64,000 nucleotides of DNA from Pseudorhizobium banfieldiae (GTDB lineage Bacteria; Pseudomonadota; Alphaproteobacteria; Rhizobiales; Rhizobiaceae): assembly GCF_000967425.1 (NCBI RefSeq), contig NZ_FO082820.1, positions 1,302,001-1,366,000 on the forward strand, read 5' to 3'. Every line of letters starts with the position of its first letter. The stretch's first letter is position 1. The position numbers were made by a program, and so were the translations under genes. The notes beneath the pieces were generated by a model. It was not told the DNA's origin. It saw only the letters and a list, made by a program, of their open reading frames with translations, and ran no database searches. Shown here piece after piece: positions 1-64,000 of this stretch.

Positions 1-1155
1 GATCAGGGTGATGTCGGCCCTTGCGCCCGGCTTCAACGTGCCGGCGTCGAGCCCGAAGATCTGCGCCGGGCGCGTCGACATCGCGTCGATCAGGCGCATG
101 AGAGGGACGTGGTCCGAGTGATGCAGGCGCAGCGCGGCGGCCAGCATTGTTTCGAGGCCTACGGCTCCATCGGCGGCATCGGCGAAGGGAAGGCGTTTCG
201 TATCCACGTCCTGCGGGTCGTGGGACGAGACGATGATGTCGATCGTCCCGTCGGCCAGCGCCTCGACCATGGCGACGCGATCGTCTTCGGCGCGCAGCGG
301 TGGCGAGAGCTTGAAGAAGGTCCGGTACTCGCCGATGTCGTTCTCGTTGAGGCAGAGGTGATTGATCGAGATGCCGCAGGTTACGTTTGTGCCGCGTCCG
401 CGGGCAGTCCGGATCGCCTCGGCCGATTCCGGCACCGAGATCTTCGCGGCATGATATTTCGCCCGCGTCAGGCCGGCGATCCTGAGGTCGCGTTCGAGAG
501 GAATGATTTCCGCTTCCTTAGGCACGCCGGCAAGCCCGAGCCAGCTGGCGAACAGGCCCTCGTTCATGACGCCGTTGCCGATGTAGGTCTCCCGGGGCTC
601 GAGCGCGACGACGGCGCCGTATTCCCGTGCATAGGTCATGGCCCGGCGCAGCACGAGCGTGTCCGGCAGCGCATGGCGGCCATTGGTGAACGCGACCGCA
701 CCCGCCTGCTGCAGCAGGCCGATCTCGGTCATTTCTTCGCCGTGGAGCCCCTTCGTCAGGGCCGCGGCGGGGTGCACGTTGACGATCGCCGTGTCGCGCG
801 CAGTCTTCTTCACAAACTCAACGAGCGCGATGTCGTCGAGTACAGGATCGGTGTCGGGCATCATGATGAAGGATGTGACACCACCCGCAGCAGCGGCGCG
901 GCTGGCCGACTCGATCGTCTCGCGGTGTTCTGCCCCAGGCTCGCCGACGAAGACACGCGCATCCACCAGGCCGGGAACGGCCAGAAGCCCGTTGCAGTCG
1001 CGAACTTCGGCACCATCCGGTGCACCCTGGTTGTGAGCCTCGGCGCCGGCGGCAAGGATACGGCCATCATCGCCGATGATGATGGATCCCATCTCGTCCA
1101 GATTCCGGGACGGGTCGATGATGCGGGCATTGTTCAGGACGAGGGAGCGCGTCAT
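1..1155 (-). CDS. pyrC: Dihydroorotase-like protein, probably non-catalytic (3' end cut off)
   Basis: Amidohydrolase-fold protein of the dihydroorotase family, encoded directly after pyrB with an ATGA overlap (start at 1155, pyrB stop at 1152-1154). The C-terminus lies beyond the left edge. In active dihydroorotases the first strand ends in D-x-H-x-H-x-R-E-P-G and supplies two zinc ligands; here the same place reads [11 protein letters not shown], so both histidines and the arginine are gone. The later Asp-His motif reads SSHDPQ, so the catalytic Asp is also displaced. Pseudo-dihydroorotases (PyrC' or PyrX) next to pyrB are known in Pseudomonas, where they serve as structural partners of aspartate carbamoyltransferase. 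I infer the same role here, with a separate active pyrC elsewhere in the genome. Confidence 0.85.
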
Positions 1156-2093
1156 GTCCGTGCCCCCTGGTTCTGCGAGAGAAGCAGCGTCTCCATCACC
1201 GCCATGCGCACCGCGACCCCCATTTCAACCTGTTGCTCGATCACGCTCTGCGGACCGTCCGCGACCTCCGAAGCGATCTCCACCCCGCGGTTCATCGGGC
1301 CAGGGTGCATGACGAGAGCATCCTCCTTGGCAGCTTTCAGCTTCTCGGCGTTCAGGCCATAGAAGTGGAAGTACTCGCGGACCGAGGGAACGAAGGAGCC
1401 CGACATGCGCTCGCGCTGGAGACGCAGCATCATCACCACGTCGGCATCCTTCAGACCTTCCTCCATCGAGTGGAAGACCTCGGCGCCCATTTGCGCGATG
1501 CCCGAGGGGAGGAGAGTTGCCGGTGCAACGACGCGCACACGCGCTCCCATGGCGTTCAGCAACAGAATGTTGGAGCGGGCCACGCGGGAATGCAGGACGT
1601 CGCCGCAGATGGCGACGATGATGCGCGACAGCTTGCCCTTTGCGCGGCGGATCGTCAGTGCGTCGAGCAGCGCCTGCGTCGGGTGCTCGTGCTGGCCATC
1701 GCCGGCGTTCACGACGGAGCAGGCGACCTTCTGCGCCAGAAGGGCCGCCGCACCGGCCGAAGAATGCCGCAGCACCAGCACGTCGGGATGCATGGCGTTC
1801 AGCGTCATCGCCGTATCGATCAGCGTTTCGCCCTTCTTTACCGAGGAATTGCCGACGGACATGTTCATCACGTCGGCACCCAGCCGCTTGCCGGCTAGTT
1901 CGAAGGAGGCCTGGGTGCGCGTGGAGGCCTCGAAGAACAGGTTGATCTGGGTCAGCCCCCGCAGCGTCGAGGTCTTCTTTTCCCGCTGCCGGCTGATCTG
2001 GACGGCTTCGTCGGCCTTGTCCAGAAGATAGGTGATATCCTGTTCTGTGAGGCCCTTGATGCCGAGGAGGTGGCGGTGAGGGAAGAAGACCAT
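1152..2093 (-). CDS. pyrB: Aspartate carbamoyltransferase catalytic chain
   Basis: Catalyses carbamoyl phosphate plus aspartate to N-carbamoylaspartate, the committed step of pyrimidine synthesis, in the cytosol. The 313-residue length fits the catalytic chain. The carbamoyl phosphate loop STRTQ lies at residues 57-61, KKGET at 86-90, [10 protein letters not shown] at 135-144, and HPGPMNRG near residue 263. No regulatory pyrI is adjacent. The gene overlaps the pyrC-like gene by four bases, so the two are translationally coupled, consistent with a PyrB-PyrC' complex. A sigma70-like promoter candidate is visible about 30 bases upstream of the start codon. Confidence 0.97.
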
Positions 2094-2119
2094 GAGGCGT
2101 CTCCGCTTGCGTTCGGGCG

Positions 2120-2148
2120 TCTATAATAACTGACCGGGAAACCGGCAA
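2120..2148 (-). promoter_or_regulatory. Candidate promoter of pyrB
   Basis: On the minus strand, TTGCCG (2143-2148) is followed after 17 bases by TATAGA (2120-2125). The arrangement fits the rhizobial housekeeping pattern CTTGAC-N17-CTATAT only moderately. It lies 27 bases before the pyrB start codon. No attenuator hairpin was seen between it and the gene. Confidence 0.4.
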
Positions 2149-2214
2149 GCGAAGGGGCGGGAAAAGTCTGTTCATCCTCATGCATTTTTCAGAGAAACGG
2201 GCTAGAAGCCAAGC

Positions 2215-3867
2215 ATGACACAGAATAGCCGGACCGAACAAAAGCTTGCCGAACTGAACCAGCCCCAGCCCTGGTCCGGCATCAATGCCTATCGATCTGA
2301 CCCGCTGATTGTTGATCTGACCGCCGGTCTGCACCGCAGCCTGCGCGAGGAATTCGATTCGCTCGGCCACTACGCCACCTCGCCGGAGGCACAGGAACTG
2401 GCGCGTATGGCGAACGAAAGCCCGCCGAAGCTTCGCACCCACGGACCCCGCGGCGAGCGGCTGGATGTCGTGGAGTTCCACCCCGCATGGCACGCGCTGA
2501 TGCGCCGCTCCATGTCAATCGGGCTGCACTCGTCAGTCTGGGAGAGCATCGCGGACGCCAAGGGGAGCGAGCACAAGGCGCGCGCCACCCGCTTTTACCT
2601 GACGGCGCAGCTCGAATGCGGCCACCTCTGCCCGTTGACGATGACCAGCGCCTCCGTCGCTGCCCTCATGGCCTCGCCGCGTGTCCAGAAGGAATGGGCA
2701 CCGAAGATACTGTCGAGGAAATACGATTCGTCCAACCGGCCGGCGCTGCAGAAGAATGCCATCACGCTCGGCATGGGGATGACCGAGAAGCAGGGTGGCA
2801 CGGACGTGCGGGCCAACCGATCCACCGCAGAGCGCGTGGGCGAGGGCATTTATCGTCTGTCCGGGCACAAGTGGTTCATGTCCGCCCCGATGAGCGACGC
2901 CTTCGTGATGCTGGCAAAGACCAACGAGGGCATCGGCTGCTTCCTCGTTCCGCGCTTGCTGGAGGACGGCTCGGCCAACGGGCTGCAGTTCCAGCGACTG
3001 AAGGACAAGCTCGGCAACCGCTCCAACGCCTCCTCTGAGGTCGAGTTCACCGATGCCTTCGGCTACCTGCTGGGCGAGCCGGGCGCTGGGATACGCACCA
3101 TTCTCGACATGGTCACCCTGACGCGGCTCGACTGCGCCTTGGCTTCGGCCGGCATCATGCGCGCCTCGCTGGCCGAAGCGGTCCACCACTGCCGCGGCCG
3201 CACCGTCTTCGGCAAGAACCTTATCGACCAGCCGCTGATGACGCGGGTTCTGGCCGACATGGCGCTTGATGTTGCGGCCGCGACAGCACTCGCCTTCCGG
3301 CTCGCCGACGCCTTTGACCGCGGAGCAAGCAGCCCGGCGGACGCAGCCTTCGCCCGCGTCATGACGCCGGTCATCAAGTACTGGAACTGCAAGATCGCGC
3401 CGTCGCTGATCTACGAGGCGATGGAGTGCCTCGGCGGCAATGGATACGTCGAGGAGCGCCCGGTGGCGCGGCATTACCGGGAGGCACCGGTCAACGCGAT
3501 CTGGGAAGGCTCCGGCAACGTCATGGCGCTGGATGTCTTGCGCGTTTTGTCTCGCGGCAAGGACCTCTTCGATCTCGTCCTCTCCGGCTTTGAACGCGAC
3601 CTTGGCGCTTCAGGCCGCAAAACGATCGAGGTGCTGCGGGCAGCCATGGCGCTCTGCGAGACGGACGAGGGGGCGGCGCGCCTTCTGGTCGAGCAACTGG
3701 CGCTTGCCGCCGGTGCAGCCGAACTGGCGCGGCTCGGAGCGGGCAAGATCGCGGACGCCTTCCTGGAAACGCGTCTCGCCGGCGGTTGGCGCTCGACCTA
3801 TGGTATGCTCGATGCCCGCTTCGATGCGTCCTACATCGTTGACCTTCTCTATCCGGCAGCGAACTGA
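2215..3867 (+). CDS. aidB: AidB-type acyl-CoA dehydrogenase family protein
   Basis: A 550-residue flavoprotein of the acyl-CoA dehydrogenase superfamily. Its length is that of E. coli AidB (about 541 residues), not of short acyl-CoA dehydrogenases (about 380). The middle domain carries TLGMGMTEKQGGTDV, and the C-terminal domain contains ECLGGNGYVEE and NAIWEGSGNVMALD, as in AidB-like proteins. AidB is part of the adaptive response to alkylating agents and binds DNA and FAD; its enzymatic reaction is unclear. No ada-like regulator is adjacent. The 3' end overlaps the convergent AEC transporter gene by 19 bases. An ordinary long-form isovaleryl-CoA dehydrogenase-like enzyme is the alternative. 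Confidence 0.85.
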   Translation: MTQNSRTEQKLAELNQPQPWSGINAYRSDPLIVDLTAGLHRSLREEFDSLGHYATSPEAQELARMANESPPKLRTHGPRGERLDVVEFHPAWHALMRRSMSIGLHSSVWESIADAKGSEHKARATRFYLTAQLECGHLCPLTMTSASVAALMASPRVQKEWAPKILSRKYDSSNRPALQKNAITLGMGMTEKQGGTDVRANRSTAERVGEGIYRLSGHKWFMSAPMSDAFVMLAKTNEGIGCFLVPRLLEDGSANGLQFQRLKDKLGNRSNASSEVEFTDAFGYLLGEPGAGIRTILDMVTLTRLDCALASAGIMRASLAEAVHHCRGRTVFGKNLIDQPLMTRVLADMALDVAAATALAFRLADAFDRGASSPADAAFARVMTPVIKYWNCKIAPSLIYEAMECLGGNGYVEERPVARHYREAPVNAIWEGSGNVMALDVLRVLSRGKDLFDLVLSGFERDLGASGRKTIEVLRAAMALCETDEGAARLLVEQLALAAGAAELARLGAGKIADAFLETRLAGGWRSTYGMLDARFDASYIVDLLYPAAN

Positions 3868-4784
3868 CCGGCCGCCATCAGCACAAGCGGAATGGTGAGG
3901 AAGGAGAAGACGGTCTGTACCGTCGCCGTCGCCGCGTAAAGCTCGGCATCGCCCCCCATCTTCTTGGCCAGGATATAGCCGTTCATGGCCGTCGGCACGC
4001 CGGCGCTCAAACCGAGCAGCGTGAGCGTAGGCCCGGTAACCCCGGCCATCAGCGCGGCTCCGACCATCACGACGGGAAAGAAGGCGAGTTTCAGCGCCGT
4101 CGAGAACAGCACCAGCGGGTGCGGTTTCAGCGCATCCGAGACACGCAGGCCAGCTCCCACGGCGATAAGCCCCAGGCTCAGCGCTGCACGCGCCACGAGG
4201 TCTATAGTGGTCATCAAAGGCGCGTAGATCGGAATGCCGAGTTGGTTGACGAGGACGCCGAGCAGGCAACTGATGATCATCGGGTTGGTGATGATACGCA
4301 AGGCAAATGTGCCATAGCCCATCTGGGCACCGGAGAACCTCAACAGCACGCCGACATTGATGAAGTTGATCGGCAGAATGATGGCCGCCATCACCAATGC
4401 TACGACGGTCAGCCCATAGTCTCCCGCGATCTTCTGCGCGATAGCCAGCGCTATGAAGGCGTTCCATCTGGTGGCAGTCTGGAAGACGGAGCTGAATGCA
4501 GAGGCGGGGACGCCGATCCGCCTCAAGACCGGCCAGAGCGCCAGCACTAGCCCGCACATCGCCACCACGGCCGCGGCAGCAGTAACCGCAATGGCGCTGA
4601 TCTCCATGCTCGAAAAATCGGCTGTCGCCAGCGTGTGGAACAGCAGGGCCGGGAACAGGACATAGTAGCCACACTGTTCAAGCCCCTCCCAGAAGGTCCC
4701 GTTGATGAGCGGGCTGCGCTTCAGCGCAACGCCGAGCAGGACCAGGAGGAAGATCGGCAGGATACTCTCGAAGATGATCAGCAT
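3849..4784 (-). CDS. AEC family transporter (auxin efflux carrier type)
   Basis: An integral membrane protein of about 311 residues made almost entirely of hydrophobic segments, roughly ten, starting with MLIIFESILPIFLLVLLGVA. The two-half topology, an asparagine-rich polar stretch (MNGYILAKKMGG) and family length fit the AEC (auxin efflux carrier / malonate MdcF) family, which exports organic anions. I chose the ATG at 4784 because it opens directly into the first membrane segment; an in-frame ATG at 4820 would add twelve polar residues. No clear Shine-Dalgarno is seen for either. The substrate cannot be predicted. The gene converges on aidB and is divergent from the TetR gene at 4942. Confidence 0.85.
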   Translation of the reverse strand: MLIIFESILPIFLLVLLGVALKRSPLINGTFWEGLEQCGYYVLFPALLFHTLATADFSSMEISAIAVTAAAAVVAMCGLVLALWPVLRRIGVPASAFSSVFQTATRWNAFIALAIAQKIAGDYGLTVVALVMAAIILPINFINVGVLLRFSGAQMGYGTFALRIITNPMIISCLLGVLVNQLGIPIYAPLMTTIDLVARAALSLGLIAVGAGLRVSDALKPHPLVLFSTALKLAFFPVVMVGAALMAGVTGPTLTLLGLSAGVPTAMNGYILAKKMGGDAELYAATATVQTVFSFLTIPLVLMAAGQFAAG

Positions 4785-4941
4785 GAGGGCCAGTTCGGAG
4801 GGCTGTCGGCAAGAAGGCACCGAGGCTTATCTGCCGGTTGGCGCGGATGCAATCCTACGGTTTCTGTGAATGGAGAACGAGCGCTCATTGTGCGGGGCTG
4901 CCGGGCCGCTTATCGGCAGACAACGAGTTGGAGTGCCGGTC

Positions 4942-5586
4942 ATGCTTGCAGTACAGGAAGCTTTCGTTGATCCCCTGCCGGAGAAGCGCGTCAAGAATCG
5001 TGCGCAGACCGAAGCAGCGATCTTCCACGCTGCGCGTGACCTCTTGGCGGAGGAGGGGTTCCAGGGGTTCGGCATCAATGCGATCGCGCGGCGTGCCGGC
5101 TGTGACAAGCAGTTGATCTACCGCTACTACGGCGGACTGGACGGTCTTCTCGATGCCATCGGTGCCGATCTGGGCGACTGGGTCAAGGAACGGATTCCCG
5201 AAGACACGGGTGGAATGTTCGTTCTGACCTATGGGGATCTGATGGAGCGGCTGTCGCTTCTCTACATGGACGCCCTGCGCAGCGATCCGCTCATATGCAA
5301 GATCATCGCCTGGGAGGTTTCGAAGGATACGCCGCAGGTCCGCCGCCTTGCCGAGGCGCGCTCCCGGGCGCTGGCGAAATGGCTCGACCGGATGCGGGGC
5401 AGCCTTTCGGCCCCGAAGGGCATGGATGCGCCAACGGCCAACGGCATTCTGTTTGCAGCCATCCAGCATCTGGTGATCTCGTCGGTGGTAACGGGTGAAT
5501 TTGCGGGCTTGCCGCTCCGAAGCGACAAGGACTGGGACAAAGTCGTAGCGTCCATCCGTCGTCTGGTGCGCGGCATCTACGGCTGA
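4942..5586 (+). CDS. TetR family transcriptional regulator
   Basis: Helix-turn-helix repressor of about 214 residues. The N-terminal DNA-binding domain covers residues 15-65, with GINAIARRAGCDKQLIYRYY as the recognition motif. The C-terminal ligand domain is typical of uncharacterised TetR/AcrR proteins. The ATG at 4942 is preferred because GGAG (4930-4933) lies eight bases upstream; an in-frame ATG at 4870 would add 24 residues without a visible ribosome site. It is divergent from the AEC transporter gene, so control of that exporter is the natural guess. Its 3' end runs into the hairpin at 5593-5627. Confidence 0.85.
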   Translation: MLAVQEAFVDPLPEKRVKNRAQTEAAIFHAARDLLAEEGFQGFGINAIARRAGCDKQLIYRYYGGLDGLLDAIGADLGDWVKERIPEDTGGMFVLTYGDLMERLSLLYMDALRSDPLICKIIAWEVSKDTPQVRRLAEARSRALAKWLDRMRGSLSAPKGMDAPTANGILFAAIQHLVISSVVTGEFAGLPLRSDKDWDKVVASIRRLVRGIYG

Positions 5587-5587
5587 T

Positions 5588-5627
5588 AAAAAGGCCCGGA
5601 AGAGGATTGATATCCATCTCCCGGGCC
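5588..5627 (-). terminator. Intrinsic terminator of the TctC operon
   Basis: On the minus strand, a GC-rich stem (GGCCCGG at 5593-5599 pairs with CCGGGCC at 5621-5627) has further inner pairing around an ATCC/GGAT core and is followed by five T residues (5588-5592). It lies 40 bases beyond the stop of the solute-binding protein gene. It may also stop transcription from the TetR gene on the plus strand, but no T-run follows on that side. Confidence 0.8.
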
Positions 5628-5667
5628 AGGTCGAGACGGTGGCCGCCACACCGTCTCCTGGGAAAGC

Positions 5668-6678
5668 TCACTGCTTCGGGATGCCGGCCTTCTCGATGAC
5701 GGCGCCCCACTTCTCGATGTCGGCTGCGAGCCGGTCGCCGATTTCCTGAGGCGTGCTCGAACGCGCTTCTACGCCAAGCTCGGCAAAGCGCTTCTGGACC
5801 GCCGGATCGGCCAGCACCTCGACAAGCGCCGCATTCAGCTTCTCCACCACTTCCGGAGGCGTGCCTGTTGGCGCAAAGATCGCGTTCCACGAGGTGACGT
5901 CAAAGCCTTCGACGCCCTGTTCCTGCGCGGTTGCTAGATCGGGCAGGAGTTTCGAACGCTCAGGACCGGAGGAGGCCAGGGCAACCGCCTGTCCCTGTTC
6001 CAGCGCCGCCTTCAGCGCCGTCTGGCTGTCGATGATGACGTCCAGCTCGTCGCCGAGAAGTGCGACGAGGAGATCCGGCGTCGCCTTGTAGGGCACGATG
6101 GTGAAGTCGATCCCGGCCGTGGACTTGAAGAGTTCCGCCGCCAGGTTCTGGCTGCTGCCGACGTTGATCGTGCCCACGTTGAGCATACCGGGCTCTGCCT
6201 TGGCTGCCGCAAGGACATCGGCCAGCGTCGAGAACTTTCCTCCCTTCTTCGCCACGAAGACGAAGTCGAAATAGGCAAGGCTGGAGACCGGGACAAAATC
6301 CTTCATCGGGTCGAATTGCAGGTTCTCGAAGAGCGGCACGCTGATCGCCGTGCCGTTGGAGAGAAGTGCAAGGGTGTAGCCATCTGCCGGAGCGTTCAAC
6401 GCTGCCCTTGCCGCGACCGAACCTGCCGCGCCCGGCTGGTTCATGATGATGATCTGCTTGCCGAGCTTCTTGCCGAGCGATTCGGCAACCACGCGCGACG
6501 TGATGTCGGCAATGCCGCCGGGACCGAAGGGAAGGACGAGCGTGATGTCGCGCTCCGGGTAATTTTCCTGTGCCCAGCCGACAGCAGGAGCTGCCGTCGC
6601 CAGCAGCATGGCCGGCAGCAATGCCTTGATCATCGTGCGTCGGAAAATCCCCGTCCGCTTCGTCGTTGTCTTCGTCAT
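5668..6678 (-). CDS. Tripartite tricarboxylate transporter substrate-binding protein (TctC/Bug family)
   Basis: Periplasmic solute-binding protein of about 336 residues. A twin-lysine n-region, hydrophobic core and A-x-A-like site (about residue 36) form a Sec signal peptide. The mature part shows the Bug signature YPERDITLVLPFGPGGIAD and the conserved GTINVGSSQNLAAELFK segment. Bug proteins bind carboxylates and normally work with TctA and TctB membrane subunits, but neither is adjacent. The start at 6678 follows an excellent GGAGGAGG ribosome site. It is the last gene of an operon after the TetR regulator and amidohydrolase, suggesting import or sensing of an aromatic-derived carboxylate or lactone. 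Confidence 0.92.
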   Translation of the reverse strand: MTKTTTKRTGIFRRTMIKALLPAMLLATAAPAVGWAQENYPERDITLVLPFGPGGIADITSRVVAESLGKKLGKQIIIMNQPGAAGSVAARAALNAPADGYTLALLSNGTAISVPLFENLQFDPMKDFVPVSSLAYFDFVFVAKKGGKFSTLADVLAAAKAEPGMLNVGTINVGSSQNLAAELFKSTAGIDFTIVPYKATPDLLVALLGDELDVIIDSQTALKAALEQGQAVALASSGPERSKLLPDLATAQEQGVEGFDVTSWNAIFAPTGTPPEVVEKLNAALVEVLADPAVQKRFAELGVEARSSTPQEIGDRLAADIEKWGAVIEKAGIPKQ

Positions 6679-6703
6679 GTCTTCCTCCTCCAGGTGTGTT
6701 TGT

Positions 6704-7567
6704 TCAGGTTGTAAAACCGTAGAGCCGGGCTGGATTGTCGACCAGCAGCCTCTGCCGCTCCTCCCCGCTCGGCGCGATCCGGGCAACGAGGTCGAGAAGA
6801 TCCGCCTCGTCGACCGGCTCCTTCAGGTTGGGATGCGGGAAATCTGTGCCCCACAGCGTCCTCTCGGGGCTAACCTCCACCAGCGCCCGCGCGAACGGAA
6901 TGGCCGCATCGAAGGGATAACGGGAGATCCGCTCGGAGCCGCAGACCTTGACCCAGCAGTCCTCGCGGCGAGCGAGCTCCAGCAGGGACTGGAATGCCGG
7001 CTGCTGCGTCCCCAGAGCCGTCTCGACGCGTCCCATGTGGTCGATCACGAAGGGTACGGGCAGCCGGCGGATCATGTCGGAGAGGGGCACGATATCGACC
7101 GCGTCGAGATGCAGGACGACATGCCATCCGCACCCCTTGATGCGGTCGATGACGCGGCCGAAAAGGGCCATGTCCGGCGCGCCGCCCAGATGCTTGACGA
7201 AGTTGAACCGGACGCCGCGAACGCCTCCGTCGTGGAGCGCTTGCAGTGCCGTGTCATCGAACGTGTCATCCACGATGGCGACACCCCGGTAGCTGTCCGG
7301 GCGCCAAGCGATGGCATCGAGCATCGCCCGGTTGTCCGTGCCGTGGCAGCTTGCCTGTACGATCACGGCCCGCTCCAGGCCGAGCCGCTCGTGCAGTGCA
7401 GCCAGTGCCTCCTTTGGCGCATCCTGTGGCGTGTAGCGCCGGTCAGGCGCATAGGGAAATACGGCGGCGGGGCCGAAGACATGGCAATGCGCGTCGCAGC
7501 TCAGCGCCGGCGCGGTGAAGCTAGGCTTGCGCTTCTGCTGGTCCTTGGGAGACGGGGCAGAGGTCAT
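6704..7567 (-). CDS. Amidohydrolase, 2-pyrone-4,6-dicarboxylate lactonase (LigI)-like
   Basis: A 287-residue TIM-barrel hydrolase of the COG3618 group. DAHCHVFGP near residue 25 holds the first-strand histidines, HMGRVE lies mid-protein, and WGTDFPHPN near the C-terminus carries the catalytic aspartate. LigI-type enzymes open the lactone ring of 2-pyrone-4,6-dicarboxylate in lignin-derived aromatic breakdown; related family members act on other lactones, so the substrate is not certain. The start follows the TetR stop codon without a gap, and the TctC gene begins 26 bases downstream. Confidence 0.85.
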   Translation of the reverse strand: MTSAPSPKDQQKRKPSFTAPALSCDAHCHVFGPAAVFPYAPDRRYTPQDAPKEALAALHERLGLERAVIVQASCHGTDNRAMLDAIAWRPDSYRGVAIVDDTFDDTALQALHDGGVRGVRFNFVKHLGGAPDMALFGRVIDRIKGCGWHVVLHLDAVDIVPLSDMIRRLPVPFVIDHMGRVETALGTQQPAFQSLLELARREDCWVKVCGSERISRYPFDAAIPFARALVEVSPERTLWGTDFPHPNLKEPVDEADLLDLVARIAPSGEERQRLLVDNPARLYGFTT

Positions 7568-8251
7568 TCAGATACTCGCTTTCCTGATAGTTTTGTTGTC
7601 GGCAGCTACGACCACCGATGCCGTTTCCGAGAGGCTCCTGAAGCTGGCATAGGTCGCCTCGACAAGATGCTCGATGGCAGCGTCGCGGTCGTTGCCGTCC
7701 ACCGCCCCATTGGAGAGGCGGGTGATGCGCTCGGGATTGATGAGGGCGTAATAGAGACCGCCGAGGAGGAACTGGCTGCGCCAGACGAGGCTTTCCAGCG
7801 ACGCACCCGGCACGCACTCTGCCAGCGTCTCGATGAAGGTCCGGCTGGTCTGGTCGAAGGCATCGGCGATGATCGCCTGCGCGTCCGGATTGCCTTCGGC
7901 GGAGAGAACGGCCCGCATGCGGGTGAACTCCGCTCCGCCCCCGTCGCCGTCGGAAGAGGAGACAAATGCCGGCACCACGTAGGCTCGCAGGATCGCCATC
8001 AGGCGCTCGTCGGGATCACTGATCCGCCGCGCTTCCCCGAGAAGCTCCAGGCGCCGCGCGTTCATGGGATGCGTGTGGCGCTCGTAGATCTCCCGCAAAA
8101 GGTTTGCCTTGGAGCCGAAATGATAGGTCAGGCTCCCCACATTGACGCCTGCCGCCTTGGCCACGTCGCGGAGGGAGACAGCATTGTAGCCGCTGCGGGA
8201 GAACAGCATGGCGGCGTTTCGCAGGAGGGTCTCTTTTACGTTTGCTCGCAT
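7568..8251 (-). CDS. TetR family regulator of the amidohydrolase operon
   Basis: Repressor of about 227 residues when started at the ATG at 8251. The HTH domain lies near residues 5-55 and includes SLRDVAKAAGVNVGSLTYHF; the large helical C-terminal domain resembles those of rhizobial TetR proteins. A start at 8350 would add 33 residues of unlikely composition. The chosen ATG has no Shine-Dalgarno and lies two bases from an operator-like palindrome (8254-8271), so the message may be leaderless and autorepressed. It is the first gene of the operon with the LigI-like hydrolase and the TctC protein. Confidence 0.85.
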   Translation of the reverse strand: MRANVKETLLRNAAMLFSRSGYNAVSLRDVAKAAGVNVGSLTYHFGSKANLLREIYERHTHPMNARRLELLGEARRISDPDERLMAILRAYVVPAFVSSSDGDGGGAEFTRMRAVLSAEGNPDAQAIIADAFDQTSRTFIETLAECVPGASLESLVWRSQFLLGGLYYALINPERITRLSNGAVDGNDRDAAIEHLVEATYASFRSLSETASVVVAADNKTIRKASI

Positions 8252-8253
8252 TA

Positions 8254-8271
8254 TTTGTACACTTGTCCAAA
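8254..8271. promoter_or_regulatory. Candidate TetR operator
   Basis: An 18-base imperfect inverted repeat, TTTGTACACTTGTCCAAA, in which 14 positions are symmetric (TTTG-x-ACA / TGT-x-CAAA). It abuts the start codon of the TetR gene. The size and symmetry fit TetR-family operators. Binding by this TetR protein is inferred. Confidence 0.55.
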
Positions 8272-8419
8272 TTTGCCGGTCAGTCAATTGGTCAGGCGGC
8301 GGCGGCTGAAGACTCACCCACCATCCGGCGTCGGAATACGGTTTGTCCACAGATCGGACAGGGCGTTAACCATAGGTGAGGGTTTGCGTTGCTCTCCCGA
8401 ACGAGAGGCCTAAGTTGGG

Positions 8420-8435
8420 TTAACCAATCGTTAAC
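8420..8435. promoter_or_regulatory. Candidate CtrA binding box
   Basis: The sequence TTAA-CCAATCG-TTAAC matches the TTAA-N7-TTAAC consensus of the alphaproteobacterial cell-cycle regulator CtrA exactly. A half site, GTTAACC, lies upstream at 8365-8371. It is located before two small rightward membrane-protein genes and behind the leftward TetR gene. Confidence 0.5.
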
Positions 8436-8498
8436 CATGGGCAGGGCGAGCCGTTGCTGCAGGGAACCCAACTTTCGGATCGCGCATTGCTGGGCATC

Positions 8499-8630
8499 AT
8501 GACGATGTTTTTCGCGGTGCTGGCGCTGGATATTGCCATCCCCGCGATCCTGCTGAGCCTGATGGCTTTGTTGAGATGGCTGCCGACGGTGGAGTTTCAC
8601 CTCGTACAGCCGGGAAGGAGGACCGCATGA
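8499..8630 (+). CDS. Small membrane protein, unknown function
   Basis: A 43-residue open frame from ATG 8499, starting MTMFFAVLALDIAIPAILLS. It is one hydrophobic helix followed by a short charged tail (QPGRRTA). Its stop overlaps the start of the next membrane-protein gene as ATGA (8627-8630), which supports real translation. TTG starts at 8454 or 8487 would extend it upstream in the same frame, and no strong ribosome site fixes the choice. I recognise no family. Confidence 0.5.
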   Translation: MTMFFAVLALDIAIPAILLSLMALLRWLPTVEFHLVQPGRRTA

Positions 8631-8956
8631 AGTGGTTCCTGATTCTATGGGGCGGACCAATCCTGCTGCTCGGCAGCTGGTACGGACTATCCTACTACGA
8701 CCTCAGCTTCGGCTTCTTCATGCTGACGCGCGAGACCCATGATCTCGTCTTCCAAGTCTATAGCTCCGTTCTGGGTATACCGGCCGAAGATCTTCCGCCG
8801 CTGGTGGCGCGTGCGATCATCGTCGACAGCCTCATCGTCTTCGCGATCATCGCCTTCCGGCGCCGCAGGAAGATTGCTGCCTGGTGGCGCGCACGTCAGG
8901 AGCGATCGGCCTCAGATTCTCTTCCAAGCGAGGAAAGCCTGTCCAGGGCTCCCTGA
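8627..8956 (+). CDS. Small membrane protein, unknown function
   Basis: A 109-residue protein starting [20 protein letters not shown] behind a strong GGAAGGAGG ribosome site. There are two hydrophobic segments: residues 3-20 and a second around 65-82 ending in FRRRRK, which suggests a cytoplasmic stop-transfer. The C-terminal part is polar. It is coupled to the 43-residue protein by an ATGA overlap, and its last 61 bases overlap the convergent ruvX gene. Candidate CtrA control comes from the box at 8420-8435. I recognise no characterised family. Confidence 0.75.
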
Positions 8957-9387
8957 AGGATGAAGCTCGCGGCCGCCGAATCGATTCGTTCGGCGCGTTT
9001 CGCCCGCGAGACATCCATTTCCAGCAGGGCACGCTCCGCTGCCACCGTCGACAAGCGCTCGTCCCAGAAGACGAAGGGTAGGGCAGTCTTGTCTCCCATC
9101 GAACGGACGAACGCCCGCGTTGCCTGGACCCGCGGCCCCGCAGACCCATCCATGTTCATGGGCAGGCCGATGATGAAGGCCCCGACCTTTTCCTTCTCCG
9201 CAAAGGCCAGCAGCAGTTCCGCGTCCTTCGTAAACTTGGTGCGCCTCAGGACGGGCCTCGGCGAGGCAAAACGGCGACCGAGGTCGGACATGGCGATACC
9301 GATGGTTTTCGTGCCCAGGTCGAGGCCCGCGATCGCCTGGCTATTCTGAAGCGTTTCAGCCAGTTCCTCGATCGTCAGCACCGTCAT
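8896..9387 (-). CDS. ruvX: RuvX/YqgF, putative pre-16S rRNA nuclease
   Basis: An RNase H-fold nuclease of 163 residues. [16 protein letters not shown] at 19-34 holds the first catalytic Asp. The [12 protein letters not shown] strand and [15 protein letters not shown] follow, and [17 protein letters not shown] ends the active site. In E. coli YqgF processes the 16S rRNA 5' end; older annotation calls it a Holliday junction resolvase. It lies upstream of, and divergent from, the metal-dependent hydrolase, an order often seen near gatCA in rhizobia. Confidence 0.95.
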
Positions 9388-9501
9388 CCGTTTTGCATCC
9401 TTTGCGTAGAAACAGGCATGGCGCCGCTTCCAATTGGGCGCCGGTGGGATATCTCTTTAGCATTCCCGCCAGTTTTCGCATCACGCACGAGGAGACTTTT
9501 C

Positions 9502-10206
9502 ATGAAGATCACCTGGCTAGGCCATTCCGCCTTCCGCATCGAAACGGCCAAGGCGAAGATCCTGATCGACCCGTTCTTCACCGGCAATCCGGCCTTTGCC
9601 GGCCTGGATGCCAAGGACGCAGCCGAAGGCATCAGCCATATCCTTCTTACCCACGGGCATGGTGATCACGTCGGGGATACCATTGCACTCGCAGAGGAAA
9701 CCGGTGCCGTTGTTCTGGCCAATGCCGATCTGGCGGCCTGGCTCGGCAAGAAGGGCGTGGCGAAGGTCGACATGGGCAATACCGGCGGCACGATCTCCTT
9801 TGACGGCTTCACGGTGACGTTCACGCAGGCGCACCATTCCTCTGCGCAGATCACCGAGGATGGCGTCTCCCATTCCCTGGGCAACGCAAACGGCCTCATG
9901 CTGCATTTTGACGACGAGCCGTCCGTGCTGCACATGGGCGATACCGACATCTTCACCGACATGGGATTGATCAACGAACTGCATCAGCCGGATATTGGCC
10001 TGGTGCCGATCGGCGACCGGTTCACCATGGGCGGCGCCGTTGCAGCGCTGGCGTGCCAGCGCTTCTTCGACTTCAAGCATGCAATCCCCTGCCACTACGG
10101 TTCCTTCCCGATCATCGACCAGACGGCGGAGAAGTTCGTGAAGGGGATGGAGGGCACGCGGACCCGCGTGGAAGCGCCGGCGACGGGCGCGACGCTCAGC
10201 TTCTGA
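9502..10206 (+). CDS. Metal-dependent hydrolase, UPF0173 (metallo-beta-lactamase fold)
   Basis: A 234-residue protein of the UPF0173 / YtkL group. The metal-binding motif [10 protein letters not shown] lies at about residues 52-61. HHSS, MGDTDIF and the late PCHYGSFP histidine complete the two-metal site. It starts at 9502 behind GAGGAG; an upstream frame from 9418 lacks support. The physiological substrate of this family is unknown. It lies 74 bases upstream of gatC on the same strand and may be cotranscribed. Confidence 0.9.
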
Positions 10207-10280
10207 TTATCCGCTTCCCCGTTGCGAACGGCGGACGTGGCCATTATAGCGGTAGGAAATTCTTGCCCGGAGCCAATGCC

Positions 10281-10568
10281 ATGTCCGTCGATCTCGCCAC
10301 CGTCAAGCGCGTCGCGCGTCTTGCCCGCATCGCCGTCAGCGATGACGAGGCGGAGCGCATGGTTGGCGAAGTGAACGGCATCCTCGGCTTTGTTGAACAG
10401 CTTGGCGAAGTCGACGTCACGGGTGTCGAGCCGATGACGTCGGTGATGCCGATGGTCATGCGCAAGCGCACCGACGACGTCACCGATGGCAGCAAGGCCG
10501 ATGATATCGTCGCGAACGCACCAGCCACCGATCGCAATTTCTTCCTCGTCCCGAAGGTCGTCGAGTAG
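10281..10568 (+). CDS. gatC: Aspartyl/glutamyl-tRNA amidotransferase subunit C
   Basis: A 95-residue subunit of the GatCAB complex, which converts misacylated Glu-tRNA-Gln (and Asp-tRNA-Asn) to the amidated form. GatC wraps around GatA and GatB as a structural clamp. Sequence start [20 protein letters not shown] and ending [10 protein letters not shown] are diagnostic. The start at 10281 gives the usual family length. gatA follows after 54 bases. Confidence 0.96.
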
Positions 10569-10622
10569 CCGCACCTGCTGTCCTCCGACCATTCCCGACA
10601 TACCCGCTGAGCGATAGATAAA

Positions 10623-12104
<1,482 letters not shown>

Positions 12105-12144
12105 ATTAGGATCTTCGACGGAGCTTCCTGCGCAGGGCCTTGCA

Positions 12145-13470
12145 CTATAAGTGGCAGTCGGAGCCGCCTTCTCCAGCTGCTTCCTGCCGGAGTGCCACCT
12201 CCACTGGCGTCTTCATGATGATCTCCCTGTGCGGGAAGGGGATGTCGATCCGCGCCTCCTTGAAGGCGTCCCAAAGCGACATCAGGACCTGACCCTTCAC
12301 GTTGGTGATGCCGTTTGATGGGTCCGCGATCCAGAAGCGCAGCTTGAAGTCCAGAGACGAGGCTCCGAAGGCGGTGAGCCAGCAGACTGGCGCGCGGTAA
12401 TCCGTTACACGCGGCGTGGCTTTGGCGGTCTCGATGGCGATGCGTACGACATCATGGGGGTCCGCGGAATAGGCAACGCCGAAATCCACATCCACCCGCA
12501 CATACTGGTTGGAAAAGGACCAGTTGACGACCTGCTCCGTGATAAAGTCCTCGTTGGGGATCAGGTATTCCTTCCCGTCGCGGGTGATCACGGACACGAA
12601 TCGAGCTCGCAGATCCCGAACCCAGCCGAACGTGTCACCCAAGGATATGGTGTCTCCAGGCTTGATGGACTTATCGAGGAGGATGATGATCCCCGATATG
12701 AAGTTCGATACCACCTTCTGCAGACCGAAGCCCAATCCTACGCCGATCGCGCCGGAAAACACGGTCAGTGCCGTCAGGTCGATTCCGGTGGCCGAAAGTG
12801 CCAAGGCACCGGCGAGGAGAATAAGGCCGATCTTGATCAGCTTGCTGATCAGTACCCGAAAGGCTGGAGAAACGGCATCAAAGCGTTCCACACGATTGGA
12901 TGCGATGTTGCCCAGGAATATCGCGCCCCAGATCAAGGCCGCCGTCACGACCAGCCCCTTCAGAACCGAAAGGAGCGAGAGCCGGATCGTTCCGAGGTTC
13001 ACCGCAACGGCATTGAGCTGTTGCGCCACCGGATCGTCAAGTTCCAGAAGATGAAGGGCTAGGTAGGTCCAGACAGCAATGGCTACCAGCCGTGCCATGG
13101 AGCGGTTGCGGATGATGCGGGTCAGGACGGACACGATCAGCCACGCCGTGGCAAGAACGAGAGCCTTCGAGATCAGCCAGGCATGTAGCGGGCCGCCGCT
13201 TTGCCGTACCAGTGTGGCGAACAGGGACAACCAGGCGATAAAGAGCAGCCATCTGGTTCTGCGCATCAGCGCGATGACCAGCCGTAGCAGATCGGGATTG
13301 CCGCGTATGGTGCGGGCCCTGGCCTCGATCGTCGGCTCGAGTCGGCGGGCGAGAAGGGTCGAAATCAGGAAGGCCGTAGCGATCAAGCCGATCTGGTAGA
13401 ATCCCCACCTCTCCCAGAAGAACTGGTCCAACCCGCTTTCGATCTGCGCGAGCAGACTACGATAATCCAC
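12145..13470 (-). CDS. Mechanosensitive ion channel, MscS family
   Basis: A membrane protein of 441 residues. The N-terminal half has about five hydrophobic helices (residues 20-200), followed by the MscS pore helix and beta domain. GAIGVGLGFGLQKVVSNFIS is the pore-lining signature, and LDKSIKPGDTISLGDTFGWV starts the cytoplasmic beta domain. Such channels open under membrane tension and release solutes during osmotic downshock. It is longer than E. coli MscS (286 residues), with extra N-terminal helices. It is encoded opposite to gatA, which ends 40 bases away. Confidence 0.92.
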   Translation of the reverse strand: MDYRSLLAQIESGLDQFFWERWGFYQIGLIATAFLISTLLARRLEPTIEARARTIRGNPDLLRLVIALMRRTRWLLFIAWLSLFATLVRQSGGPLHAWLISKALVLATAWLIVSVLTRIIRNRSMARLVAIAVWTYLALHLLELDDPVAQQLNAVAVNLGTIRLSLLSVLKGLVVTAALIWGAIFLGNIASNRVERFDAVSPAFRVLISKLIKIGLILLAGALALSATGIDLTALTVFSGAIGVGLGFGLQKVVSNFISGIIILLDKSIKPGDTISLGDTFGWVRDLRARFVSVITRDGKEYLIPNEDFITEQVVNWSFSNQYVRVDVDFGVAYSADPHDVVRIAIETAKATPRVTDYRAPVCWLTAFGASSLDFKLRFWIADPSNGITNVKGQVLMSLWDAFKEARIDIPFPHREIIMKTPVEVALRQEAAGEGGSDCHL

Positions 13471-13607
13471 CTTTATCCTCCAGCACCGTCAGCGAGAGCA
13501 TCGACTTTGATGAAACGGACGGAGCGGATTTTGGTTCGTCCGGCCAGTTAAGAGCGCTGGAAAAATGGCGATGCGAATGCTCTACTGGGCTTCCACCTGG
13601 AGCAGCC

Positions 13608-14117
13608 ATGAGCACCATCCGCAATGCCCGCGAAGACGAGGTAGAGGTACTGGCGGAAGTAGGGTTTCGCGCATGGCAAAAGGCCATGGCCTCCATTGGC
13701 GGTATCGCTGACATGCGCAGCAGCGCCCGTGAAGCCTTCCGAAATTTCACGCGATCAAGCTGGTTGACGATAACTGTCCTCGATTCGGGCGGCAGCGTGG
13801 CTGGCTGGGCGGCACGCGAAAAGCTCGACGAACTGATCACGGACTTCTGGATCGATCCGCAGTTCCAGCATCAGGGCCTTGGGAGTGCGCTGCTTTCGGC
13901 AATCGAGGCTGACATCGTCCGCCAAGGATTCGACAGCGCCCGGGTCGAGACCCATGCGCTCAATGAGGAGGCCGTCTCGTTCTTCGCCAATCGTGGCTAC
14001 CGGATAAACTGGCTTTCCGCTGCCTATTCACCGAAGCTCGACCGCGAGGTGCAATCGGTTGGTCTGAGCAAGTTGCTCGTCGAGGAGCCGGCAGATAACT
14101 ACGGCCCCGGCGTTTAG
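13608..14117 (+). CDS. GNAT family N-acetyltransferase
   Basis: A 169-residue acetyltransferase of the Gcn5 fold. The acetyl-CoA loop Q-H-Q-G-L-G-S-A lies at about residues 86-93, after the strand DFWIDPQF, and ends with the typical NEEAVSFFANRGY segment. The acceptor cannot be told. It is divergent from the MscS gene and lies 84 bases before gatB. Confidence 0.85.
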   Translation: MSTIRNAREDEVEVLAEVGFRAWQKAMASIGGIADMRSSAREAFRNFTRSSWLTITVLDSGGSVAGWAAREKLDELITDFWIDPQFQHQGLGSALLSAIEADIVRQGFDSARVETHALNEEAVSFFANRGYRINWLSAAYSPKLDREVQSVGLSKLLVEEPADNYGPGV

Positions 14118-14201
14118 CCGCCTGGGCACTTCCGCTTGCGCCACCGCCCCATTTGCTCTACCTCACCAACTACCCCAACAAGACCATTCCAAGAGCATTC
14201 C

Positions 14202-15704
14202 ATGACCATTGTCGATGTCCGCACGCCCGACCCCAAGCGTCTCATTCCCGGTGCCACGGGGGACTGGGAAGTCATCATCGGCATGGAGGTGCATGCGCAG
14301 GTGCTGTCGAAGTCGAAGCTCTTCTCGGGCGCCTCGACGGAGTTCGGGAAGGATCCGAATGCGAACGTATCGCTCGTCGACGCCGCCATGCCCGGCATGC
14401 TTCCCGTCATCAACGAGGAATGCGTGCGGCAGGCCGTCCGTACCGGGCTCGGTCTGAAAGCGCAGATCAACAAGCGCTCGGTTTTCGATCGCAAGAACTA
14501 CTTCTATCCCGACCTGCCGCAGGGCTACCAGATCTCGCAGTTCAAGGACCCGATCGTCGGCGAAGGCCAGATCGTGATCTCTCTGGGGCCCGACCGGCAG
14601 GGCAATTTCGAGGATGTGGAAATCGGTATCGAGCGCCTGCACCTGGAGCAGGATGCCGGCAAGTCGATGCACGACCAGCACCCCACCATGTCATTCGTCG
14701 ACCTGAACCGATCTGGCGTGGCGCTGATGGAGATCGTCTCCAAGCCCGACATGCGGTCTTCGGACGAGGCCAAGGCCTACATGACGAAGCTCCGCTCGAT
14801 CGTTCGCTATCTCGGCACCTGCGACGGCAACATGGACGAGGGCTCCATGCGCGCCGACGTCAACGTCTCCGTTCGCCGCCCCGGCGAGCCCTTCGGCACG
14901 CGCTGCGAGATCAAGAACGTCAACTCCATCCGCTTCATCGGTCAGGCCATCGAATACGAGGCACGCCGCCAGATCGGCATCCTGGAAGACGGCGGCAGCA
15001 TCGACCAGGAGACCCGGCTCTTTGACCCCAACAAGGGCGAGACGCGTTCCATGCGGTCGAAGGAAGAGGCGCACGACTACCGCTACTTCCCCGACCCGGA
15101 CCTCTTGCCGCTCGAGTTCGACGACGCCTTCGTCGAAGAACTGAAGCAGCACCTGCCCGAACTGCCGGACGACAAGAAGGAGCGCTTCGTGCGCGAGCTC
15201 GGCCTCTCTGTGTATGACGCCTCTGTGCTCGTGTCGGAGAAGGCGATCGCCGACTACTTCGAGGCAGTGGCCGCCGGCCGCGACGGAAAGACGGCTGCGA
15301 ACTGGGTCATCAATGACTTGCTGGGTGCCTTGAACAAAGCCGGCAAAGCCATTGAAGAGACTCCGGTTTCACCCGCTCAGCTCGGCGGCATCATCGACCT
15401 CATCAAGGCCGAGACCATCTCCGGCAAGATCGCGAAGGACCTCTTCGAGATTGTCTGGAGCGAAGGCGGCGACCCGGCCGACATCGTCGAGGCTTGCGGC
15501 ATGAAGCAGGTGACCGACACGGGCGCCATCGAGGCCGCCGTCGACGAGATCATCGCGGCCAATCCGGATCAGGTCTCCAAGGCACAGGCAAAGCCTGCAC
15601 TGGCCGGCTGGTTCGTCGGCCAGGTGATGAAAGCGACTGGAGGCAAGGCCAACCCGCAGGCGGTCCAGGCATTGGTGAAGGCGAAGCTTGGGATCGAGGA
15701 ATAG
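14202..15704 (+). CDS. gatB: Aspartyl/glutamyl-tRNA amidotransferase subunit B
   Basis: The kinase/tRNA-binding subunit of GatCAB; it phosphorylates the misacylated aminoacyl-tRNA and receives ammonia from GatA. From ATG 14202 it is 500 residues, the usual rhizobial length. [12 protein letters not shown] and KSKLFSGAS near residues 22-45, [17 protein letters not shown], and the C-terminal YqeY-like tail [15 protein letters not shown] are typical. The upstream in-frame ATG at 14136 is not needed. Separation from gatCA by about 2 kb is an ordinary rhizobial arrangement. Confidence 0.98.
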
Positions 15705-15709
15705 GCCGC

Positions 15710-16216
15710 ATGGTCTTCTTTGTCCGCACAGCAGCAGAAGGAGACGTGGAGCAGATCCGCGCCCTTCTCGCAGCGACCTTTCATGCCTCCTACGACCCGT
15801 TCTATGGTCCCGAGAAGGTTACGCAACTGATCGGCAGCTGGCACTCCCCTGCAGCCATCCGCGCCAGGATCGTCCGGAAGGACGGCGAATTCCTGCTCGC
15901 AGACGATGGTCGGGAGCTCGGCGGGCTTGGCTATGCGGCCATGTACCCGAAGATGGAAAAGACGGTGATGCTGCACCAGCTCTACGTCAGGCCATCCTGC
16001 CAGGGTGACGGCATCGGCCGCGACATCTTCGCCGAACTGGAAACCTGTTTTCCCTATGCGGAGGTGATGCGCACCGAGGTAGCCCTGCAGAACCTCCGCG
16101 CGATCTCCTTCTATGAACGGCTGGGTTTTTCCGAGGTGGATCGCATGGAGGAATGGGGCGGACCTAACTCCGGCCTGCCCGCGGTCGTTCTCGAGAAGTC
16201 CCTTCGGAGCCTGTGA
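15710..16216 (+). CDS. GNAT family N-acetyltransferase
   Basis: A 168-residue acetyltransferase that starts five bases after gatB. The acetyl-CoA loop CQGDGIGRDIF follows the LHQLYVRP strand, and the late segment NLRAISFYERLGF is characteristic. Stop and the next start overlap as GTGA, so the two GNAT genes are coupled. Cotranscription with gatB is likely; the acceptor is unknown. Confidence 0.85.
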   Translation: MVFFVRTAAEGDVEQIRALLAATFHASYDPFYGPEKVTQLIGSWHSPAAIRARIVRKDGEFLLADDGRELGGLGYAAMYPKMEKTVMLHQLYVRPSCQGDGIGRDIFAELETCFPYAEVMRTEVALQNLRAISFYERLGFSEVDRMEEWGGPNSGLPAVVLEKSLRSL

Positions 16217-16686
16217 GCGGACTTGTGCAGAAGGATGTTGTGATCCGGCAGGCCCGCGAAAGCGACCTTCCAGCTCTCATCGCGATTTTCGCTTCCGACG
16301 CCGTGGGTGGTCACGGCGACACCACCGATTCGGATGCCTACGAGGATTACCTCAAGGCGTTCACCGCGATAGATCTCTCGCCCAACGAGCGGCTTTTCGT
16401 GGCCGAACGCGGCGGTGAAGTCGTCGGTACGTTCCAGATCATGTTCAACCGGACGCTGACGGGCAGAGGTGGCCTTTCCATGGTCATCGAGGCGGTCCAG
16501 ACTCGCGCCGACACGCGCGGCAAGGGGATTGGTGCCATGATGATAGACTACGCGGTCTCCGAAGCGAGGCGCCGCGGGTGCCGGCTGGTGCAACTCACGT
16601 CCAACATGGCGCGGCAGGATGCGCACCGCTTCTACGAGCGCCTCGGTTTCGCGAAGAGCCATTTCGGCTTCAAGATGAAGCTTTGA
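16213..16686 (+). CDS. GNAT family N-acetyltransferase
   Basis: A 157-residue acetyltransferase with a GTG start overlapping the preceding stop (GTGA). It has the acetyl-CoA loop TRGKGIGAMMIDYA and the terminal HRFYERLGFAKSHFGFKMKL pattern, like the wider family annotated as PhnO- or aminoglycoside-type GNATs. It is the last member of a gatB-GNAT-GNAT gene run. Substrate unknown. Confidence 0.85.
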   Translation: MSGLVQKDVVIRQARESDLPALIAIFASDAVGGHGDTTDSDAYEDYLKAFTAIDLSPNERLFVAERGGEVVGTFQIMFNRTLTGRGGLSMVIEAVQTRADTRGKGIGAMMIDYAVSEARRRGCRLVQLTSNMARQDAHRFYERLGFAKSHFGFKMKL

Positions 16687-16801
16687 AGCGGCTCGCGCCA
16701 ACCGGAATCGCTGGACATGGCGCGCCGCAGGTTGCATAAGCGGTCGGACAAATCCTCGGTCGCACGCCGTGCGAATGCCTTTGCCAGAGCTGACGAAGAA
16801 C

Positions 16802-17200
16802 ATGAAAAATCTCCTGCTGCAGATATTCACCTGGTGGAACGGACAGACGATCGGAACGCGCTTCTTCACCTGGCGCTCCGGCAAGAAGATCGGCGAGGAC
16901 GAATTCGGCAACGTCTACTACGAAGGTCCCGAAACCTCCTTCGGGGTGCCGCGCCGCTGGGTCATTTTCAACGGTCCGGCAGAAGCATCGGCGATCCCCC
17001 CGGGCTGGCATGGGTGGATGCACCATCGCACCAATGTTGCGCCGTCCCAGGAGAACTACCAGCCGCGTGAATGGGAGAAGGCGCACAAGCCTAATCTCAC
17101 CGGTACTTCCGGCGCCTACCGGCCCAAAGGCTCGCTTGCAGGTGCCGGCGAACGCCCTCGCGTCACCGGCGATTACGACGCCTGGACCCCGGGAAGCTGA
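16802..17200 (+). CDS. NADH:ubiquinone oxidoreductase subunit NDUFA12
   Basis: Accessory complex I subunit of 132 residues, conserved between alphaproteobacteria and mitochondria (B17.2). Visible family features are TWWNGQTIGTRFFTWRSGKK at the N-terminus, VYYEGPETSFGVPRRWVIFN in the middle, and WHGWMHHRTNVAPS after it; the proline-rich C-terminus ends in YDAWTPGS. It acts at the inner membrane in respiratory complex I. It is not near the nuo operon, which is usual in rhizobia. The start at 16802 gives the usual family N-terminus; an in-frame ATG at 16769 is less likely. Confidence 0.95.
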   Translation: MKNLLLQIFTWWNGQTIGTRFFTWRSGKKIGEDEFGNVYYEGPETSFGVPRRWVIFNGPAEASAIPPGWHGWMHHRTNVAPSQENYQPREWEKAHKPNLTGTSGAYRPKGSLAGAGERPRVTGDYDAWTPGS

Positions 17201-17280
17201 CACCTGTTTTGGCCACATTCGGCCTCTAGGCCGGAGATGCGCCTTGGGGCCGCCTTGGGAGCCGTAAGGCACGACGCAGA

Positions 17281-17715
17281 ATGGGACCATCATCCATGAC
17301 GAGTATCATGCGCAAGCTGACCATTTGCCTTCTTGCAGCGGCTGCGTCGGCGTCTTGCGTCACTTCCGTCTCGGCGGCTCGCATCTCCAATCCCGTCGCG
17401 GTCTTCGCTGGCATTGACAAGATCACCGGTCGCATCACAACCTTTGACGTCTATATCGATGAAACGGTCCAGTATGGCGCGCTGCAGGTAACGCCGAAGG
17501 TCTGCTATTCGCGCGACGAGACGGAAGCGCAAAGGGTGGACGGCTTCATCGAAGTGGACGAGATCACGCTCGACCGCAAGATCCGGCGGATATTCACCGG
17601 CTGGATGTTCGCAGACAGCCCGGGCCTCAACGCCGTGGAGCATCCGATCTATGACGTCTGGTTGACCGGCTGCAAGCAGGAATCGGACGTTCCGGCTCCG
17701 GAAGCCACGAACTGA
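17281..17715 (+). CDS. DUF2155 domain-containing exported protein
   Basis: Small alphaproteobacterial envelope protein of 130-145 residues, depending on the start (in-frame ATGs at 17281, 17296 and 17308). A hydrophobic stretch after MRKLTI forms a signal peptide, with cleavage probably after SVSA. The mature part has the DUF2155 pattern, with GRITTFDVYIDETVQYGALQ, paired cysteines (VCYSRDE and WLTGCKQ) and FTGWMFADSPGLNAVEHPIY. Function unknown; it is commonly found next to aat and accBC in rhizobia, as here. It ends two bases before the aat stop on the other strand. Confidence 0.9.
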   Translation: MGPSSMTSIMRKLTICLLAAAASASCVTSVSAARISNPVAVFAGIDKITGRITTFDVYIDETVQYGALQVTPKVCYSRDETEAQRVDGFIEVDEITLDRKIRRIFTGWMFADSPGLNAVEHPIYDVWLTGCKQESDVPAPEATN

Positions 17716-17717
17716 AC

Positions 17718-18335
17718 CTAGAATTTCAGATGCGGCGACTCCACCGCATTCTTCAGCTTCTCCAGGTAATTGTCCTTCGGGATGTCGATGGCGCCGAAGG
17801 TCTTGAGATGCTCGGTGGTGAACTGGGTGTCGAGCAGCGTGAAGCCTCCCGCCTTCAGTCGCTCGACCAGATGTACCAGGCAGATCTTTGAGGCATCCGT
17901 CTGCCGGGAGAACATGCTCTCGCCGAAGAAGGCAGAGCCGAGGGATACGCCGTAAAGCCCTCCTACGAGCTCTGCGCCCTCGAACGCCTCGACGCTATGG
18001 GCATGGCCCATGGCATGAAGCTCGCAATAGAGCTTGCGGATGGTAGCGTTGATCCAGGTGCTCGGACGGTCTCCGGCAGGCTCGGCGCATTTTTCGATGA
18101 CCTGCTCAAACGCGCTGTCGAAGCGGATGTCAAAGGGTTCCCTGCGCAGCTTCTTGGCAAGGCTGTGGGAGACGTGGAACTGGTCGAGGGGGAGTACACC
18201 CCGCACCTCCGGCTCGACCCAGAAGATCTCCGGGTCGTCCGCGGATTCCGCCATCGGAAAAAGGCCGATGGAATAGGCGCGCAGAAGGATATCCGGTGTG
18301 ATTGCCGGATAATATCTGCCGCGCCGCCCGACCAT
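17718..18335 (-). CDS. aat: Leucyl/phenylalanyl-tRNA--protein transferase
   Basis: Transfers Leu or Phe from tRNA to N-terminal Arg or Lys of proteins, making them ClpS/ClpAP degradation targets (N-degron pathway). From ATG 18335 it is 205 residues. [22 protein letters not shown] is represented by its core GLFPMAE and [24 protein letters not shown] and [16 protein letters not shown] are family signatures. It starts eight bases after the accC stop, with GGAGG directly before the ATG, so it is the last gene of the aroQ-accBC transcript. Confidence 0.96.
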
Positions 18336-18342
18336 GTCCCTC

Positions 18343-19689
18343 CTAATGCGCCTTGTGATGCGCCAGATAGTGTTCCAGCCAATGGATATCATAGTCGCCG
18401 TTGGCGATATCCTGATTGGACACCAGATCCTGGAAAAGGGGGAGGGTCGTCTTCACGCCGTCCACGACAAACTCGTCGAGAACCCGGCGCAGACGCATCA
18501 TGCACTCCACCCGGGTACGGCCGTGCACGATAAGCTTGCCGATGAGGCTGTCGTAATAGGGCGGGATTTTGTATCCGGCATAGGCACCCGAGTCGACGCG
18601 CACGCCGAGCCCACCGGGGGCGTGGAAATGCGTGATAGTGCCGGGCGACGGCACGAAGGTGCGCGGATCCTCGGCATTGATGCGGCACTCGATGGCGTGG
18701 CCCGAGAAGGTTATCTCATCCTGGGTCACCGAAAGGCCGGCACCGGAAGCGACACGAATCTGCTCGTGAACCAGATCGATGTTGGTGATCGCCTCGGTGA
18801 TCGGATGCTCGACCTGAAGACGCGTGTTCATCTCGATGAAGTAGAATTCGCCGTTTTCGTAGAGGAACTCGACGGTCCCGGCGCCCCGGTATTTCATCTT
18901 CTTCATGGCGTCGGCGCAGATCTGGCCGATCTTCATCCGCTGCTCGACGTTGAGGGCAGGGGAATTTGCCTCTTCCCAGACCTTCTGGTGGCGGCGCTGC
19001 AGCGAGCAGTCGCGTTCGCCGAGATGGATGGCATTGCCTTCCCCGTCACCAACGACCTGCACTTCGATGTGCCGCGGCTTGCCGAGATACTTCTCCATGT
19101 AGACGGCCGGATTACCGAAAGCGGCTGCGGCTTCCGAGCGTGCCGTATCGAAGGCCTCCTGAAGATCGTCCTCCGTCTTGGCCACCTTCATGCCGCGGCC
19201 GCCGCCGCCAGCCGTAGCCTTGATCAGCACCGGAAACCCGATCTTGCGCGCCGTCTCCAGCACGTTCTCCGATGTCACCTCGCCATCCGATCCGGGAACG
19301 ACGGGAATTCCCAGTTCGACTGCCGTCTGCTTGGCGGTGATCTTGTCACCCATCAGCCGGATATGCTCGGCCGTCGGTCCGATGAAGGTTATGCCATGCG
19401 CCTCGAGGATATCGGCGAACTTGGCGTTCTCCGACAGGAAGCCGTAGCCTGGGTGAACGGCGTCCGCGCCGGTGATTTCGCAGGCCGCGACGATCTGGTG
19501 GATGTTGAGATAGCTGTCACGCGACGGCGCTGGGCCGATGCAGACGCTCTCGTCGGCCAGCCGTACATGCATGGCATCGGCGTCCGCAGTCGAATGGACT
19601 GCGACGGTCGCGATGCCGAGTTCCTTGCACGCGCGCAGGACGCGAAGCGCAATCTCGCCGCGATTGGCTATGAGGATTTTCGAGATCAT
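18343..19689 (-). CDS. accC: Acetyl-CoA carboxylase, biotin carboxylase subunit
   Basis: ATP-dependent carboxylation of biotin on AccB, first step of malonyl-CoA formation for fatty acid synthesis. At 448 residues it matches the family. [20 protein letters not shown] opens the protein; the ATP-grasp core has [12 protein letters not shown], and the catalytic region shows the [16 protein letters not shown] stretch. It lies nine bases downstream of accB in the same operon. Confidence 0.98.
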
Positions 19690-19697
19690 TGGCGGTC

Positions 19698-20171
19698 CTA
19701 TTCGATGACGACGAGCGGCTCGCCGTATTCGACCGGTTGCGCATCGTTGATCAGAATTTCCGTCACCTTGCCGGAGCGCGGGGCGGGAATCTGGTTCATG
19801 GTCTTCATCGCTTCGATGATGAGAAGGGTCTGCCCTTCCTTGACCGTCGCACCGACTTCGATGAACGGGCGGGAACCCGGGGCCGGGGAGAGGTAGACGG
19901 TGCCGACCATGGGGGCCATGACCGCGTTGCTGTTGTCACGGGCGGCTGGCGCTGCCGCTGCCGGCGCTGCGGCGGCCGCGGCGGGCGCTGCTGCGGGAGC
20001 AGGGGCGTGGTGGGCGATCGGCGCCTGAACGTAATGCGTTGCCGATGCGCGGGAGACACGGATGCGCAGATCGTCCTGCTCGACTTCGATCTCGGTGAGG
20101 TCGGTGTCGTTGAGGATGTTCGCGAGATCGCGGATCAATCCCTTGTCGATACCGTTCTTCTTCTCAGACAT
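19698..20171 (-). CDS. accB: Acetyl-CoA carboxylase, biotin carboxyl carrier protein
   Basis: A 157-residue carrier that shuttles biotin between AccC and AccAD. The N-terminal domain is followed by an Ala/Pro-rich linker (about residues 45-80) and a C-terminal biotinyl domain with the lysine in IEAMKTMNQI. It is located between aroQ and accC, with 27 and 8 bases between the genes. Confidence 0.97.
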   Translation of the reverse strand: MSEKKNGIDKGLIRDLANILNDTDLTEIEVEQDDLRIRVSRASATHYVQAPIAHHAPAPAAAPAAAAAAPAAAAPAARDNSNAVMAPMVGTVYLSPAPGSRPFIEVGATVKEGQTLLIIEAMKTMNQIPAPRSGKVTEILINDAQPVEYGEPLVVIE

Positions 20172-20198
20172 GGCAATTCCTATTGTTCTGTTATCTTG

Positions 20199-20636
20199 TC
20201 AGTCAGTGATGCTTTTCAAGGCGTGCAGCGCCAGGATGTAGCTGGTCGGGCCGAAGCCGCAGATCACGCCCTTGCATGCCGGCGCGATCCTCGAGTGATG
20301 ACGGAATTCCTCGCGCGCATGAACGTTGGAAATGTGCACTTCTATCACGGGCACCGTTATTGCCTTGATGGCATCGTGCAAGGCAACCGACGTGTGGGTA
20401 TAGGCGCCGGCGTTGATCGCCACGCCGACCGAGTGTTCGCCCGCCTCATGCAGCCAACTGACTAGATCGCCCTCGTGGTTGCTCTGACGGAAGTCCACGT
20501 CCAGTCCAAGCTCGCGGCAAGCGGAAATGCAGTCGGCTTCCACGTCCTTCAGCGTCTTGCCGCCATAGATGCCGGGTTCGCGCTTGCCGAGCATGTTGAG
20601 ATTAGGCCCGTTGAGGACAAAGACCGTCTTGCTCAT
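20199..20636 (-). CDS. aroQ: Type II 3-dehydroquinate dehydratase
   Basis: Catalyses the third step of the shikimate pathway. At 145 residues it has the small dodecameric type II form. VLNGPNLNMLGKREPGIYG holds the active Tyr, QSNHEGDLV binds substrate, INAGAYTHTSVALHDA follows, and VEVHISN with HARE supplies the catalytic His region. It is the first gene of the aroQ-accB-accC-aat operon, a linkage usual in Rhizobiales. Confidence 0.97.
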   Translation of the reverse strand: MSKTVFVLNGPNLNMLGKREPGIYGGKTLKDVEADCISACRELGLDVDFRQSNHEGDLVSWLHEAGEHSVGVAINAGAYTHTSVALHDAIKAITVPVIEVHISNVHAREEFRHHSRIAPACKGVICGFGPTSYILALHALKSITD

Positions 20637-20753
20637 CTTTTCGATGTTCCATCAGAATTGAGCGCCACCTATAGCTCCCAAGACTCGCGAGGAAAAGCCC
20701 CCGCGGCCTGAAACGCCCGGCTTCCCTGTGTGCATCGGTTCTGCAATTGGAGG

Positions 20754-21512
20754 CTAGCAGGTGCTTTTTCCGCAGGCGCGGACGTTGGCGATCTTCTCCT
20801 GGAGCGCATCGTCGCCAACGGCCCCGAACAGGGCCTCATTGCCCACAATGTAGGTCGGCGTACCCGTCACCCCGAGGTTGGTGGCCAGTGTGTAGGCATC
20901 GCGAACGAGTTGGTCATTGGGGTTCTCTGCCATCGACTTACGGATGTCCGCTTCACTGATCCCGAGGGCTGCCGCGACCTTGATGGCGCTTTCCTCTGTG
21001 GCCGTGCCGGTGCTGCCAAGCAGAGCACGGTGGAATTCGCCGTATTTTTCAGGAGCGATGAGACGTACGGCATTGGAGACACGATGCGCATCGAGCGAAT
21101 CCGCCCCGAGGATCGGCAGTTCCTTCAGAACGAATCGGACCTTTGGATCTGTAGCAAGGACCTTTTCCATGTCTGCCATAGCCCGCTTGCAGTAGCCGCA
21201 GTTATAATCAAAGAACTCCACGACGGTGACGTCGCCATCGGGATTGCCAAGCGCAATATCGTCCTCCGAATTGAAGATCGCGTCGTGATTGGCGGCAACC
21301 GCCTGGCCAGCCTGCTCCAGGCGCTGCGATTGCTGCTTCGCCTCAAGGGCAGCCTGAACCTCGAGCATGACTTCCGGATTTTCAAGCAGATACTCGCGGA
21401 TGAACTGCCCCATCTCCTTCTTCTCATCCTCCTCGAGAGCGAGCGCCGGTGTCAGCCACAATGCGGTCATCAGCATCGAACCGAGTGCTAAGGTTTTGGA
21501 GCGGGCAAGCAT
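20754..21512 (-). CDS. DsbA family thiol-disulfide oxidoreductase
   Basis: Periplasmic thioredoxin-fold protein of about 252 residues from ATG 21512. The signal peptide includes LGSMLMTALWLTPALA. An N-terminal helical extension (residues 28-75) precedes the DSBA domain with redox motif C-G-Y-C in FFDYNCGYCKRAM. A cis-Pro loop is present as VTGTPTYIVG, and an extra cysteine pair lies at the C-terminus (ACGKSTC). The layout resembles Com1/ScsC-type DsbA proteins of alphaproteobacteria. It is separated from aroQ by 117 bases. Confidence 0.92.
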   Translation of the reverse strand: MLARSKTLALGSMLMTALWLTPALALEEDEKKEMGQFIREYLLENPEVMLEVQAALEAKQQSQRLEQAGQAVAANHDAIFNSEDDIALGNPDGDVTVVEFFDYNCGYCKRAMADMEKVLATDPKVRFVLKELPILGADSLDAHRVSNAVRLIAPEKYGEFHRALLGSTGTATEESAIKVAAALGISEADIRKSMAENPNDQLVRDAYTLATNLGVTGTPTYIVGNEALFGAVGDDALQEKIANVRACGKSTC

Positions 21513-21659
21513 GGATCTACCTCGTGAGATGGGTGTTGCGGCGGGAATATCCGCGATTTGGGGCAAAGCTAAGCCAAGCGCGGTCGCTACAGGAACAAAA
21601 AAACAGATACGTTCCGGCTACTGACGATCACTTCTGCGTTGCCGACGCCATTCAAGGAA

Positions 21660-21681
21660 ATGGCCGCCGTGAGGCGGCCAT
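21660..21681 (-). terminator. Terminator hairpin after rne
   Basis: A perfect nine-base stem (ATGGCCGCC paired with GGCGGCCAT) around a four-base loop, located 26 bases past the rne stop. On the minus strand it is followed by TTCCTTG, a weak T-run, so termination may be partial. Confidence 0.6.
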
Positions 21682-21706
21682 CTGATTAGCGAGGACGGGG
21701 AAAGTC

Positions 21707-24520
21707 TCAGAAGAAACCGCGTCGCTGCCACCAGCCGGCCTTCTTCGGCTTCGGCGGCTCACCGTCCGATTCATCAACGGCAGGCTCCGAGCTCTTCACC
21801 ACGGGGTCCGATGAACTGATGTTGGACGCCCGATTGGCACGCGCAGGCTTCTGTTCTTCTTCCGACGGAGCATCGGCTTGCGGAGCTTCCTCGCCAAGAG
21901 CGGCATCGACCTGGGGGGCAATGTTCGCTTCGGCTACGGGCTCTGCGGCCTCGGCAACGATCTCAAGTTCGGCTTCGGCGGGCGTGACTTCAGCAGTCAC
22001 TGCCTTTTTCCGGCTCCGGCGGGGCTTGGCGGGAGCAGGTACTCCCTCCATCACCTCGGTTGCAGCGGCGGTTTCCGCAGCCGCCGTTTCACCGGTCGGG
22101 GTTTCCGTCGCGGCTACCTCAGGAACTGCCTCGTCCTCGGCGCCGGACTCATCGCCCGAGGCATCGGTCTCGTCAGATGCGGATGTCTCCATCCCGTCCT
22201 CCGGCCGGTTGCGCCGGCCACCGCGCTTGCCCCGGCGGCGGCGCTTGCGGCGTCCGTTTTCATCACCTTCCGCACCCTCGGAGGCTTCGGTGCCGGCTTC
22301 GGAATCATCCGCATCGCTGCCTTCCTCGATATCCGAGTCCCCATCGTCGGCCTCTGAAGCGGCTACGCCTTCCTGGCGGTCTCCACCCTTGCCGCCGCGC
22401 CGGCGACGCCGACGCTTGCGCTTGCGGCCGTTCTGCTCTTCGCCCTGGGCCGAGGAAGCCGTAGCCGGGGCAGCGTTGGCATTGCCCGCCTCTTCGTCTT
22501 CTTCATCCTCCTCGATGACGATGTCGTCATCGTCCTCCTCCACGGGGAAGGCGGCGAACTGCATCAGGCTTTCGATCCTGACGGGGTTCTCCACCGGCTC
22601 GCCGCGGTCGATGGCAAAGTGGCTGGAGCCGATTCCCTCATCGGACTCGATGTAGATCGACACGCCAAAACGCTTCTCGTAATCCACGACGGTGTTGCGC
22701 TTCTGGTTGAGTAGATAAAGCGCGGTCTCGGGCGTGGTGCGCACCGTGATGTCGTGAGTGGTATTCTTGAGCAGGTGCTCCTCGACGCCGCGCAGCACAT
22801 GAAGCGCAACCGACGACTGGGACCGGACATGGCCGGTGCCGCCGCAGTGCGTGCAGATCTGCGTGGTCGATTCCAGCACGCTGGCACGAATCCGCTGGCG
22901 CGACATTTCGAGCAGGCCGAAGTGCGAGATGCGGCCCACCTGGATGCGGGCGCGGTCGTTCTTCAGGCAGTCCTTGAGCTTCTTCTCGACAGCGCGGTTG
23001 TTGCGCTTTTCTTCCATGTCGATGAAGTCGATGACGATCAGACCGGCGAGGTCGCGCAAGCGAAGCTGGCGTGCGACTTCCTCGGCCGCCTCAAGGTTCG
23101 TCTGGAGGGCGGTTTCCTCGATGGAGTGCTCGCGGGTCGAGCGACCGGAGTTGACGTCGATGGCGACGAGCGCCTCGGTCTGGTTCATGATCAGGTAGCC
23201 GCCGGACTTCAGCGTCACTTGTGGCTGCAACATCCGGTCGAGCTGCGCTTCGATGCCCGAGCGCGAGAAGATCGGATGCAGGTCGCGGTAAGGCTGGACC
23301 ACCTTGGCGTGGCTCGGCATCAGCATCTTCATGAAGTCCTTGGCTTCACGATAGCCTTCTTCGCCGGCAACGACGATTTCCGAGATGTCCTTGTTGTAGA
23401 GGTCGCGGATCGACCGCTTGATGAGCGAGCCTTCCTCGTAGACGAGGCACGGCGCGGTGGAATTGAGCGTCAGCGTCCGGACGTTCTCCCACAGGCGCAT
23501 CAGGTATTCGAAATCGCGCTTGATCTCGACGCGGGTGCGGTTGGCGCCGGCGGTGCGGACGATCACGCCCATGCCCTGCGGCACTTCCAGTTCGCGGGCA
23601 ATTTCCTTTAGGCGCTTGCGGTCCTGCGGCTGGGTGATCTTACGGGAAATGCCCCCGCCGCGCGCGGTGTTCGGCATCAGCACCGAATAACGGCCGGCAA
23701 GCGAGAGATAGGTCGTTAGGGCCGCGCCCTTGTTGCCGCGCTCTTCCTTGGCAACCTGTACTAGCAGGATCTGGCGGCGCTTGATGACTTCCTGGATACG
23801 GTATTGTTTGCGGGGCTTGCGGACGACGCGATCGGGAACCTCTTCCATCGCATCTTCGGCGCCGACCGATTCGATTTCTTCCTTCTCGCCATCATCGCTG
23901 TCGTCATCGTCGGAGTGACGGCGACCGCGGACGTCTTCGGAGATCGAATCGGTTTCGACCATCGCCGCCATTTCAGTCGGCGTGTCCTTGTCCTCGTCTG
24001 TGCCTTCGCTGCGCTCTGCAACCTCGGATGCTTCGGCTTCCGCCGTCTTCTTGCGCGAGCGGCTGCGGCGCGGTTTGGCCTTCGGCTTTTCGGCGGCGAC
24101 CTCATCGCCGGGGCTGGCCTCGGCAGCCTCGGAGCCGGCTTCGCTTTGCGAAGTGTCAAGCGCCGCATCGTCCGCCTGCGGCTGCGCGGCGTCGGCCGGG
24201 TCGCTGGCCTCGTCCTCGGCGATCTTCTTCTGTTCCTCTTCCTCGGCCTGCATCAGCGCCTGGCGATCGGCGAGAGGGATCTGGTAATAGTCGGGATGGA
24301 TCTCAGCGAAAGCCAGGAAGCCGTGGCGGTTGCCGCCATAATCGACGAACGCGGCCTGAAGCGAGGGCTCAACCCTCGTCACCTTTGCCAGATAGATGTT
24401 GCCGCGGATCTGTTTCTTGTGCTGGGATTCGAAATCGAATTCTTCGATACGGTTGCCGCGAACGACGACTACCCGCGTCTCCTCTTCGTGAGACGCGTCG
24501 ATGAGCATTTTGTCTGCCAT
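21707..24520 (-). CDS. rne: Ribonuclease E
   Basis: Endoribonuclease of 937 residues, scaffold of the RNA degradosome. The N-terminal S1 domain starts near residue 35 and is interrupted by an acidic, Ala/Glu-rich insertion (about residues 90-240), as in other alphaproteobacteria. The DNase I-like domain carries the Mg-binding aspartates in AIDVNSGRST and VIDFIDMEEKRN, and the Zn-link CTHCGG follows. The C-terminal 300 residues are disordered, with arginine-rich patches (RKRKRRRRRR and RRKRRRRGKRGGRR) alternating with acidic stretches, and end in PKKAGWWQRRGFF. An intrinsic-terminator-like hairpin lies in its leader. Confidence 0.97.
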   Translation of the reverse strand: MADKMLIDASHEEETRVVVVRGNRIEEFDFESQHKKQIRGNIYLAKVTRVEPSLQAAFVDYGGNRHGFLAFAEIHPDYYQIPLADRQALMQAEEEEQKKIAEDEASDPADAAQPQADDAALDTSQSEAGSEAAEASPGDEVAAEKPKAKPRRSRSRKKTAEAEASEVAERSEGTDEDKDTPTEMAAMVETDSISEDVRGRRHSDDDDSDDGEKEEIESVGAEDAMEEVPDRVVRKPRKQYRIQEVIKRRQILLVQVAKEERGNKGAALTTYLSLAGRYSVLMPNTARGGGISRKITQPQDRKRLKEIARELEVPQGMGVIVRTAGANRTRVEIKRDFEYLMRLWENVRTLTLNSTAPCLVYEEGSLIKRSIRDLYNKDISEIVVAGEEGYREAKDFMKMLMPSHAKVVQPYRDLHPIFSRSGIEAQLDRMLQPQVTLKSGGYLIMNQTEALVAIDVNSGRSTREHSIEETALQTNLEAAEEVARQLRLRDLAGLIVIDFIDMEEKRNNRAVEKKLKDCLKNDRARIQVGRISHFGLLEMSRQRIRASVLESTTQICTHCGGTGHVRSQSSVALHVLRGVEEHLLKNTTHDITVRTTPETALYLLNQKRNTVVDYEKRFGVSIYIESDEGIGSSHFAIDRGEPVENPVRIESLMQFAAFPVEEDDDDIVIEEDEEDEEAGNANAAPATASSAQGEEQNGRKRKRRRRRRGGKGGDRQEGVAASEADDGDSDIEEGSDADDSEAGTEASEGAEGDENGRRKRRRRGKRGGRRNRPEDGMETSASDETDASGDESGAEDEAVPEVAATETPTGETAAAETAAATEVMEGVPAPAKPRRSRKKAVTAEVTPAEAELEIVAEAAEPVAEANIAPQVDAALGEEAPQADAPSEEEQKPARANRASNISSSDPVVKSSEPAVDESDGEPPKPKKAGWWQRRGFF

Positions 24521-25140
24521 GTATATTCTGCTCCTCGGCGCAGCCGAGCAGGTGCAAAAAAGCCTGCCGCACGGACAGGCCTTTCATGCAGGATGGTGAT
24601 TGCGCCGGAAAAATTGGTTCCCGCAGGATGCGCTTGCGACGACGCCCGGACGGCTGACAGAGCTTCTGGCTCCCTCAGGGTATCCCGGTTCTGAAACACT
24701 TGCCGCAACATAAAAGTCCAAACGAGAACGACGATAGCTTAGGCTCGAGGCCCGGTGAGGTGCTCCATGTGAGCGTGGATGGCATGCCATCCGGTATTGT
24801 TCCGGCCACTGCCGGGAAGATTGCGTATCAGGATCAAAGTGTACAGACGGCGGATGACTGTCCGGTTTCGGCGCCAGGTCCCTGGGGCTGGCAGGCCTGC
24901 CGGAAGACTATCCCGTCAACACCTTAGTCCTCATCCGCCTTGTATGGTTTCTGCGACATAATAGCAAGGGAAAAGCCAGGGCCGCCTTATTGTGGATTAA
25001 ATGAGAAGGCTACTGGAAGTGGTTGATTCGCCAGCGCTGGCGGGCCAGATGTCGAGGGACCATCGTGGTGTCCTTCGATGCGAATTCCGGTCGTCGGCAG
25101 GGCGATCGGCATCGTCATGCGCTAGCAGGCGGGATACGGG
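24521..25140. other. 620-base intergenic region between rne and the amidase gene
   Basis: No convincing gene is seen here. The region is the divergent leader of rne (left) and of the amidase gene (right). It holds the hairpin at 24556-24580, a perfect 16-base palindrome at 24777-24792 (GGATGGCATGCCATCC) and a perfect 14-base palindrome at 25029-25042 (CGCCAGCGCTGGCG). Long rne leaders are known to serve autoregulation in other bacteria. No promoter could be assigned with confidence. Confidence 0.6.
24556..24580 (-). terminator. Intrinsic terminator or attenuator in the rne leader
   Basis: On the minus strand a GC-rich stem (GCCTG-T-C paired with G-G-CAGGC, seven pairs with one wobble, five-base loop) is followed directly by six T residues (24561 down to 24556). 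It lies 36 bases before the rne start codon, inside the transcribed leader. This would end a short leader RNA or attenuate rne transcription. Confidence 0.65.
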
Positions 25141-26367
25141 GTGCAGGAGAGGCAGTTGTTTGTGCGAATCGGTTCAATCGCTGTGATGGCCATCGGCTTG
25201 CTGCTTGCCGCGCTCGTCCCGTCCCCGGTGCTCGCCGAGACGGGTAGCTCGCGGCCGCTGCTCGCCTTTGCCGCCCGCATTGCCGGGGATGAAGCCAGGA
25301 CGCGCGTCGTCATCGATTTCGAGGAAAAGCCCGACTTCTCCGTCCACTATATCGACTCGCCGCAACGGGTGGTCGTCGATCTGCCGGCCACGGCATTCGG
25401 CTTCCCCCGCGAAGACCTTGCGGCTCGGGGATTGTTTGAGGATATCCGCTACGGGGCGATGGATGAAGAAAGCGCGCGGATTGTCCTGACCGCCGAGCGT
25501 CCGGTCCAGCTCAGCCTTGCAGAAGTGCAGCAAGGGGAGAATGGGGAGTTCCGGCTTGTGCTCGATGCCGAGATGACAACTCCTGACGTGTTTGCGAAGC
25601 TGGTCGGTCAGCAGGCTTGGCAGGGCGGCACCGGTCAAATGCCGGATGAGGTCGCATCGCAGGCGGATGACGGGTCTTTCGTCGTGGCTGTGGATGCCGG
25701 CCATGGCGGGATAGACACCGGAGCGATCGGCGCTGTTACGAAGACGCCCGAAAAAGCCATCACTCTCGCATTCGCACAGGCTCTGGCCGAGCGGCTTGCC
25801 GACAGGCCCGGAGTGAGGGCAGTCCTGACGCGGAACGGCGACAGCTTCCTTTCCCTCTCGGAGCGGGTCACACTTGCCCGCCAGGCGGGGGCTGATCTCT
25901 TTCTCTCCCTGCACGCCGATACGCTCAGTCAAAAGGATATTCGAGGAGCGACCGTCTATACTCTGTCGGACCGCGCCTCGGACCGCATGGCGGAAAACCT
26001 TGCAGCGCGTGAGAACCTTTCCGACCAGTTGGCGGGCGTGAGCCTCAAGGACGAGCCGCCCGAGGTTGCCGACATCCTGCTCGACCTGACGCGACGGGAG
26101 ACGCAGGTGCTTTCCGTCACGCTCGCCAACAACGTCATCCAGTCTTTTGAGGGGCAGGTGGGGCTCATCAACAACGCCCACCGCTATGCGGGTTTTCAGG
26201 TTCTGAGGGCGCCTGACATTCCCTCCGTTCTTCTCGAGCTCGGTTTTCTGTCGAATCCCGAGGACGAGAAGCTGCTGGCGGACGAGAAATGGCGCGCGAA
26301 GGTAAGCGACCTCCTGGTCGATGCTGTCCTGCGCTACAGGGACCGCGTCTTTGCGGGCGGTGGTTGA
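25141..26367 (+). CDS. N-acetylmuramoyl-L-alanine amidase (AmiC type, AMIN + Amidase_3)
   Basis: Periplasmic zinc amidase that cuts the stem peptide from peptidoglycan, mainly at septa. A signal peptide (about residues 1-32, cleavage after VLA) is followed by an AMIN domain (40-145) and the catalytic Amidase_3 domain (180-400). Zinc ligands are His in VDAGHGGIDTG, Glu in KTPEKAITL and His in FLSLHADT; the catalytic Glu lies in LLELGFLSNPEDE. The start is probably GTG at 25141, or GTG at 25162. PBP1A follows 217 bases downstream, a conserved alphaproteobacterial pairing. Confidence 0.95.
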   Translation: MQERQLFVRIGSIAVMAIGLLLAALVPSPVLAETGSSRPLLAFAARIAGDEARTRVVIDFEEKPDFSVHYIDSPQRVVVDLPATAFGFPREDLAARGLFEDIRYGAMDEESARIVLTAERPVQLSLAEVQQGENGEFRLVLDAEMTTPDVFAKLVGQQAWQGGTGQMPDEVASQADDGSFVVAVDAGHGGIDTGAIGAVTKTPEKAITLAFAQALAERLADRPGVRAVLTRNGDSFLSLSERVTLARQAGADLFLSLHADTLSQKDIRGATVYTLSDRASDRMAENLAARENLSDQLAGVSLKDEPPEVADILLDLTRRETQVLSVTLANNVIQSFEGQVGLINNAHRYAGFQVLRAPDIPSVLLELGFLSNPEDEKLLADEKWRAKVSDLLVDAVLRYRDRVFAGGG

Positions 26368-26412
26368 GGCCTGATGCCGGTCTGCCACATGCGCCGTTTT
26401 CCCCGAGAGATT

Positions 26413-26431
26413 GGGCTCAAGAGCCCTATTT
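26413..26431 (+). terminator. Weak terminator after the amidase gene
   Basis: GGGCT and AGCCC form a five-base stem with a four-base loop (26413-26426), followed by TATTTTG. It is the only hairpin with a T-rich tail between the amidase and PBP1A genes. The short stem makes it tentative. Confidence 0.4.
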
Positions 26432-26584
26432 TGCTCACATTCCCGCCGTTAGTCCCGATGGGCCGGGGGTGTGAATCGACTGGCGAACCATTGTCGACTT
26501 GCGCTGGCCGGATCAGCGTGCAAAAGCCCCGTAATCATGCGATGGTGTCCGGGCACCGAGTGAAAGCCGAGCGGTAGCTTCAAT

Positions 26585-29041
26585 ATGATCAGACTTATCG
26601 GGTATTTCTTTGGATTGGCGTCGGTCCTGTTCCTGGGCGTCGCCGTGGTCGCCGCGGTGTATCTCGTCGGCGTCGCCAGGGATCTGCCGGATTACGAGGT
26701 TCTCAGTGCCTACGAGCCTCCCGTCGCGACCCGTGTTCATGCGGGCAACGGCGCGCTGATGGCAGAGTATGCCCGCGAGCGGCGACTTTTCCTGCCCATC
26801 CAGGCGGTTCCCGATCGCGTCAAGGCAGCCTTCCTGTCTGCGGAGGACAAAAATTTCTACAATCACCCCGGCATCGACCCGGCTGGCCTTGCACGCGCCG
26901 TCGTCAACAACTTCCAGAACCTGGCGTCCGGCCGCCGCCCTGAGGGCGCGTCCACGATTACGCAGCAGGTCGCGAAGAACTTCCTGCTCAGCAACGACCA
27001 GACCATCGATCGCAAGATCAAGGAAGCTATTCTCTCCTTCCGCATCGAGCAGACCTATTCGAAGGACAAGATCCTCGAACTCTATCTGAACGAAATCTTC
27101 TTCGGCCTGAACTCCTATGGCATCGCCGGCGCAGCGCTCACCTATTTTGACAAGTCGGTGACGGAGCTGACGATCGCCGAGGCAGCTTATCTCGCAGCTC
27201 TGCCGAAGGGGCCCAACAACTACCATCCGTTCCGCAAGGAACAGGCCGCGATTGAGCGCCGTAACTGGGTCATCGATCGCATGGCGGAAAACGGCTACGT
27301 GACGCGTGCCGATGCGGATGAGGCGAAGAAGCAACCATTAGGCGTCCAGCCGCGCCGCGGCGGCACGCACCTCTTCGCGTCCGATTTCTTCGCCGAAGAG
27401 GTTCGGCGCCAGATCATCGAAAAATACGGTGACGATACGCTGTATGGAGGGGGGCTTTCGGTCAGGACGTCACTTGACCCGGACCTGCAGGTCTTGGCGC
27501 GCAAAGCACTGAACAGCGCCTTGGTCGAATATGATGAGCGCCGCGGCTTCCATGGCCCGGTCACAAAGATAGACGCGGCCGGCGACTGGGCCACGGAACT
27601 TGCCAAGGTCCCGGGTCTTCGTGACGTGCCGGAATGGAAGCTCGCCATGGTGAAGGCAGTTTCCTCCGAGGAAGTCGACATCGTGCTGCAGCCCTCGGTG
27701 GATGCGGGCGGCAAGGTGGGCGAAGGGCGTGAGACAGGCGTCATCGCTGCCAAGGACATGAAGTGGGCGTTCCGCGACGCCAAGGGCGAGCGCAAGGCGA
27801 CCAAGTCACCCGAAGGTGTGCTGCAGGCGGGCGACGTCGTTTTCGTCGAGGCTCTGGCCGACAAAGAGGGCGCCTATCGCCTTCGCCAGCCGCCGAAGGT
27901 CCAGGGCGGTTTCGTGGCGATGGACCCGAATACGGGTCGCGTTCTCGCCATGGTCGGCGGCTTCTCCTATGCCCAGTCCGAGTTCAATCGTGCCACCCAA
28001 GCGATGCGTCAGCCCGGTTCGTCGTTCAAGCCGTTCGTCTATGCCGCCGCGCTCGACAACGGCTATACGCCCGCTTCCGTTATCCTCGATGCGCCGATCG
28101 AGATGGTGGCCGGTGGCAAGGTGTGGCGACCAGAAAACTACGGCGGCGGCTCCGCCGGCCCGCAGACCCTCCGGCTCGGCATCGAGAAGTCCCGTAACCA
28201 GATGACTGTCCGGTTGGCTCAGGACATGGGGATGGAACTCGTCGCCGAATATGCCGAGCGTTTCGGCATCTATGACGACATGCTTCCAGTTCTTGCCATG
28301 TCGCTCGGCTCCGGCGAGACCACGGTTCTGCGCATGGTCTCCGCCTATGCCGTCCTTGCCAACGGCGGCAAGCAGATCAAGCCGACCGTGATCGACCGGA
28401 TCCAGGATCGCTATGGAAAGACCATCTTCCGCCACGAGGAGCGCACCTGCGACGGCTGCAACGCCTCGGGTTGGACGGGGCAGGACGAGCCGATCCTCGT
28501 CGACAACCGCGAGCAGGTTCTCGACCCGATGACGGCCTACCAGATCACGTCGATGATGGAGGGCGTGGTAAGGCGCGGAACCGCGGCCGGTAAGATCAAG
28601 ATCGACGATCGTCCGGTTGCTGGCAAGACCGGCACCACCAATGACGAGAAGGATGCCTGGTTCGTCGGCTACACGCCGAACCTCGTCGCTGGCGTCTATA
28701 TCGGCTTCGATACGCCGGCACCGCTTGGACGCGGGGCAACCGGTGGTTCGCTCGCCGCCCCTGTCTTCGCGCAGTTCATGGAGGAAGCGGTCAAGCGCAC
28801 GCCGCCGGAGAAGTTCCACGTGCCGGAGGGCATGCAGTTCATCCCCGTCAACCGCACGACGGGCATGATGGCCTTTGAGGGCGAGCCCGACACGATCGTC
28901 GAGGCGTTCAAGCCCGGTACTGGCCCCGCGGATGTATTCGCGGTGATCGGCGATACCGAATACCTGCCGCCGGAAGAGATCATGGAGACCTCGCCGCAGG
29001 CCCATCAGGCAGTGACGTCGGGCGCAGCCGGCCTGTTCTAA
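26585..29041 (+). CDS. mrcA: Penicillin-binding protein 1A, bifunctional class A
   Basis: Glycosyltransferase plus transpeptidase that polymerises and crosslinks peptidoglycan. At 818 residues it fits PBP1A. One N-terminal membrane anchor (residues 3-25) is followed by the GT51 domain with EDKNFYNHPGIDP and GASTITQQVAKNFLL. An OB-like insertion (about 290-430) leads to the transpeptidase domain with S-x-x-K in GSSFKPF, S-R-N in KSRNQM and KTGTTN. It follows the amidase gene and precedes prfB. Confidence 0.98.
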   Translation: MIRLIGYFFGLASVLFLGVAVVAAVYLVGVARDLPDYEVLSAYEPPVATRVHAGNGALMAEYARERRLFLPIQAVPDRVKAAFLSAEDKNFYNHPGIDPAGLARAVVNNFQNLASGRRPEGASTITQQVAKNFLLSNDQTIDRKIKEAILSFRIEQTYSKDKILELYLNEIFFGLNSYGIAGAALTYFDKSVTELTIAEAAYLAALPKGPNNYHPFRKEQAAIERRNWVIDRMAENGYVTRADADEAKKQPLGVQPRRGGTHLFASDFFAEEVRRQIIEKYGDDTLYGGGLSVRTSLDPDLQVLARKALNSALVEYDERRGFHGPVTKIDAAGDWATELAKVPGLRDVPEWKLAMVKAVSSEEVDIVLQPSVDAGGKVGEGRETGVIAAKDMKWAFRDAKGERKATKSPEGVLQAGDVVFVEALADKEGAYRLRQPPKVQGGFVAMDPNTGRVLAMVGGFSYAQSEFNRATQAMRQPGSSFKPFVYAAALDNGYTPASVILDAPIEMVAGGKVWRPENYGGGSAGPQTLRLGIEKSRNQMTVRLAQDMGMELVAEYAERFGIYDDMLPVLAMSLGSGETTVLRMVSAYAVLANGGKQIKPTVIDRIQDRYGKTIFRHEERTCDGCNASGWTGQDEPILVDNREQVLDPMTAYQITSMMEGVVRRGTAAGKIKIDDRPVAGKTGTTNDEKDAWFVGYTPNLVAGVYIGFDTPAPLGRGATGGSLAAPVFAQFMEEAVKRTPPEKFHVPEGMQFIPVNRTTGMMAFEGEPDTIVEAFKPGTGPADVFAVIGDTEYLPPEEIMETSPQAHQAVTSGAAGLF

Positions 29042-29140
29042 CCCCGGATATGATGCATGCCGGCGCGGCCTTTACATCCGCCGCCGGCGCAACTATGTCC
29101 ACCCCGTCTTCCAATTCCGAAAGAGAGCAAGAAGCAAGCC

Positions 29141-30272
29141 ATGCGGGCTGAAATCATCAGTGTAGTCGACGAAATCAAGCAGGCCGTAAGCTTGCTGAGG
29201 AGGCATCTTTGACTGGGACCAGGCGGTAAGACGACTGGACTGGTTGAACAACAAGGCAGAGGATCCAAACCTCTGGAACGACGCCTCCGAGGCACAGAAA
29301 CTGATGCGCGAGCGCCAGCAGCTCGACGATTCCATCAGCGGTGTGCGGGCGCTGGAACAGCAGCTTTCCGATAATATCGAGCTCATCGAGATGGGCGAGG
29401 AGGAAGGCGACGAGGCAATCGTCAAGGATGCCGAGGACGCGTTGAAGGCGCTGAGGACGGAGGCCAATCGACGGCAGGTCGAGGCGATGCTCTCCGGTGA
29501 GGCTGATTCCAACGACACCTATGTCGAAGTCCATTCCGGCGCCGGCGGCACGGAAAGCCAGGACTGGGCCAACATGCTGCTTCGCATGTATATCCGCTGG
29601 GCCGAGCGCCAGGGCTACAAGGTCGAGGTTCTGGAGGTCCATGAAGGCGAAGAAGCCGGCATCAAGTCGGCCACGATCCTCGTCAAGGGCCACAATGCCT
29701 ATGGGTGGATGAAGACCGAATCGGGCGTTCACCGGCTGGTCCGTATCTCGCCTTATGACAGCAACGCGCGGCGCCATACCTCGTTCTCGTCGATCTGGGT
29801 CTATCCCGTCATCGACGACTCGATCAACATCGAGGTGAACGAAAGCGATTGCCGCATCGATACCTATCGCTCATCGGGTGCCGGCGGGCAGCACGTCAAC
29901 ACGACCGATTCGGCCGTCCGCATCACGCATATCCCGACGGGAATCGTCGTTGCCTGCCAGCAGGAGCGGTCGCAGCACAAGAACCGTGCGAAAGCATGGG
30001 ACATGCTGCGCGCCCGCCTCTACGAGGCCGAGCTGAAGAAGCGCGAGGAGGCCGCCAATGCCGAAGCCGCTTCCAAAACCGATATCGGCTGGGGCCATCA
30101 AATCCGGTCCTACGTGCTCCAGCCCTATCAGCTGGTGAAGGATCTTCGCACCGGCGTCGAGAGCTCTGCTCCCGATGACGTCCTGAACGGCGACCTCAAC
30201 GAGTTCATGGAAGCGGCCCTGGCGCACCGGATCAGCGGTAAGCCCGATGCCGCCGTTGCTGACGTGGACTGA
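29141..30272 (+). CDS. prfB: Peptide chain release factor 2, programmed +1 frameshift
   Basis: Recognises UGA and UAA stop codons. The gene is split into two frames: ATG 29141 to CTT at 29207-29209, then UGA at 29210, then the +1 frame from GAC at 29211 to the stop at 30272, giving 376 residues. The first part encodes 23 residues starting [11 protein letters not shown]. The second frame carries the stop-recognition SPF-like region and the GGQ loop ([16 protein letters not shown]). Annotating the second frame alone would lose the N-terminus. Low RF2 favours the shift, so RF2 controls its own synthesis. A hairpin terminator follows. Confidence 0.96.
29198..29213 (+). promoter_or_regulatory. prfB frameshift signal
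   Basis: The sequence is AGGAGG-CAT-CTT-TGA-C. An internal Shine-Dalgarno-like AGGAGG (29198-29203) is three bases upstream of the slippery CTT-T, followed by in-frame TGA-C. The layout and spacing match the known E. coli prfB shift site. Confidence 0.93.
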
Positions 30273-30298
30273 CCTACGTTGACGTAGCGAATAGGAGA

Positions 30299-30319
30299 GG
30301 GCGCCTAAGGGCGCCCTTT
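30299..30319 (+). terminator. Terminator of prfB
   Basis: GGGCGCC and GGCGCCC form a perfect seven-base stem with a TAAG loop, followed by TTTCC. It lies 26 bases after the prfB stop and in front of the convergent NAD kinase gene, and may act in both directions. Confidence 0.75.
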
Positions 30320-30329
30320 CCGTTCTGCC

Positions 30330-31103
30330 TTAGTTGCTGAACTGCTCGGCCAGGATCCGGTCCGACCAGGTGTGGTCGGGATCGGAGAGGATGCGCGCCG
30401 TCATCTCCTCCGACTGCTCCACCTGAACACGCAGCACCGACTTCACCTCCATATTGTCGGCGACGGCGTTCACCGGGCGTTTCTCCGGCTCCAGGATGTG
30501 GATGTCCACCTGCACATGATTGGGCAGGAGTGCGCCGCGCCAGCGGCGGGGCCTGAAGGGGCTGACCGGCGTCATCGCCAGCAGCGGCGCCTCCAGCGGC
30601 AGGATCGGCCCGTGGGCGGAAAGGTTGTAGGCGGTCGAACCCGCAGGGGTCGCGACCATCAGCCCGTCACAGATGAGCTCCGCCAGTCGCTCGCGACCGT
30701 CGATCTCCACCCGCAGCTTCGCGGCCTGATAGGATTGCCGGAAGAGGTAGACCTCGTTGATGGCAAGCGCGATGGAACTCGTGCCGTCGGCATTGGTGGT
30801 CTTCATCTGCAACGGATGCAGCACGTTCTCGACGGCCGAATCGATCCGCTCGCGCAGGTCCTCGGTGCGGTAGTCGTTCATCAGGAAGCCGACCGACCCG
30901 CAGTTCATGCCATAGATGGCCTTGCCGGAATTGATAGTCCCGTGCAGCGTGTGCAGCATGAAGCCGTCGCCGCCGAGCGCGACGATAACATCCGCCTCCT
31001 CGACCGGGCTGTTGCCGTAGATCCGGATGAGTTCGTCTCGGGCCGCCATCGCCTCCGGTGCAGAGGAAGCGCAAAAGGAGAGGCTGCTGGCTGTACTCGA
31101 CAT
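30330..31103 (-). CDS. nadK: NAD kinase
   Basis: Phosphorylates NAD to NADP. From ATG 31103 the protein is 257 residues, as in rhizobial homologues. The diagnostic VALGGDGFMLHTLH lies near residue 40, followed by YGMNCGSVGFLMN. DGLMVATPAGSTAYNLSAHG contributes nucleotide binding. It is convergent with prfB; a tRNA-Thr gene lies upstream on the other strand. Confidence 0.97.
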   Translation of the reverse strand: MSSTASSLSFCASSAPEAMAARDELIRIYGNSPVEEADVIVALGGDGFMLHTLHGTINSGKAIYGMNCGSVGFLMNDYRTEDLRERIDSAVENVLHPLQMKTTNADGTSSIALAINEVYLFRQSYQAAKLRVEIDGRERLAELICDGLMVATPAGSTAYNLSAHGPILPLEAPLLAMTPVSPFRPRRWRGALLPNHVQVDIHILEPEKRPVNAVADNMEVKSVLRVQVEQSEEMTARILSDPDHTWSDRILAEQFSN

Positions 31104-31224
31104 GGGTAACCCTCGTGATGCCGGCATACCTAGCGGAGAAATTCCTTTTTCGACAAGGGCTTTGCCTGCAGGATGCGGTACGGCAGGTTCGGGTTCGACA
31201 CGATCGGCGTTCTCTTTCTGGTTT

Positions 31225-31253
31225 TTGCGCTTTACACGAAAGCAGAATATGCT
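31225..31253 (+). promoter_or_regulatory. Candidate promoter of tRNA-Thr
   Basis: TTGCGC (31225-31230) is followed after 17 bases by TATGCT (31248-31253), 21 bases before the mature tRNA 5' end. The spacing is ideal; the -35 box is imperfect. Confidence 0.5.
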
Positions 31254-31273
31254 AACTCCCGCTGCACTGGATT

Positions 31274-31349
<76 letters not shown>

Positions 31350-31487
31350 TTTTTCTCTTCAGATCCCGGATTCAGTTTTTTGGTTGCGCTTGCGGCTGGC
31401 TCGCCTGAAACTGCCTGCACTGGGCTCTGCAGGTCTCGGTGCCAATCGGGTTAGGCGCCGGAGCGGCCGGCCCGTTGGAGGTCCGCC

Positions 31488-32063
31488 GTGTCCAGAACCG
31501 ATGACGTCCGCATGCCCGCCGATCCCGCTCGCCCCGCCGAAGCGATCATCCGCGTCGAGCGGTATCCTACGACCTCGCGTATTCTTCATTGGCTCGTCGC
31601 GGTGCTGGTGCTCGCAACCTGGCCGCTCGGCTTTTTCATCCAGTTCACGAAGAAGGAAGTGACGCTCGACTTCTATCTGGTCCACGAAAGCCTCGGCTTT
31701 CTGGTCCTGTGGATCATGCTGGTGCGGGTCGGCAACAAGCTGGTTACGCGCACGCCGCAACGCGAGGGGCCGGTGGTCGAACGGGTCGCAGCGACAGTCG
31801 TTCACGCCTTGCTCTATGTCTTCCTGATCGTCATGCCGATCAGCGGCTTTCTCGCCACCAATGCCCACGGTTTCCCGCTCATCTGGTTCGGGCTCGTGCC
31901 GGTTTGGAGCCCGCTCGGCAAGTCTCCCGACATCGCATGGACGCTGTCTGCGATTCACGAGGTCAGCGCATGGAGCCTTCTGGCGCTTTTCGCGTTGCAT
32001 ATCGGCGCGGTGCTGCTTCATCATGTGATACGGCGCGACAACACGCTGTACAGGATGCTTTAG
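31488..32063 (+). CDS. Cytochrome b561 family membrane protein
   Basis: A four-helix di-heme b-type cytochrome of 191 residues. Candidate heme histidines occur near residues 34 (RILHWL), 66 (LVHESLG), 106 (VVHALLY) and 171 (FALHIGAVLLHH). Family members such as CybB move electrons between quinol and periplasmic acceptors. The gene starts 138 bases after tRNA-Thr and ends eight bases before the RibD-like gene, so the two form an operon. Whether it gives electrons to the neighbouring pathway is an open question. Confidence 0.88.
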   Translation: MSRTDDVRMPADPARPAEAIIRVERYPTTSRILHWLVAVLVLATWPLGFFIQFTKKEVTLDFYLVHESLGFLVLWIMLVRVGNKLVTRTPQREGPVVERVAATVVHALLYVFLIVMPISGFLATNAHGFPLIWFGLVPVWSPLGKSPDIAWTLSAIHEVSAWSLLALFALHIGAVLLHHVIRRDNTLYRML

Positions 32064-32071
32064 GGAGCGGG

Positions 32072-32875
32072 ATGTTCAATCTGGAAATGAGCGAGGCAAC
32101 GTGGTCGGGGCTGCTGGCCCTCCGGCAGGGAACCGGGGAGGCAGTCGTCGGTGACCTTGCATACCGCCTCTATGGCCCGATAGCCAATGCACCCGGCCGC
32201 TTCGTGCTGGCGCAGGTGGGCCAGTCACTCGACGGCAGGGTTGCGACACCGGCAGGCGACGCCCGCGACATCTCAGGCGAGGACGGCCTGGCGCATCTTC
32301 ATCGATGCCGGGCACTGGTGGACGCCGTGATCGTCGGAGTTGGAACCGTCATCGCCGACGATCCAAGCCTCTCGGTCAGGATGGTCAAGGGTTTGTCGCC
32401 GGTTCGGGTGATCGTCGATTGCCACGGAACGTTGAAGGGAGCCGAAAGCCTGTTCCATGACGGCGGTGCACCTGTGATCGTGTTCAGAAGCGCGAGCGCA
32501 TCCGGTGCCGAACTTCCAAATGCCGACATCATTAACCTGGAGCCAAAGGCTGGCGGCCTCGATCCCCGCGACATCCTCGACGCACTGGGGGCGCGAAACC
32601 TGAACCGCGTGCTGGTGGAAGGCGGTGCGCGGACGATCGCCCGCTTCATCGACGCCGGCCTTGTCGACCGGCTGCACGTCGCCATCTCCCCAATCATCAT
32701 CGGCTCAGGCCCGATGGGCATCAGCCTGCCGCCCATCGAGAAGCTTGCCGGTGCCCATCGCCCCGCCACGGATGTCTACAATCTCGGTAGCGACATCCTG
32801 TTCGACTGCGTTTTCCGGTCAAGCGAAGCCTCAGCCGGGCAGGGCGAGGAGATCGCGGTGGCTAACCAGGCATGA
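32072..32875 (+). CDS. RibD C-terminal-type reductase without deaminase domain
   Basis: A 267-residue protein of the dihydrofolate-reductase-like RibD_C fold. FVLAQVGQSLDGRVATPAG and AVIVGVGTVIADDPSLSVR are the NADPH/substrate signatures, and RVLVEGGARTIARFIDAGLVD closes the fold. In riboflavin synthesis this domain reduces the ribosyl side chain of the GTP cyclohydrolase II product to ribityl. The CMP-deaminase-like half of RibD is absent: about 45 unrelated residues lie in front. It lies after the b561 gene and near a RibA homologue. Its last 45 bases overlap the convergent methyltransferase gene. Confidence 0.88.
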   Translation: MFNLEMSEATWSGLLALRQGTGEAVVGDLAYRLYGPIANAPGRFVLAQVGQSLDGRVATPAGDARDISGEDGLAHLHRCRALVDAVIVGVGTVIADDPSLSVRMVKGLSPVRVIVDCHGTLKGAESLFHDGGAPVIVFRSASASGAELPNADIINLEPKAGGLDPRDILDALGARNLNRVLVEGGARTIARFIDAGLVDRLHVAISPIIIGSGPMGISLPPIEKLAGAHRPATDVYNLGSDILFDCVFRSSEASAGQGEEIAVANQA

Positions 32876-33625
32876 GGCCCCCGGCGTGCCGATCGTCGCT
32901 AGCCGAAACTCCAACCACTCGCCGATCGCGGTGTCCGGCAGCTCCGACGCCTCCAGAAGGGGCTGACGCAAGCCTCCCAGGAACTCTGCCTGCAGAGCAG
33001 CACTGCTCTCGTCCAGCCGCCACGGGCTCTCGGCCGTCGTCACGATAAACCCGCGAGCCTTCAGGTGTCCGGCAAGACATGCGGTGGCGTCGGGTCCGAG
33101 TGCCGGCCCGAACCCCTTGTCGGTCCGCTGGTGGCGGTTGAAAAGGTCGGTCATCTGCCCGTCGAGCGGATGTTCTGGCGACCAGCGCATGACGCCATCA
33201 TAGTTCAGTGCGGCATAGAGGCCGCAGCCGGCCGCTGCGAGGCGGTCCGCAAGCGCCGCGCAGAATTTTTCGGAGCAAAGATCGAAGAGCGCCGACGCCG
33301 TGACGACACTTGCCTCGTCCAAGGTAAGGCCAGCGATGTCGTTGAGGTCATGCTGTCGAAACGCGACATTGGCACTCGTCCCGGCCCGCCGCGACGCCTC
33401 CTCCAGGAGCACGGGGTCATAGTCGAGCAGAAGCCACCCGGTGTAACGGGGGAGATGATCCTGAAGGCTTCTCAGGGTTGAGCCTGTGCCGCAGCCGATA
33501 TCGAGGATGAACGGACGGTCCATTCCCTGGAGATAAGTCGCAAGCTCCTCCACCAGCCCCATGTCGCGGGCGGCCTGATCGGCCGTTTCTCTCAGCGCCA
33601 GCCAGTCCTTGTCGAAACCGCTCAC
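32831..33625 (-). CDS. Class I SAM-dependent methyltransferase
   Basis: A 264-residue Rossmann-fold methyltransferase. Motif I is FILDIGCGTGSTLRSL (residues 39-54), an acidic LLLDYDPVLLEEA motif follows, and a later FDLCSEKF replaces the usual post-I region. The GTG start overlaps the glycosyltransferase stop as GTGA. It ends the leftward operon dehydrogenase - PTPS - glycosyltransferase - methyltransferase. The substrate is unknown; methylation of the pathway product is inferred from context. Confidence 0.85.
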   Translation of the reverse strand: MSGFDKDWLALRETADQAARDMGLVEELATYLQGMDRPFILDIGCGTGSTLRSLQDHLPRYTGWLLLDYDPVLLEEASRRAGTSANVAFRQHDLNDIAGLTLDEASVVTASALFDLCSEKFCAALADRLAAAGCGLYAALNYDGVMRWSPEHPLDGQMTDLFNRHQRTDKGFGPALGPDATACLAGHLKARGFIVTTAESPWRLDESSAALQAEFLGGLRQPLLEASELPDTAIGEWLEFRLATIGTPGASCLVSHRDLLALPG

Positions 33626-34665
33626 GGAAGTGTCTCCAATCTGTCGGCGATGATGCCGACGGTCCTGTTCCAGTTCGGCAAGAGAGCGCCCGCATGTCGT
33701 GCCGCTTCGGCTTTGCGCCGCCGCATTCCCCTGTCCGTCACGAGGCTACCGAGTGCCGCGGCGAAGGCATCGATGTCATCGACGCCGGTCAGTATGCCCG
33801 CCTCTTCGGGCACGACGTCGGGAACGGCGCCGGTGCGGCAGGCGACGATGGGCAGGCCGTGGGAAAGGGCTTCGGCAAACACCATGCCATAGCCCTCGAA
33901 CCTGCTCGCGAGGGCGAATATATCGGCGCTCGCCAGTATCGGCCTGACATCGGCCACTTCGCCGGCAAGGCTGACGCGCTCGGCAAGGCCGCTCTCTGCC
34001 AGCTGCTCCTCGATTTCCCGCGCCGTTCTGGGGCTGAGGTTGTGACTACCGACAATGGTGGCAGTCCAGGAAAGGTGCTCGATCCGTTTGAGCGCTGCGA
34101 TCAGGACATCATGGCCCTTGCGCGGGATGAGCGTGCCGATTGACACGATATGTGGCGGCTCACCTTCACATCTGGCGGGAGTCCCGGGTCCGGTTCCTGG
34201 TATGGCTACGGTGATCTTCTCGGATGGGACGTTGTAGCTGGATGTCAATTCCCGCGCCGTCATCGGCGACGTCACGATGACATGTTCCGCCCAGGCAAGT
34301 GCCTGTCGCTCGCTTGCTGCGAGATCTTGTTGCTGCTCGGCGTCCAGGCCGGTCTCGAGGGCGAGGGGATGATGAACGAGAGCGACGATTCGCAGACGCT
34401 TGCTCTCGCGTTCGGCCCATGTGTCGAGCACACCGAAAGCGAGACCGTCGACCACGACCTGCGCGCCATCTGGCAAGCGCGATAGCAGATCCTCCGCCCG
34501 TGCCTTGGCTTCCGGCGAGGGATTGGGAAACCCATCACCGAGGGGCAGGCACTGAACGTCCCAGCCGCAGTTGCGAAGACCGTCTGTGACGCGCCGGTCA
34601 TAGGCATAGCCGCCGGTATTCAACGCCAGATCGCCCGGGAAGGCGAAAGCGATTGTCCGGCTCAA
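33622..34665 (-). CDS. Glycosyltransferase family 4
   Basis: A GT-B glycosyltransferase of about 347 residues with a retaining-type C-terminal half: IVSIGTLIPRKGHDVLIAAL starts the nucleotide-sugar domain, and FEGYGMVFAEALSHGLPIVA carries the E-x7-E motif. I placed the start at TTG 34665 because it overlaps the PTPS stop as TTGA and has GAGG six bases before; GTG 34683 is possible and would add six residues. It has no membrane helix. Donor and acceptor are unknown; glycosylation of a pterin- or pyrimidine-like compound is inferred from neighbours. Confidence 0.85.
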   Translation of the reverse strand: MSRTIAFAFPGDLALNTGGYAYDRRVTDGLRNCGWDVQCLPLGDGFPNPSPEAKARAEDLLSRLPDGAQVVVDGLAFGVLDTWAERESKRLRIVALVHHPLALETGLDAEQQQDLAASERQALAWAEHVIVTSPMTARELTSSYNVPSEKITVAIPGTGPGTPARCEGEPPHIVSIGTLIPRKGHDVLIAALKRIEHLSWTATIVGSHNLSPRTAREIEEQLAESGLAERVSLAGEVADVRPILASADIFALASRFEGYGMVFAEALSHGLPIVACRTGAVPDVVPEEAGILTGVDDIDAFAAALGSLVTDRGMRRRKAEAARHAGALLPNWNRTVGIIADRLETLP

Positions 34666-35060
34666 AGGTCGGCCTCGTACCACCCGCGTGCGGCGTGCGA
34701 CTCGTGCAGGGTAACCTTCAACCGACAGATCCGGTGGCTTCCTTCTCCGAGCTTTCCGCCCGCGACTGCGGTCGCCAGTTGGTCGAAGACGTGCTTGGCG
34801 ATGACTTCGGTCGTGGTGACCTTCCCCGCGAACATGGGGAGTTCGTCGAGGTTCTGATAGTTGAGCGGCGCCAGGACTTCCCGGAGAACTGTCGTGGCGG
34901 CGCCGATGTCCACTGCCAGTCCGTTCTCGTCCACATCGCGTGTGAAGAAGGCGGCATCGACCACGAAGGTGGCGCCGTGCATGCCCTGTGCAGGGCCGAA
35001 AACGGGACGGGGAAGGCTGTGGGCGATCATGATGTGATCGCGGACTTCGACGGCGAACAT
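34662..35060 (-). CDS. 6-pyruvoyl-tetrahydropterin synthase / QueD family homologue, divergent
   Basis: A 132-residue protein of the PTPS fold. The first zinc histidine is in MIAHSL (H14) and the second in MHGA (H28). The usual HGH motif reads HGA, so the third ligand is lost, and the catalytic Cys of true PTPS is not found before it. Glu85 in TTTEVIAKHV and the HESHAARGWYE end (E120, H122) remain. The reaction is therefore likely not standard PTPS or QueD chemistry. It lies between the dehydrogenase and glycosyltransferase genes. Confidence 0.82.
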   Translation of the reverse strand: MFAVEVRDHIMIAHSLPRPVFGPAQGMHGATFVVDAAFFTRDVDENGLAVDIGAATTVLREVLAPLNYQNLDELPMFAGKVTTTEVIAKHVFDQLATAVAGGKLGEGSHRICRLKVTLHESHAARGWYEADL

Positions 35061-35082
35061 GCTTCTGAAACTCCGTGACTAT

Positions 35083-36084
35083 TCAGTAATGGATACGGTG
35101 GCAGAGGGTATCCGGATTGGCGAGGATGGCGGGATAGGCGCTTTCGATCTCCGAGAAAGGCGTCTCGCCGGAGATCAGCGCGTCCAGCCGGTCGTCGAGC
35201 AGCAGGTCGAGGGACTTGGCGAGGCGACGCGCGGGGCTCCACCGAACGCGCCGGTTCGGGGATACCGAACCGACCTGCGAACTGGCAAGCGTGAGCCTGC
35301 GAGCGTGAAAGGCTCCGCCCAGCGGGATGCTGACGGGCTCGTTGCCGTGCCAGCTTGCCTCGACGATGCGAGCCTCCTGTCCGGCAAGCCCGATCGCTTG
35401 CGCAAGTGCTTCCGCCGATCCCGACGCATTCACCAGCACATCGAATTCTCCAGCCATGGTAGTCCCCGTCGAGAAGTCCAGGGAAAGATGTTCGGCAAGC
35501 GCTCGCCGTGCGGGATTGGGATCGATCAGCACGGCTTCGGTGCCGCAGATCCGTGATGTCAGGTGCGCTACCAGCGTGCCGACCACGCCGGCACCGAAGA
35601 TGGCGACACGGTCGCCCGGCTGGACATTTGCATCCCAGACGATGTTGAGGGCGGTTTCCATGTTCGCGGCCAGTATGGCCCGTTCCGGCGGCAACCCGTC
35701 CGGAAGGACAAGCAACTCGGATTCATCGATCGCGCAGAGATCCTGGTGCGGATAGAGACAGAAGACGAACTGGCGGGCCATGGGCGCGCTGCCCGTCTCG
35801 ACCTTTCCCACGAGCGAGTAACCATACTTGACCGGGAAGGGGAACTCGCCCGCCATGTGAGGTGCACGCATGCGTTCGAATTCGCTGACGGGTACGCGGC
35901 CGCTGAAGACGAGGTTCTCCGTGCCTCGGCTGATGCCGCTGAAGAGCGTGCGTACGAGGGCTTGGCCAGGGAGGGGCGGCTCCAGTGGCTCATGCCTCAG
36001 CTCGCATGCGCCAGCGGCCGTGAGCCAAAGGGCACGAGCAGAGTCTATTTCAGCACGTTCCGCAGGCGAGGCACCCAAGTTCAT
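35083..36084 (-). CDS. Medium-chain dehydrogenase/reductase, zinc-free type
   Basis: A 333-residue MDR-superfamily protein. Its GroES-like N-terminal half includes RTLFSGISRGTENLVFSGRV, and its Rossmann domain has AIFGAGVVGTLVAHL for NAD(P). The catalytic zinc cysteine/histidine set of alcohol dehydrogenases is absent, and no structural-zinc cysteine cluster is seen. The start has GGAGAG six to eight bases upstream. It is the first gene of the leftward operon, divergent from the RibA gene with a 270-base gap that contains an inverted repeat. A redox step in the pathway product is inferred. Confidence 0.85.
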   Translation of the reverse strand: MNLGASPAERAEIDSARALWLTAAGACELRHEPLEPPLPGQALVRTLFSGISRGTENLVFSGRVPVSEFERMRAPHMAGEFPFPVKYGYSLVGKVETGSAPMARQFVFCLYPHQDLCAIDESELLVLPDGLPPERAILAANMETALNIVWDANVQPGDRVAIFGAGVVGTLVAHLTSRICGTEAVLIDPNPARRALAEHLSLDFSTGTTMAGEFDVLVNASGSAEALAQAIGLAGQEARIVEASWHGNEPVSIPLGGAFHARRLTLASSQVGSVSPNRRVRWSPARRLAKSLDLLLDDRLDALISGETPFSEIESAYPAILANPDTLCHRIHY

Positions 36085-36224
36085 CCGTCTCTCCTCTTAC
36101 GCCGGCCTTGGGACCGCGCTTGCGCTGGGTCGCCAGCGTCGCCTGCAACCATCTTGGGCACCCAGTGGGGTGTGGCTTTCAACCTCGGCGACGCTCAAGG
36201 ACCCGAACCGTGCTGAGCGCGTTA

Positions 36225-36253
36225 TCTTGTCCTGCGCAGGCGATCTGACAAGA
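36225..36253. promoter_or_regulatory. Inverted repeat in the divergent promoter region
   Basis: TCTTGTC (36225-36231) and GACAAGA (36247-36253) form a perfect seven-base inverted repeat, 15 bases apart, with the palindrome CTGCGCAG between them. It lies about 140 bases before the dehydrogenase gene and 100 before the RibA gene. It may be an operator for both; no regulator gene is found in the cluster. Confidence 0.45.
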
Positions 36254-36354
36254 CGTCGGCGGGGATCTGCCGGTGCCGAATAAGTGATTGATCCGGCCAA
36301 GGGCTCTGCGCGTAAAGCTTGGCACTGAACGTTTTTGGGAAGGATTTTTCAGCG

Positions 36355-37458
36355 ATGTCATTCGTCGAACAGGGTTTTCAGGTTGCCTCGCCCGCAGTTC
36401 AGGTCGAGCGTGCAGTTGCGGAATTGCGCTACGGCCGCCCGGTTTTGCTCAGCGATGGCTCACGCAGTCTTGCTGCCCTTGCGCTCGATAGCGTGGCACC
36501 GGCTGTCTACGACCAGTTCGCCGATGCGGTGGGTGACAGGCATTCGCTGCTGCTGACGTCACATCGTGCAATGCGCCTCATGCCGGGTGCCGCCCAGGAC
36601 CTTGCTGTTCCGCTTGCCGGCATTTCCTTCGCGCAGGCGTCGCAATTGGCCTATGGGCTTGGGGCATCGGCACCCGACGAGTGGCACACGGCTGACCGAC
36701 TGATGAGCATGTCCGCTGAGCTTGCCCGTCTGGCGCTGCTCTTGCCTGCCATGGTCTGTGCCGACGTTACGGGAGCCGAGCATCACTTCGCTGCCTGCTG
36801 CAAGCTCGATCACTCTCTTCTGGAAGGGGCCGGCACTGCGCGCCAGAATTTTGAGATCGTTGTCCGCACCCGCGTGCCGCTAAGGGACCTAGGCGATTCC
36901 CATTTCGTGGTTTTCCGCGGGGGATTGGCCCAGAAGGACCAGATCGCCATCGTCGTCGGCAATCCAGATCTGGCGCGCCCGGTCCCGGTCCGCATTCATT
37001 CCTCATGTGTTACCGGCGATCTTTGCGGCTCGCTCAAGTGCGACTGCGGCGACCAACTGCGCAATGGTCTCGCCTCCATGAAGGCTGCGGGCGGCGGCGT
37101 GCTTCTCTATCTCGACCAGGAGGGAAGGGGCACCGGTGTTGGCGCGAAGATGCGCGCGTACGGGTACCAGCACCGCGGGCTCGACACCATCGATGCCGAT
37201 GCCGAACTCGGCTATGATGTCGACCATCGCCGCTACGAGGCAGCAGTGGCGATGCTGCGACTGCTGCACATAGAGAAGGTCGTGCTGTTCACCAATAACC
37301 CGACGAAGATCGCCGCCCTTCGTAGCGCAGGTATAGGGGTGGAGAGCCGTGTTCCGGTAACGGGAGAGGTCACCGTGCAGAATGCGGCTTATCTGCAGAC
37401 GAAGAAGGATCGGGCCGGCCATATGCTGGACATCGAGGCCCTTCTGGCAGCGGAGTAG
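36355..37458 (+). CDS. ribA: GTP cyclohydrolase II family protein with N-terminal extension
   Basis: The C-terminal 200 residues form GTP cyclohydrolase II, which converts GTP to the diaminopyrimidine ribosyl phosphate that starts riboflavin synthesis. Zinc cysteines are in HSSCVTGDLCGSLKCDCGDQ (C-x10-C-x-C). YLDQEGRGTGVGAKMRAY binds GTP, and DHRRY plus FTNNPTKI follow. The N-terminal 165 residues (AVAELRYGRPVLLSDGS onward) resemble a degenerate RibB domain lacking its acidic DDEDRE motif. The ATG at 36355 with GGGAAGGA upstream is preferred over TTG 36319. First gene of an operon with the phosphatidyltransferase and FkbM genes. Confidence 0.9.
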   Translation: MSFVEQGFQVASPAVQVERAVAELRYGRPVLLSDGSRSLAALALDSVAPAVYDQFADAVGDRHSLLLTSHRAMRLMPGAAQDLAVPLAGISFAQASQLAYGLGASAPDEWHTADRLMSMSAELARLALLLPAMVCADVTGAEHHFAACCKLDHSLLEGAGTARQNFEIVVRTRVPLRDLGDSHFVVFRGGLAQKDQIAIVVGNPDLARPVPVRIHSSCVTGDLCGSLKCDCGDQLRNGLASMKAAGGGVLLYLDQEGRGTGVGAKMRAYGYQHRGLDTIDADAELGYDVDHRRYEAAVAMLRLLHIEKVVLFTNNPTKIAALRSAGIGVESRVPVTGEVTVQNAAYLQTKKDRAGHMLDIEALLAAE

Positions 37459-37460
37459 GC

Positions 37461-38234
37461 ATGATGTGGTCAAAGGAGGCATCCGCCATTCGGATCTCGG
37501 CTGCGGCAGCCGGACCGTCCCACGCGCTTCGTGTGAACGCTCTGGCGGTGCTTGGCGGTGTCTTTCTGGGTTCGATTGTTGCCTACTCGGCGATCTCATT
37601 CCATCTGTCGCTAGGCAGCGCCACAGTCATTGCCGCTGCCGTGCTGCTTCTTGTCATTTTTTTCCTTGTGATCGGAAGCCTGCACCGGCACCGTTTTGAC
37701 AGCTTCGGTCTCGCGAACACAGTGACTGCAATCAGATCGGCGATCGTCAGCCTGGTCGCTGCCGCAGTGATCGTGCCCAATGCGCCTGAAAATGCCTCCT
37801 GGGCCCTCGTGCTCCTCGTGACAGTGGCGCTTACGCTGGATGGCTTCGACGGGTACCTCGCACGCCTCCAGAGGCAGGAGTCGGAACTTGGCGCAAGGTT
37901 CGACATGGAAGTCGATGCCTTTCTTATCCTCTGCCTGTCAGCCGCCGTGTTCATCCTCGATAAGGCGGGGGCGTGGGTCGTGCTGATAGGCCTGCTTCGC
38001 TACGCTTTCATGATGGCGCAGTACTTCGTGCCCAGTCTGACGGCACCTCTGCCGCCATCGCTGCGGCGCAAGTTTGTCTGTGTGGTGCAGGTTGCCGCGC
38101 TCTGCCTGATCCTCGTTCCCGGGGTGATGGCACCCATCTCCGTCTGGCTGGCGGCTGTTGCGCTCCTCTTGCTCATCTACTCGTTCGCGGTCGACTGCCT
38201 CTACCTCCTGCGCGATCCAGAGGTGGGAAGGTGA
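37461..38234 (+). CDS. CDP-alcohol phosphatidyltransferase family membrane protein
   Basis: A 257-residue membrane protein with about six hydrophobic helices. The family motif D-G-x2-A-R-x8-G-x3-D-x3-D is complete: DGYLARL through GARFDMEVD, near residues 131-154. Such enzymes attach an alcohol to a CDP-linked lipid or polyol, as in phosphatidylglycerol and phosphatidylinositol synthesis. It starts two bases after the RibA stop and overlaps the FkbM gene as GTGA, so it belongs to this pathway rather than general lipid synthesis. Donor and acceptor unknown. Confidence 0.88.
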   Translation: MMWSKEASAIRISAAAAGPSHALRVNALAVLGGVFLGSIVAYSAISFHLSLGSATVIAAAVLLLVIFFLVIGSLHRHRFDSFGLANTVTAIRSAIVSLVAAAVIVPNAPENASWALVLLVTVALTLDGFDGYLARLQRQESELGARFDMEVDAFLILCLSAAVFILDKAGAWVVLIGLLRYAFMMAQYFVPSLTAPLPPSLRRKFVCVVQVAALCLILVPGVMAPISVWLAAVALLLLIYSFAVDCLYLLRDPEVGR

Positions 38235-38983
38235 GCGCCGCCACAGGCCTTGATACGGCAATCGGTGTCGCGCGCTCGCTGGTGGTCTACTACGGCCAGC
38301 CCTGGCGCCGGGTGCAACTGAGGCGGTTCTACAGCGGGATCATCAAGCCCGGCGATATTGTCTTCGATATCGGCGCGCATGTGGGCAGCCGAAGCAGGAC
38401 CTTGCTGTCCCTGGGGGCAGAGGTCGTGGCCGTGGAGCCGCAGCCCGTGTTTGCCGACATGATCGAGAAGCATCTCACCAGCCGCTGGAAGGGATTCGAG
38501 CGTGCGGCCGTGGGCGCGACGGAAGGTGAGGCAAGGTTGCGCATCTCACGTCGTCATCCCACCGTCTCCACCGTATCGGACCGCTTCATAGAGGGTGTCA
38601 GCCATGCCGAGGGGTTTCGCGATGTCGTCTGGGACCGAGAGGTTGCCGTCCCCATGACGACGCTGGACCGGCTGATCGGAAAATATGGAATTCCGGCCTT
38701 CTGCAAGATCGACGTCGAAGGTGCCGAGGCCGAGATCCTCCGCGGACTTTCAAGCCCGATCCGCCTCGTCGCGTTCGAATATATTCCGGCACTTCCCGAA
38801 ATCGCGCTTGAAGCGATCGGATTGCTTGAGAGGCTCGGCAGCTACCGCTTCAATCGGGTGGTCGGCGAGAGACACCGCTTTGCGAACGAAGAATGGCAGG
38901 ACGCCGCGACGATTCTCGATGGAATTTCTTCGCTGACGCCGGGAGATCCGTCAGGCGATGTCTATGCCCGGTTGGCGACGTGA
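38231..38983 (+). CDS. FkbM family methyltransferase
   Basis: A 250-residue SAM-dependent O-methyltransferase of the FkbM type. The motif IVFDIGAHVGSRSRTLLSLG (about residues 39-58) binds SAM, and FCKIDVEGAEAEILRGL is the diagnostic C-terminal part. FkbM enzymes methylate hydroxyls on sugars and natural products. The GTG start at 38231 overlaps the preceding stop. It ends two bases before the convergent gene of the flippase-like protein. Confidence 0.88.
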   Translation: MSAATGLDTAIGVARSLVVYYGQPWRRVQLRRFYSGIIKPGDIVFDIGAHVGSRSRTLLSLGAEVVAVEPQPVFADMIEKHLTSRWKGFERAAVGATEGEARLRISRRHPTVSTVSDRFIEGVSHAEGFRDVVWDREVAVPMTTLDRLIGKYGIPAFCKIDVEGAEAEILRGLSSPIRLVAFEYIPALPEIALEAIGLLERLGSYRFNRVVGERHRFANEEWQDAATILDGISSLTPGDPSGDVYARLAT

Positions 38984-38985
38984 TC

Positions 38986-39918
38986 TCATCGGGCGATTCC
39001 TGCACCCCGCCTCCAGCCGCCAAGTGCGGACGCGCCGTACACCATCAGGCCTGGAAGCGCGGTACCGGCAAGCGAGAAGGCACCGTAAAGAAGGCTCGCA
39101 GCAAGGCCCTGGGCGCTCGTGTATCCCAGGAGCGGCCAAAGCACCGCTGCGGCCGCTTCGCGGCTTCCCCACCCGCCGATACCCACTGGAACCAGCATCG
39201 CCAGCAGGCAGAGCGGAATGATCGCAAACGCTCCGGCCAGCGGCAGTGGTGCGCCAGCCGCATCGGATGCAATGAGGAAAATCGCCACGTAACTTGTCAC
39301 GATGAGAATGCTCAGTCCGCCCTGGATCGCGAAGGCTCGGTCTTTCCAGAAGACCGCCGAAAGGTCAGGGAGGTGCTGGATACTCCACGCCCTGAGAGGT
39401 TTAACCAGAAGAGACGCCGCTACGATTGCGATGACGCCCGCCAACCCGGCGCCGAGCAGTGCCCAGAGGTCCGGAATGCTGTCCTGCGGCAACAGCACCA
39501 CCCAGCTCAGCAATCCCAGGACCGTGAGCAACAGAAACGCGAGCTGCCCGGAGAGCCGCTCCAGCACGACAGCTGCGGTTGCCCGCTTCCAATCACCAGC
39601 GGCGTCGCCGCTGCTGCGATATGCGCGGACGGCGTCGCCGGCGATGCCGCTTGGCAGGGTCTGGTTGAGGATGCCGCTGAGATAGTATTCCCGTATGGCA
39701 GTGGCTCGCCGCATGGGGTGACCGAGCCGGGAGGCGGTAAAGTGCCAGCGCAGCGCGGAAAGCAGGATCTGGACCTGGACGATGATGATGGCGACGAGTG
39801 CATGGCCTGGCGGCACGCCTGCGAGAGCCTCGGCGAGGCTCGCAGGATCGACCGCAAGGACGAGGAGAGGCAGAAGCAGGAGACCTGCAGCCATCGCGAC
39901 CACCTTCAGTATTCGCAT
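38986..39918 (-). CDS. Lysylphosphatidylglycerol synthase TM region / UPF0104 family protein
   Basis: An integral membrane protein of about 310 residues with roughly eight helices. The family signature SALRWHFTASRLG lies early, YYLSGILNQTLPSGIAGDAVRAY is represented by its core LNQTLPSGIAGDAVR, and LLAMLVPVGIGGWGSREAA comes late. This is the flippase half of MprF-type proteins without the aminoacyl-transfer half; such stand-alone proteins are thought to move lipids. The start is at 39918; a longer frame upstream has no support. It is encoded opposite to the RibA operon. Confidence 0.88.
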   Translation of the reverse strand: MRILKVVAMAAGLLLLPLLVLAVDPASLAEALAGVPPGHALVAIIIVQVQILLSALRWHFTASRLGHPMRRATAIREYYLSGILNQTLPSGIAGDAVRAYRSSGDAAGDWKRATAAVVLERLSGQLAFLLLTVLGLLSWVVLLPQDSIPDLWALLGAGLAGVIAIVAASLLVKPLRAWSIQHLPDLSAVFWKDRAFAIQGGLSILIVTSYVAIFLIASDAAGAPLPLAGAFAIIPLCLLAMLVPVGIGGWGSREAAAAVLWPLLGYTSAQGLAASLLYGAFSLAGTALPGLMVYGASALGGWRRGAGIAR

Positions 39919-40004
39919 GGCTGTCGATTGCCTCCTTCGTCGTTCATGATCCTGCTCCGGTGGAGTGATGCTCGGGGTAGTATACGAGCGGGAGGAGCGT
40001 TCGG

Positions 40005-41648
40005 ATGAACCGGACCGGCACGATACACCAAATTCGTGGATGGCGAGCCGCCCTGGCAATGACGATTTTCGTCGCGGTTTCTTTCTTCGCGTGCGCCATG
40101 CCAGATACGCCGGGCGGCATCCAGTTCACCCGCACCCTGCGTCTGCCGATCGAGATACCGCTACTGGCTCTCGCCTTGCTGTTGCTGCCGAGGAGGATGG
40201 CCATTGGGGTGGCGGTTCTCTCGACGACCGTGGTCTTCTGCCTTCTGTTTCTCAAGATCGGCGATCTTGCTGTCCTCTCGGCATTCCAGCGCCGCTTCAA
40301 TCCCTATCTCGACCTGAAGATGATCTTTGACGGATGGAACCTGCTGTCCGGCTCCCTCGGCGCGTTGACTGCGGCCGTCTCGATCGGCGGGGCCGTCGCT
40401 TCCCTGGCTGCCTTGGTGCTGGCCTTCTCCTGGGCGTGCATCCGGATCACGAACCTGTCCGACCAAGTCCGAAGGACAGCGGTTGCGGTATTCGCGCTAC
40501 TGCTGGTCGCCGGCGTCGTGCTGCAGACGGCGAATGTCCGCGCCGGCTCTGATCCTGTGGCTCAGCTGCGCGTGTCGGACTATCTCGGAGAGCGGCTGGC
40601 TCTGGTGGCTCGATCGGTTGCCGACATCCGTGCATTTGAGGCGGAGTTGCATGAGGAGGCGGGATATCCCGCCGGAGCGCCGTCCTTCGAGCGCATCAAA
40701 GGGCGGGACCTGATCCTTGTCTTCGTCGAATCCTACGGGCGAAGCGCGATCGAGGATCCGCGCTACAGCCCGATGATCGGCCCAAGGCTCGAGGGCGTCG
40801 AGCTGCAGCTTTCCGAGGCCGGCTTCGCATCTGCGAGCGGCTGGACGCGGTCACCGACCGTGGCGGGTCTCAGCTGGCTCGCTCATGGCACCCTTCTCTC
40901 GGGTCTCTGGACCGATAGCCAGGCGCGCTATGACCGGCTGATGACCAGTGACCGGCCGAGCCTCAACCGGATGTTCCGCGATGCCGGGTGGCGAACGGTG
41001 GCCATCATGCCTGCTATCACCATGGATTGGCCGGAGGCTGCCTATTACGGCTACGACGAGATCCTGGCGGCAAAGGACCTGGGCTACCGCGGCAAGCCGT
41101 TCAACTGGGTGACAATGCCGGACCAGTACACCCTGTCTGCCTTCGAAAGCCTCGCCCGCTCGCCGGCAAGGGACGCGGGCGTGCCTGTGATGGCGGAGAT
41201 CGCGCTCATATCGAGCCATGCTCCATGGACGCCGATCCCCCGGCTTGTCGACTGGAGTTCAGTCGGCGATGGGTCGACCTTCGACGGCCAGGCGGAGAGT
41301 GGCGATCCACCGGCGGTCGTGTGGGCCGATCAGGATCGGGTTCGTCGGCATTATATCGCGACGATTGACTACGCGCTGGAAACTCTGGGATCCTATATCA
41401 GCCATTTCGGCCGGGACGCCGTGTTCGTGATCCTGGGCGACCATCAGCCCGCCGCGCTGATCACCGGCCCGGATGCATCGCGATCCGTACCGATCCACAT
41501 CGTCAGCCGTGACCGTGCCCTCGTCGACAGTTTCAAGGCCGACGGTTTCTCTATCGGCATGACACCCTCGCCGCAGGCGCCGGAGCCATCCATGGACAGG
41601 ATGCGCGATGTTCTGATCAGCAGGTTCGGCGGCGGGCAGACGGAGTGA
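40005..41648 (+). CDS. Membrane-anchored sulfatase / phosphotransferase (alkaline phosphatase superfamily)
   Basis: A 547-residue protein with about five N-terminal membrane helices (residues 15-185) and a periplasmic alkaline-phosphatase-fold domain. DLILVFVESYGRSAIED provides the first metal site, and VFVILGDHQPAAL the second. It resembles LtaS, OpgB and phosphoethanolamine transferases, which move phospho-alcohol head groups from lipids to glycans. The usual nucleophile Thr after the ES motif is here Tyr-Gly-Arg-Ser, so the nucleophile position is uncertain. It is divergent from the flippase-like gene. Confidence 0.82.
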   Translation: MNRTGTIHQIRGWRAALAMTIFVAVSFFACAMPDTPGGIQFTRTLRLPIEIPLLALALLLLPRRMAIGVAVLSTTVVFCLLFLKIGDLAVLSAFQRRFNPYLDLKMIFDGWNLLSGSLGALTAAVSIGGAVASLAALVLAFSWACIRITNLSDQVRRTAVAVFALLLVAGVVLQTANVRAGSDPVAQLRVSDYLGERLALVARSVADIRAFEAELHEEAGYPAGAPSFERIKGRDLILVFVESYGRSAIEDPRYSPMIGPRLEGVELQLSEAGFASASGWTRSPTVAGLSWLAHGTLLSGLWTDSQARYDRLMTSDRPSLNRMFRDAGWRTVAIMPAITMDWPEAAYYGYDEILAAKDLGYRGKPFNWVTMPDQYTLSAFESLARSPARDAGVPVMAEIALISSHAPWTPIPRLVDWSSVGDGSTFDGQAESGDPPAVVWADQDRVRRHYIATIDYALETLGSYISHFGRDAVFVILGDHQPAALITGPDASRSVPIHIVSRDRALVDSFKADGFSIGMTPSPQAPEPSMDRMRDVLISRFGGGQTE

Positions 41649-41690
41649 GGCGCGGCTGCGCTCGCCGTTAATTGCTGTTGGTAAGACGGA

Positions 41691-42497
41691 TCAGGTGACA
41701 AGCTTGCCCTTCTGCAAGTCACCCCGGGCGATGAAATAGGGATTGGCGAAGTCGATACTGTCCGTCTGCTGCGTCTTCCCGTAGACGAGGGGCTTTCCGT
41801 CCAGCGTCGTGGTCGCGCCACCGGCCGCGCGGAGCACGGCATCGCCGGCCGCCGTATCCCACTCCATAGTACGGCTGAGCCGCGGGTAGATGTCCGCTTG
41901 CCCTTCGGCGACAAGGCAGAATTTCAGCGACGATCCGATCGCGCAGGTCTCCGCAATATTGTTGGCCTTCAGGAACGCCTCCGTCTCCGGCGTGCTATGG
42001 GAACGGCTGGCAACCGCGACCATCGAAGGAGCGGCCTCACGAACATGGATCGACTTCCTCGCGTCGACACCGAAGTCTGCCCCGATCGCCAGTCGACACG
42101 CCTCATCACCATCGCCCGTATAGGCGATGCCGAGCGCGGGGGCGTAGACGACGCCCGCGACCGGCACACCGGACCTGATGAGGGCAATGTTGACTGTAAA
42201 CTCCTCGCGGCCCGCAATGAACTCCTTCGTGCCGTCAAGCGGATCGACCAGGATGAAGGGGCCGGCGCCAATGGCCGGTATGCGTCCCGCGGCAACCGCC
42301 TCCTCGGCAATGACCGGGATGTCGGGAACAGCCTGACGAAGCACCTCGAGAATGATGCGCTCGGCCTGCTCGTCCGCTTCCGTCACCGGGGAGCAATCGG
42401 CCTTGTAGCTGGTTGTGGGGCCCGCCCGGTAAACCTCGATGATCGCGCGGCCGGCATCGAGCGCAGCGGATGTGAAGAGATCAATGAGCTTCGTCAT
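41691..42497 (-). CDS. cysQ: 3'(2'),5'-bisphosphate nucleotidase
   Basis: Removes the 3'-phosphate of PAP/PAPS, part of sulfate assimilation. A 268-residue member of the lithium-sensitive inositol phosphatase family. Metal ligands are in IAEEAVA (near residue 65), FILVDPLDGTKEFIAG (87-102) and MEWDTAAGDAVLRAAGG (near 212-228). It converges on the sulfatase-like gene, which ends 42 bases away. Confidence 0.95.
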   Translation of the reverse strand: MTKLIDLFTSAALDAGRAIIEVYRAGPTTSYKADCSPVTEADEQAERIILEVLRQAVPDIPVIAEEAVAAGRIPAIGAGPFILVDPLDGTKEFIAGREEFTVNIALIRSGVPVAGVVYAPALGIAYTGDGDEACRLAIGADFGVDARKSIHVREAAPSMVAVASRSHSTPETEAFLKANNIAETCAIGSSLKFCLVAEGQADIYPRLSRTMEWDTAAGDAVLRAAGGATTTLDGKPLVYGKTQQTDSIDFANPYFIARGDLQKGKLVT

Positions 42498-42588
42498 GGT
42501 GCTGCCGGCTCTCGCGCAATTCCTGGCTCTTCCTTGTCACAAGGTACAGGCCCATTTGCGACCAGCAGTCACAGCAGGTTCGCGGGGT

Positions 42589-43473
42589 TCACGATCTACT
42601 ACGGGCAAGATACATCCGCGTAGCGTAAAGGGCGACCGCTGCGGCGTTCGACACGTTGAGCGACTTGATCTCCCCCGGCATGTCGAGGCGCGCAAGCGCA
42701 GTGACGGTTTCGCGCGTCTTGTGGCGCAAGCCCTTGCCCTCGGACCCCAGGACCAGGGCGATCTTGTCTCCGGCAAGGGTTTCCTCCAGCGGCTGCGGGC
42801 CTTCCGAATCGAGGCCGACGGTCTGGAAGCCGAGCGCGTGAAGTTCGTTCAGTGCATCGGCAAGATTGGTGACCTGGATATGGGGAATGAGTTCCAGTGC
42901 ACCTGAGGCCGATTTTGCAAGGACGCCGGATTCCACCGGGCTATGTCTCTGAGTGGTGACAAGTGCGCCGGCCCCGAAGGCGACGGCAGAGCGCATGATG
43001 GCCCCGACATTATGCGGATCCGTAACCTGGTCGAGCACCAGCAGGAGAGGGCTGTCCTTCAAGGCTTCAAGCCGCCGGACGGGTAGCGGCCGCGTCTCCA
43101 GCATCACCCCCTGATGGATGGCATCCGGGCCCAGCACCCTGTCGAGGTCCTGAGGCTGGACGAGATCGGCCGGGCAGGGGAGGGCCTCAGTATCTCCCAT
43201 GTCGAGGCGCGCCAGCGCGTTTTGCGTGACCGAAAGCCTGATGAGTTGCCGTTGCGGGTTGGCGAGCGCTGCGCGCACCGTGTGCAGACCGTAGAGAAAG
43301 ACCTGGTCGGGCTGAAGCTGGGGAGGCGCCCAGGCGACGTCCTTGCGGCGGTTCTTGCGCGGGTCTGGGGTCGGGATTTCGCCGCGTTCCCGCTTCGCAT
43401 CCCTTACCGCCCGTCGAAGCGTGGCATAGTGGCTGTCGCGGCCGGACTTGTCGTCTTTATCATTCTTGCTCAT
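42589..43473 (-). CDS. rlmB: 23S rRNA (guanosine-2'-O-)-methyltransferase RlmB
   Basis: A SpoU-type methyltransferase of 294 residues that modifies the ribose of G2251 in 23S rRNA. The N-terminal substrate-binding domain begins near residue 55 with FLYGLHTVRAALAN. Knot motifs are VTDPHNVGAIMRSA, LVLGSEGKGLR and SLNVSNAAAVALY. The N-terminal 50 residues are basic and polar. The gene is divergent from the tRNA-Tyr/Gly transcript. Confidence 0.96.
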   Translation of the reverse strand: MSKNDKDDKSGRDSHYATLRRAVRDAKRERGEIPTPDPRKNRRKDVAWAPPQLQPDQVFLYGLHTVRAALANPQRQLIRLSVTQNALARLDMGDTEALPCPADLVQPQDLDRVLGPDAIHQGVMLETRPLPVRRLEALKDSPLLLVLDQVTDPHNVGAIMRSAVAFGAGALVTTQRHSPVESGVLAKSASGALELIPHIQVTNLADALNELHALGFQTVGLDSEGPQPLEETLAGDKIALVLGSEGKGLRHKTRETVTALARLDMPGEIKSLNVSNAAAVALYATRMYLARSRS

Positions 43474-43575
43474 GCGGCCTTATAGCCTTGGCAGCTTCCG
43501 CAGCATAGTCGTGACACCCGCGATAAGCCTCGAAGGAGGCGGGATTTTTTTCACGGAATTGAGGTCTGACGCGTG

Positions 43576-43606
43576 TTGACAGACGGCGAGCGGGCCGTCA
43601 TATACG
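43576..43606 (+). promoter_or_regulatory. Candidate promoter of the tRNA-Tyr/tRNA-Gly operon
   Basis: A perfect TTGACA (43576-43581) is followed by CATATACG (43600-43607), giving TATACG at a spacer of 19 or CATATA at 18. It is about 65 bases before the tRNA-Tyr 5' end. Confidence 0.55.
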
Positions 43607-43669
43607 CGGCGCAGATCGAAGCCCGGCGCATCGATCTAGCGAGCTTGGTTACGATCCCGACGGATTAAT

Positions 43670-43754
43670 GGAGGGATGCCCGAGTGGTTAAAGGGGACGG
43701 ACTGTAAATCCGTTGGCTCAGCCTACGTTGGTTCAAATCCAACTCCCTCCACCA
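43670..43754 (+). tRNA. tRNA-Tyr (anticodon GTA)
   Basis: An 85-base class II tRNA with a long variable arm. Acceptor GGAGGGA pairs with TCCCTCC. Anticodon loop CTGTAAA holds GTA, and the T arm has GGTTCAAATCC. CCA is encoded. It is followed 23 bases later by tRNA-Gly. Confidence 0.97.
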
Positions 43755-43777
43755 TTCGTCACCGGATCGGCCACCCC

Positions 43778-43851
43778 GCGGGTATAGCTCAATGGTAGAG
43801 CAGCAGCCTTCCAAGCTGAATACGCGGGTTCGATTCCCGCTACCCGCTCCA
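43778..43851 (+). tRNA. tRNA-Gly (anticodon TCC), prophage target
   Basis: A 74-base cloverleaf. Acceptor GCGGGTA pairs with TACCCGC. Anticodon stem CAGC/GCTG holds loop CTTCCAA with TCC, and the T arm is GGGTTCGATTCCC. CCA is encoded. The gene is intact; the phage integrase begins 138 bases past its 3' end, so its 3' half is the likely attachment core. Confidence 0.97.
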
Positions 43852-43988
43852 GCTCGCCGCATTTATCGACCGCCAGATTCCCTGCAAATCAAGGCTTTCG
43901 GCTGAAGCGATCTGAAGCAGCTTGATCAAAACGAAATTTTCAGCACACTAACGTGGACATTTATTAGGACACAAAGGCGCGGCTGGGG

Positions 43989-45356
43989 ATGGGACGTCAC
44001 CGGAAGTCGAAGCACGATCTCGATCGGTATCTGCTGTGCGTCGGCGGCAATTACTACTATCGCCGGCGGGTGCCGACGGAGCTTGCCGACATCGACGAGC
44101 GCGGCCACACCGTCAAGATCTCGCTCAAGACGACGGACCTCGCCCGGGCCCGGACGATTCGCGACCTGTACGAAAAGGCGGACGATGACCGTTGGGCATC
44201 TATGCTCTGCGGCGAGGATCAGGAGGCGGCAAAGAACCGGTACCTGACCGCCATCAAGCGAGCGAAGGCGATGGGCTTCTCCTATCAGCCGTCCGCGGAT
44301 CTCGCGAATGCTCCCCTCGTGGCGCTGCTCGAAAGGGTGGAGGCCATCCTCTCCCCGTCGACGCCGAAGCCTGTCGTCGAGGCCGTCATGGGTACGGTGT
44401 CAGCTCCGGCCGCTACGGTGTCGGATGCCTTCAAGGTCTACGAGGAAGAGATCACGCCGCACCAGATCTCCGGCAAGAGCGCAGGCCAGAGGGCGAAGTG
44501 GCTGTCGGTGAAGAAGGGGTCGAAGGATCACTTCATCTCCGTCATGGGTGACATGGCGATGGACGAGATCACCCGCGACGATGCCCGCCGCTACTACAAC
44601 CATTGGCTCGAGCGGATCGCGCCGAAGGAAGGCAGGCCCACGCACACGCCCGACATCGGCAACCGCCGCCTGGGGGATATGCGCGTGCTGTACCGGGAGT
44701 ATTATTCCCACATGAAGCAGGAGGACCGCGTCAACCCGTTCGAGGGGCTGCGGTTCAAGGACAAGGCGAAGCGCCGGCGCAAGCGGCATCCCTTCACGAC
44801 CGAATGGATCACGGACAAGATCCTGAAGCCCGGCGCTCTGGCCGGCCTGAATGACGAGGCGCGAGCGATTCTGCTCATCATGATGAATGTCGGCGCCCGA
44901 CCCAGCGAGATCTGCAACCTGACCGCAGACCGCATCCAACTCCAGAGCAACATCCCCTACATCAAGATTGAACCTGACGACGACCCCGAGGATCCGCGCG
45001 AGGTGAAAACCGAAACGTCGATCCGTGTGGTGCCGGTGACCGGCATCGCGCTCGAGGCGCTGAGGAGATTTCCGAAGGGCTTCCCGCGGTACCGGGACAA
45101 GGAGGGCAACTTCTCCGCTGCCATCAACAAGTACATGGTGGAGAACCACCTGAGGCAATCGGTCAAGACGACCGTCTATTCCTTCCGCCATTCGTTCGAG
45201 GACCGCATGAAGAACGTGAAGGTCGACGACGAGGTGAGGAGGATCCTCATGGGCCATGCGATCGACAGGCCCGAATACGGCGAGGGCGGTTCGCTCGCGC
45301 TCAAGCTCGAGGCGATGGCAGCGGTCGCCCTGCCTTGCGACCCTTCGATCCTCTGA
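43989..45356 (+). CDS. Phage integrase, tyrosine recombinase
   Basis: Site-specific recombinase of 455 residues. The N-terminal arm-type region includes YYYRRRVPTELADIDERG, as in DUF6538-like integrases. A SAM-like core-binding domain spans about 140-260. The catalytic domain has Arg in NVGARPSEICNL, the H/R box as YSFRHSFEDRM, His in ILMGHAID and Tyr in RPEYGEGG. It is oriented away from tRNA-Gly, and its 3' end overlaps the first leftward phage gene by 56 bases. Confidence 0.95.
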   Translation: MGRHRKSKHDLDRYLLCVGGNYYYRRRVPTELADIDERGHTVKISLKTTDLARARTIRDLYEKADDDRWASMLCGEDQEAAKNRYLTAIKRAKAMGFSYQPSADLANAPLVALLERVEAILSPSTPKPVVEAVMGTVSAPAATVSDAFKVYEEEITPHQISGKSAGQRAKWLSVKKGSKDHFISVMGDMAMDEITRDDARRYYNHWLERIAPKEGRPTHTPDIGNRRLGDMRVLYREYYSHMKQEDRVNPFEGLRFKDKAKRRRKRHPFTTEWITDKILKPGALAGLNDEARAILLIMMNVGARPSEICNLTADRIQLQSNIPYIKIEPDDDPEDPREVKTETSIRVVPVTGIALEALRRFPKGFPRYRDKEGNFSAAINKYMVENHLRQSVKTTVYSFRHSFEDRMKNVKVDDEVRRILMGHAIDRPEYGEGGSLALKLEAMAAVALPCDPSIL

Positions 45357-45528
45357 CGCGCTGCATGACTGAGGCCATGGTGTTCTCGGCCGCGCGCATG
45401 GCCTTCAGCTCGGCCTCGAGTCTTTCGTAGATCGGCAGGCACTTCTGCCCGTCCTTCAGGTCCACGATGATCTCGGCAACCCTGTCCAGGGCTCGCTCTA
45501 TCCGTTCGGGGGTGATCTGCTGGTTCAT
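45301..45528 (-). CDS. Phage hypothetical protein
   Basis: 75 residues from ATG 45528, starting MNQQITPERIERALDRVAEI, with a helical amphipathic middle and a basic C-terminus (RGSKGRKAGRPLP). Last gene of the leftward arm; it overlaps the integrase 3' end. No family recognised. Confidence 0.6.
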   Translation of the reverse strand: MNQQITPERIERALDRVAEIIVDLKDGQKCLPIYERLEAELKAMRAAENTMASVMQRVRGSKGRKAGRPLPSPRA

Positions 45529-45560
45529 CTCTCTGGTTCCATACTTGGAGGGGGTAGGCG

Positions 45561-45842
45561 TTAGGCGTTGCCGAGGGTCGGGCACTTCAAGACTTCGAGG
45601 ACGGAAAACTCCTCGACCAGGCTCTTCGCCGTGTCGATGTCGCCGACGCAGCCAAGGCGCCGCAGCTGCGTCAGTGCGTAGTATGGTCCCTCTGGCTGGT
45701 ACCAGCACACGCAGCCCATGGCAGCCTTGCCGACCACGTAGCGCGAGCGGTACCCAGGGAATATGTCGGAGTCCTCACCACCGTAGAGGTGGACAGGCTC
45801 CGGCTCCGTCCACGTTGGCTCGCCCCATGCGGTTTGCGTCAT
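45561..45842 (-). CDS. Phage hypothetical protein
   Basis: 93 residues, acidic and rich in aromatic residues (WGEPTWTEPEPVHLYGG), with two cysteines in GCVCWYQ. Coupled to the upstream gene by an ATGA overlap. No family recognised. Confidence 0.7.
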   Translation of the reverse strand: MTQTAWGEPTWTEPEPVHLYGGEDSDIFPGYRSRYVVGKAAMGCVCWYQPEGPYYALTQLRRLGCVGDIDTAKSLVEEFSVLEVLKCPTLGNA

Positions 45843-46018
45843 GTCGGTTGTGCCTCCGGGTTTTTCTTTAGAGCGTTACCGCTGGTGACCATGGTGTATC
45901 CGTCAGCGAACCTCACCAGCCGGGTGTTCATGACGTTGGTGCGGATCAGCACTTCGCAGGGCTGGCCCTTCCTCCCCTGCCTGTTCCAGCGGAAGATGTA
46001 GGGGAGGGGCTGAGTCAT
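45839..46018 (-). CDS. Small phage protein
   Basis: 59 residues, starting MTQPLPYIFRWNRQGRKGQP and ending KKNPEAQPT. It is a short gene that fits exactly between its neighbours, with ATGA overlaps at both ends, which is strong support for translation. The middle (VLIRTNVMNTRLVRFADGY) looks like a small beta-rich domain. No family recognised. Confidence 0.7.
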   Translation of the reverse strand: MTQPLPYIFRWNRQGRKGQPCEVLIRTNVMNTRLVRFADGYTMVTSGNALKKNPEAQPT

Positions 46019-46272
46019 GGGGCCGCCCCCAGGTCGACAGCCTCCTGGATCGCAAGGCGGAACGCCTCGCGGATCTCGGTGTGATGGCCTCGAGCCTGAA
46101 CCATCGTCCCGGACTTTCGCTCGAACCGGATCTGGACGTACTGGCCTTGGGAGAGACTGTGATCGACGGTCACCCTGCCGAGTGCCGCCGCCCTATCCCA
46201 AAGCTCGTCGAGCGTGATGGGGTTGCCGTAGGTGGTCGGCCCCGTCTTGCGGAAGTCGAGTAGGCTTTTCAT
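46015..46272 (-). CDS. Phage hypothetical protein
   Basis: 85 residues from ATG 46272 (MKSLLDFRKTGPTTYGNPIT). ATGA overlaps on both sides. The C-terminal half looks helical (REAFRLAIQEAVDLGAAP). No family recognised. Confidence 0.7.
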   Translation of the reverse strand: MKSLLDFRKTGPTTYGNPITLDELWDRAAALGRVTVDHSLSQGQYVQIRFERKSGTMVQARGHHTEIREAFRLAIQEAVDLGAAP

Positions 46273-46727
46273 TGTGCGCTCCCTGTTAGCGGTGCAGCCA
46301 CGCTGATGACGGGGATGTACCAGTTGATCTTGATGCTGGGCCCCTTGCCATCGTCGTCCGGGTCGTACTCTCCGATCAGCCAGAAGGGGTTTTCGCAATC
46401 AGGATCGTAGGCCCCGTCATGCCGGCGCCACCGCTTCCCTGGGGTGGTTCCTGTGGGGAGGGTGGCGCTGTACTCGTCAAGCGCTTCGAACTCAGCGCGC
46501 GTTAGGTGGAGACCTGGCAGGCCACCGTATGGGTTGGCCTTCACCTTGCACTCCTCGACGTCGGGGCACGATGCCTTCATGTCAGAAGCCTCTTGGTTGT
46601 CGCCGTAGTCTGAGTCTTTGCAGACGGGGCAGGTGTAGACGGGGAGTGAACAGGTGGCGTCGGGGTGACATCCGCAGTTGCGCCCGCCAATGAACTCCAT
46701 GGGGTGGCCGTTGGCGCAGGTGGTCAT
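46269..46727 (-). CDS. Phage protein with cysteine-rich (zinc-ribbon-like) N-terminus
   Basis: 152 residues from ATG 46727. The first 60 residues hold several cysteines (TTCANGH, NCGCHPDATC, YTCPVCKDS, SCPDVEEC), suggesting zinc binding. The C-terminal part is acidic with an aromatic stretch (NPFWLIGEYDPDDD). ATGA overlaps at both ends. No family recognised. Confidence 0.7.
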   Translation of the reverse strand: MTTCANGHPMEFIGGRNCGCHPDATCSLPVYTCPVCKDSDYGDNQEASDMKASCPDVEECKVKANPYGGLPGLHLTRAEFEALDEYSATLPTGTTPGKRWRRHDGAYDPDCENPFWLIGEYDPDDDGKGPSIKINWYIPVISVAAPLTGSAQ

Positions 46728-47089
46728 GACTGCTCCTTTTCTTGCTGGGCCTTCAGTGCTTCGTGATAGGAGGCAGTCCCGAGAGTTGGAGCGTAATTCA
46801 GGGCGGAATAGGCGAACTGTTGAGCGTGTTCGCCCTTGCAGAAGAACCTGTCTCGATAGGTGACCCCGTCCCAAAGGCCGACTTCTGATACATACCGGCC
46901 TCTCTCATCTTCTCCGTAGCGGAGAGAAACGATCACCTCGTTGAAAAGCCGCTGCGCCTCCTCCTTTGAGGAGGGGCGGTCAGGGCGGCTGATACCACCC
47001 CTCCACTTCGGCTGCCGGGAGTTAAGAGCCACCGTGACAACGCTCTTCCTCAGTGGTTTGCCGCAATACCGGCACAGCGGCTGAATCAT
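46724..47089 (-). CDS. Phage protein with a zinc-finger-like N-terminus
   Basis: 121 residues from ATG 47089, starting MIQPLCRYCGKPLRKSVVTV with one CxxC pair and a later FFCKGEHAQQFAY Cys/His pair, which may complete a zinc site. ATGA overlaps at both ends. No family recognised. Confidence 0.7.
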   Translation of the reverse strand: MIQPLCRYCGKPLRKSVVTVALNSRQPKWRGGISRPDRPSSKEEAQRLFNEVIVSLRYGEDERGRYVSEVGLWDGVTYRDRFFCKGEHAQQFAYSALNYAPTLGTASYHEALKAQQEKEQS

Positions 47090-47343
47090 CGGATCGACAC
47101 CCTCCTGACCTCTGCCTTCAGGCTGCGCCGTGTCGGCCGTGCAAGGATCTTCTCCTGCAGCCGGTGGATGCCGTGGCGAAACTCCACCTGGTCGTCGCCG
47201 TGCTCCATCGGCAATTCGCAGAAGGCGTTCCAAGCACCGACGAGCATGTCGATGACCATGCGCTCCTGGTTGGTGATGCCGGTGGACTCCGGTTCCATGG
47301 GCTTGACCGGCATGATGCCGGCGTGGGTGAATTGCTGGGTCAC
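47086..47343 (-). CDS. Phage hypothetical protein
   Basis: 85 residues (MTQQFTHAGIMPVKPMEPES at the start), mainly helical after residue 25, with a basic C-terminus (RPTRRSLKAEVRRVSIR). It resembles in style the Acb2/Tad1-like small phage proteins annotated as DUF7681, but I cannot confirm homology. Coupled to the Dcm-like gene by ATGA overlap. Confidence 0.7.
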   Translation of the reverse strand: MTQQFTHAGIMPVKPMEPESTGITNQERMVIDMLVGAWNAFCELPMEHGDDQVEFRHGIHRLQEKILARPTRRSLKAEVRRVSIR

Positions 47344-49100
47344 TCTGCTGCCTCCTTGAACTCTGCTGGTTGCGCAGCGCGCGGCGGTACCGCGTCTGCC
47401 ATGATGGCGCCGACGCAGGCCTTCATCTTCGCGACAGAGACGGCATTGCCGATCTGCTTGATGACCTGCGTCTTGGTGCCGGCGAACTCGTAGGTGGACT
47501 CCTCGTCATTGAAGCCCATCGCTGCCGCCAGCTCGTGCGGCTCGAGCATCCGGAAGAGGATGTCGTACTGGAGCTCGCCGTCTGCGGACTCGACCAGGGC
47601 GAACTCGCCGCCCTTGGCTGTGGTGAGCGTGGGGATTGGATCCGTGTCGACGTCGCGCGCCGACGGCCCGCCGCTGGTGTGGGTGACTGGCACCACCATC
47701 CCGAAGCGCCCCTTCACTGTGACCGTAGGAAGCGGTTCGTTGGCGCTGATGCAGGTCTCGCCGGATCCCGACCCGTAGTAGGGGGAGATCAGGGCGTGCG
47801 CCCCGCCATTGCCGCCCGTCGTCTGTGTCGGGATGGGGTTGCTTACCCCGCGCGGTGCGCCGCCTGCGGCCTGAGAGAGGATGAACGGCTCGACCAGCAT
47901 GGGGCGTGCACAGCCGGGCCGGCCTTCGGATGATGCCCCGCCCGTCGTGATGGTCGGAAGAGGATCCTCCGTGGACCGAGGAGCGCCGCTATTGTGCTGC
48001 GACAGGACGATAGGCTCGGCCGAAAACAGATGCGCCGCGTGGGCGGTCTGTGTAGGCAAGGGCTCGAGCGAGCTGGAGGCCGTGGACTTCCCCTTCATAT
48101 TCACGATGACCGGCTCGGCCACGCCAACTTGGCTTCCTCCCGCCGTAAGGGTTGGCAGAGGCTGGGTGACGCCGCGAGGACGTGGACCGGCCCCTTCCTT
48201 GCCGTGGCGCGGAGAGATGACGACAGGCTCGGCGATGCCGATGTGGGTACCCGAAGCGGTGATGGTCGGAAGCGGGACGTCGATGCCCTGCGCGGCCATG
48301 TGATTCCGCAGCACGACGATGAACGGTTCCGGCCACCCGTACTTGACGGCGCCGGCGTGGATCCTGGCCAGCGTCTTGGCGGCGAGCGGCTTCTTGCGAT
48401 TGTAGATGGACCGGCCCTTTCGGTTCCAGTCGATGATGTCGGCCGCCGGACGCCACGGCTTTTCATCCGTGAACAGATCCTGCGAAACCTCGCTACGCTT
48501 CTTGTGGGTGGGCATCGGCCAGCTGACCTTTCGCCCGTCCGAGCGAGCCATGAGGATGAAGCGCTGCCGTGTGGTGGCGTCGCCGTAGTCGGCCGCGTTC
48601 AACTTGCGCCATTCCGGTTCGAACCCCAGGCGCTTGATCGTCTCGATCCATGCGTGGAAGTATTCGCCGCGGCGGGACTTGATCGGCTTTCCGGTGCGGT
48701 GGTCGACCGGTCCCCAATTAATGAACTCCCACACGTTCTCGATGATGATCCGCTTCACCCGGAGCTCGGTCAGCCAGGTGATGATGTGCCACGGATCCGA
48801 CCGCTGCTGGTCACTGGTAGGTTTCCCGCCTCGAGCGACGCTGTGGTAGGTGCAGGTTGGTGACGCCATCAGGAGGTCGAGGTATCCCTCTGGAACGATC
48901 AGGTGAGGGCGGACGGTGGCGATGTCCTGCACGTAGTGGCGTGCTTCGGGATGATTCCGCTGGTGCGTGTCGATCGCGACAGGCCAGTGATTGAGGCAGA
49001 CGAGCTCCATCTGGAGCCCGAGCTCACGGAAGGCGCGCGCTGCACCTGTAGACGAGCCGCCCGCTCCGCAGAGCAGGTCGGCGACCAGAAACTTCTTCAT
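47340..49100 (-). CDS. DNA (cytosine-5-)-methyltransferase with repeated target-recognition region
   Basis: Phage C5-methyltransferase of 586 residues. Motif I is DLLCGAGGSSTGAARA (8-23). The catalytic Cys83 lies in MASPTCTYHS, ENV of motif VI at 121-123, motif VIII at TTRQRFILMA (177-186), and motif X in IGNAVSVAKM (550-559). Between VIII and X lies a region with seven P-(L/I)-P-T motifs at residues 276, 314, 347, 380, 422, 456 and 488, spaced 32-42 residues. The start at 49100 opens directly into motif I. It probably protects phage DNA from host restriction. No cognate endonuclease gene is nearby. Confidence 0.93.
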   Translation of the reverse strand: MKKFLVADLLCGAGGSSTGAARAFRELGLQMELVCLNHWPVAIDTHQRNHPEARHYVQDIATVRPHLIVPEGYLDLLMASPTCTYHSVARGGKPTSDQQRSDPWHIITWLTELRVKRIIIENVWEFINWGPVDHRTGKPIKSRRGEYFHAWIETIKRLGFEPEWRKLNAADYGDATTRQRFILMARSDGRKVSWPMPTHKKRSEVSQDLFTDEKPWRPAADIIDWNRKGRSIYNRKKPLAAKTLARIHAGAVKYGWPEPFIVVLRNHMAAQGIDVPLPTITASGTHIGIAEPVVISPRHGKEGAGPRPRGVTQPLPTLTAGGSQVGVAEPVIVNMKGKSTASSSLEPLPTQTAHAAHLFSAEPIVLSQHNSGAPRSTEDPLPTITTGGASSEGRPGCARPMLVEPFILSQAAGGAPRGVSNPIPTQTTGGNGGAHALISPYYGSGSGETCISANEPLPTVTVKGRFGMVVPVTHTSGGPSARDVDTDPIPTLTTAKGGEFALVESADGELQYDILFRMLEPHELAAAMGFNDEESTYEFAGTKTQVIKQIGNAVSVAKMKACVGAIMADAVPPRAAQPAEFKEAAE

Positions 49101-49498
49101 TGAATGTCGCTCTCCGCGGGAATGTTCGGGTGGTTGACGCCGTCGGTGACCCAGCCAGTCTTGATGACAACCCCCTCCCGGAGCCGACGGGCATGGGCAG
49201 GGGGCAGGCCTTCGATAACGGCAGTGAGGAGGTCGACCTGGCGCTCCACGGGCACGCCGCTGACGAAGTAGGAGGCCATCCGGATGGCCAGTTCGCCGAA
49301 GTAGAGCTCGTCGACTGGCGCGCACTCGTTGATGATGACCTCGATGCAGGAGCGCAGCGCGTTCTGCGAGGCGATGATGTTCGGCATCTGCTCGACGGAT
49401 GGCTGGCCGCGCTGCCGAATAATCCGGTCCGTCTCCTCCTTGGTCTTGCGGAAGATCTTGCGGATGGCGGCGCGGTCCTGATTGGTGATCGCTCCCAT
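49097..49498 (-). CDS. Phage hypothetical protein
   Basis: 133 residues, starting MGAITNQDRAAIRKIFRKTK, mostly helical in appearance, with no cysteine pair pattern and no membrane helix. Overlaps the methyltransferase start as ATGA. No family recognised. Confidence 0.7.
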   Translation of the reverse strand: MGAITNQDRAAIRKIFRKTKEETDRIIRQRGQPSVEQMPNIIASQNALRSCIEVIINECAPVDELYFGELAIRMASYFVSGVPVERQVDLLTAVIEGLPPAHARRLREGVVIKTGWVTDGVNHPNIPAESDIQ

Positions 49499-49501
49499 GG
49501 G

Positions 49502-49810
49502 TCAGCCCTCCATCATCTGAGTGATCGGGATGTCCTTGAGCAGCGCGCAGTTGGAGCAGAGCAGCTTGCGCACGCTCGGCATGCGTTGGGCCACATTGGT
49601 CGAAGGCGCGAAGGCAGCTGCAATCGTAGGATTGCCCATCATCGTCTCGAGTCCGTGCTGCTGACGGATACTGCGGACGTCGGCGATGCACTGCGTGATC
49701 TCCACCTCGTAGAAGTGGATGTCGCCGGTGTGCAGGACGCCCTTTCCGCAGCCACAGCAGGGCTCGAGCTCCTTGCGGCCGAAGGGCTTGGCTTGGAGAT
49801 TGTCGCTCAT
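49502..49810 (-). CDS. Phage protein with two Cys pairs
   Basis: 102 residues from ATG 49810. ELEPCCGCGKG near residue 18 and LLCSNCALLK near residue 86 could form one zinc site. A conserved-looking middle carries IRQQHGLETMMGNP. Overlaps the upstream gene as ATGA. No family recognised. Confidence 0.7.
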   Translation of the reverse strand: MSDNLQAKPFGRKELEPCCGCGKGVLHTGDIHFYEVEITQCIADVRSIRQQHGLETMMGNPTIAAAFAPSTNVAQRMPSVRKLLCSNCALLKDIPITQMMEG

Positions 49811-50295
49811 TGGAAGACGCCCTTCAGGATTGGGATGGAGAGGCAGGCGAGGCCAACGGCGATCGCGAAGACCGTCCATGCGATCCTCTTGCGCTTTCGT
49901 GAGCGAGCCGCACGTTGCAAGGCAGCCTGGGCGTCCTTCTCGGCGCGCTTCTCCCTCTCATCCGCCAGGTGGCGTAGGCCGGAGATGGCATAGTCGACAT
50001 CATCTGGAGAAAGGTGCTGAACCATCCGGAGATCCCTGGCGCTGATCAGGATTTTCCTGTCGACCGAGTGCATTGCGAGTTCAGTCAGGTCATGGCAGCG
50101 GTCGATCTTGTGCCGGAGCTCGTCGCCGGAGAGGCTGCCGAGAAACGTCGGTGCGCTAGCGCGGTAGCGGGCGAGCTCCTCGTTGTATTCTTTCTTCCTC
50201 ACCTTGAAGTGGTGGAGGAATGGCCCTGTCTTCTCGAGAATCGTGCTGGCCCCAACGACGGTCATTGGGGGCACGTCGGTCGTCTTGTGCGTCAT
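49807..50295 (-). CDS. Phage protein with C-terminal membrane anchor
   Basis: 162 residues from ATG 50295. A long helical, charged body is followed by a basic patch (RAARSRKRKR) and one hydrophobic helix (IAWTVFAIAVGLACLSIPIL) at the very end, so it is probably tail-anchored in the inner membrane with the body in the cytoplasm. No family recognised. Confidence 0.7.
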   Translation of the reverse strand: MTHKTTDVPPMTVVGASTILEKTGPFLHHFKVRKKEYNEELARYRASAPTFLGSLSGDELRHKIDRCHDLTELAMHSVDRKILISARDLRMVQHLSPDDVDYAISGLRHLADEREKRAEKDAQAALQRAARSRKRKRIAWTVFAIAVGLACLSIPILKGVFQ

Positions 50296-50714
50296 GGTGA
50301 AACCTCGTCGCAGAGTTGAAGGAAGCGGTAACGCAGGGCAAACCAGTCGAAGCCTGGTGCACTGGAACCGGGCAGGGTGCCGGCGCGTGCGAATGCCTGG
50401 AGGCTGATGCACAGCTCCTCCTCGGCAAGGATCTCTACGGACGGCGCGTACTTGCCGTGAGCACAGCCCCAAACAACTCGAGAGGGGCCGCGATAGACCA
50501 CCTCGCCGATCAGGGCGTGGGCGATCTCATGCTCGTGGGCATAGCGGAGGACATCGCCGCCATAGCCGCAGCGCTGCGCAAGAGCGACGTACTCTGCCGT
50601 CATCTGAGGCTCTGCGCCGTAGCTTGTGCCGTCGGGGAAGTGGGTGGCTATCCAATCCGAACCGATGTCGATCCGGCAGAACAGCATCTGGATTGAACGG
50701 AGAGGCTTGGTCAC
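50292..50714 (-). CDS. Phage protein with HExxH motif
   Basis: 140 residues from GTG 50714, which overlaps the upstream stop as GTGA. RYAHEHEIAHALIGEVVYRG near residue 58 contains His-Glu-x-x-His, the zincin metalloprotease signature, and further His and Cys follow in WGCAHGKYAPS. Rhizobial phage proteins of this type are unannotated to my knowledge. Protease function is only suggested by the motif. Confidence 0.65.
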   Translation of the reverse strand: MTKPLRSIQMLFCRIDIGSDWIATHFPDGTSYGAEPQMTAEYVALAQRCGYGGDVLRYAHEHEIAHALIGEVVYRGPSRVVWGCAHGKYAPSVEILAEEELCISLQAFARAGTLPGSSAPGFDWFALRYRFLQLCDEVSP

Positions 50715-50872
50715 AGCGCGCCTCCGAAATGTGCTGCGGCCACCATGACCACGAGTCCGACGAGCGCGAGGAAGAGCCCCTGGTTTCGCGCCCACCGGAG
50801 TTGCTGGACATCAAATTGATAAATGCCGATAGACGCTGCGATGAGCCCGACGACGAAGAGGATCCAGATCAT
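50711..50872 (-). CDS. Small phage membrane protein
   Basis: 53 residues from ATG 50872, starting MIWILFVVGLIAASIGIYQF. Two hydrophobic helices flank a short polar loop (DVQQLRWARNQG). Overlaps its neighbours by four bases on both sides. No family recognised. Confidence 0.65.
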   Translation of the reverse strand: MIWILFVVGLIAASIGIYQFDVQQLRWARNQGLFLALVGLVVMVAAAHFGGAL

Positions 50873-51042
50873 TGCTCTGCCCCCTCCTTCAGCCGCTTCA
50901 CCTTGGTGATGCCGACCTTCGGGTAGCGAGCCTTGAAGATCTCGCGCGCCTGGTTCGGGTTGCATGCGTCGATGTCCATGTATCCGCCGTTCGCCGCGCG
51001 GACTCGGAACGTGACCGTCTCTGTCTTTTCATTCGCCCCCAT
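50869..51042 (-). CDS. Small phage protein
   Basis: 57 residues from ATG 51042, starting MGANEKTETVTFRVRAANGG, then a helix with NPNQAREIFKARYPK, and a basic end. It fits between two phage genes, with an ATGA overlap on the left and three bases on the right. No family recognised. Confidence 0.65.
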   Translation of the reverse strand: MGANEKTETVTFRVRAANGGYMDIDACNPNQAREIFKARYPKVGITKVKRLKEGAEQ

Positions 51043-51045
51043 GCT

Positions 51046-51456
51046 TCAGGTTCCTTTCTTCTGCCGCTTTGGGAATGGCCTCTTCGGCCACTTGCTTTTC
51101 GTGCACTCGGGCTTCTCGCCCTGGTCCTTCGCCAGCATCCGGCGACGGGCCTCTTCCTGCTGCTGCGTCAGGCGGCGGACCTTGGCGATGTTGCCGATGT
51201 CGCTGCCTGCCGTGGTGACCACCTTCTCGCCGCTCTTGCCGTAGGTTTTCTTCTGGTGCTCCGTGATCATCAGAAGCTCGATGTGGTCCGGATCATTGGC
51301 CGGCGGGATCGTGTCCCCTGTCAGGGGGTTGATCGGGCGGAGCGCGAGAGCAGGGTTGTGGTCGAACTGGACCTGCTCGATCGTGAGCCCCATGCGCTTG
51401 AGCGCCGCTATGAGCTTCACTTTGTCGGGGATCTTCTTGCGCACCGCCCGGGTCAT
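51046..51456 (-). CDS. Phage HNH-nuclease-like protein
   Basis: 136 residues from ATG 51456 behind GGAGG. The central part (QFDHNPALALRP, then NDPDHIELLMITEHQKKTYG) has the order of histidines, asparagine and a final H-x3-T seen in compact phage HNH endonucleases, but no zinc cysteine pairs. The C-terminus is strongly basic (KSKWPKRPFPKRQKKGT). HNH activity is a tentative call. Confidence 0.6.
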   Translation of the reverse strand: MTRAVRKKIPDKVKLIAALKRMGLTIEQVQFDHNPALALRPINPLTGDTIPPANDPDHIELLMITEHQKKTYGKSGEKVVTTAGSDIGNIAKVRRLTQQQEEARRRMLAKDQGEKPECTKSKWPKRPFPKRQKKGT

Positions 51457-51466
51457 CGCCGCCTCC

Positions 51467-51664
51467 TCAGATAGTGCCGCCGGCGCGACTGTAGTTGGTG
51501 AGGAGCCGTGCGATCGTGTCGGCCGCATCGGGCGACAGGCAGAGGCAGACGACACCGTCATCATCCCCGGCCTTGATCTGCTCCTCGGTGACCCTGTCCT
51601 CGGCGACGTAGTATTGGTTCTCGTCGCCGAGCTCTCTCGTGATGGTCTTGTAGGTGGTGCTCAC
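51467..51664 (-). CDS. Phage hypothetical protein
   Basis: 65 residues, starting MSTTYKTITRELGDENQYYV, acidic, with VCLCLSPDAADTIARLLTNY toward the end. Spacing to neighbours is 2 and 10 bases. No family recognised. Confidence 0.65.
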   Translation of the reverse strand: MSTTYKTITRELGDENQYYVAEDRVTEEQIKAGDDDGVVCLCLSPDAADTIARLLTNYSRAGGTI

Positions 51665-51666
51665 GG

Positions 51667-52005
51667 TTATTCCTCCGTTCCGTGTTTTTCTTCGATGCGC
51701 TGAAGATCGATGGCGAAGACGACGTTCGTCTTCCCGGCGGGGGTCTTGATCCAGACGAGATCCTCGCTGGTGGCGAGGACGGTCACCTCGATCTTGGGGT
51801 AGTGCTCAGGAGAATCGGCGGGCCCTTCGTAGACGGCCTTGTCGTCCTTCACCCAAAAGGGCCGCACCATGGACACCTGGCCCTGGTCGATGGTGACGGT
51901 CTGGTATCCGTGGAATGAAAGGGTGACGTTGCCCATGCTGTCGGAGCCGTATTTCAACTCGGCCTGCACTGAGACGATGTCCCCCTTCTTGAAGTCTTGC
52001 CGCAT
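51667..52005 (-). CDS. Phage hypothetical protein
   Basis: 112 residues, starting MRQDFKKGDIVSVQAELKYG, with a beta-rich look (alternating hydrophobic strands such as VTVLATSEDLVWIKT). No cysteines or membrane helices. Twelve bases separate it from the exonuclease gene. No family recognised. Confidence 0.68.
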   Translation of the reverse strand: MRQDFKKGDIVSVQAELKYGSDSMGNVTLSFHGYQTVTIDQGQVSMVRPFWVKDDKAVYEGPADSPEHYPKIEVTVLATSEDLVWIKTPAGKTNVVFAIDLQRIEEKHGTEE

Positions 52006-52017
52006 TTTCAGGTCTCC

Positions 52018-52752
52018 TTATGCGAAGGGTGTGCCGGACAATCCGCTCTGCTTGTTCAGCCAGTGGCGGGCGGTCCTCCTGGTTTCCTCGTCGAAGTTCT
52101 TGCCGGGTGAGAGCACCCATTCGAGGAAGCCGCGATCCATGTCGGCCCACAGCTGACCGCGGTGCTTCTCACCGAACATCACGCGCTTCTGCAGGACCGG
52201 AGTGTTCGTCAGCTGGAGGAGGGACGAGGGGTGATGAGTGCTGATCATCCGGGAGAGGATGTGCGCCGTGACGTAGGAGTCCGGACCGGCACGATGCGGA
52301 GGCATCGCGATGGTCGGCCATTGCATGTCCCGATCTATGTCCAGCCAGTAACGGAGGGCCTGGTTGGAATAGGACGGCGCTTCCTCCCACAGGTGCTTTG
52401 CGCAGATCATCGTGCAGATCCACGCATGCACGCCGCCGGCGAAGAAGGTCCGCTCGAAGGCGGCATTGTGGGCGCAGAACAGGTCACCCGGTTCCATGTG
52501 CGCCATCAAAAGCCGGTAGGCCTCGTCCGGTGGCAGCCCGTCCTTCACCATGTCGTCGCTGATGTGGTGGACGGCGCGCGCCTGTGGCGGGATCGGAATG
52601 CCGGAATTGACCAGGTACGATTCGGTGGGACTCACCTCTCCGGTGATGCCGTCGACATCGGTAAAGCCGATCTCCACGATACCAACCGTCTTGCCCTTGG
52701 CTTTCTCGTCGGCCTGGTCGGTGGTTTCGAAATCGAGGACGCGGATCTTCAT
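52018..52752 (-). CDS. DnaQ-like 3'-5' exonuclease
   Basis: 244 residues from ATG 52752. Exo I is IRVLDFETTD (residues 3-12), Exo II is the LFCAHNAAFERTFF stretch, and Exo III is near HRAGPDSYVTAHIL. This is the DEDD exonuclease set, and the size fits phage exonucleases of the RNase T/DnaQ group. It probably takes part in phage DNA recombination or repair along with RecT, two genes upstream. Confidence 0.88.
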   Translation of the reverse strand: MKIRVLDFETTDQADEKAKGKTVGIVEIGFTDVDGITGEVSPTESYLVNSGIPIPPQARAVHHISDDMVKDGLPPDEAYRLLMAHMEPGDLFCAHNAAFERTFFAGGVHAWICTMICAKHLWEEAPSYSNQALRYWLDIDRDMQWPTIAMPPHRAGPDSYVTAHILSRMISTHHPSSLLQLTNTPVLQKRVMFGEKHRGQLWADMDRGFLEWVLSPGKNFDEETRRTARHWLNKQSGLSGTPFA

Positions 52753-53057
52753 GCCGCTACCTTCGGGGCTGCTGCGACCGGCTGAGGGTTTGTGTAGCAG
52801 CACAAGGCGTCTCGCGAGGCGTTGACCTCATCCATCGAGAACCGAAGAAAACCCTTGAGCAGGAGCTCGGCCGGGATGTTGCGCGCTGCGATCGCTTCGA
52901 TCGCGGCCTTCACCTCTGGGTCAGGATGATCGACGCTGAGAGAGAGCCTGTGGACCCCGCCCTCCTTGATGAAACGCTGCACGAGCTCGTGCTTGCGCTC
53001 TGCCGACTGGAGCTCCGCCAACAGCGACATGGCTCCTTCTGAAAATGCACTGGTCAT
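52749..53057 (-). CDS. Phage hypothetical protein
   Basis: 102 residues, starting MTSAFSEGAMSLLAELQSAE, with helical N- and C-parts around VDHPDPEVKAAIEAIAARN. Overlaps the exonuclease start as ATGA, and lies 75 bases downstream of recT. No family recognised. Confidence 0.68.
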   Translation of the reverse strand: MTSAFSEGAMSLLAELQSAERKHELVQRFIKEGGVHRLSLSVDHPDPEVKAAIEAIAARNIPAELLLKGFLRFSMDEVNASRDALCCYTNPQPVAAAPKVAA

Positions 53058-53132
53058 GTTCGTTCCTCGTTTGTACTTGTCGATAATGAGGGGTGCGGGC
53101 GCCCCGGGGATGAGCGCCGCGCAGATTTTTTT

Positions 53133-54407
53133 TCAGGACGGGTATTTGCCGATGTTCAGCTTCTCGACCTCGAGGAGCGTCTTCACCTTGTGGACGAAGA
53201 CCGCGTGGTCGGCCGACCAGGGCTCGCCGGCGGCATCCTTCTTGATCGCCCAATCGGTGGCATCGACGCAGGCCCTCACCAGTGGGTGCAGGTACTCCGG
53301 CGTCTGCTCCTTCCACGAAGGGGCGGCTGACTTCAGGACTCCGCGACGGGCGGGGGCGTCGAGCTCGGCATTGAGGGCGATGGCAAGGATCTTCTCGACT
53401 GCCTCGAGCGCCTTGGCCTCGTCTCCCTTGGCAATCATCAAGTCGGGAACCTCAGGAAGAGTGTCCGGCTTGGTTTCGGGCGGCTTCTCGTCCTGCTTCT
53501 TGTCTGCCTGCTTCGGCTCAGAGCTGCCCTGAGGCGAGCGTTCTGGCTGCCGGCGGTCCTTGCCACCGTCTCGACTGTCGTTCCGCTGCTGGCGGGGCTC
53601 CTGTACTCGGTCCCCGTCGTTCTGGAGGTTCATCCCCATCTGCTGTCGATGCTCGAGGGCCGGTGTGGCGCTGGCGTCGATGACCTCGCCCGTGAAAGGA
53701 TTGACCCGCTCGGTCATCCTTGGCTGGGTGAAGTCGAAGAGCTCGTCCTGGCGCTCCAGGAGTGCGCGGATCTTGTCGTTGTTGACCGCGATGTACTTGG
53801 CGCCGCGACGGAGCACGGCTTTCCGGTACATCTCGTTGGTCCAGTCTCGCCATGCCGGGCTGTTGGGGGCCTTGGATGCCTTGCGCACCCGCTCGAAGTC
53901 CTCCAGCGACATCGTCTCGAGGTGCATGACGTTGCCAGCCTCGTCGCGGAATACCGCATAGCCACCCACGACCGGGCCGCGCTCCTCTGCGGAGGCGAAT
54001 GGGTTGGACTTGTGCGACAGCGAGTTCGGATCGGCCTCGTCGAGCACAAACTCGTCGTTCTTGTAGACGAGCTTGCAGTCGATCCTGAAAACACCGCCGA
54101 GCTCCTTCACCCGCTTGATGATGCCGAGCACCATCGGCTGGTACTGCAGCTCCCCCTTGTAGGGGATCATGGCGGCTTCCTTGTTGTCGGGGACAAGGCC
54201 GTCGGCCGCGCACTTGCGGATCTCGCGCCGGATGGAGTCCTCTGAGCACAAGAGGATGTCCGGGTTCTGCTGCACCGCCGTCATGAAGACGGTCCGCAGG
54301 CGGTCGAAGCTCTGGCCGGCTTCCTGCAGAAGGGGCGCGAGATCCGCACGAAGCCCCTCCAGCAGAGGGGCGGGGTTCACGGGGCTAACGGTGATTTGGT
54401 TGCTCAT
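53133..54407 (-). CDS. recT: RecT family single-strand annealing protein
   Basis: 424 residues. The N-terminal 270 residues fit RecT: SFDRLRTVFMTAVQQNPDIL, CSEDSIRREIRKCAADGLVP, GELQYQPMVLGIIKRVKELG and the KAVLRRGAKYI helix. The C-terminal part is a Pro/Gln/Lys-rich linker (about 280-330) followed by a helical extension that is not part of core RecT. RecT pairs homologous single strands during phage recombination. Its start lies inside the end of the RecE-like gene (23-base overlap). Confidence 0.93.
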   Translation of the reverse strand: MSNQITVSPVNPAPLLEGLRADLAPLLQEAGQSFDRLRTVFMTAVQQNPDILLCSEDSIRREIRKCAADGLVPDNKEAAMIPYKGELQYQPMVLGIIKRVKELGGVFRIDCKLVYKNDEFVLDEADPNSLSHKSNPFASAEERGPVVGGYAVFRDEAGNVMHLETMSLEDFERVRKASKAPNSPAWRDWTNEMYRKAVLRRGAKYIAVNNDKIRALLERQDELFDFTQPRMTERVNPFTGEVIDASATPALEHRQQMGMNLQNDGDRVQEPRQQRNDSRDGGKDRRQPERSPQGSSEPKQADKKQDEKPPETKPDTLPEVPDLMIAKGDEAKALEAVEKILAIALNAELDAPARRGVLKSAAPSWKEQTPEYLHPLVRACVDATDWAIKKDAAGEPWSADHAVFVHKVKTLLEVEKLNIGKYPS

Positions 54408-55518
54408 ACTGGATCCCTCGGTTGTAGGTGGGCATGACTGTGTGGTTGAGCCGCAGCGGCATTTTTGGCGGCGGCGTCCAGAGCTGGTCCGGGCCGAAGA
54501 GGGCCATGTACGTGCGGTAGGTTTCGAGGGCGTCCGCCACTACGCGCTTGGCGTGGTCGAACATCTTGTCCTCGGTGTCGATCGACAGCGTGATCGGGAT
54601 CATGGCGTTGTCCCGGCGCATCATGACCCACACCCAATCCACACCCTCCGAATGGAAGAAGTTCTTGAGGTAGTCCCCGGGAGGGGGGTCGCCGAAGACC
54701 ATGCCCTGCTCCAGGAGCGAGCGGGCGGCGAAGTAGCCGTCCATGTAGGTGCCAACCTGCAGGTCGTAGGCCATGTCATAGACCTTGCGGATGGCTGCTT
54801 CCTCGTCGCTGCCGCCCTTGAAGGTGGTGAAGGACTTGAGGTCGACGATCAGCGACTTCACCCTGTTGCCCATGGGGGCGAGCGAGTAGTCGAAGCGGGC
54901 CTTGCGGCGGATGCCGTTCTCGTCCACCCAAATGATGGACATCTCGGCCGCGCCGTTGATCAGAGAGCCGGCCACCATGACGGAAGTAAGCACCGGATCC
55001 CGCTGCATGTTCGCAACGGCGTCCTCTATCTCCTGCACCTGGCGCTCGGTGAGCTCGACGTAGTCCGGGTGCTCGTAATGCCAGCGCGCAAGGATCTCGT
55101 CGAAGAAGGGCGGGCAGTCATCGACCTCCTTGGCGCGCGCCATCAGGTCCGGCTTGTTGCCCGTGACCTTCTGGCCGTGCATGCGAAGGAACTCCTTGAT
55201 GTCGTCGACCGTGTTGAGCGCGTCCGGATAATCCTTCGGGCTCGGCGGCTTGGCGTAGCGCTCCTCGAATGCCGCCTTGCCCTCGAGCACGCGGCAGTGC
55301 CAGGCATGGCCCCATTTCAGGTGCTCGGGCTCCACCTCCTTGACCGGACGCAGCCGGTCGTACTGCCACTTGCATGGCTTGCTCGCGAGATCCTTGATGG
55401 AGGTGGACCCAAGCGCCGTGTCGGCGTGGTAGATGTGCTCGGGTAGATCGAAGTAGATCCCGGGCGGGAGGGTGTAGGTGCCGTCTTCGTTGGCCTTGAA
55501 GTCGAGATAAGTCTTCAC
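54385..55518 (-). CDS. RecE-like exonuclease, PD-(D/E)XK family
   Basis: 377 residues of the exodeoxyribonuclease VIII / YqaJ-like type. GSTSIKDLASKPCKWQYDR is near the N-terminus, KWGHAWHCRVLEGKAAFEER carries the conserved His, and MSIIWVDENGIRRKARFDY plus SLIVDLKSF provide the D-x(n)-D-x-K catalytic set. LQVGTYMDGYFAARSL adds the Q-x-x-x-Y motif. It degrades one strand from DNA ends and hands it to RecT. Overlaps the ATPase gene as ATGA. Confidence 0.9.
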   Translation of the reverse strand: MKTYLDFKANEDGTYTLPPGIYFDLPEHIYHADTALGSTSIKDLASKPCKWQYDRLRPVKEVEPEHLKWGHAWHCRVLEGKAAFEERYAKPPSPKDYPDALNTVDDIKEFLRMHGQKVTGNKPDLMARAKEVDDCPPFFDEILARWHYEHPDYVELTERQVQEIEDAVANMQRDPVLTSVMVAGSLINGAAEMSIIWVDENGIRRKARFDYSLAPMGNRVKSLIVDLKSFTTFKGGSDEEAAIRKVYDMAYDLQVGTYMDGYFAARSLLEQGMVFGDPPPGDYLKNFFHSEGVDWVWVMMRRDNAMIPITLSIDTEDKMFDHAKRVVADALETYRTYMALFGPDQLWTPPPKMPLRLNHTVMPTYNRGIQYEQPNHR

Positions 55519-56795
55519 TCCGCCGCCTCCTTGAACGAGGCAACCATGCCGTCCTCAATGACGACGGCGCTCTCGCGGCCGGAGGAGACCGTCTCCACCC
55601 ACACCTGAAGGTCACGCTCGTCGGCATATTCCTTCAGCGCGGCCATGGAGTCGGCATCGAGAAGCGAACCGTCGCGAACGCGAATGACGCGCAGCTTCGG
55701 GTTCATAGCGCCGGCGACAGCGATCGACACGCGCAGCTGCTCTGCATCGCTCGCCTGATTGAAGGGCTGGCCGTTGAGAAGGACGGCGTCCTCGGTGAGC
55801 TCGAGGCCAGGGACGGGGAGATCCGCATCGCGAACGGCCTTGGCAGCTTCCGCCTTGCGCTTCTCCATCGCCTTGGTGAGCGCGTCGCTCTTCTCCTCGG
55901 CGGCCTTCAGCTCGGCCTGCAGGGCTTCCTTCTGCTGTCGGCGATCGACGCGGCGGTTGATCTCCTCGGACTCGGTGATGCGCAGGCGGATAGGCTCGAG
56001 ATCGATCTTCTCGCCGGTCACGACCGCGCCGTCCACCTCGTCGCGGAGCTCTTCGATGTCCTGCTCGAGGGAAACGATTTCACGCTCCAGGGTCTTGATC
56101 GTCTCCCGCTTCGACGAGACGGCCTCCTCGAGTCGCGCGATGCGCTCTTCGAGATTGACGCGGTTACGCGCTGCCGTGTCGATCTTGGCGTTGTGGTCCA
56201 TCGCCTGCTGGAGCTCGGCCATCAGCTCGTCAGCGCGGATCCGCTCGGCCGGGGTATCGTCAGGCACGACGATGCTCTCGATACGTGGCTTCAGATCCCG
56301 GATGGTGCGGTTGACGTCGGTGCGCGCATCGAAGTCCGTCTGGTTGGCCTTGTCCGCCGCTGCGAAGTCGTAGCCGGGGACCAGAGCGCGCAGGGCAACG
56401 ACCTGTTCGCGTGGCTTCATGCGGGAAAAGGCGAGGGGGTCGAAGGTGAGATCGCCGATGAAGCTGTTCAGCAGCTCCTGCGGGCTACCGAACTTGGCGC
56501 CGTCCTTGTTCTGCACCGTCAGCGTGATGGTGTGGTCGCCGTCATCCTTCACCTTGAATTTCTTGGTGACGATGTACTCGCCGAGATCCAGCTTGATGTA
56601 GCCGCTCTCTGCGCCTTCGCGCACCGGCTTCTTCTGGACCACCTTGTTGATGTCCAGCGCCCACCAGATGGCGTCGAGGATGGAGGTCTTGCCCTGGCCG
56701 TTCTTGCCGGTGATCTCCACCAGGTTGCCGTCGGGGGTAATGTCGACGGCGACCAGCCGCTTAATGTTCTCAGCCGTCAGCTGAACGATTTTCAT
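55515..56795 (-). CDS. SMC/RecF-like AAA ATPase
   Basis: 426 residues from ATG 56795. Walker A is EITGKNGQGKTSILDAIWWA (about 28-47). A coiled coil runs from about residue 205 to 345, rich in Glu, Arg and Gln heptads. The C-terminal part has QASDAEQLRVSIAVAGAMNP as ABC signature-like segment and VIRVRDGSLLD as Walker B. It has the RecF/SbcC-type head with a short coil. Phage ATPases of this kind occur next to RecE/RecT systems; the role may be to load or regulate the nuclease. Overlaps neighbours as ATGA at both ends. Confidence 0.88.
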   Translation of the reverse strand: MKIVQLTAENIKRLVAVDITPDGNLVEITGKNGQGKTSILDAIWWALDINKVVQKKPVREGAESGYIKLDLGEYIVTKKFKVKDDGDHTITLTVQNKDGAKFGSPQELLNSFIGDLTFDPLAFSRMKPREQVVALRALVPGYDFAAADKANQTDFDARTDVNRTIRDLKPRIESIVVPDDTPAERIRADELMAELQQAMDHNAKIDTAARNRVNLEERIARLEEAVSSKRETIKTLEREIVSLEQDIEELRDEVDGAVVTGEKIDLEPIRLRITESEEINRRVDRRQQKEALQAELKAAEEKSDALTKAMEKRKAEAAKAVRDADLPVPGLELTEDAVLLNGQPFNQASDAEQLRVSIAVAGAMNPKLRVIRVRDGSLLDADSMAALKEYADERDLQVWVETVSSGRESAVVIEDGMVASFKEAAE

Positions 56796-57019
56796 TGTGT
56801 TGCCTCGTAAGCTCGGATTGCTGCTCTGCCTTCCGCGATGAACTGCTCGCGGGTCTTCTCCGGCAGGCGCCGCCAACGACGGACGCATGCCTCCTCCGGT
56901 GTTTCCGGGATGGGTTTGCCGCTCACGTCGTTGCCCTTGGGCATCAGGTTCCCGAAGCTGTGGCGGATGAATTGCTTGTAGATCGCGAAGCCGGCGGCCT
57001 CTTCCTGCTCCGGGGTCAC
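56792..57019 (-). CDS. Phage hypothetical protein
   Basis: 75 residues, starting MTPEQEEAAGFAIYKQFIRH, helical, ending REQFIAEGRAAIRAYEATQ. ATGA overlaps at both ends. No family recognised. Confidence 0.68.
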   Translation of the reverse strand: MTPEQEEAAGFAIYKQFIRHSFGNLMPKGNDVSGKPIPETPEEACVRRWRRLPEKTREQFIAEGRAAIRAYEATQ

Positions 57020-57186
57020 AGCTGTGCCCCAAGCGCTCTCGCCAGCGTCTGCTGGCCAGCCTGGTGGATCAGGTTGGCCTGTCTTTCGGTCAGTGATTCG
57101 CCGCGGTGCCAGCTACGGATCGCATCGGCCGTCTCTTCCGTGAGGACGACGATCTTGCTCCGGTCGATCTGCTCTTGAGTTTTCAT
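57016..57186 (-). CDS. First gene of the leftward arm, small phage protein
   Basis: 56 residues from ATG 57186 (MKTQEQIDRSKIVVLTEETA); GAGGG lies before it. A GTG at 57213 would add nine residues, but it lies close to the -10 box of the promoter. Contains a helix-turn-helix-like SLTERQANLIHQAGQQTLAR. Position suggests an early regulator, but no homology is recognised. Confidence 0.65.
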   Translation of the reverse strand: MKTQEQIDRSKIVVLTEETADAIRSWHRGESLTERQANLIHQAGQQTLARALGAQL

Positions 57187-57214
57187 GATGCCCTCGAAAG
57201 TGCGAAAATTCACG

Positions 57215-57256
57215 CCGTATTGAAGTAAATGATACGGAATGAATAGATCGTGTCAA
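57215..57256 (-). promoter_or_regulatory. Leftward early promoter PL with operator
   Basis: On the minus strand TTGACA (57251-57256) and TATCAT (57229-57234) are separated by 16 bases. The perfect inverted repeat CCGTAT/ATACGG (57215-57220 and 57232-57237, 11 bases apart) covers the -10 box. CGTATTGACA at 57251-57260 is the same ten-base word that covers the -35 box of PR. Confidence 0.72.
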
Positions 57257-57318
57257 TACGGGCATGAAAAAATACATGACGCATTGACAGAGGGCGGGTG
57301 CGGGGAGCAGAAATGAAG

Positions 57319-57352
57319 AAGCCCCGCACCTCTTGGAAGGAGGTCGGGGCTT
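57319..57352. terminator. Strong hairpin, possible bidirectional terminator
   Basis: AAGCCCCG-c-ACCTC pairs with GAGGT-CGGGGCTT (13 pairs with one bulge) around a seven-base loop. There is no long T-run on either side, so factor-independent termination is uncertain. A 13-codon frame starting ATG-AAG-AAG (57313) spans the hairpin. Confidence 0.5.
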
Positions 57353-57866
57353 AGACTGGATGAATGGTTTCGCGGCCTGATCCAGTGCGTGGGAACATAC
57401 TACATCCACGTACTTTTTCAAGCGAAGCGTATCAATTCGATCAGTCTGCAGCATGGATATGACGCGGACCGGTTCGCCCATGCTGTAGGTTCAGAGCAAG
57501 AACGGGATTCGATCTGGCTCAAAGGGTCTCTGGCGGCGAAAGCTGGCAGCCTGCCCTGATCGACGGGGACGTCCCCGAAAAAGAGGCTGATGTGGTGAGG
57601 CGGACGTGGACGCCGTCACCTGTGGGATAAGCGGTGGTCGGCTCGGTCGGGCAAGATACCCCTTCCACTCCAGGAAGCTCGCCTTTCGTCAAGGCGGGGT
57701 TCTTGGTTTGTGGGCATCACGATGATCTCTCCATCAAGCAAAACAGAAAAATCTTGGGGCTGAAGAGGTAGAGGGAGGAGAGGCAATGATGCTGAAATCC
57801 TTGCTCATACCCCTCATGGTTGAGGTAGACAGGGGCCCGGAAAAAAATCGCGCGCCCCTGCCAAGA

Positions 57867-58565
57867 TCAGACAAGCATTGAGACTTTTGCTTTTATCCGC
57901 CCGACGATACCGGCCTCGTGGGTCTCGCACTCGTGAGTTGCGTACCGCGGATTGCGGCTGCTGAGGCGGAGCTTCGGCGGCTTGGAGTGCGGGATTGTTT
58001 CGACGATGCGGATAACGACCCCGATGCCATCATGGACAGCAAAGACACCAGGCGGTGTCGGGAGTACGTCGTCCAGGTCGACGATCGCCCGGTCGCCCGG
58101 GTACATGGACCCAGGCGCCGTAGGATTGTTCGGGTCGTACATCGAATCCCCGAGTACTTCTAGGACGCGGGCACGCTGCTCCCCTATCCTCAGTCTGTCC
58201 TTGATGAAAACGTCCGGCATCTCCCAAAACTCCTCCAACTCAAACACATCCAATGAAGCCAGAAAGGCCTTCTTCCCGGCGGAGGACACGGTAGGTTCTT
58301 CTTTGTGGAGATTTACTGAAGAGGGAGAGCGCTCTGCTTCCCCATTTTGAGACGAATCAGCCTCTCCGTAGAGAAGCCACGAAGGTGATACTCCGAACGC
58401 ATTGGCATAATCTCTCGCCCTGTCGGCATCGAATGCCCGGCCGCCATTTTCATGCGCTGTGTATGAAACAGGGTTAAACCCAAGCATCCGTGCGGCCACG
58501 GAAGCTGACTTATACCCTGCATTCTTGCGGGCTTCGCGCAGCCGCTTTCCAGGTTCCGACTTCAT
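57867..58565 (-). CDS. CI-like phage repressor, S24 peptidase family
   Basis: 232 residues. The N-terminal HTH (residues 5-65, with SASVAARMLGFNPVSYTAHE) binds the operators. An Ala96-Gly97 pair lies at the hinge, and the C-terminal LexA/CI-like domain has nucleophile Ser141 in VLGDSMYDP. The catalytic Lys expected in the GxVVKR strand is absent: the protein reads GVVIRIVE (182-189). It keeps the early promoters shut in the lysogen. Start at 58565 with AGGAG before it. Divergent from the Cro-like gene. Confidence 0.9.
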   Translation of the reverse strand: MKSEPGKRLREARKNAGYKSASVAARMLGFNPVSYTAHENGGRAFDADRARDYANAFGVSPSWLLYGEADSSQNGEAERSPSSVNLHKEEPTVSSAGKKAFLASLDVFELEEFWEMPDVFIKDRLRIGEQRARVLEVLGDSMYDPNNPTAPGSMYPGDRAIVDLDDVLPTPPGVFAVHDGIGVVIRIVETIPHSKPPKLRLSSRNPRYATHECETHEAGIVGRIKAKVSMLV

Positions 58566-58589
58566 ATCGTACTACTCCTCACAAAATCG

Positions 58590-58631
58590 ATACGTTGCGT
58601 ATTGACATCGATTGCCTTCGCTCCGTATAAA
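58590..58631 (+). promoter_or_regulatory. Rightward early promoter PR with operator
   Basis: TTGACA (58602-58607) is followed after 18 bases by TATAAA (58626-58631). The palindrome ATACG-TTG-CGTAT (58590-58602) abuts and overlaps the -35 box by one base. CGCTCCGT (58619-58626) and ACGGAGCG (58642-58649) form another inverted repeat spanning the -10 box. The word CGTATTGACA is shared with PL. Confidence 0.75.
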
Positions 58632-58656
58632 TTACATCAAAACGGAGCGAATTTAA

Positions 58657-58929
58657 ATGACGTGCAGTGAACCAGTCAATGATGGATTTCAGGTTAAGCT
58701 CACCGGCGATCAGGTGAAATTCATCCGGAACGTGTTGGGTGAGAGCCAGGCGAAGTTCGCCAAGCGGTTTGCGATCTCTTCCGCCACCATGTGGCGTATC
58801 GAGGACAAGGGTCCGGAGGAGTGCACTGGTCCGGAGATCATCCTTATCGACCAGCTGGCGAAGCGTTACTCAATGCCCGTCCCTGATGTCCTGATGAGGC
58901 GCCCCGACCCTGCAGAAGCCGCTGAATAA
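58657..58929 (+). CDS. Cro-like helix-turn-helix protein
   Basis: 90 residues with an XRE-type HTH at about residues 15-55 (VLGESQAKFAKRFAISSATM), followed by an acidic end (RRPDPAEAAE). First gene after PR, with GGAG nine bases before the ATG, and opposite to the CI-like gene; this is the classical place of Cro. Repression of the repressor promoter is inferred. Confidence 0.85.
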   Translation: MTCSEPVNDGFQVKLTGDQVKFIRNVLGESQAKFAKRFAISSATMWRIEDKGPEECTGPEIILIDQLAKRYSMPVPDVLMRRPDPAEAAE

Positions 58930-58943
58930 GGCGGTGGCAGGGG

Positions 58944-59282
58944 ATGGTTAGGGGGAAGCCATTCGAGTGGGACAGGGAGAGCGACAAGGCTCTCCTGGCG
59001 ATGGTGAAATCGGGCATGTCGCACCGCTCGATCGCCAAGGAGATGGGCATCAACCATCCCCAGGTATCGCGGCGACTGGCCAAGCTGCGGGAGCAGGAGG
59101 CGGAGAAGTCCGCCACTAACCAGCTCGTCATCGGCAAACATCTCCCATCCTACAAGGCGGCGCGTCGGGGCTTCCACGTCCCGGCTCATCTGGAGCCGCA
59201 ATACTTCGAACTCCTGAAGAGCGGAGTCCCGATCGCCGAGGCGTGCCGGCGGCTGGGCATCAACAAGCACGATCCAGTCTGA
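58944..59282 (+). CDS. Phage HTH protein
   Basis: 112 residues. A Myb/SANT- or resolvase-like HTH lies at residues 5-50 (EWDRESDKALLAMVKSGMSH, then SIAKEMGINHPQVSRRLAKL). A second HTH-like segment lies at the C-terminus (VPIAEACRRLGINKHDPV). Fourteen bases downstream of the Cro-like gene. It may be a transcription factor of the rightward arm. No named family. Confidence 0.72.
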   Translation: MVRGKPFEWDRESDKALLAMVKSGMSHRSIAKEMGINHPQVSRRLAKLREQEAEKSATNQLVIGKHLPSYKAARRGFHVPAHLEPQYFELLKSGVPIAEACRRLGINKHDPV

Positions 59283-59292
59283 AGAGGTTGAG

Positions 59293-59769
59293 ATGATGAG
59301 CAGGGACCATAACGAGAAGACGGAGCAGGAGCTCTACGAGGACCAGCAGTTCATGAAGGGGTTCGCAGACCTCAAGAAACTGCAGTCGACCATGGCCGGG
59401 ACCAAGGGCGACATGGGTGCAATCTACAAGCGGCTGAAGGATCTCGGCTTCTCCAAGAAGGATGTCGAGTTTGCCTTCACGCTCGAGGACAAGGACGTCG
59501 GCCAGGTGATCGCCGACTTCGAGAACAAGATCCGCATCGCAAAACTGTTCGGCCACCAGCTCGGCCGCCAGATGAGCCTGCTCGACCAGGACCGCACGCC
59601 GCAGGAAGACCGCGCCTACGAAGAAGGCAAGGCCGCCGGCATGCTGCGCAAGAGCGGGAGCAACCCGTACCAGCCCGGCAGCCCCGAGTTCCAGTCGTGG
59701 CAGAAGGGCATGAACGACGGCCACGCCTTCATCAACAAAGACCTCGCCGCCGCAGTCAGCCCGAACTGA
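59293..59769 (+). CDS. Phage protein with RMF/CrpP-like C-terminal domain
   Basis: 158 residues. The N-terminal 100 residues are helical (KLQSTMAGTKGDMGAIYKRL and FSKKDVEFAFTLEDKD). The C-terminal segment AYEEGKAAGM...NPYQPGSPEFQSWQKGMNDG follows the ribosome modulation factor pattern R-A-x2-x-G-x2-A-G...P-Y...W-x2-G. RMF hibernates ribosomes; CrpP proteins of this fold act in other contexts. The fusion to a helical N-domain is unusual. The function is not assigned. Confidence 0.7.
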   Translation: MMSRDHNEKTEQELYEDQQFMKGFADLKKLQSTMAGTKGDMGAIYKRLKDLGFSKKDVEFAFTLEDKDVGQVIADFENKIRIAKLFGHQLGRQMSLLDQDRTPQEDRAYEEGKAAGMLRKSGSNPYQPGSPEFQSWQKGMNDGHAFINKDLAAAVSPN

Positions 59770-59822
59770 CCCGGCCAACAGGCAGTCACCCCGGCGAGAA
59801 TGCCACCACAAGGAGAAGTGTA

Positions 59823-60071
59823 ATGCACGACAGTATCGGCAAAACCTACAGGGACAAGATCACTGGATTTCAGGGCGTGGCGACAGGCCACGTCGATTAC
59901 ATCACCGGCTGCAACCAGACACTGCTGCAGCCGAAGAGCGCTGATCCTGCCAAGCGCGCAGAGGCGGAGTGGTTCGACGACCAGCGCCTTGAGGAAGTCC
60001 CGAACGTCAACCGGATCATCCTCAATAACGGGCAGACCCCGGGTTTTGATCGAGAGGCGCCGAAGCGCTGA
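59823..60071 (+). CDS. Phage hypothetical protein
   Basis: 82 residues from ATG 59823 behind AAGGAG, starting MHDSIGKTYRDKITGFQGVA. The GYVDYITGCNQTLLQP-like stretch (here GHVDYITGCNQTLLQP) is typical of short SH3-like phage proteins near replication genes. No function known. Confidence 0.72.
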   Translation: MHDSIGKTYRDKITGFQGVATGHVDYITGCNQTLLQPKSADPAKRAEAEWFDDQRLEEVPNVNRIILNNGQTPGFDREAPKR

Positions 60072-60083
60072 TGGCCATGTGTC

Positions 60084-60467
60084 ATGAGGCACGGGCGGGC
60101 CACCCAATACCAGCAGCGGAAGCTGGAAGCCGCCTTCGCGAAAGCTGATCGCGAGGCGGCGCTGAGGAAGCAGGACGGGCGGTGCAAATACTGCCTCGTC
60201 CGCCTCACCTACAAGAACGTCACCCGGGACCACGTCATAGCCCGAGCGACTGGTGGCCTCGACCACCGCAACAACATCGTCGCCGCCTGCGAGCGCTGCA
60301 ACAAGGCCAAGGGGATGATGTCGGTCAAGCTGTTCATGCGTCTGATCACATTCCCACGGCCGGGCGAGGACATCCGCTACCGGATGATCTGGTTCGACCT
60401 CCGCATCAACAGGGCGCTGATGGAAATGGAAAAGAACGTGTTCAAAGCCGTGGGGATTAAGAGTTGA
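60084..60467 (+). CDS. HNH endonuclease
   Basis: 127 residues with the full zinc-HNH set: CKYC (residues 34-37), TRDHVIARATGGLDHRNNIV and ACERCNKAKG. It lies between replication-arm genes, as many phage HNH nucleases do. Its stop overlaps the MT-A70 start as TTGA. Confidence 0.88.
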   Translation: MRHGRATQYQQRKLEAAFAKADREAALRKQDGRCKYCLVRLTYKNVTRDHVIARATGGLDHRNNIVAACERCNKAKGMMSVKLFMRLITFPRPGEDIRYRMIWFDLRINRALMEMEKNVFKAVGIKS

Positions 60468-61036
60468 GCGCCTGGTTTTTCGACCCTCTGCTACCTCTGC
60501 ACTATGAGATGCTCGTGATCGACCCGCCGTGGGGGTTCGACCTTTACAGCGATGAGGGCATCGAAAAGTCGGCCCAAGCTCACTACGACCTGATGACCGA
60601 TGAGCAGATCCTCGGCCTGCCGGTCGGGCAGCTCGCGTCAATGAACTGCCTCTTATACCTTTGGGCCACGGCCCCGAAGCTCCCCTTCGCTATCGACTGC
60701 GTCAAGGCATGGGGGTTTGAGTACAAGTCCTACATGGTCTGGCGGAAGACCACCGTTAGAGGGAAGGTCCGCGTCGGGACCGGGTACCGCGTGCGCTCGA
60801 CGGGCGAAATGGTCGTCGTTGGGACACTCGGAAATCCCAAGCAGTCCTACGTGCCTCACACAGTTTTCGACGGGGTTGCTCGTCAGCACAGCCGCAAGCC
60901 TGACGAGTTCTATACGCTCTGTGACAGGGTAATGCCGCACGCGCGACGTGCAGACGTCTTCACCCGAGAGAGCCGCCCTGGCTGGCACGGCTTCGGCAAT
61001 GAGGCGACCAAGTTCGACGCCGAGGTGGCAGCATGA
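60464..61036 (+). CDS. MT-A70 family DNA N6-adenine methyltransferase
   Basis: 190 residues from a TTG start in a TTGA overlap. Motif IV is IDPPWGFDLY (19-28), followed by CLLYLWATAPKLPFAIDCVK. Later segments KSYMVWRKTT and HSRKPDEFYTL, and the end GWHGFGNE are typical of phage MT-A70 proteins. It methylates adenine, most likely on phage DNA, alongside the cytosine enzyme in the leftward arm. Confidence 0.9.
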   Translation: MSAWFFDPLLPLHYEMLVIDPPWGFDLYSDEGIEKSAQAHYDLMTDEQILGLPVGQLASMNCLLYLWATAPKLPFAIDCVKAWGFEYKSYMVWRKTTVRGKVRVGTGYRVRSTGEMVVVGTLGNPKQSYVPHTVFDGVARQHSRKPDEFYTLCDRVMPHARRADVFTRESRPGWHGFGNEATKFDAEVAA

Positions 61037-61620
61037 GCACAGCGCCCGGCAGCTACTTCGTGTTCGACCCTGGCAGGACTATGGGTTTTGCCTATTGCCT
61101 CGCCGGCGGAGAGAAGATCCGGCACGGCACCTGGCGTTTCAACCAGAAATCTCCGGGCGCCGCCTATGCCGAGTTCATCACCTACCTGAAGCGTACCCTC
61201 ACAGGACTCCCTGATCCTCTGGTCGGGATCGAGCTGATGACCATCGTCGACCACGGCCAGAACGGCAAATCGGCGATCGACGCGCAGCAGGTGATGTTCT
61301 CGTCTGGCTGGCCCACCCATGCGCAAACGCTCTGCCACACTATGGGGCTGCGCGAGCCGGAGCTCATGGCGATCTCGACGTGGCGTTCAAAGACCCACGG
61401 CAAAATGCGGGTGCCGGATAACATGAAGGCGCTGAAGCAGGCCGAGAAGAGCAAGTGGCTGAAGCTCCAGGCCAAGCTCTACTGCGATAAGAACGGCTGG
61501 TCCTACAACACGGAGGACGAAGCCGAAGCGCTCTGCATGCTGGACGCGCTGCGCATCATCCACGAGCCCGACTATGCCTTCGATAAGGGCCGGTCGTTCC
61601 AGCAGGAGAGTTTTCTGTGA
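61033..61620 (+). CDS. RuvC-like Holliday junction resolvase
   Basis: 195 residues with an RNase H fold. YFVFDPGRTMGFAYC (8-22) has the first Asp, VGIELMTIVDHGQNGKS the second acidic residue, and NTEDEAEALCMLDAL the final Asp/Glu pair. The set matches phage RuvC-like enzymes that resolve branched DNA before packaging. It overlaps the neighbouring genes on both sides by four bases. Confidence 0.82.
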   Translation: MSTAPGSYFVFDPGRTMGFAYCLAGGEKIRHGTWRFNQKSPGAAYAEFITYLKRTLTGLPDPLVGIELMTIVDHGQNGKSAIDAQQVMFSSGWPTHAQTLCHTMGLREPELMAISTWRSKTHGKMRVPDNMKALKQAEKSKWLKLQAKLYCDKNGWSYNTEDEAEALCMLDALRIIHEPDYAFDKGRSFQQESFL

Positions 61621-61943
61621 GCGGGCGGACCCCTTGCATCAACCCGAAGTGCCGACGCACGGCCGATGCGGCGAAGTTTCCCGACGAGATGATCTGCGGC
61701 AAGTGCTTCAAGGCTCTGCCTCAGCAGCTGCGCGAAGATTTCAAGTTTGCGTGGAGGCAGTACCGCAAGTGGGACCGCCGCCGGATGAAAACGACCGACG
61801 AGCTCAAGCTCCAGAAGGTCCACTCGGTCATGGGTATGTGGGGGCGCCGCATCGACGCCACCTGGGTGGAGATCAAGAAGCACCTGACGGCTGACGAGAA
61901 GCCCGAAGGCCTCGACGCCTTCCTCGAGGAGATGGGGCTTTAG
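61617..61943 (+). CDS. Phage zinc-finger-like protein
   Basis: 108 residues from a GTG start in a GTGA overlap. TPCINPKCRRTADAAKFPDE and MICGKCFKAL make a four-cysteine zinc ribbon at residues 7-30, followed by a basic helical part. It lies one base before the primase gene. A DNA-binding helper is possible; no family recognised. Confidence 0.75.
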   Translation: MSGRTPCINPKCRRTADAAKFPDEMICGKCFKALPQQLREDFKFAWRQYRKWDRRRMKTTDELKLQKVHSVMGMWGRRIDATWVEIKKHLTADEKPEGLDAFLEEMGL

Positions 61944-61944
61944 C

Positions 61945-63048
61945 ATGCGGTTCTCAGACCAGTTCATCAACGACCTGCGGGACAGGATCTCGATCTCGGA
62001 CGTGGTGGGCACCCGTGTAACCTGGGACCGGGCGAAGACCAGACCTCAGAAGGGTGATTATTGGGGCTGCTGCCCCTTTCATGGCGAGAGCCGCCCGTCC
62101 TTCCACTGCGAGGACCGCAAGGGGCGGTACCATTGCTTCGGCTGCGGCCAGTCGGGCGACCACTTCAGGTTCTTCATGGATCTTGATGGCGTCTCGTTCC
62201 CCCGGGCAATCGAGATGGTGGCGTCGCTCGCTGGCGTCGGCCTGCCGGACCGTGAGGAATCGCCCACCGAAAAGCGCGAGCGCATGAAGCGCGAGGCTGA
62301 CCGACAGAGGCGCGACCAGCAGCGCGAGCGTCAGAACCAGCGGGAGCAGGAGCGCAAGGCGGAGACCGTGCGGTCCATCTGGCAGGGCGCGGTGCCGATC
62401 GCCGGCACGCTGGCGGAGGAATACCTGCGGTCCCGTTCGATCGAGATCACGGATTTCCCGGAAGGCACCGAGTGGATGCCGAGCCTTCGGTTTCACCCAG
62501 GCCTGAAGCTAGGGGACGAGCGGTACCCGGCCCTGATCGGCGGGGTGCAGTCCAGGAATCGGAAGCTCACCGCCGTGTGGCGGATCTTCCTGCGTCAGGA
62601 CGGCACGGTCCTGAAGGACGCGGACGGCAAGAAGGTGAAGCTCGGGCTGGGCCCTGCCGTTGGCGGGGCGGTGAGGCTCGGGCCGGTCGGCGAGACCCTG
62701 AGGCTCACCGAAGGCATCGAGACAGGACTTGGCGTTGCGCTGCTGACCAGCAGCAAGGCGTCGGTGTGGGCCACCCTGTCCACCTCAGGAATGATCAACT
62801 TCGAAATCCCGGAAGGCGTGAAGCGCCTCGAGATCTACGCGGATGGCGATCGCCACCGCCTCAACAAGCGAACCGGCGACCTGATGGATCCGCCGGGCAT
62901 TGCAGCGGCGAAGCAACTCCAGGAGCGGGCGAGAAAAGAGGGGGTGGAGGCTGTCCTCTTCCCATCCCCGGAGCCCGACGACTGGCTAGACGTATGGGTA
63001 CAGAGAAAGAAAGATGAGCAACGATTCCGCACAGTCCAATATCGGTAA
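61945..63048 (+). CDS. Phage DNA primase (CHC2 zinc finger + Toprim)
   Basis: 367 residues. The N-terminal CHC2 zinc finger has CCPFHGESRPSFHCED and YHCFGCGQSGDHFRF (about 32-72). A charged linker (105-140, Arg/Glu/Gln-rich) leads to a Toprim-type domain with LTEGIETGLGVALL, LEIYADGDRH and DDWLDVW. This is the compact phage/plasmid primase type. It makes primers for the adjacent helicase. The 3' end overlaps the helicase start by 35 bases. Confidence 0.9.
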   Translation: MRFSDQFINDLRDRISISDVVGTRVTWDRAKTRPQKGDYWGCCPFHGESRPSFHCEDRKGRYHCFGCGQSGDHFRFFMDLDGVSFPRAIEMVASLAGVGLPDREESPTEKRERMKREADRQRRDQQRERQNQREQERKAETVRSIWQGAVPIAGTLAEEYLRSRSIEITDFPEGTEWMPSLRFHPGLKLGDERYPALIGGVQSRNRKLTAVWRIFLRQDGTVLKDADGKKVKLGLGPAVGGAVRLGPVGETLRLTEGIETGLGVALLTSSKASVWATLSTSGMINFEIPEGVKRLEIYADGDRHRLNKRTGDLMDPPGIAAAKQLQERARKEGVEAVLFPSPEPDDWLDVWVQRKKDEQRFRTVQYR

Positions 63049-64000
63049 CAACAAGATCGAGCAGCTGGTGCTCGGCTGCATCCTCCTCAATGAGGAGAAC
63101 TACTGGCACGTCAGCGACATCCTCACCATGGATCTCTTCGGATCCGAGGACCACCAGAAGATCTTCGCCATCATCCATGAGCTCGCCTGTGATGGGCGGG
63201 CCATCCGCGTCCCGATCGTCGCCGGCCGCATCGGCAGCCTCAGCGGGGGCAACGACCCGGAGGCATACACATCCATGCTCCTGCATGTGGCCTCCCGCGA
63301 GGAGGGAGGGATCCCGCTGCGCGACTACGCCTTCGAGCTCCGGGCGTCCGCCACGCGCCGAAAGGTGATCGCGCTGGCTGAGAACATGATCAAGTCGGCG
63401 GGCAATCTCGCCTACGATCCAGACCAGATCGTCGACCGTGCCGCCGAGCGTCTGGCTGACATCTCACGGTCGGCCGCAATCGAATACGAGTCGACCGTCG
63501 CTGGCACAATCCGGCAGATCTACGAGTCGGCGTCGGCCCCAGGCTCGGGCATGGCGCTGCGTCCATGCCTCATCGGGCTGGAGAAGATGGTCGGCTGCTT
63601 CCCGCAAGGCTCGCTGATCCTGTGGGGCGGGGCGCCGGGATCCGGCAAGACGGCGATGGCCATGCAGCAGATGCTGTTCTCCAGCACTGTGCACCCGACC
63701 TCGCTGTTCGAGCTGGAGATGGACAACAAGTCGCTGGTAGCACGCTCGATCGCCGGGCAGACGGGCGTCTCCATGCGCGACATCCTCCGGGGCTTGGACG
63801 AGCAGCAGATCGACGCGATGGTGGCGGCGCAGAAGCACTTCGCCGACCGCAAGCTGACCATCGTCTCGCCGTCGAAGATGACCATCCAGCAGGTGCGCAG
63901 CCGGGCCTATGCCCACAAGCGCAAGTTCGGCCTCGATCTCCTCTGCGTTGACCACCTGAAGCTGGTCGAGCGGCAGACCAAGACGCGCATGGACCCGGTG
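63014..64000 (+). CDS. Replicative DNA helicase, DnaB type (cut by window end)
   Basis: 329 codons are visible from ATG 63014 (MSNDSAQSNIGNNKIEQLVL). The N-terminal DnaB domain spans about 10-110. The RecA-like core starts near 185, with Walker A in LWGGAPGSGKTAMAMQ and Walker B in FGLDLLCVDHLKLVE. SLFELEMDNKSLVAR is the conserved E-M strand. The C-terminus lies beyond the window. Together with the primase it forms the phage replication unit. Confidence 0.92.
   Translation, partial: MSNDSAQSNIGNNKIEQLVLGCILLNEENYWHVSDILTMDLFGSEDHQKIFAIIHELACDGRAIRVPIVAGRIGSLSGGNDPEAYTSMLLHVASREEGGIPLRDYAFELRASATRRKVIALAENMIKSAGNLAYDPDQIVDRAAERLADISRSAAIEYESTVAGTIRQIYESASAPGSGMALRPCLIGLEKMVGCFPQGSLILWGGAPGSGKTAMAMQQMLFSSTVHPTSLFELEMDNKSLVARSIAGQTGVSMRDILRGLDEQQIDAMVAAQKHFADRKLTIVSPSKMTIQQVRSRAYAHKRKFGLDLLCVDHLKLVERQTKTRMDPV

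Follow-up and report, generated by a model that had tools for sequence, protein, structure and literature searches.

Between positions 31,488 and 41,648 of the window, meaning the whole 64,000-nucleotide stretch of Pseudorhizobium banfieldiae DNA that was analysed, enzymes of the riboflavin and pterin type lie among glycosyltransferase, methyltransferase and lipid genes. This raises the question of what such a set makes. The cluster is real and widespread, and its content is consistent with a dedicated pathway that starts from GTP and employs enzymes of glycosylation, methylation and lipid metabolism.

Gene content and joint inheritance

Profile searches of the window confirmed the gene inventory of the earlier note, with all families and positions as given there. 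The block comprises about ten genes, which stay next to one another in distantly related bacteria. According to the gene coordinates, two divergent operons share an upstream region (36085–36318). On its minus-strand side lie a BchC-like medium-chain dehydrogenase (35083–36084), the PTPS-IV protein that anchors the cluster (34662–35060; PF01242, with FGPAQ followed by HGAT), a GT4 glycosyltransferase (33622–34683; PF13692, 2e-30) and a class I SAM methyltransferase (32831–33625; PF13649). The plus strand carries RibA, a GTP cyclohydrolase II of the PRK08815 type (36319–37458; NF006456, 484.8 bits, cut-off 464), a CDP-alcohol phosphatidyltransferase (37461–38234; PF01066, 2e-18) and an FkbM-type methyltransferase (38231–38983; PF05050, TIGR01444). 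Outside these operons are a stand-alone RibD-type pyrimidine reductase without a deaminase domain (32072–32875, plus strand; PF01872, 1e-41), a flippase-like LPG_synthase_TM membrane protein (38986–39918, minus strand; PF03706, 9e-40) and a membrane transferase (40005–41648, plus strand). The last had been called a phosphotransferase or sulfatase; it has no Pfam match at 0.001, but its AlphaFold2 model (pLDDT 86) predicts an alkaline-phosphatase-superfamily fold resembling LtaS and LtaP. As the earlier note had said, the block contains no RibB, RibH or RibE, going by the profile searches. The dehydrogenase falls short of the bacteriochlorophyll enzyme BchC, with a score of 68.6 bits against TIGR01202, the cut-off of which is 291. 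The class I methyltransferase profile gave only weak matches when compared with structures. In four loci (L122–L125), the methyltransferase gene forms one reading frame with the GT4 gene (GT4 open reading frames of 644–655 residues), and in L122 and L125 the long GT4 frame spans the methyltransferase match.

A cytochrome b561-type membrane haem protein (31488–32063, plus strand; PF01292, 5e-30) lies within the range considered by the earlier note but was left unnamed there. It is a frequent member, found in 5/20 distant, 14/20 same-family and 35/46 named PTPS loci.

Of 398 genomes of the phylum, 27 have the PTPS-like gene, and exactly these 27 have the dehydrogenase gene, in each case adjacent to it. 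The arrangement is beyond chance (Fisher p = 1.7e-42; scoring was limited to the top five candidates in each genome). Member counts were taken over 40 fetched PTPS-seeded loci, 20 distant and 20 of the same family, at a threshold of at least 60 bits. The dehydrogenase was present in all 40, GT4 in 39 and the class I methyltransferase in 38, which together with PTPS form the tightest core. The RibD reductase was found in 29 loci (not in 11), the CDP-alcohol transferase in 23 and RibA in 18 (not in 22). The flanking genes for an NAD kinase and an inositol monophosphatase served as a control and recurred at this threshold in none of the 40 loci, although L109 has a monophosphatase match of 46 bits and L188 an annotated monophosphatase gene near the core. 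Distance correlations between cluster genes (0.56–0.95) are uncorrected for the species tree and were not used as proof.

The gene set crosses phyla, since a Streptomyces globisporus plasmid (L186) carries nine matching genes by tblastn, namely those for the CDP-alcohol transferase, dehydrogenase, PTPS, GT4, methyltransferase, LPG_synthase_TM protein, RibD reductase, a creatininase and RibA. A Microbacterium locus (L182) has seven matching genes, and the seven core genes are all present, though rearranged, in Xanthomonas sp. AmX2 (L064). Among 11 fetched plasmid loci, three hold an orphan PTPS gene. The comparison of gene order proposed in the earlier note thus shows joint inheritance that extends past Rhizobiales and reaches Actinomycetota, with a PTPS-IV-bearing cluster common to this phylum and Pseudomonadota.

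The PTPS-IV protein

In the PTPS-like protein, HGA replaces the zinc-binding HGH, as it does in 85 of 86 matches, and the third zinc-site histidine and the catalytic cysteine are missing. FGPAQ (F21–Q25) and HGAT are invariant in all 30 aligned sequences. The profile matches SCO6650 of Streptomyces coelicolor (PDB 3d7j) at 6e-58, and judged by sequence the window protein belongs to the same PTPS family. SCO6650 is reportedly devoid of the zinc, of the catalytic triad and of PTPS activity, and we know of no pathway or product assigned to it; a literature search for it and for SCO6655 gave a single paper, on a metabolic model. In two other Streptomyces, a PTPS gene of the SCO6650 type and a GTP cyclohydrolase II gene share one cluster, which recalls SCO6650 and SCO6655; the latter is said to be the FAPy-forming GTP cyclohydrolase II paralog of S. 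coelicolor.

FGPAQ is the signature of the PTPS-IV subfamily of COG0720 in the excerpts of PMC5445326, and by this mark the protein is a member. The same excerpts give a PF00925 and PF01872 neighbourhood for a cluster of 561 PTPS-IV sequences and label PF00925, which in Pfam stands for GTP cyclohydrolase II, as GTP cyclohydrolase I/FolE2. They name no dehydrogenase, glycosyltransferase, methyltransferase, lipid genes or pathway. The link of PTPS-IV to PF00925 and RibD_C is thus already in print, without a pathway. Excerpts of PMC5041015 assign PTPS-IV to the synthesis of F420 in archaea and mark this as unpublished. Apart from the partial mention in the PMC5445326 excerpts, full-text searches of the open-licence literature turned up no article with a description of the cluster in its title or abstract. 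SCO6650, with its solved structure, and PTPS-IV, with its 561 sequences, were unexplained leads and now appear as one part of one cluster, the product of which would settle the role of PTPS-IV and add a branch to GTP-derived metabolism.

Other PTPS types were considered and rejected. QueD (PTPS-I) would require CxxxHGH, which is absent, and a full-length QueC is also missing: a search returned four partial matches within longer frames (about 60–77 of 210 positions, 21–25.9 bits), three of them just above the cut-off of 22. The PTPS-II and PTPS-III motifs, given as CxxxxxHGH and ExxHGH in the PMC5041015 excerpts, do not occur in the alignment.

A possible route to a lipid head group

The biochemistry of the enzyme families suggests that RibA would convert GTP to 2,5-diamino-6-ribosylamino-pyrimidinone phosphate and that the RibD-type reductase would reduce the ribose of this product to ribitol. 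Going by gene company, PTPS-IV and the dehydrogenase may then close a pterin-type ring. The methyltransferase, glycosyltransferase and CDP-alcohol transferase, in an order suggested by the same company, might turn it into the head group of a lipid, probably by joining it to a phospholipid, the LPG_synthase_TM protein could flip the lipid, and the LtaS-like enzyme may transfer the head group in the periplasm. Cytochrome b561 may, at a guess, recycle a redox-active head group. We give the dedicated pathway from GTP to a pterin-type lipid head group about an even chance. Against it count the PTPS loci in which RibA or the RibD reductase was not found, the orphan PTPS genes on plasmids, and two loci (L039, L040) with the RibD reductase and RibA in genomes that gave no PTPS-IV. 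The earlier note had proposed a glycosylated or lipid-linked pyrimidine or pterin compound exported to the envelope; a dedicated GTP-derived pathway does fit, whereas lipid linkage and export are read from the neighbouring genes.

A more specific joint claim is tentative and, in our judgement, more probably wrong than right. It holds that the product of the cluster is a membrane lipid of a new class, a glycerophospholipid that is flipped across the membrane and has a head group derived from GTP without GTP cyclohydrolase I. In many alphaproteobacteria this lipid would either be held in the reduced state by cytochrome b561, as a membrane-bound redox carrier, or be handed over to periplasmic glucans. 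The head group would consist of a tetrahydropterin-type ring that sits on ribitol and is both methylated and glycosylated. The cluster likely makes a vitamin-like molecule from GTP, which it is predicted to link to a membrane lipid; an entire small-molecule pathway may thus await elucidation, and its product may reveal a new envelope lipid.

The CDP-alcohol transferase motif D..DG..AR........G...D...D is invariant in 20 of 20 sequences, and the profile of the enzyme most resembles those of choline phosphotransferases and serine transferases, which speaks against a firm assignment of its acceptor. The gene is also found in two Streptomyces, one Microbacterium and one Thiodictyon plasmid. This breadth, together with the 23 of 40 loci above, argues against a soluble glycosylated pterin with the lipid enzymes as bystanders. 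Biopterin glucoside and cyanopterin are examples of such soluble compounds, and the tightest core, with its PTPS, dehydrogenase, GT4 and methyltransferase, speaks for one. So do two Rhodobacterales plasmids (L188, L189), which keep the RibD, methyltransferase, PTPS and dehydrogenase genes but whose fetched stretches contain no gene for a CDP-alcohol transferase; lipid attachment may therefore not be universal. We regard a soluble product as doubtful.

The membrane transferase bears on a further alternative, in which the cluster decorates osmoregulated periplasmic glucans and the LtaS-like enzyme moves a lipid-borne head group onto them. By E-value, the best PDB matches of its model are LtaP and LtaS (3e-11 to 1e-8), with which it shares a predicted fold of membrane helices ahead of the catalytic domain. 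Identity is only 12–14%, the TM-scores are modest (0.37–0.39 for the model, 0.46–0.49 for the target), and MCR-1, BcsG and sulfatases also match. An identity with OpgB was rejected, which counts against the glucan reading, as the E. coli OpgB profile gave no match (hhalign probability 0.7%). A link to glucans is favoured by the LtaS-like fold and by opgH, opgG or opgC within the fetched region of about 20 kb in 12/20 distant and 3/20 family PTPS loci, against 0/34 ribA loci without PTPS, a count that concerns the surroundings of the locus and not the genome. In nine loci (L110–L115, L117, L118 and L129), a divergent opgH match starts less than about 300 bases from the dehydrogenase match, and Methylosinus OB3b has the same arrangement. 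However, among the 46 named PTPS loci, which come almost entirely from Rhizobiaceae, just 1 has an opg gene nearby, and the profile searches showed none within the cluster studied here. Actinomycetota, which are without a Gram-negative periplasm, carry the core, and the LtaS-like gene, found in just 19 of 40 loci, is an accessory and not a core member. We consider glucan decoration unlikely.

GTP cyclohydrolase II and riboflavin supply

The first two predicted reactions of the proposed lipid pathway are those of riboflavin synthesis, including the BrbF branch of S. meliloti (PMC9478397); unlike the riboflavin pathway, the cluster then goes on with PTPS, glycosyltransferase, methyltransferase and lipid enzymes. 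RibA and the RibD reductase could nevertheless feed ordinary riboflavin synthesis and merely lie beside an unrelated envelope cluster, a reading that we consider quite unlikely. In its favour, no GTP cyclohydrolase II of the genome other than the window RibA has the zinc cysteines; the RibBA at G000:C1:519556 is without them. Two loci (L039, L040) hold the RibD reductase and RibA in genomes in which no PTPS-IV was found. Except for L064, the ribA loci of Xanthomonas and Stenotrophomonas have no other cluster genes, and five searched RibA-only genomes of this type gave no PTPS-IV. Against it, where the earlier note had advised looking for a second, complete rib operon, a full RibD, RibE, RibH and, as one half of a RibBA-like protein, RibB do lie elsewhere in the genome, and a BrbF candidate of the creatininase family is also present. 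Of 151 family genomes, the genome of the window among them, 17 have a strong-scoring GTP cyclohydrolase II, and in 14 of these 17 its gene lies about 2 kb from PTPS. The other 134 have none, so that the gene follows the cluster and not the need for riboflavin. RibA also accompanies the PTPS genes on two plasmids of Streptomyces, one of which has the RibD reductase as well. The earlier view that riboflavin supply is unlikely is strengthened by the family genomes and weakened by the sole zinc-cysteine enzyme. The latter is one half of what the earlier note had named as refuting its proposal, the other half being riboflavin prototrophy of the strain, and the BrbF candidate and the family genomes offset it in part. 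FMN riboswitches were found neither in the window nor at the genome's two other rib regions, which makes that search uninformative.

Synthesis of a toxoflavin-type azapteridine, raised as a parallel in the earlier note, is hardly credible: it shares the GTP cyclohydrolase II, RibD-like and methyltransferase families and nothing beyond them, its cluster comprises a bifunctional RibD-like ToxE and further tox genes whereas the RibD protein here is without a deaminase, and three of the four core members, PTPS-IV, the dehydrogenase and GT4, are to our knowledge not in the toxoflavin gene set.

Within the proposed lipid pathway, the RibD protein is a RibD_C domain closest to stand-alone reductases of the archaeal and fungal type (nearest solved structures 6p8c and 2azn). 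RibA has an N-terminal extension of about 180 residues without a RibB (PF00926) match, and an alternative ATG start lies at 36355. The cysteine pattern is present in 98 of 99 tblastn matches, the exception being a partial match in L132. In an alignment of the window RibA with 13 other proteobacterial cluster RibA proteins, the three zinc cysteines are kept, as is the equivalent of Tyr105 in E. coli numbering. Unlike SCO6655, reportedly FAPy-forming, these proteins read LRAY, which rules out for them the idea that creatininase-adjacent genes without Tyr105 produce FAPy. Creatininase-family proteins comparable to BrbF occur in 5/20 distant loci and in the two Streptomyces loci. Both Streptomyces RibA genes adjoin the creatininase gene, and by eye their products keep the zinc cysteines and have methionine in place of Tyr105, which fits a FAPy-producing GTP cyclohydrolase II, like that of S. 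coelicolor, the work of which a BrbF-type formamidase (PMC9478397) would complete.

The results also touch on the riboflavin puzzle of Rhizobiales: the sole PF00925 protein of most family genomes scores weakly, and 0 of 13 such loci checked showed the zinc-cysteine pattern. This would agree with the prototrophy that has been reported for a ribBA mutant of S. meliloti.

Gene arrangement and co-inheritance

The stretch 31488-41648 of the window (G000:C1:1302001-1366000, where G000 is the 4.58 Mb genome, completeness rating 100%) holds eleven genes that form a real, widely inherited pathway, whose description was not found in the open-licence literature searched. It opens on the plus strand with a cytochrome b561 gene, followed by that of a RibD-type reductase. 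A four-gene run with short gaps or overlaps on the minus strand encodes the core, namely a dehydrogenase, the PTPS-like protein (PTPS, 34662..35060), a glycosyltransferase (GT4) and a methyltransferase. Divergent from this run, with 234 bases between the starts of the two operons, RibA (GTP cyclohydrolase II, GCHII), a CDP-alcohol phosphatidyltransferase and an FkbM methyltransferase are encoded on the plus strand. The LPG_synthase_TM gene (minus) and a membrane transferase gene (plus) complete the cluster.

The co-inheritance of the members, which the earlier note had suggested checking across Rhizobiales, was borne out. In a phylum sample, with the five best candidates scored per genome, the dehydrogenase occurred in the identical 27 of 398 genomes as PTPS, adjoining it in all 27 (p = 1.7e-42). 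From 56 distinct PTPS genomes, the window's own among them, 40 loci were examined, split 20 to 20 between other families and that of the window, in which PTPS is present in 32 of 151 genomes. At a threshold of at least 60 bits, these loci held the dehydrogenase (40), GT4 (39) and the methyltransferase (38), followed by the RibD reductase (29), the CDP-alcohol transferase (23), FkbM (22), the LtaS-like transferase and cytochrome b561 (19 each), RibA (18) and the LPG_synthase_TM protein (17); these counts are lower bounds, as distant matches may escape. Two flanking control genes, NAD kinase and inositol monophosphatase, each scored 0 at that threshold, the latter control being not fully clean (46 bits in locus L109; an annotated copy in L188, a Rhodobacterales plasmid). 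Among RibA relatives, the best 80 of 578 from a species-genome search, 46 also carried PTPS, mostly in the window's order; the other 34, chiefly Xanthomonas, Stenotrophomonas and relatives, had none within the stretch examined, which in at least one case (L049) ends at a contig edge.

The cluster also occurs on plasmids. A search returned 20 records, including Streptomyces, Arthrobacter, Microbacterium, Thiodictyon, Methylosinus and Palleronia, 11 of which were compared with the cluster by tblastn. Nine matching genes lie inside ~8 kb in S. globisporus; S. fungicidicus has eight, Microbacterium seven and Arthrobacter three. The Methylosinus OB3b plasmid carries mdoH, the four core genes and RibD, and that of Thiodictyon the core with cytochrome b, RibD, the CDP-alcohol transferase and an LtaS-like match at 152 bits. 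Rhodobacterales plasmids keep RibD, methyltransferase, PTPS and dehydrogenase, one also having RibA, GT4 and FkbM. Three Streptomyces records (L179, L181, L187) hold an orphan PTPS, in mutually similar surroundings of cupin, MBL-fold, sigma factor and BTAD regulator genes.

An inositol-monophosphatase-family gene follows the cluster (41691-42497), with relatives near the core in L188 (6171-6974) and L109 (near 1600); it may be an occasional member removing phosphate. A ribokinase/PfkB-type kinase beside the core of two Rhodobacterales plasmids (L189 7834-8754; L188 11997-12887) may phosphorylate an intermediate. Downstream of the cluster, at 43670-45356, a phage-integrase-family gene (PF00589) comes after two tRNA genes, which suggests the border of an integrated element. 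Locus L004, a metagenome bin labelled Arenimonas, has the cluster in the complete gene order of Rhizobiaceae, its RibA identity being 77%, reflecting either recent transfer or a mis-binned contig. In L132, ribA is reduced to a 48-bit match (near 11300) between the dehydrogenase and the CDP-alcohol transferase; its genome (G145) lacks a strong GCHII and retains most of the cluster. Two genomes without PTPS-IV have a RibD-type reductase immediately ahead of RibA, as an orphan pair (L039 8945-9847; L040 9040-9852).

RibA and riboflavin supply

The earlier note held ordinary riboflavin supply to be an unlikely purpose. Among the matches listed, a set truncated at its weak end alone, PF00925 scores in the 151 family genomes fall into two groups, at least 149 bits and at most 122.6 bits; 17 genomes have a strong match, 120 weak ones only and 14 none. 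In the loci fetched from this search, plus L001, the zinc-cysteine pattern was read in 15 of 17 strong loci (not in L149 and L164) versus 0 of 13 weak ones. Strong GCHII lies ~2.1-2.4 kb from PTPS in 14 of the 17 genomes, and no PTPS-IV match was found in the other three (G029, G052, G055). It is thus present in 14 of 32 PTPS genomes versus 3 of 119 others (p = 1.1e-8).

Besides the cluster RibA, the genome's only PF00925 protein is RibBA (G000:C1:519556-520011; 1492-2706 of fetched locus L002, minus strand), with an intact RibB half and a GCHII half lacking the zinc cysteines. The cluster RibA is therefore the sole GCHII by its zinc cysteines, but not by family membership. RibD and RibE are encoded together elsewhere, with RibH ~4.4 kb beyond. 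A creatininase-family gene (225 bits) is a candidate for BrbF, which PMC9478397 shows to be required by S. meliloti, with ribBA dispensable for growth; a RibBA without GCHII zinc cysteines may explain that dispensability. On these data the cluster RibA may supply riboflavin, yet this is not what its distribution follows.

The PTPS-IV protein and the predicted chemistry

All 30 aligned PTPS members share FGPAQ and HGAT, and HGA was read in 85 of 86 matches. The invariant glutamate E120, the pterin anchor in this family, is retained in the aligned members. The profile matched S. coelicolor SCO6650 (PDB 3d7j) at 6e-58 and PTPS-named proteins at 3e-6 or weaker; the cluster protein is the genome's sole PTPS-family member. 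Compared with the QueD-type motif given in PMC5041015, it has lost both the catalytic cysteine and the third of the zinc-binding histidines; the same source mentions, as unpublished, a PTPS-IV role in archaeal F420 synthesis. PMC5445326 gives FGPAQ as the PTPS-IV signature and reports 561 such sequences near PF00925 and PF01872, naming PF00925 GTP cyclohydrolase I/FolE2; in Pfam this model stands for GTP cyclohydrolase II.

Gene families and residues together give good support to the start of the predicted pathway. Full GCHII activity is predicted from the residues of the aligned Pseudomonadota RibA proteins. Both Streptomyces clusters have Met at the Tyr105 position (E. coli numbering) and an adjacent creatininase gene. 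SCO6655, also with Met there, stops at the formyl intermediate, which a BrbF-like formamidase could complete. Of the 20 distant loci, 5 likewise carry a creatininase gene, and all four RibA proteins present there retain Tyr. The RibD protein is nearest to stand-alone reductases, the first of which is named for a 2-amino substrate; use of such a substrate would keep the guanidine part needed by a pterin. As their families suggest, PTPS-IV and the dehydrogenase would build the ring, the methyltransferase and GT4 (apparently one reading frame in L122-L125) would methylate and glycosylate it, and the CDP-alcohol transferase, whose motif is intact, would attach a lipid.

Possible link to the cell envelope

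Genes of osmoregulated periplasmic glucan synthesis (opgH, opgG or opgC) lie near 12 of 20 distant, 3 of 20 family and 1 of 46 named PTPS loci; near PTPS-free RibA loci there were none (0 of 34). By E-value, the best hits of the LtaS-like transferase model (pLDDT 86) were LtaP and LtaS; TM-scores were modest, and MCR-1, BcsG and sulfatases were matched too. In a profile comparison the protein did not match OpgB. Because Actinomycetota share the core, glucan decoration is at most one use of the cluster. In ten loci (L110-L115, L117, L118, L129, L183), opgH is divergent from the dehydrogenase gene and starts within ~300 bases, an arrangement that hints at a promoter shared with glucan synthesis.
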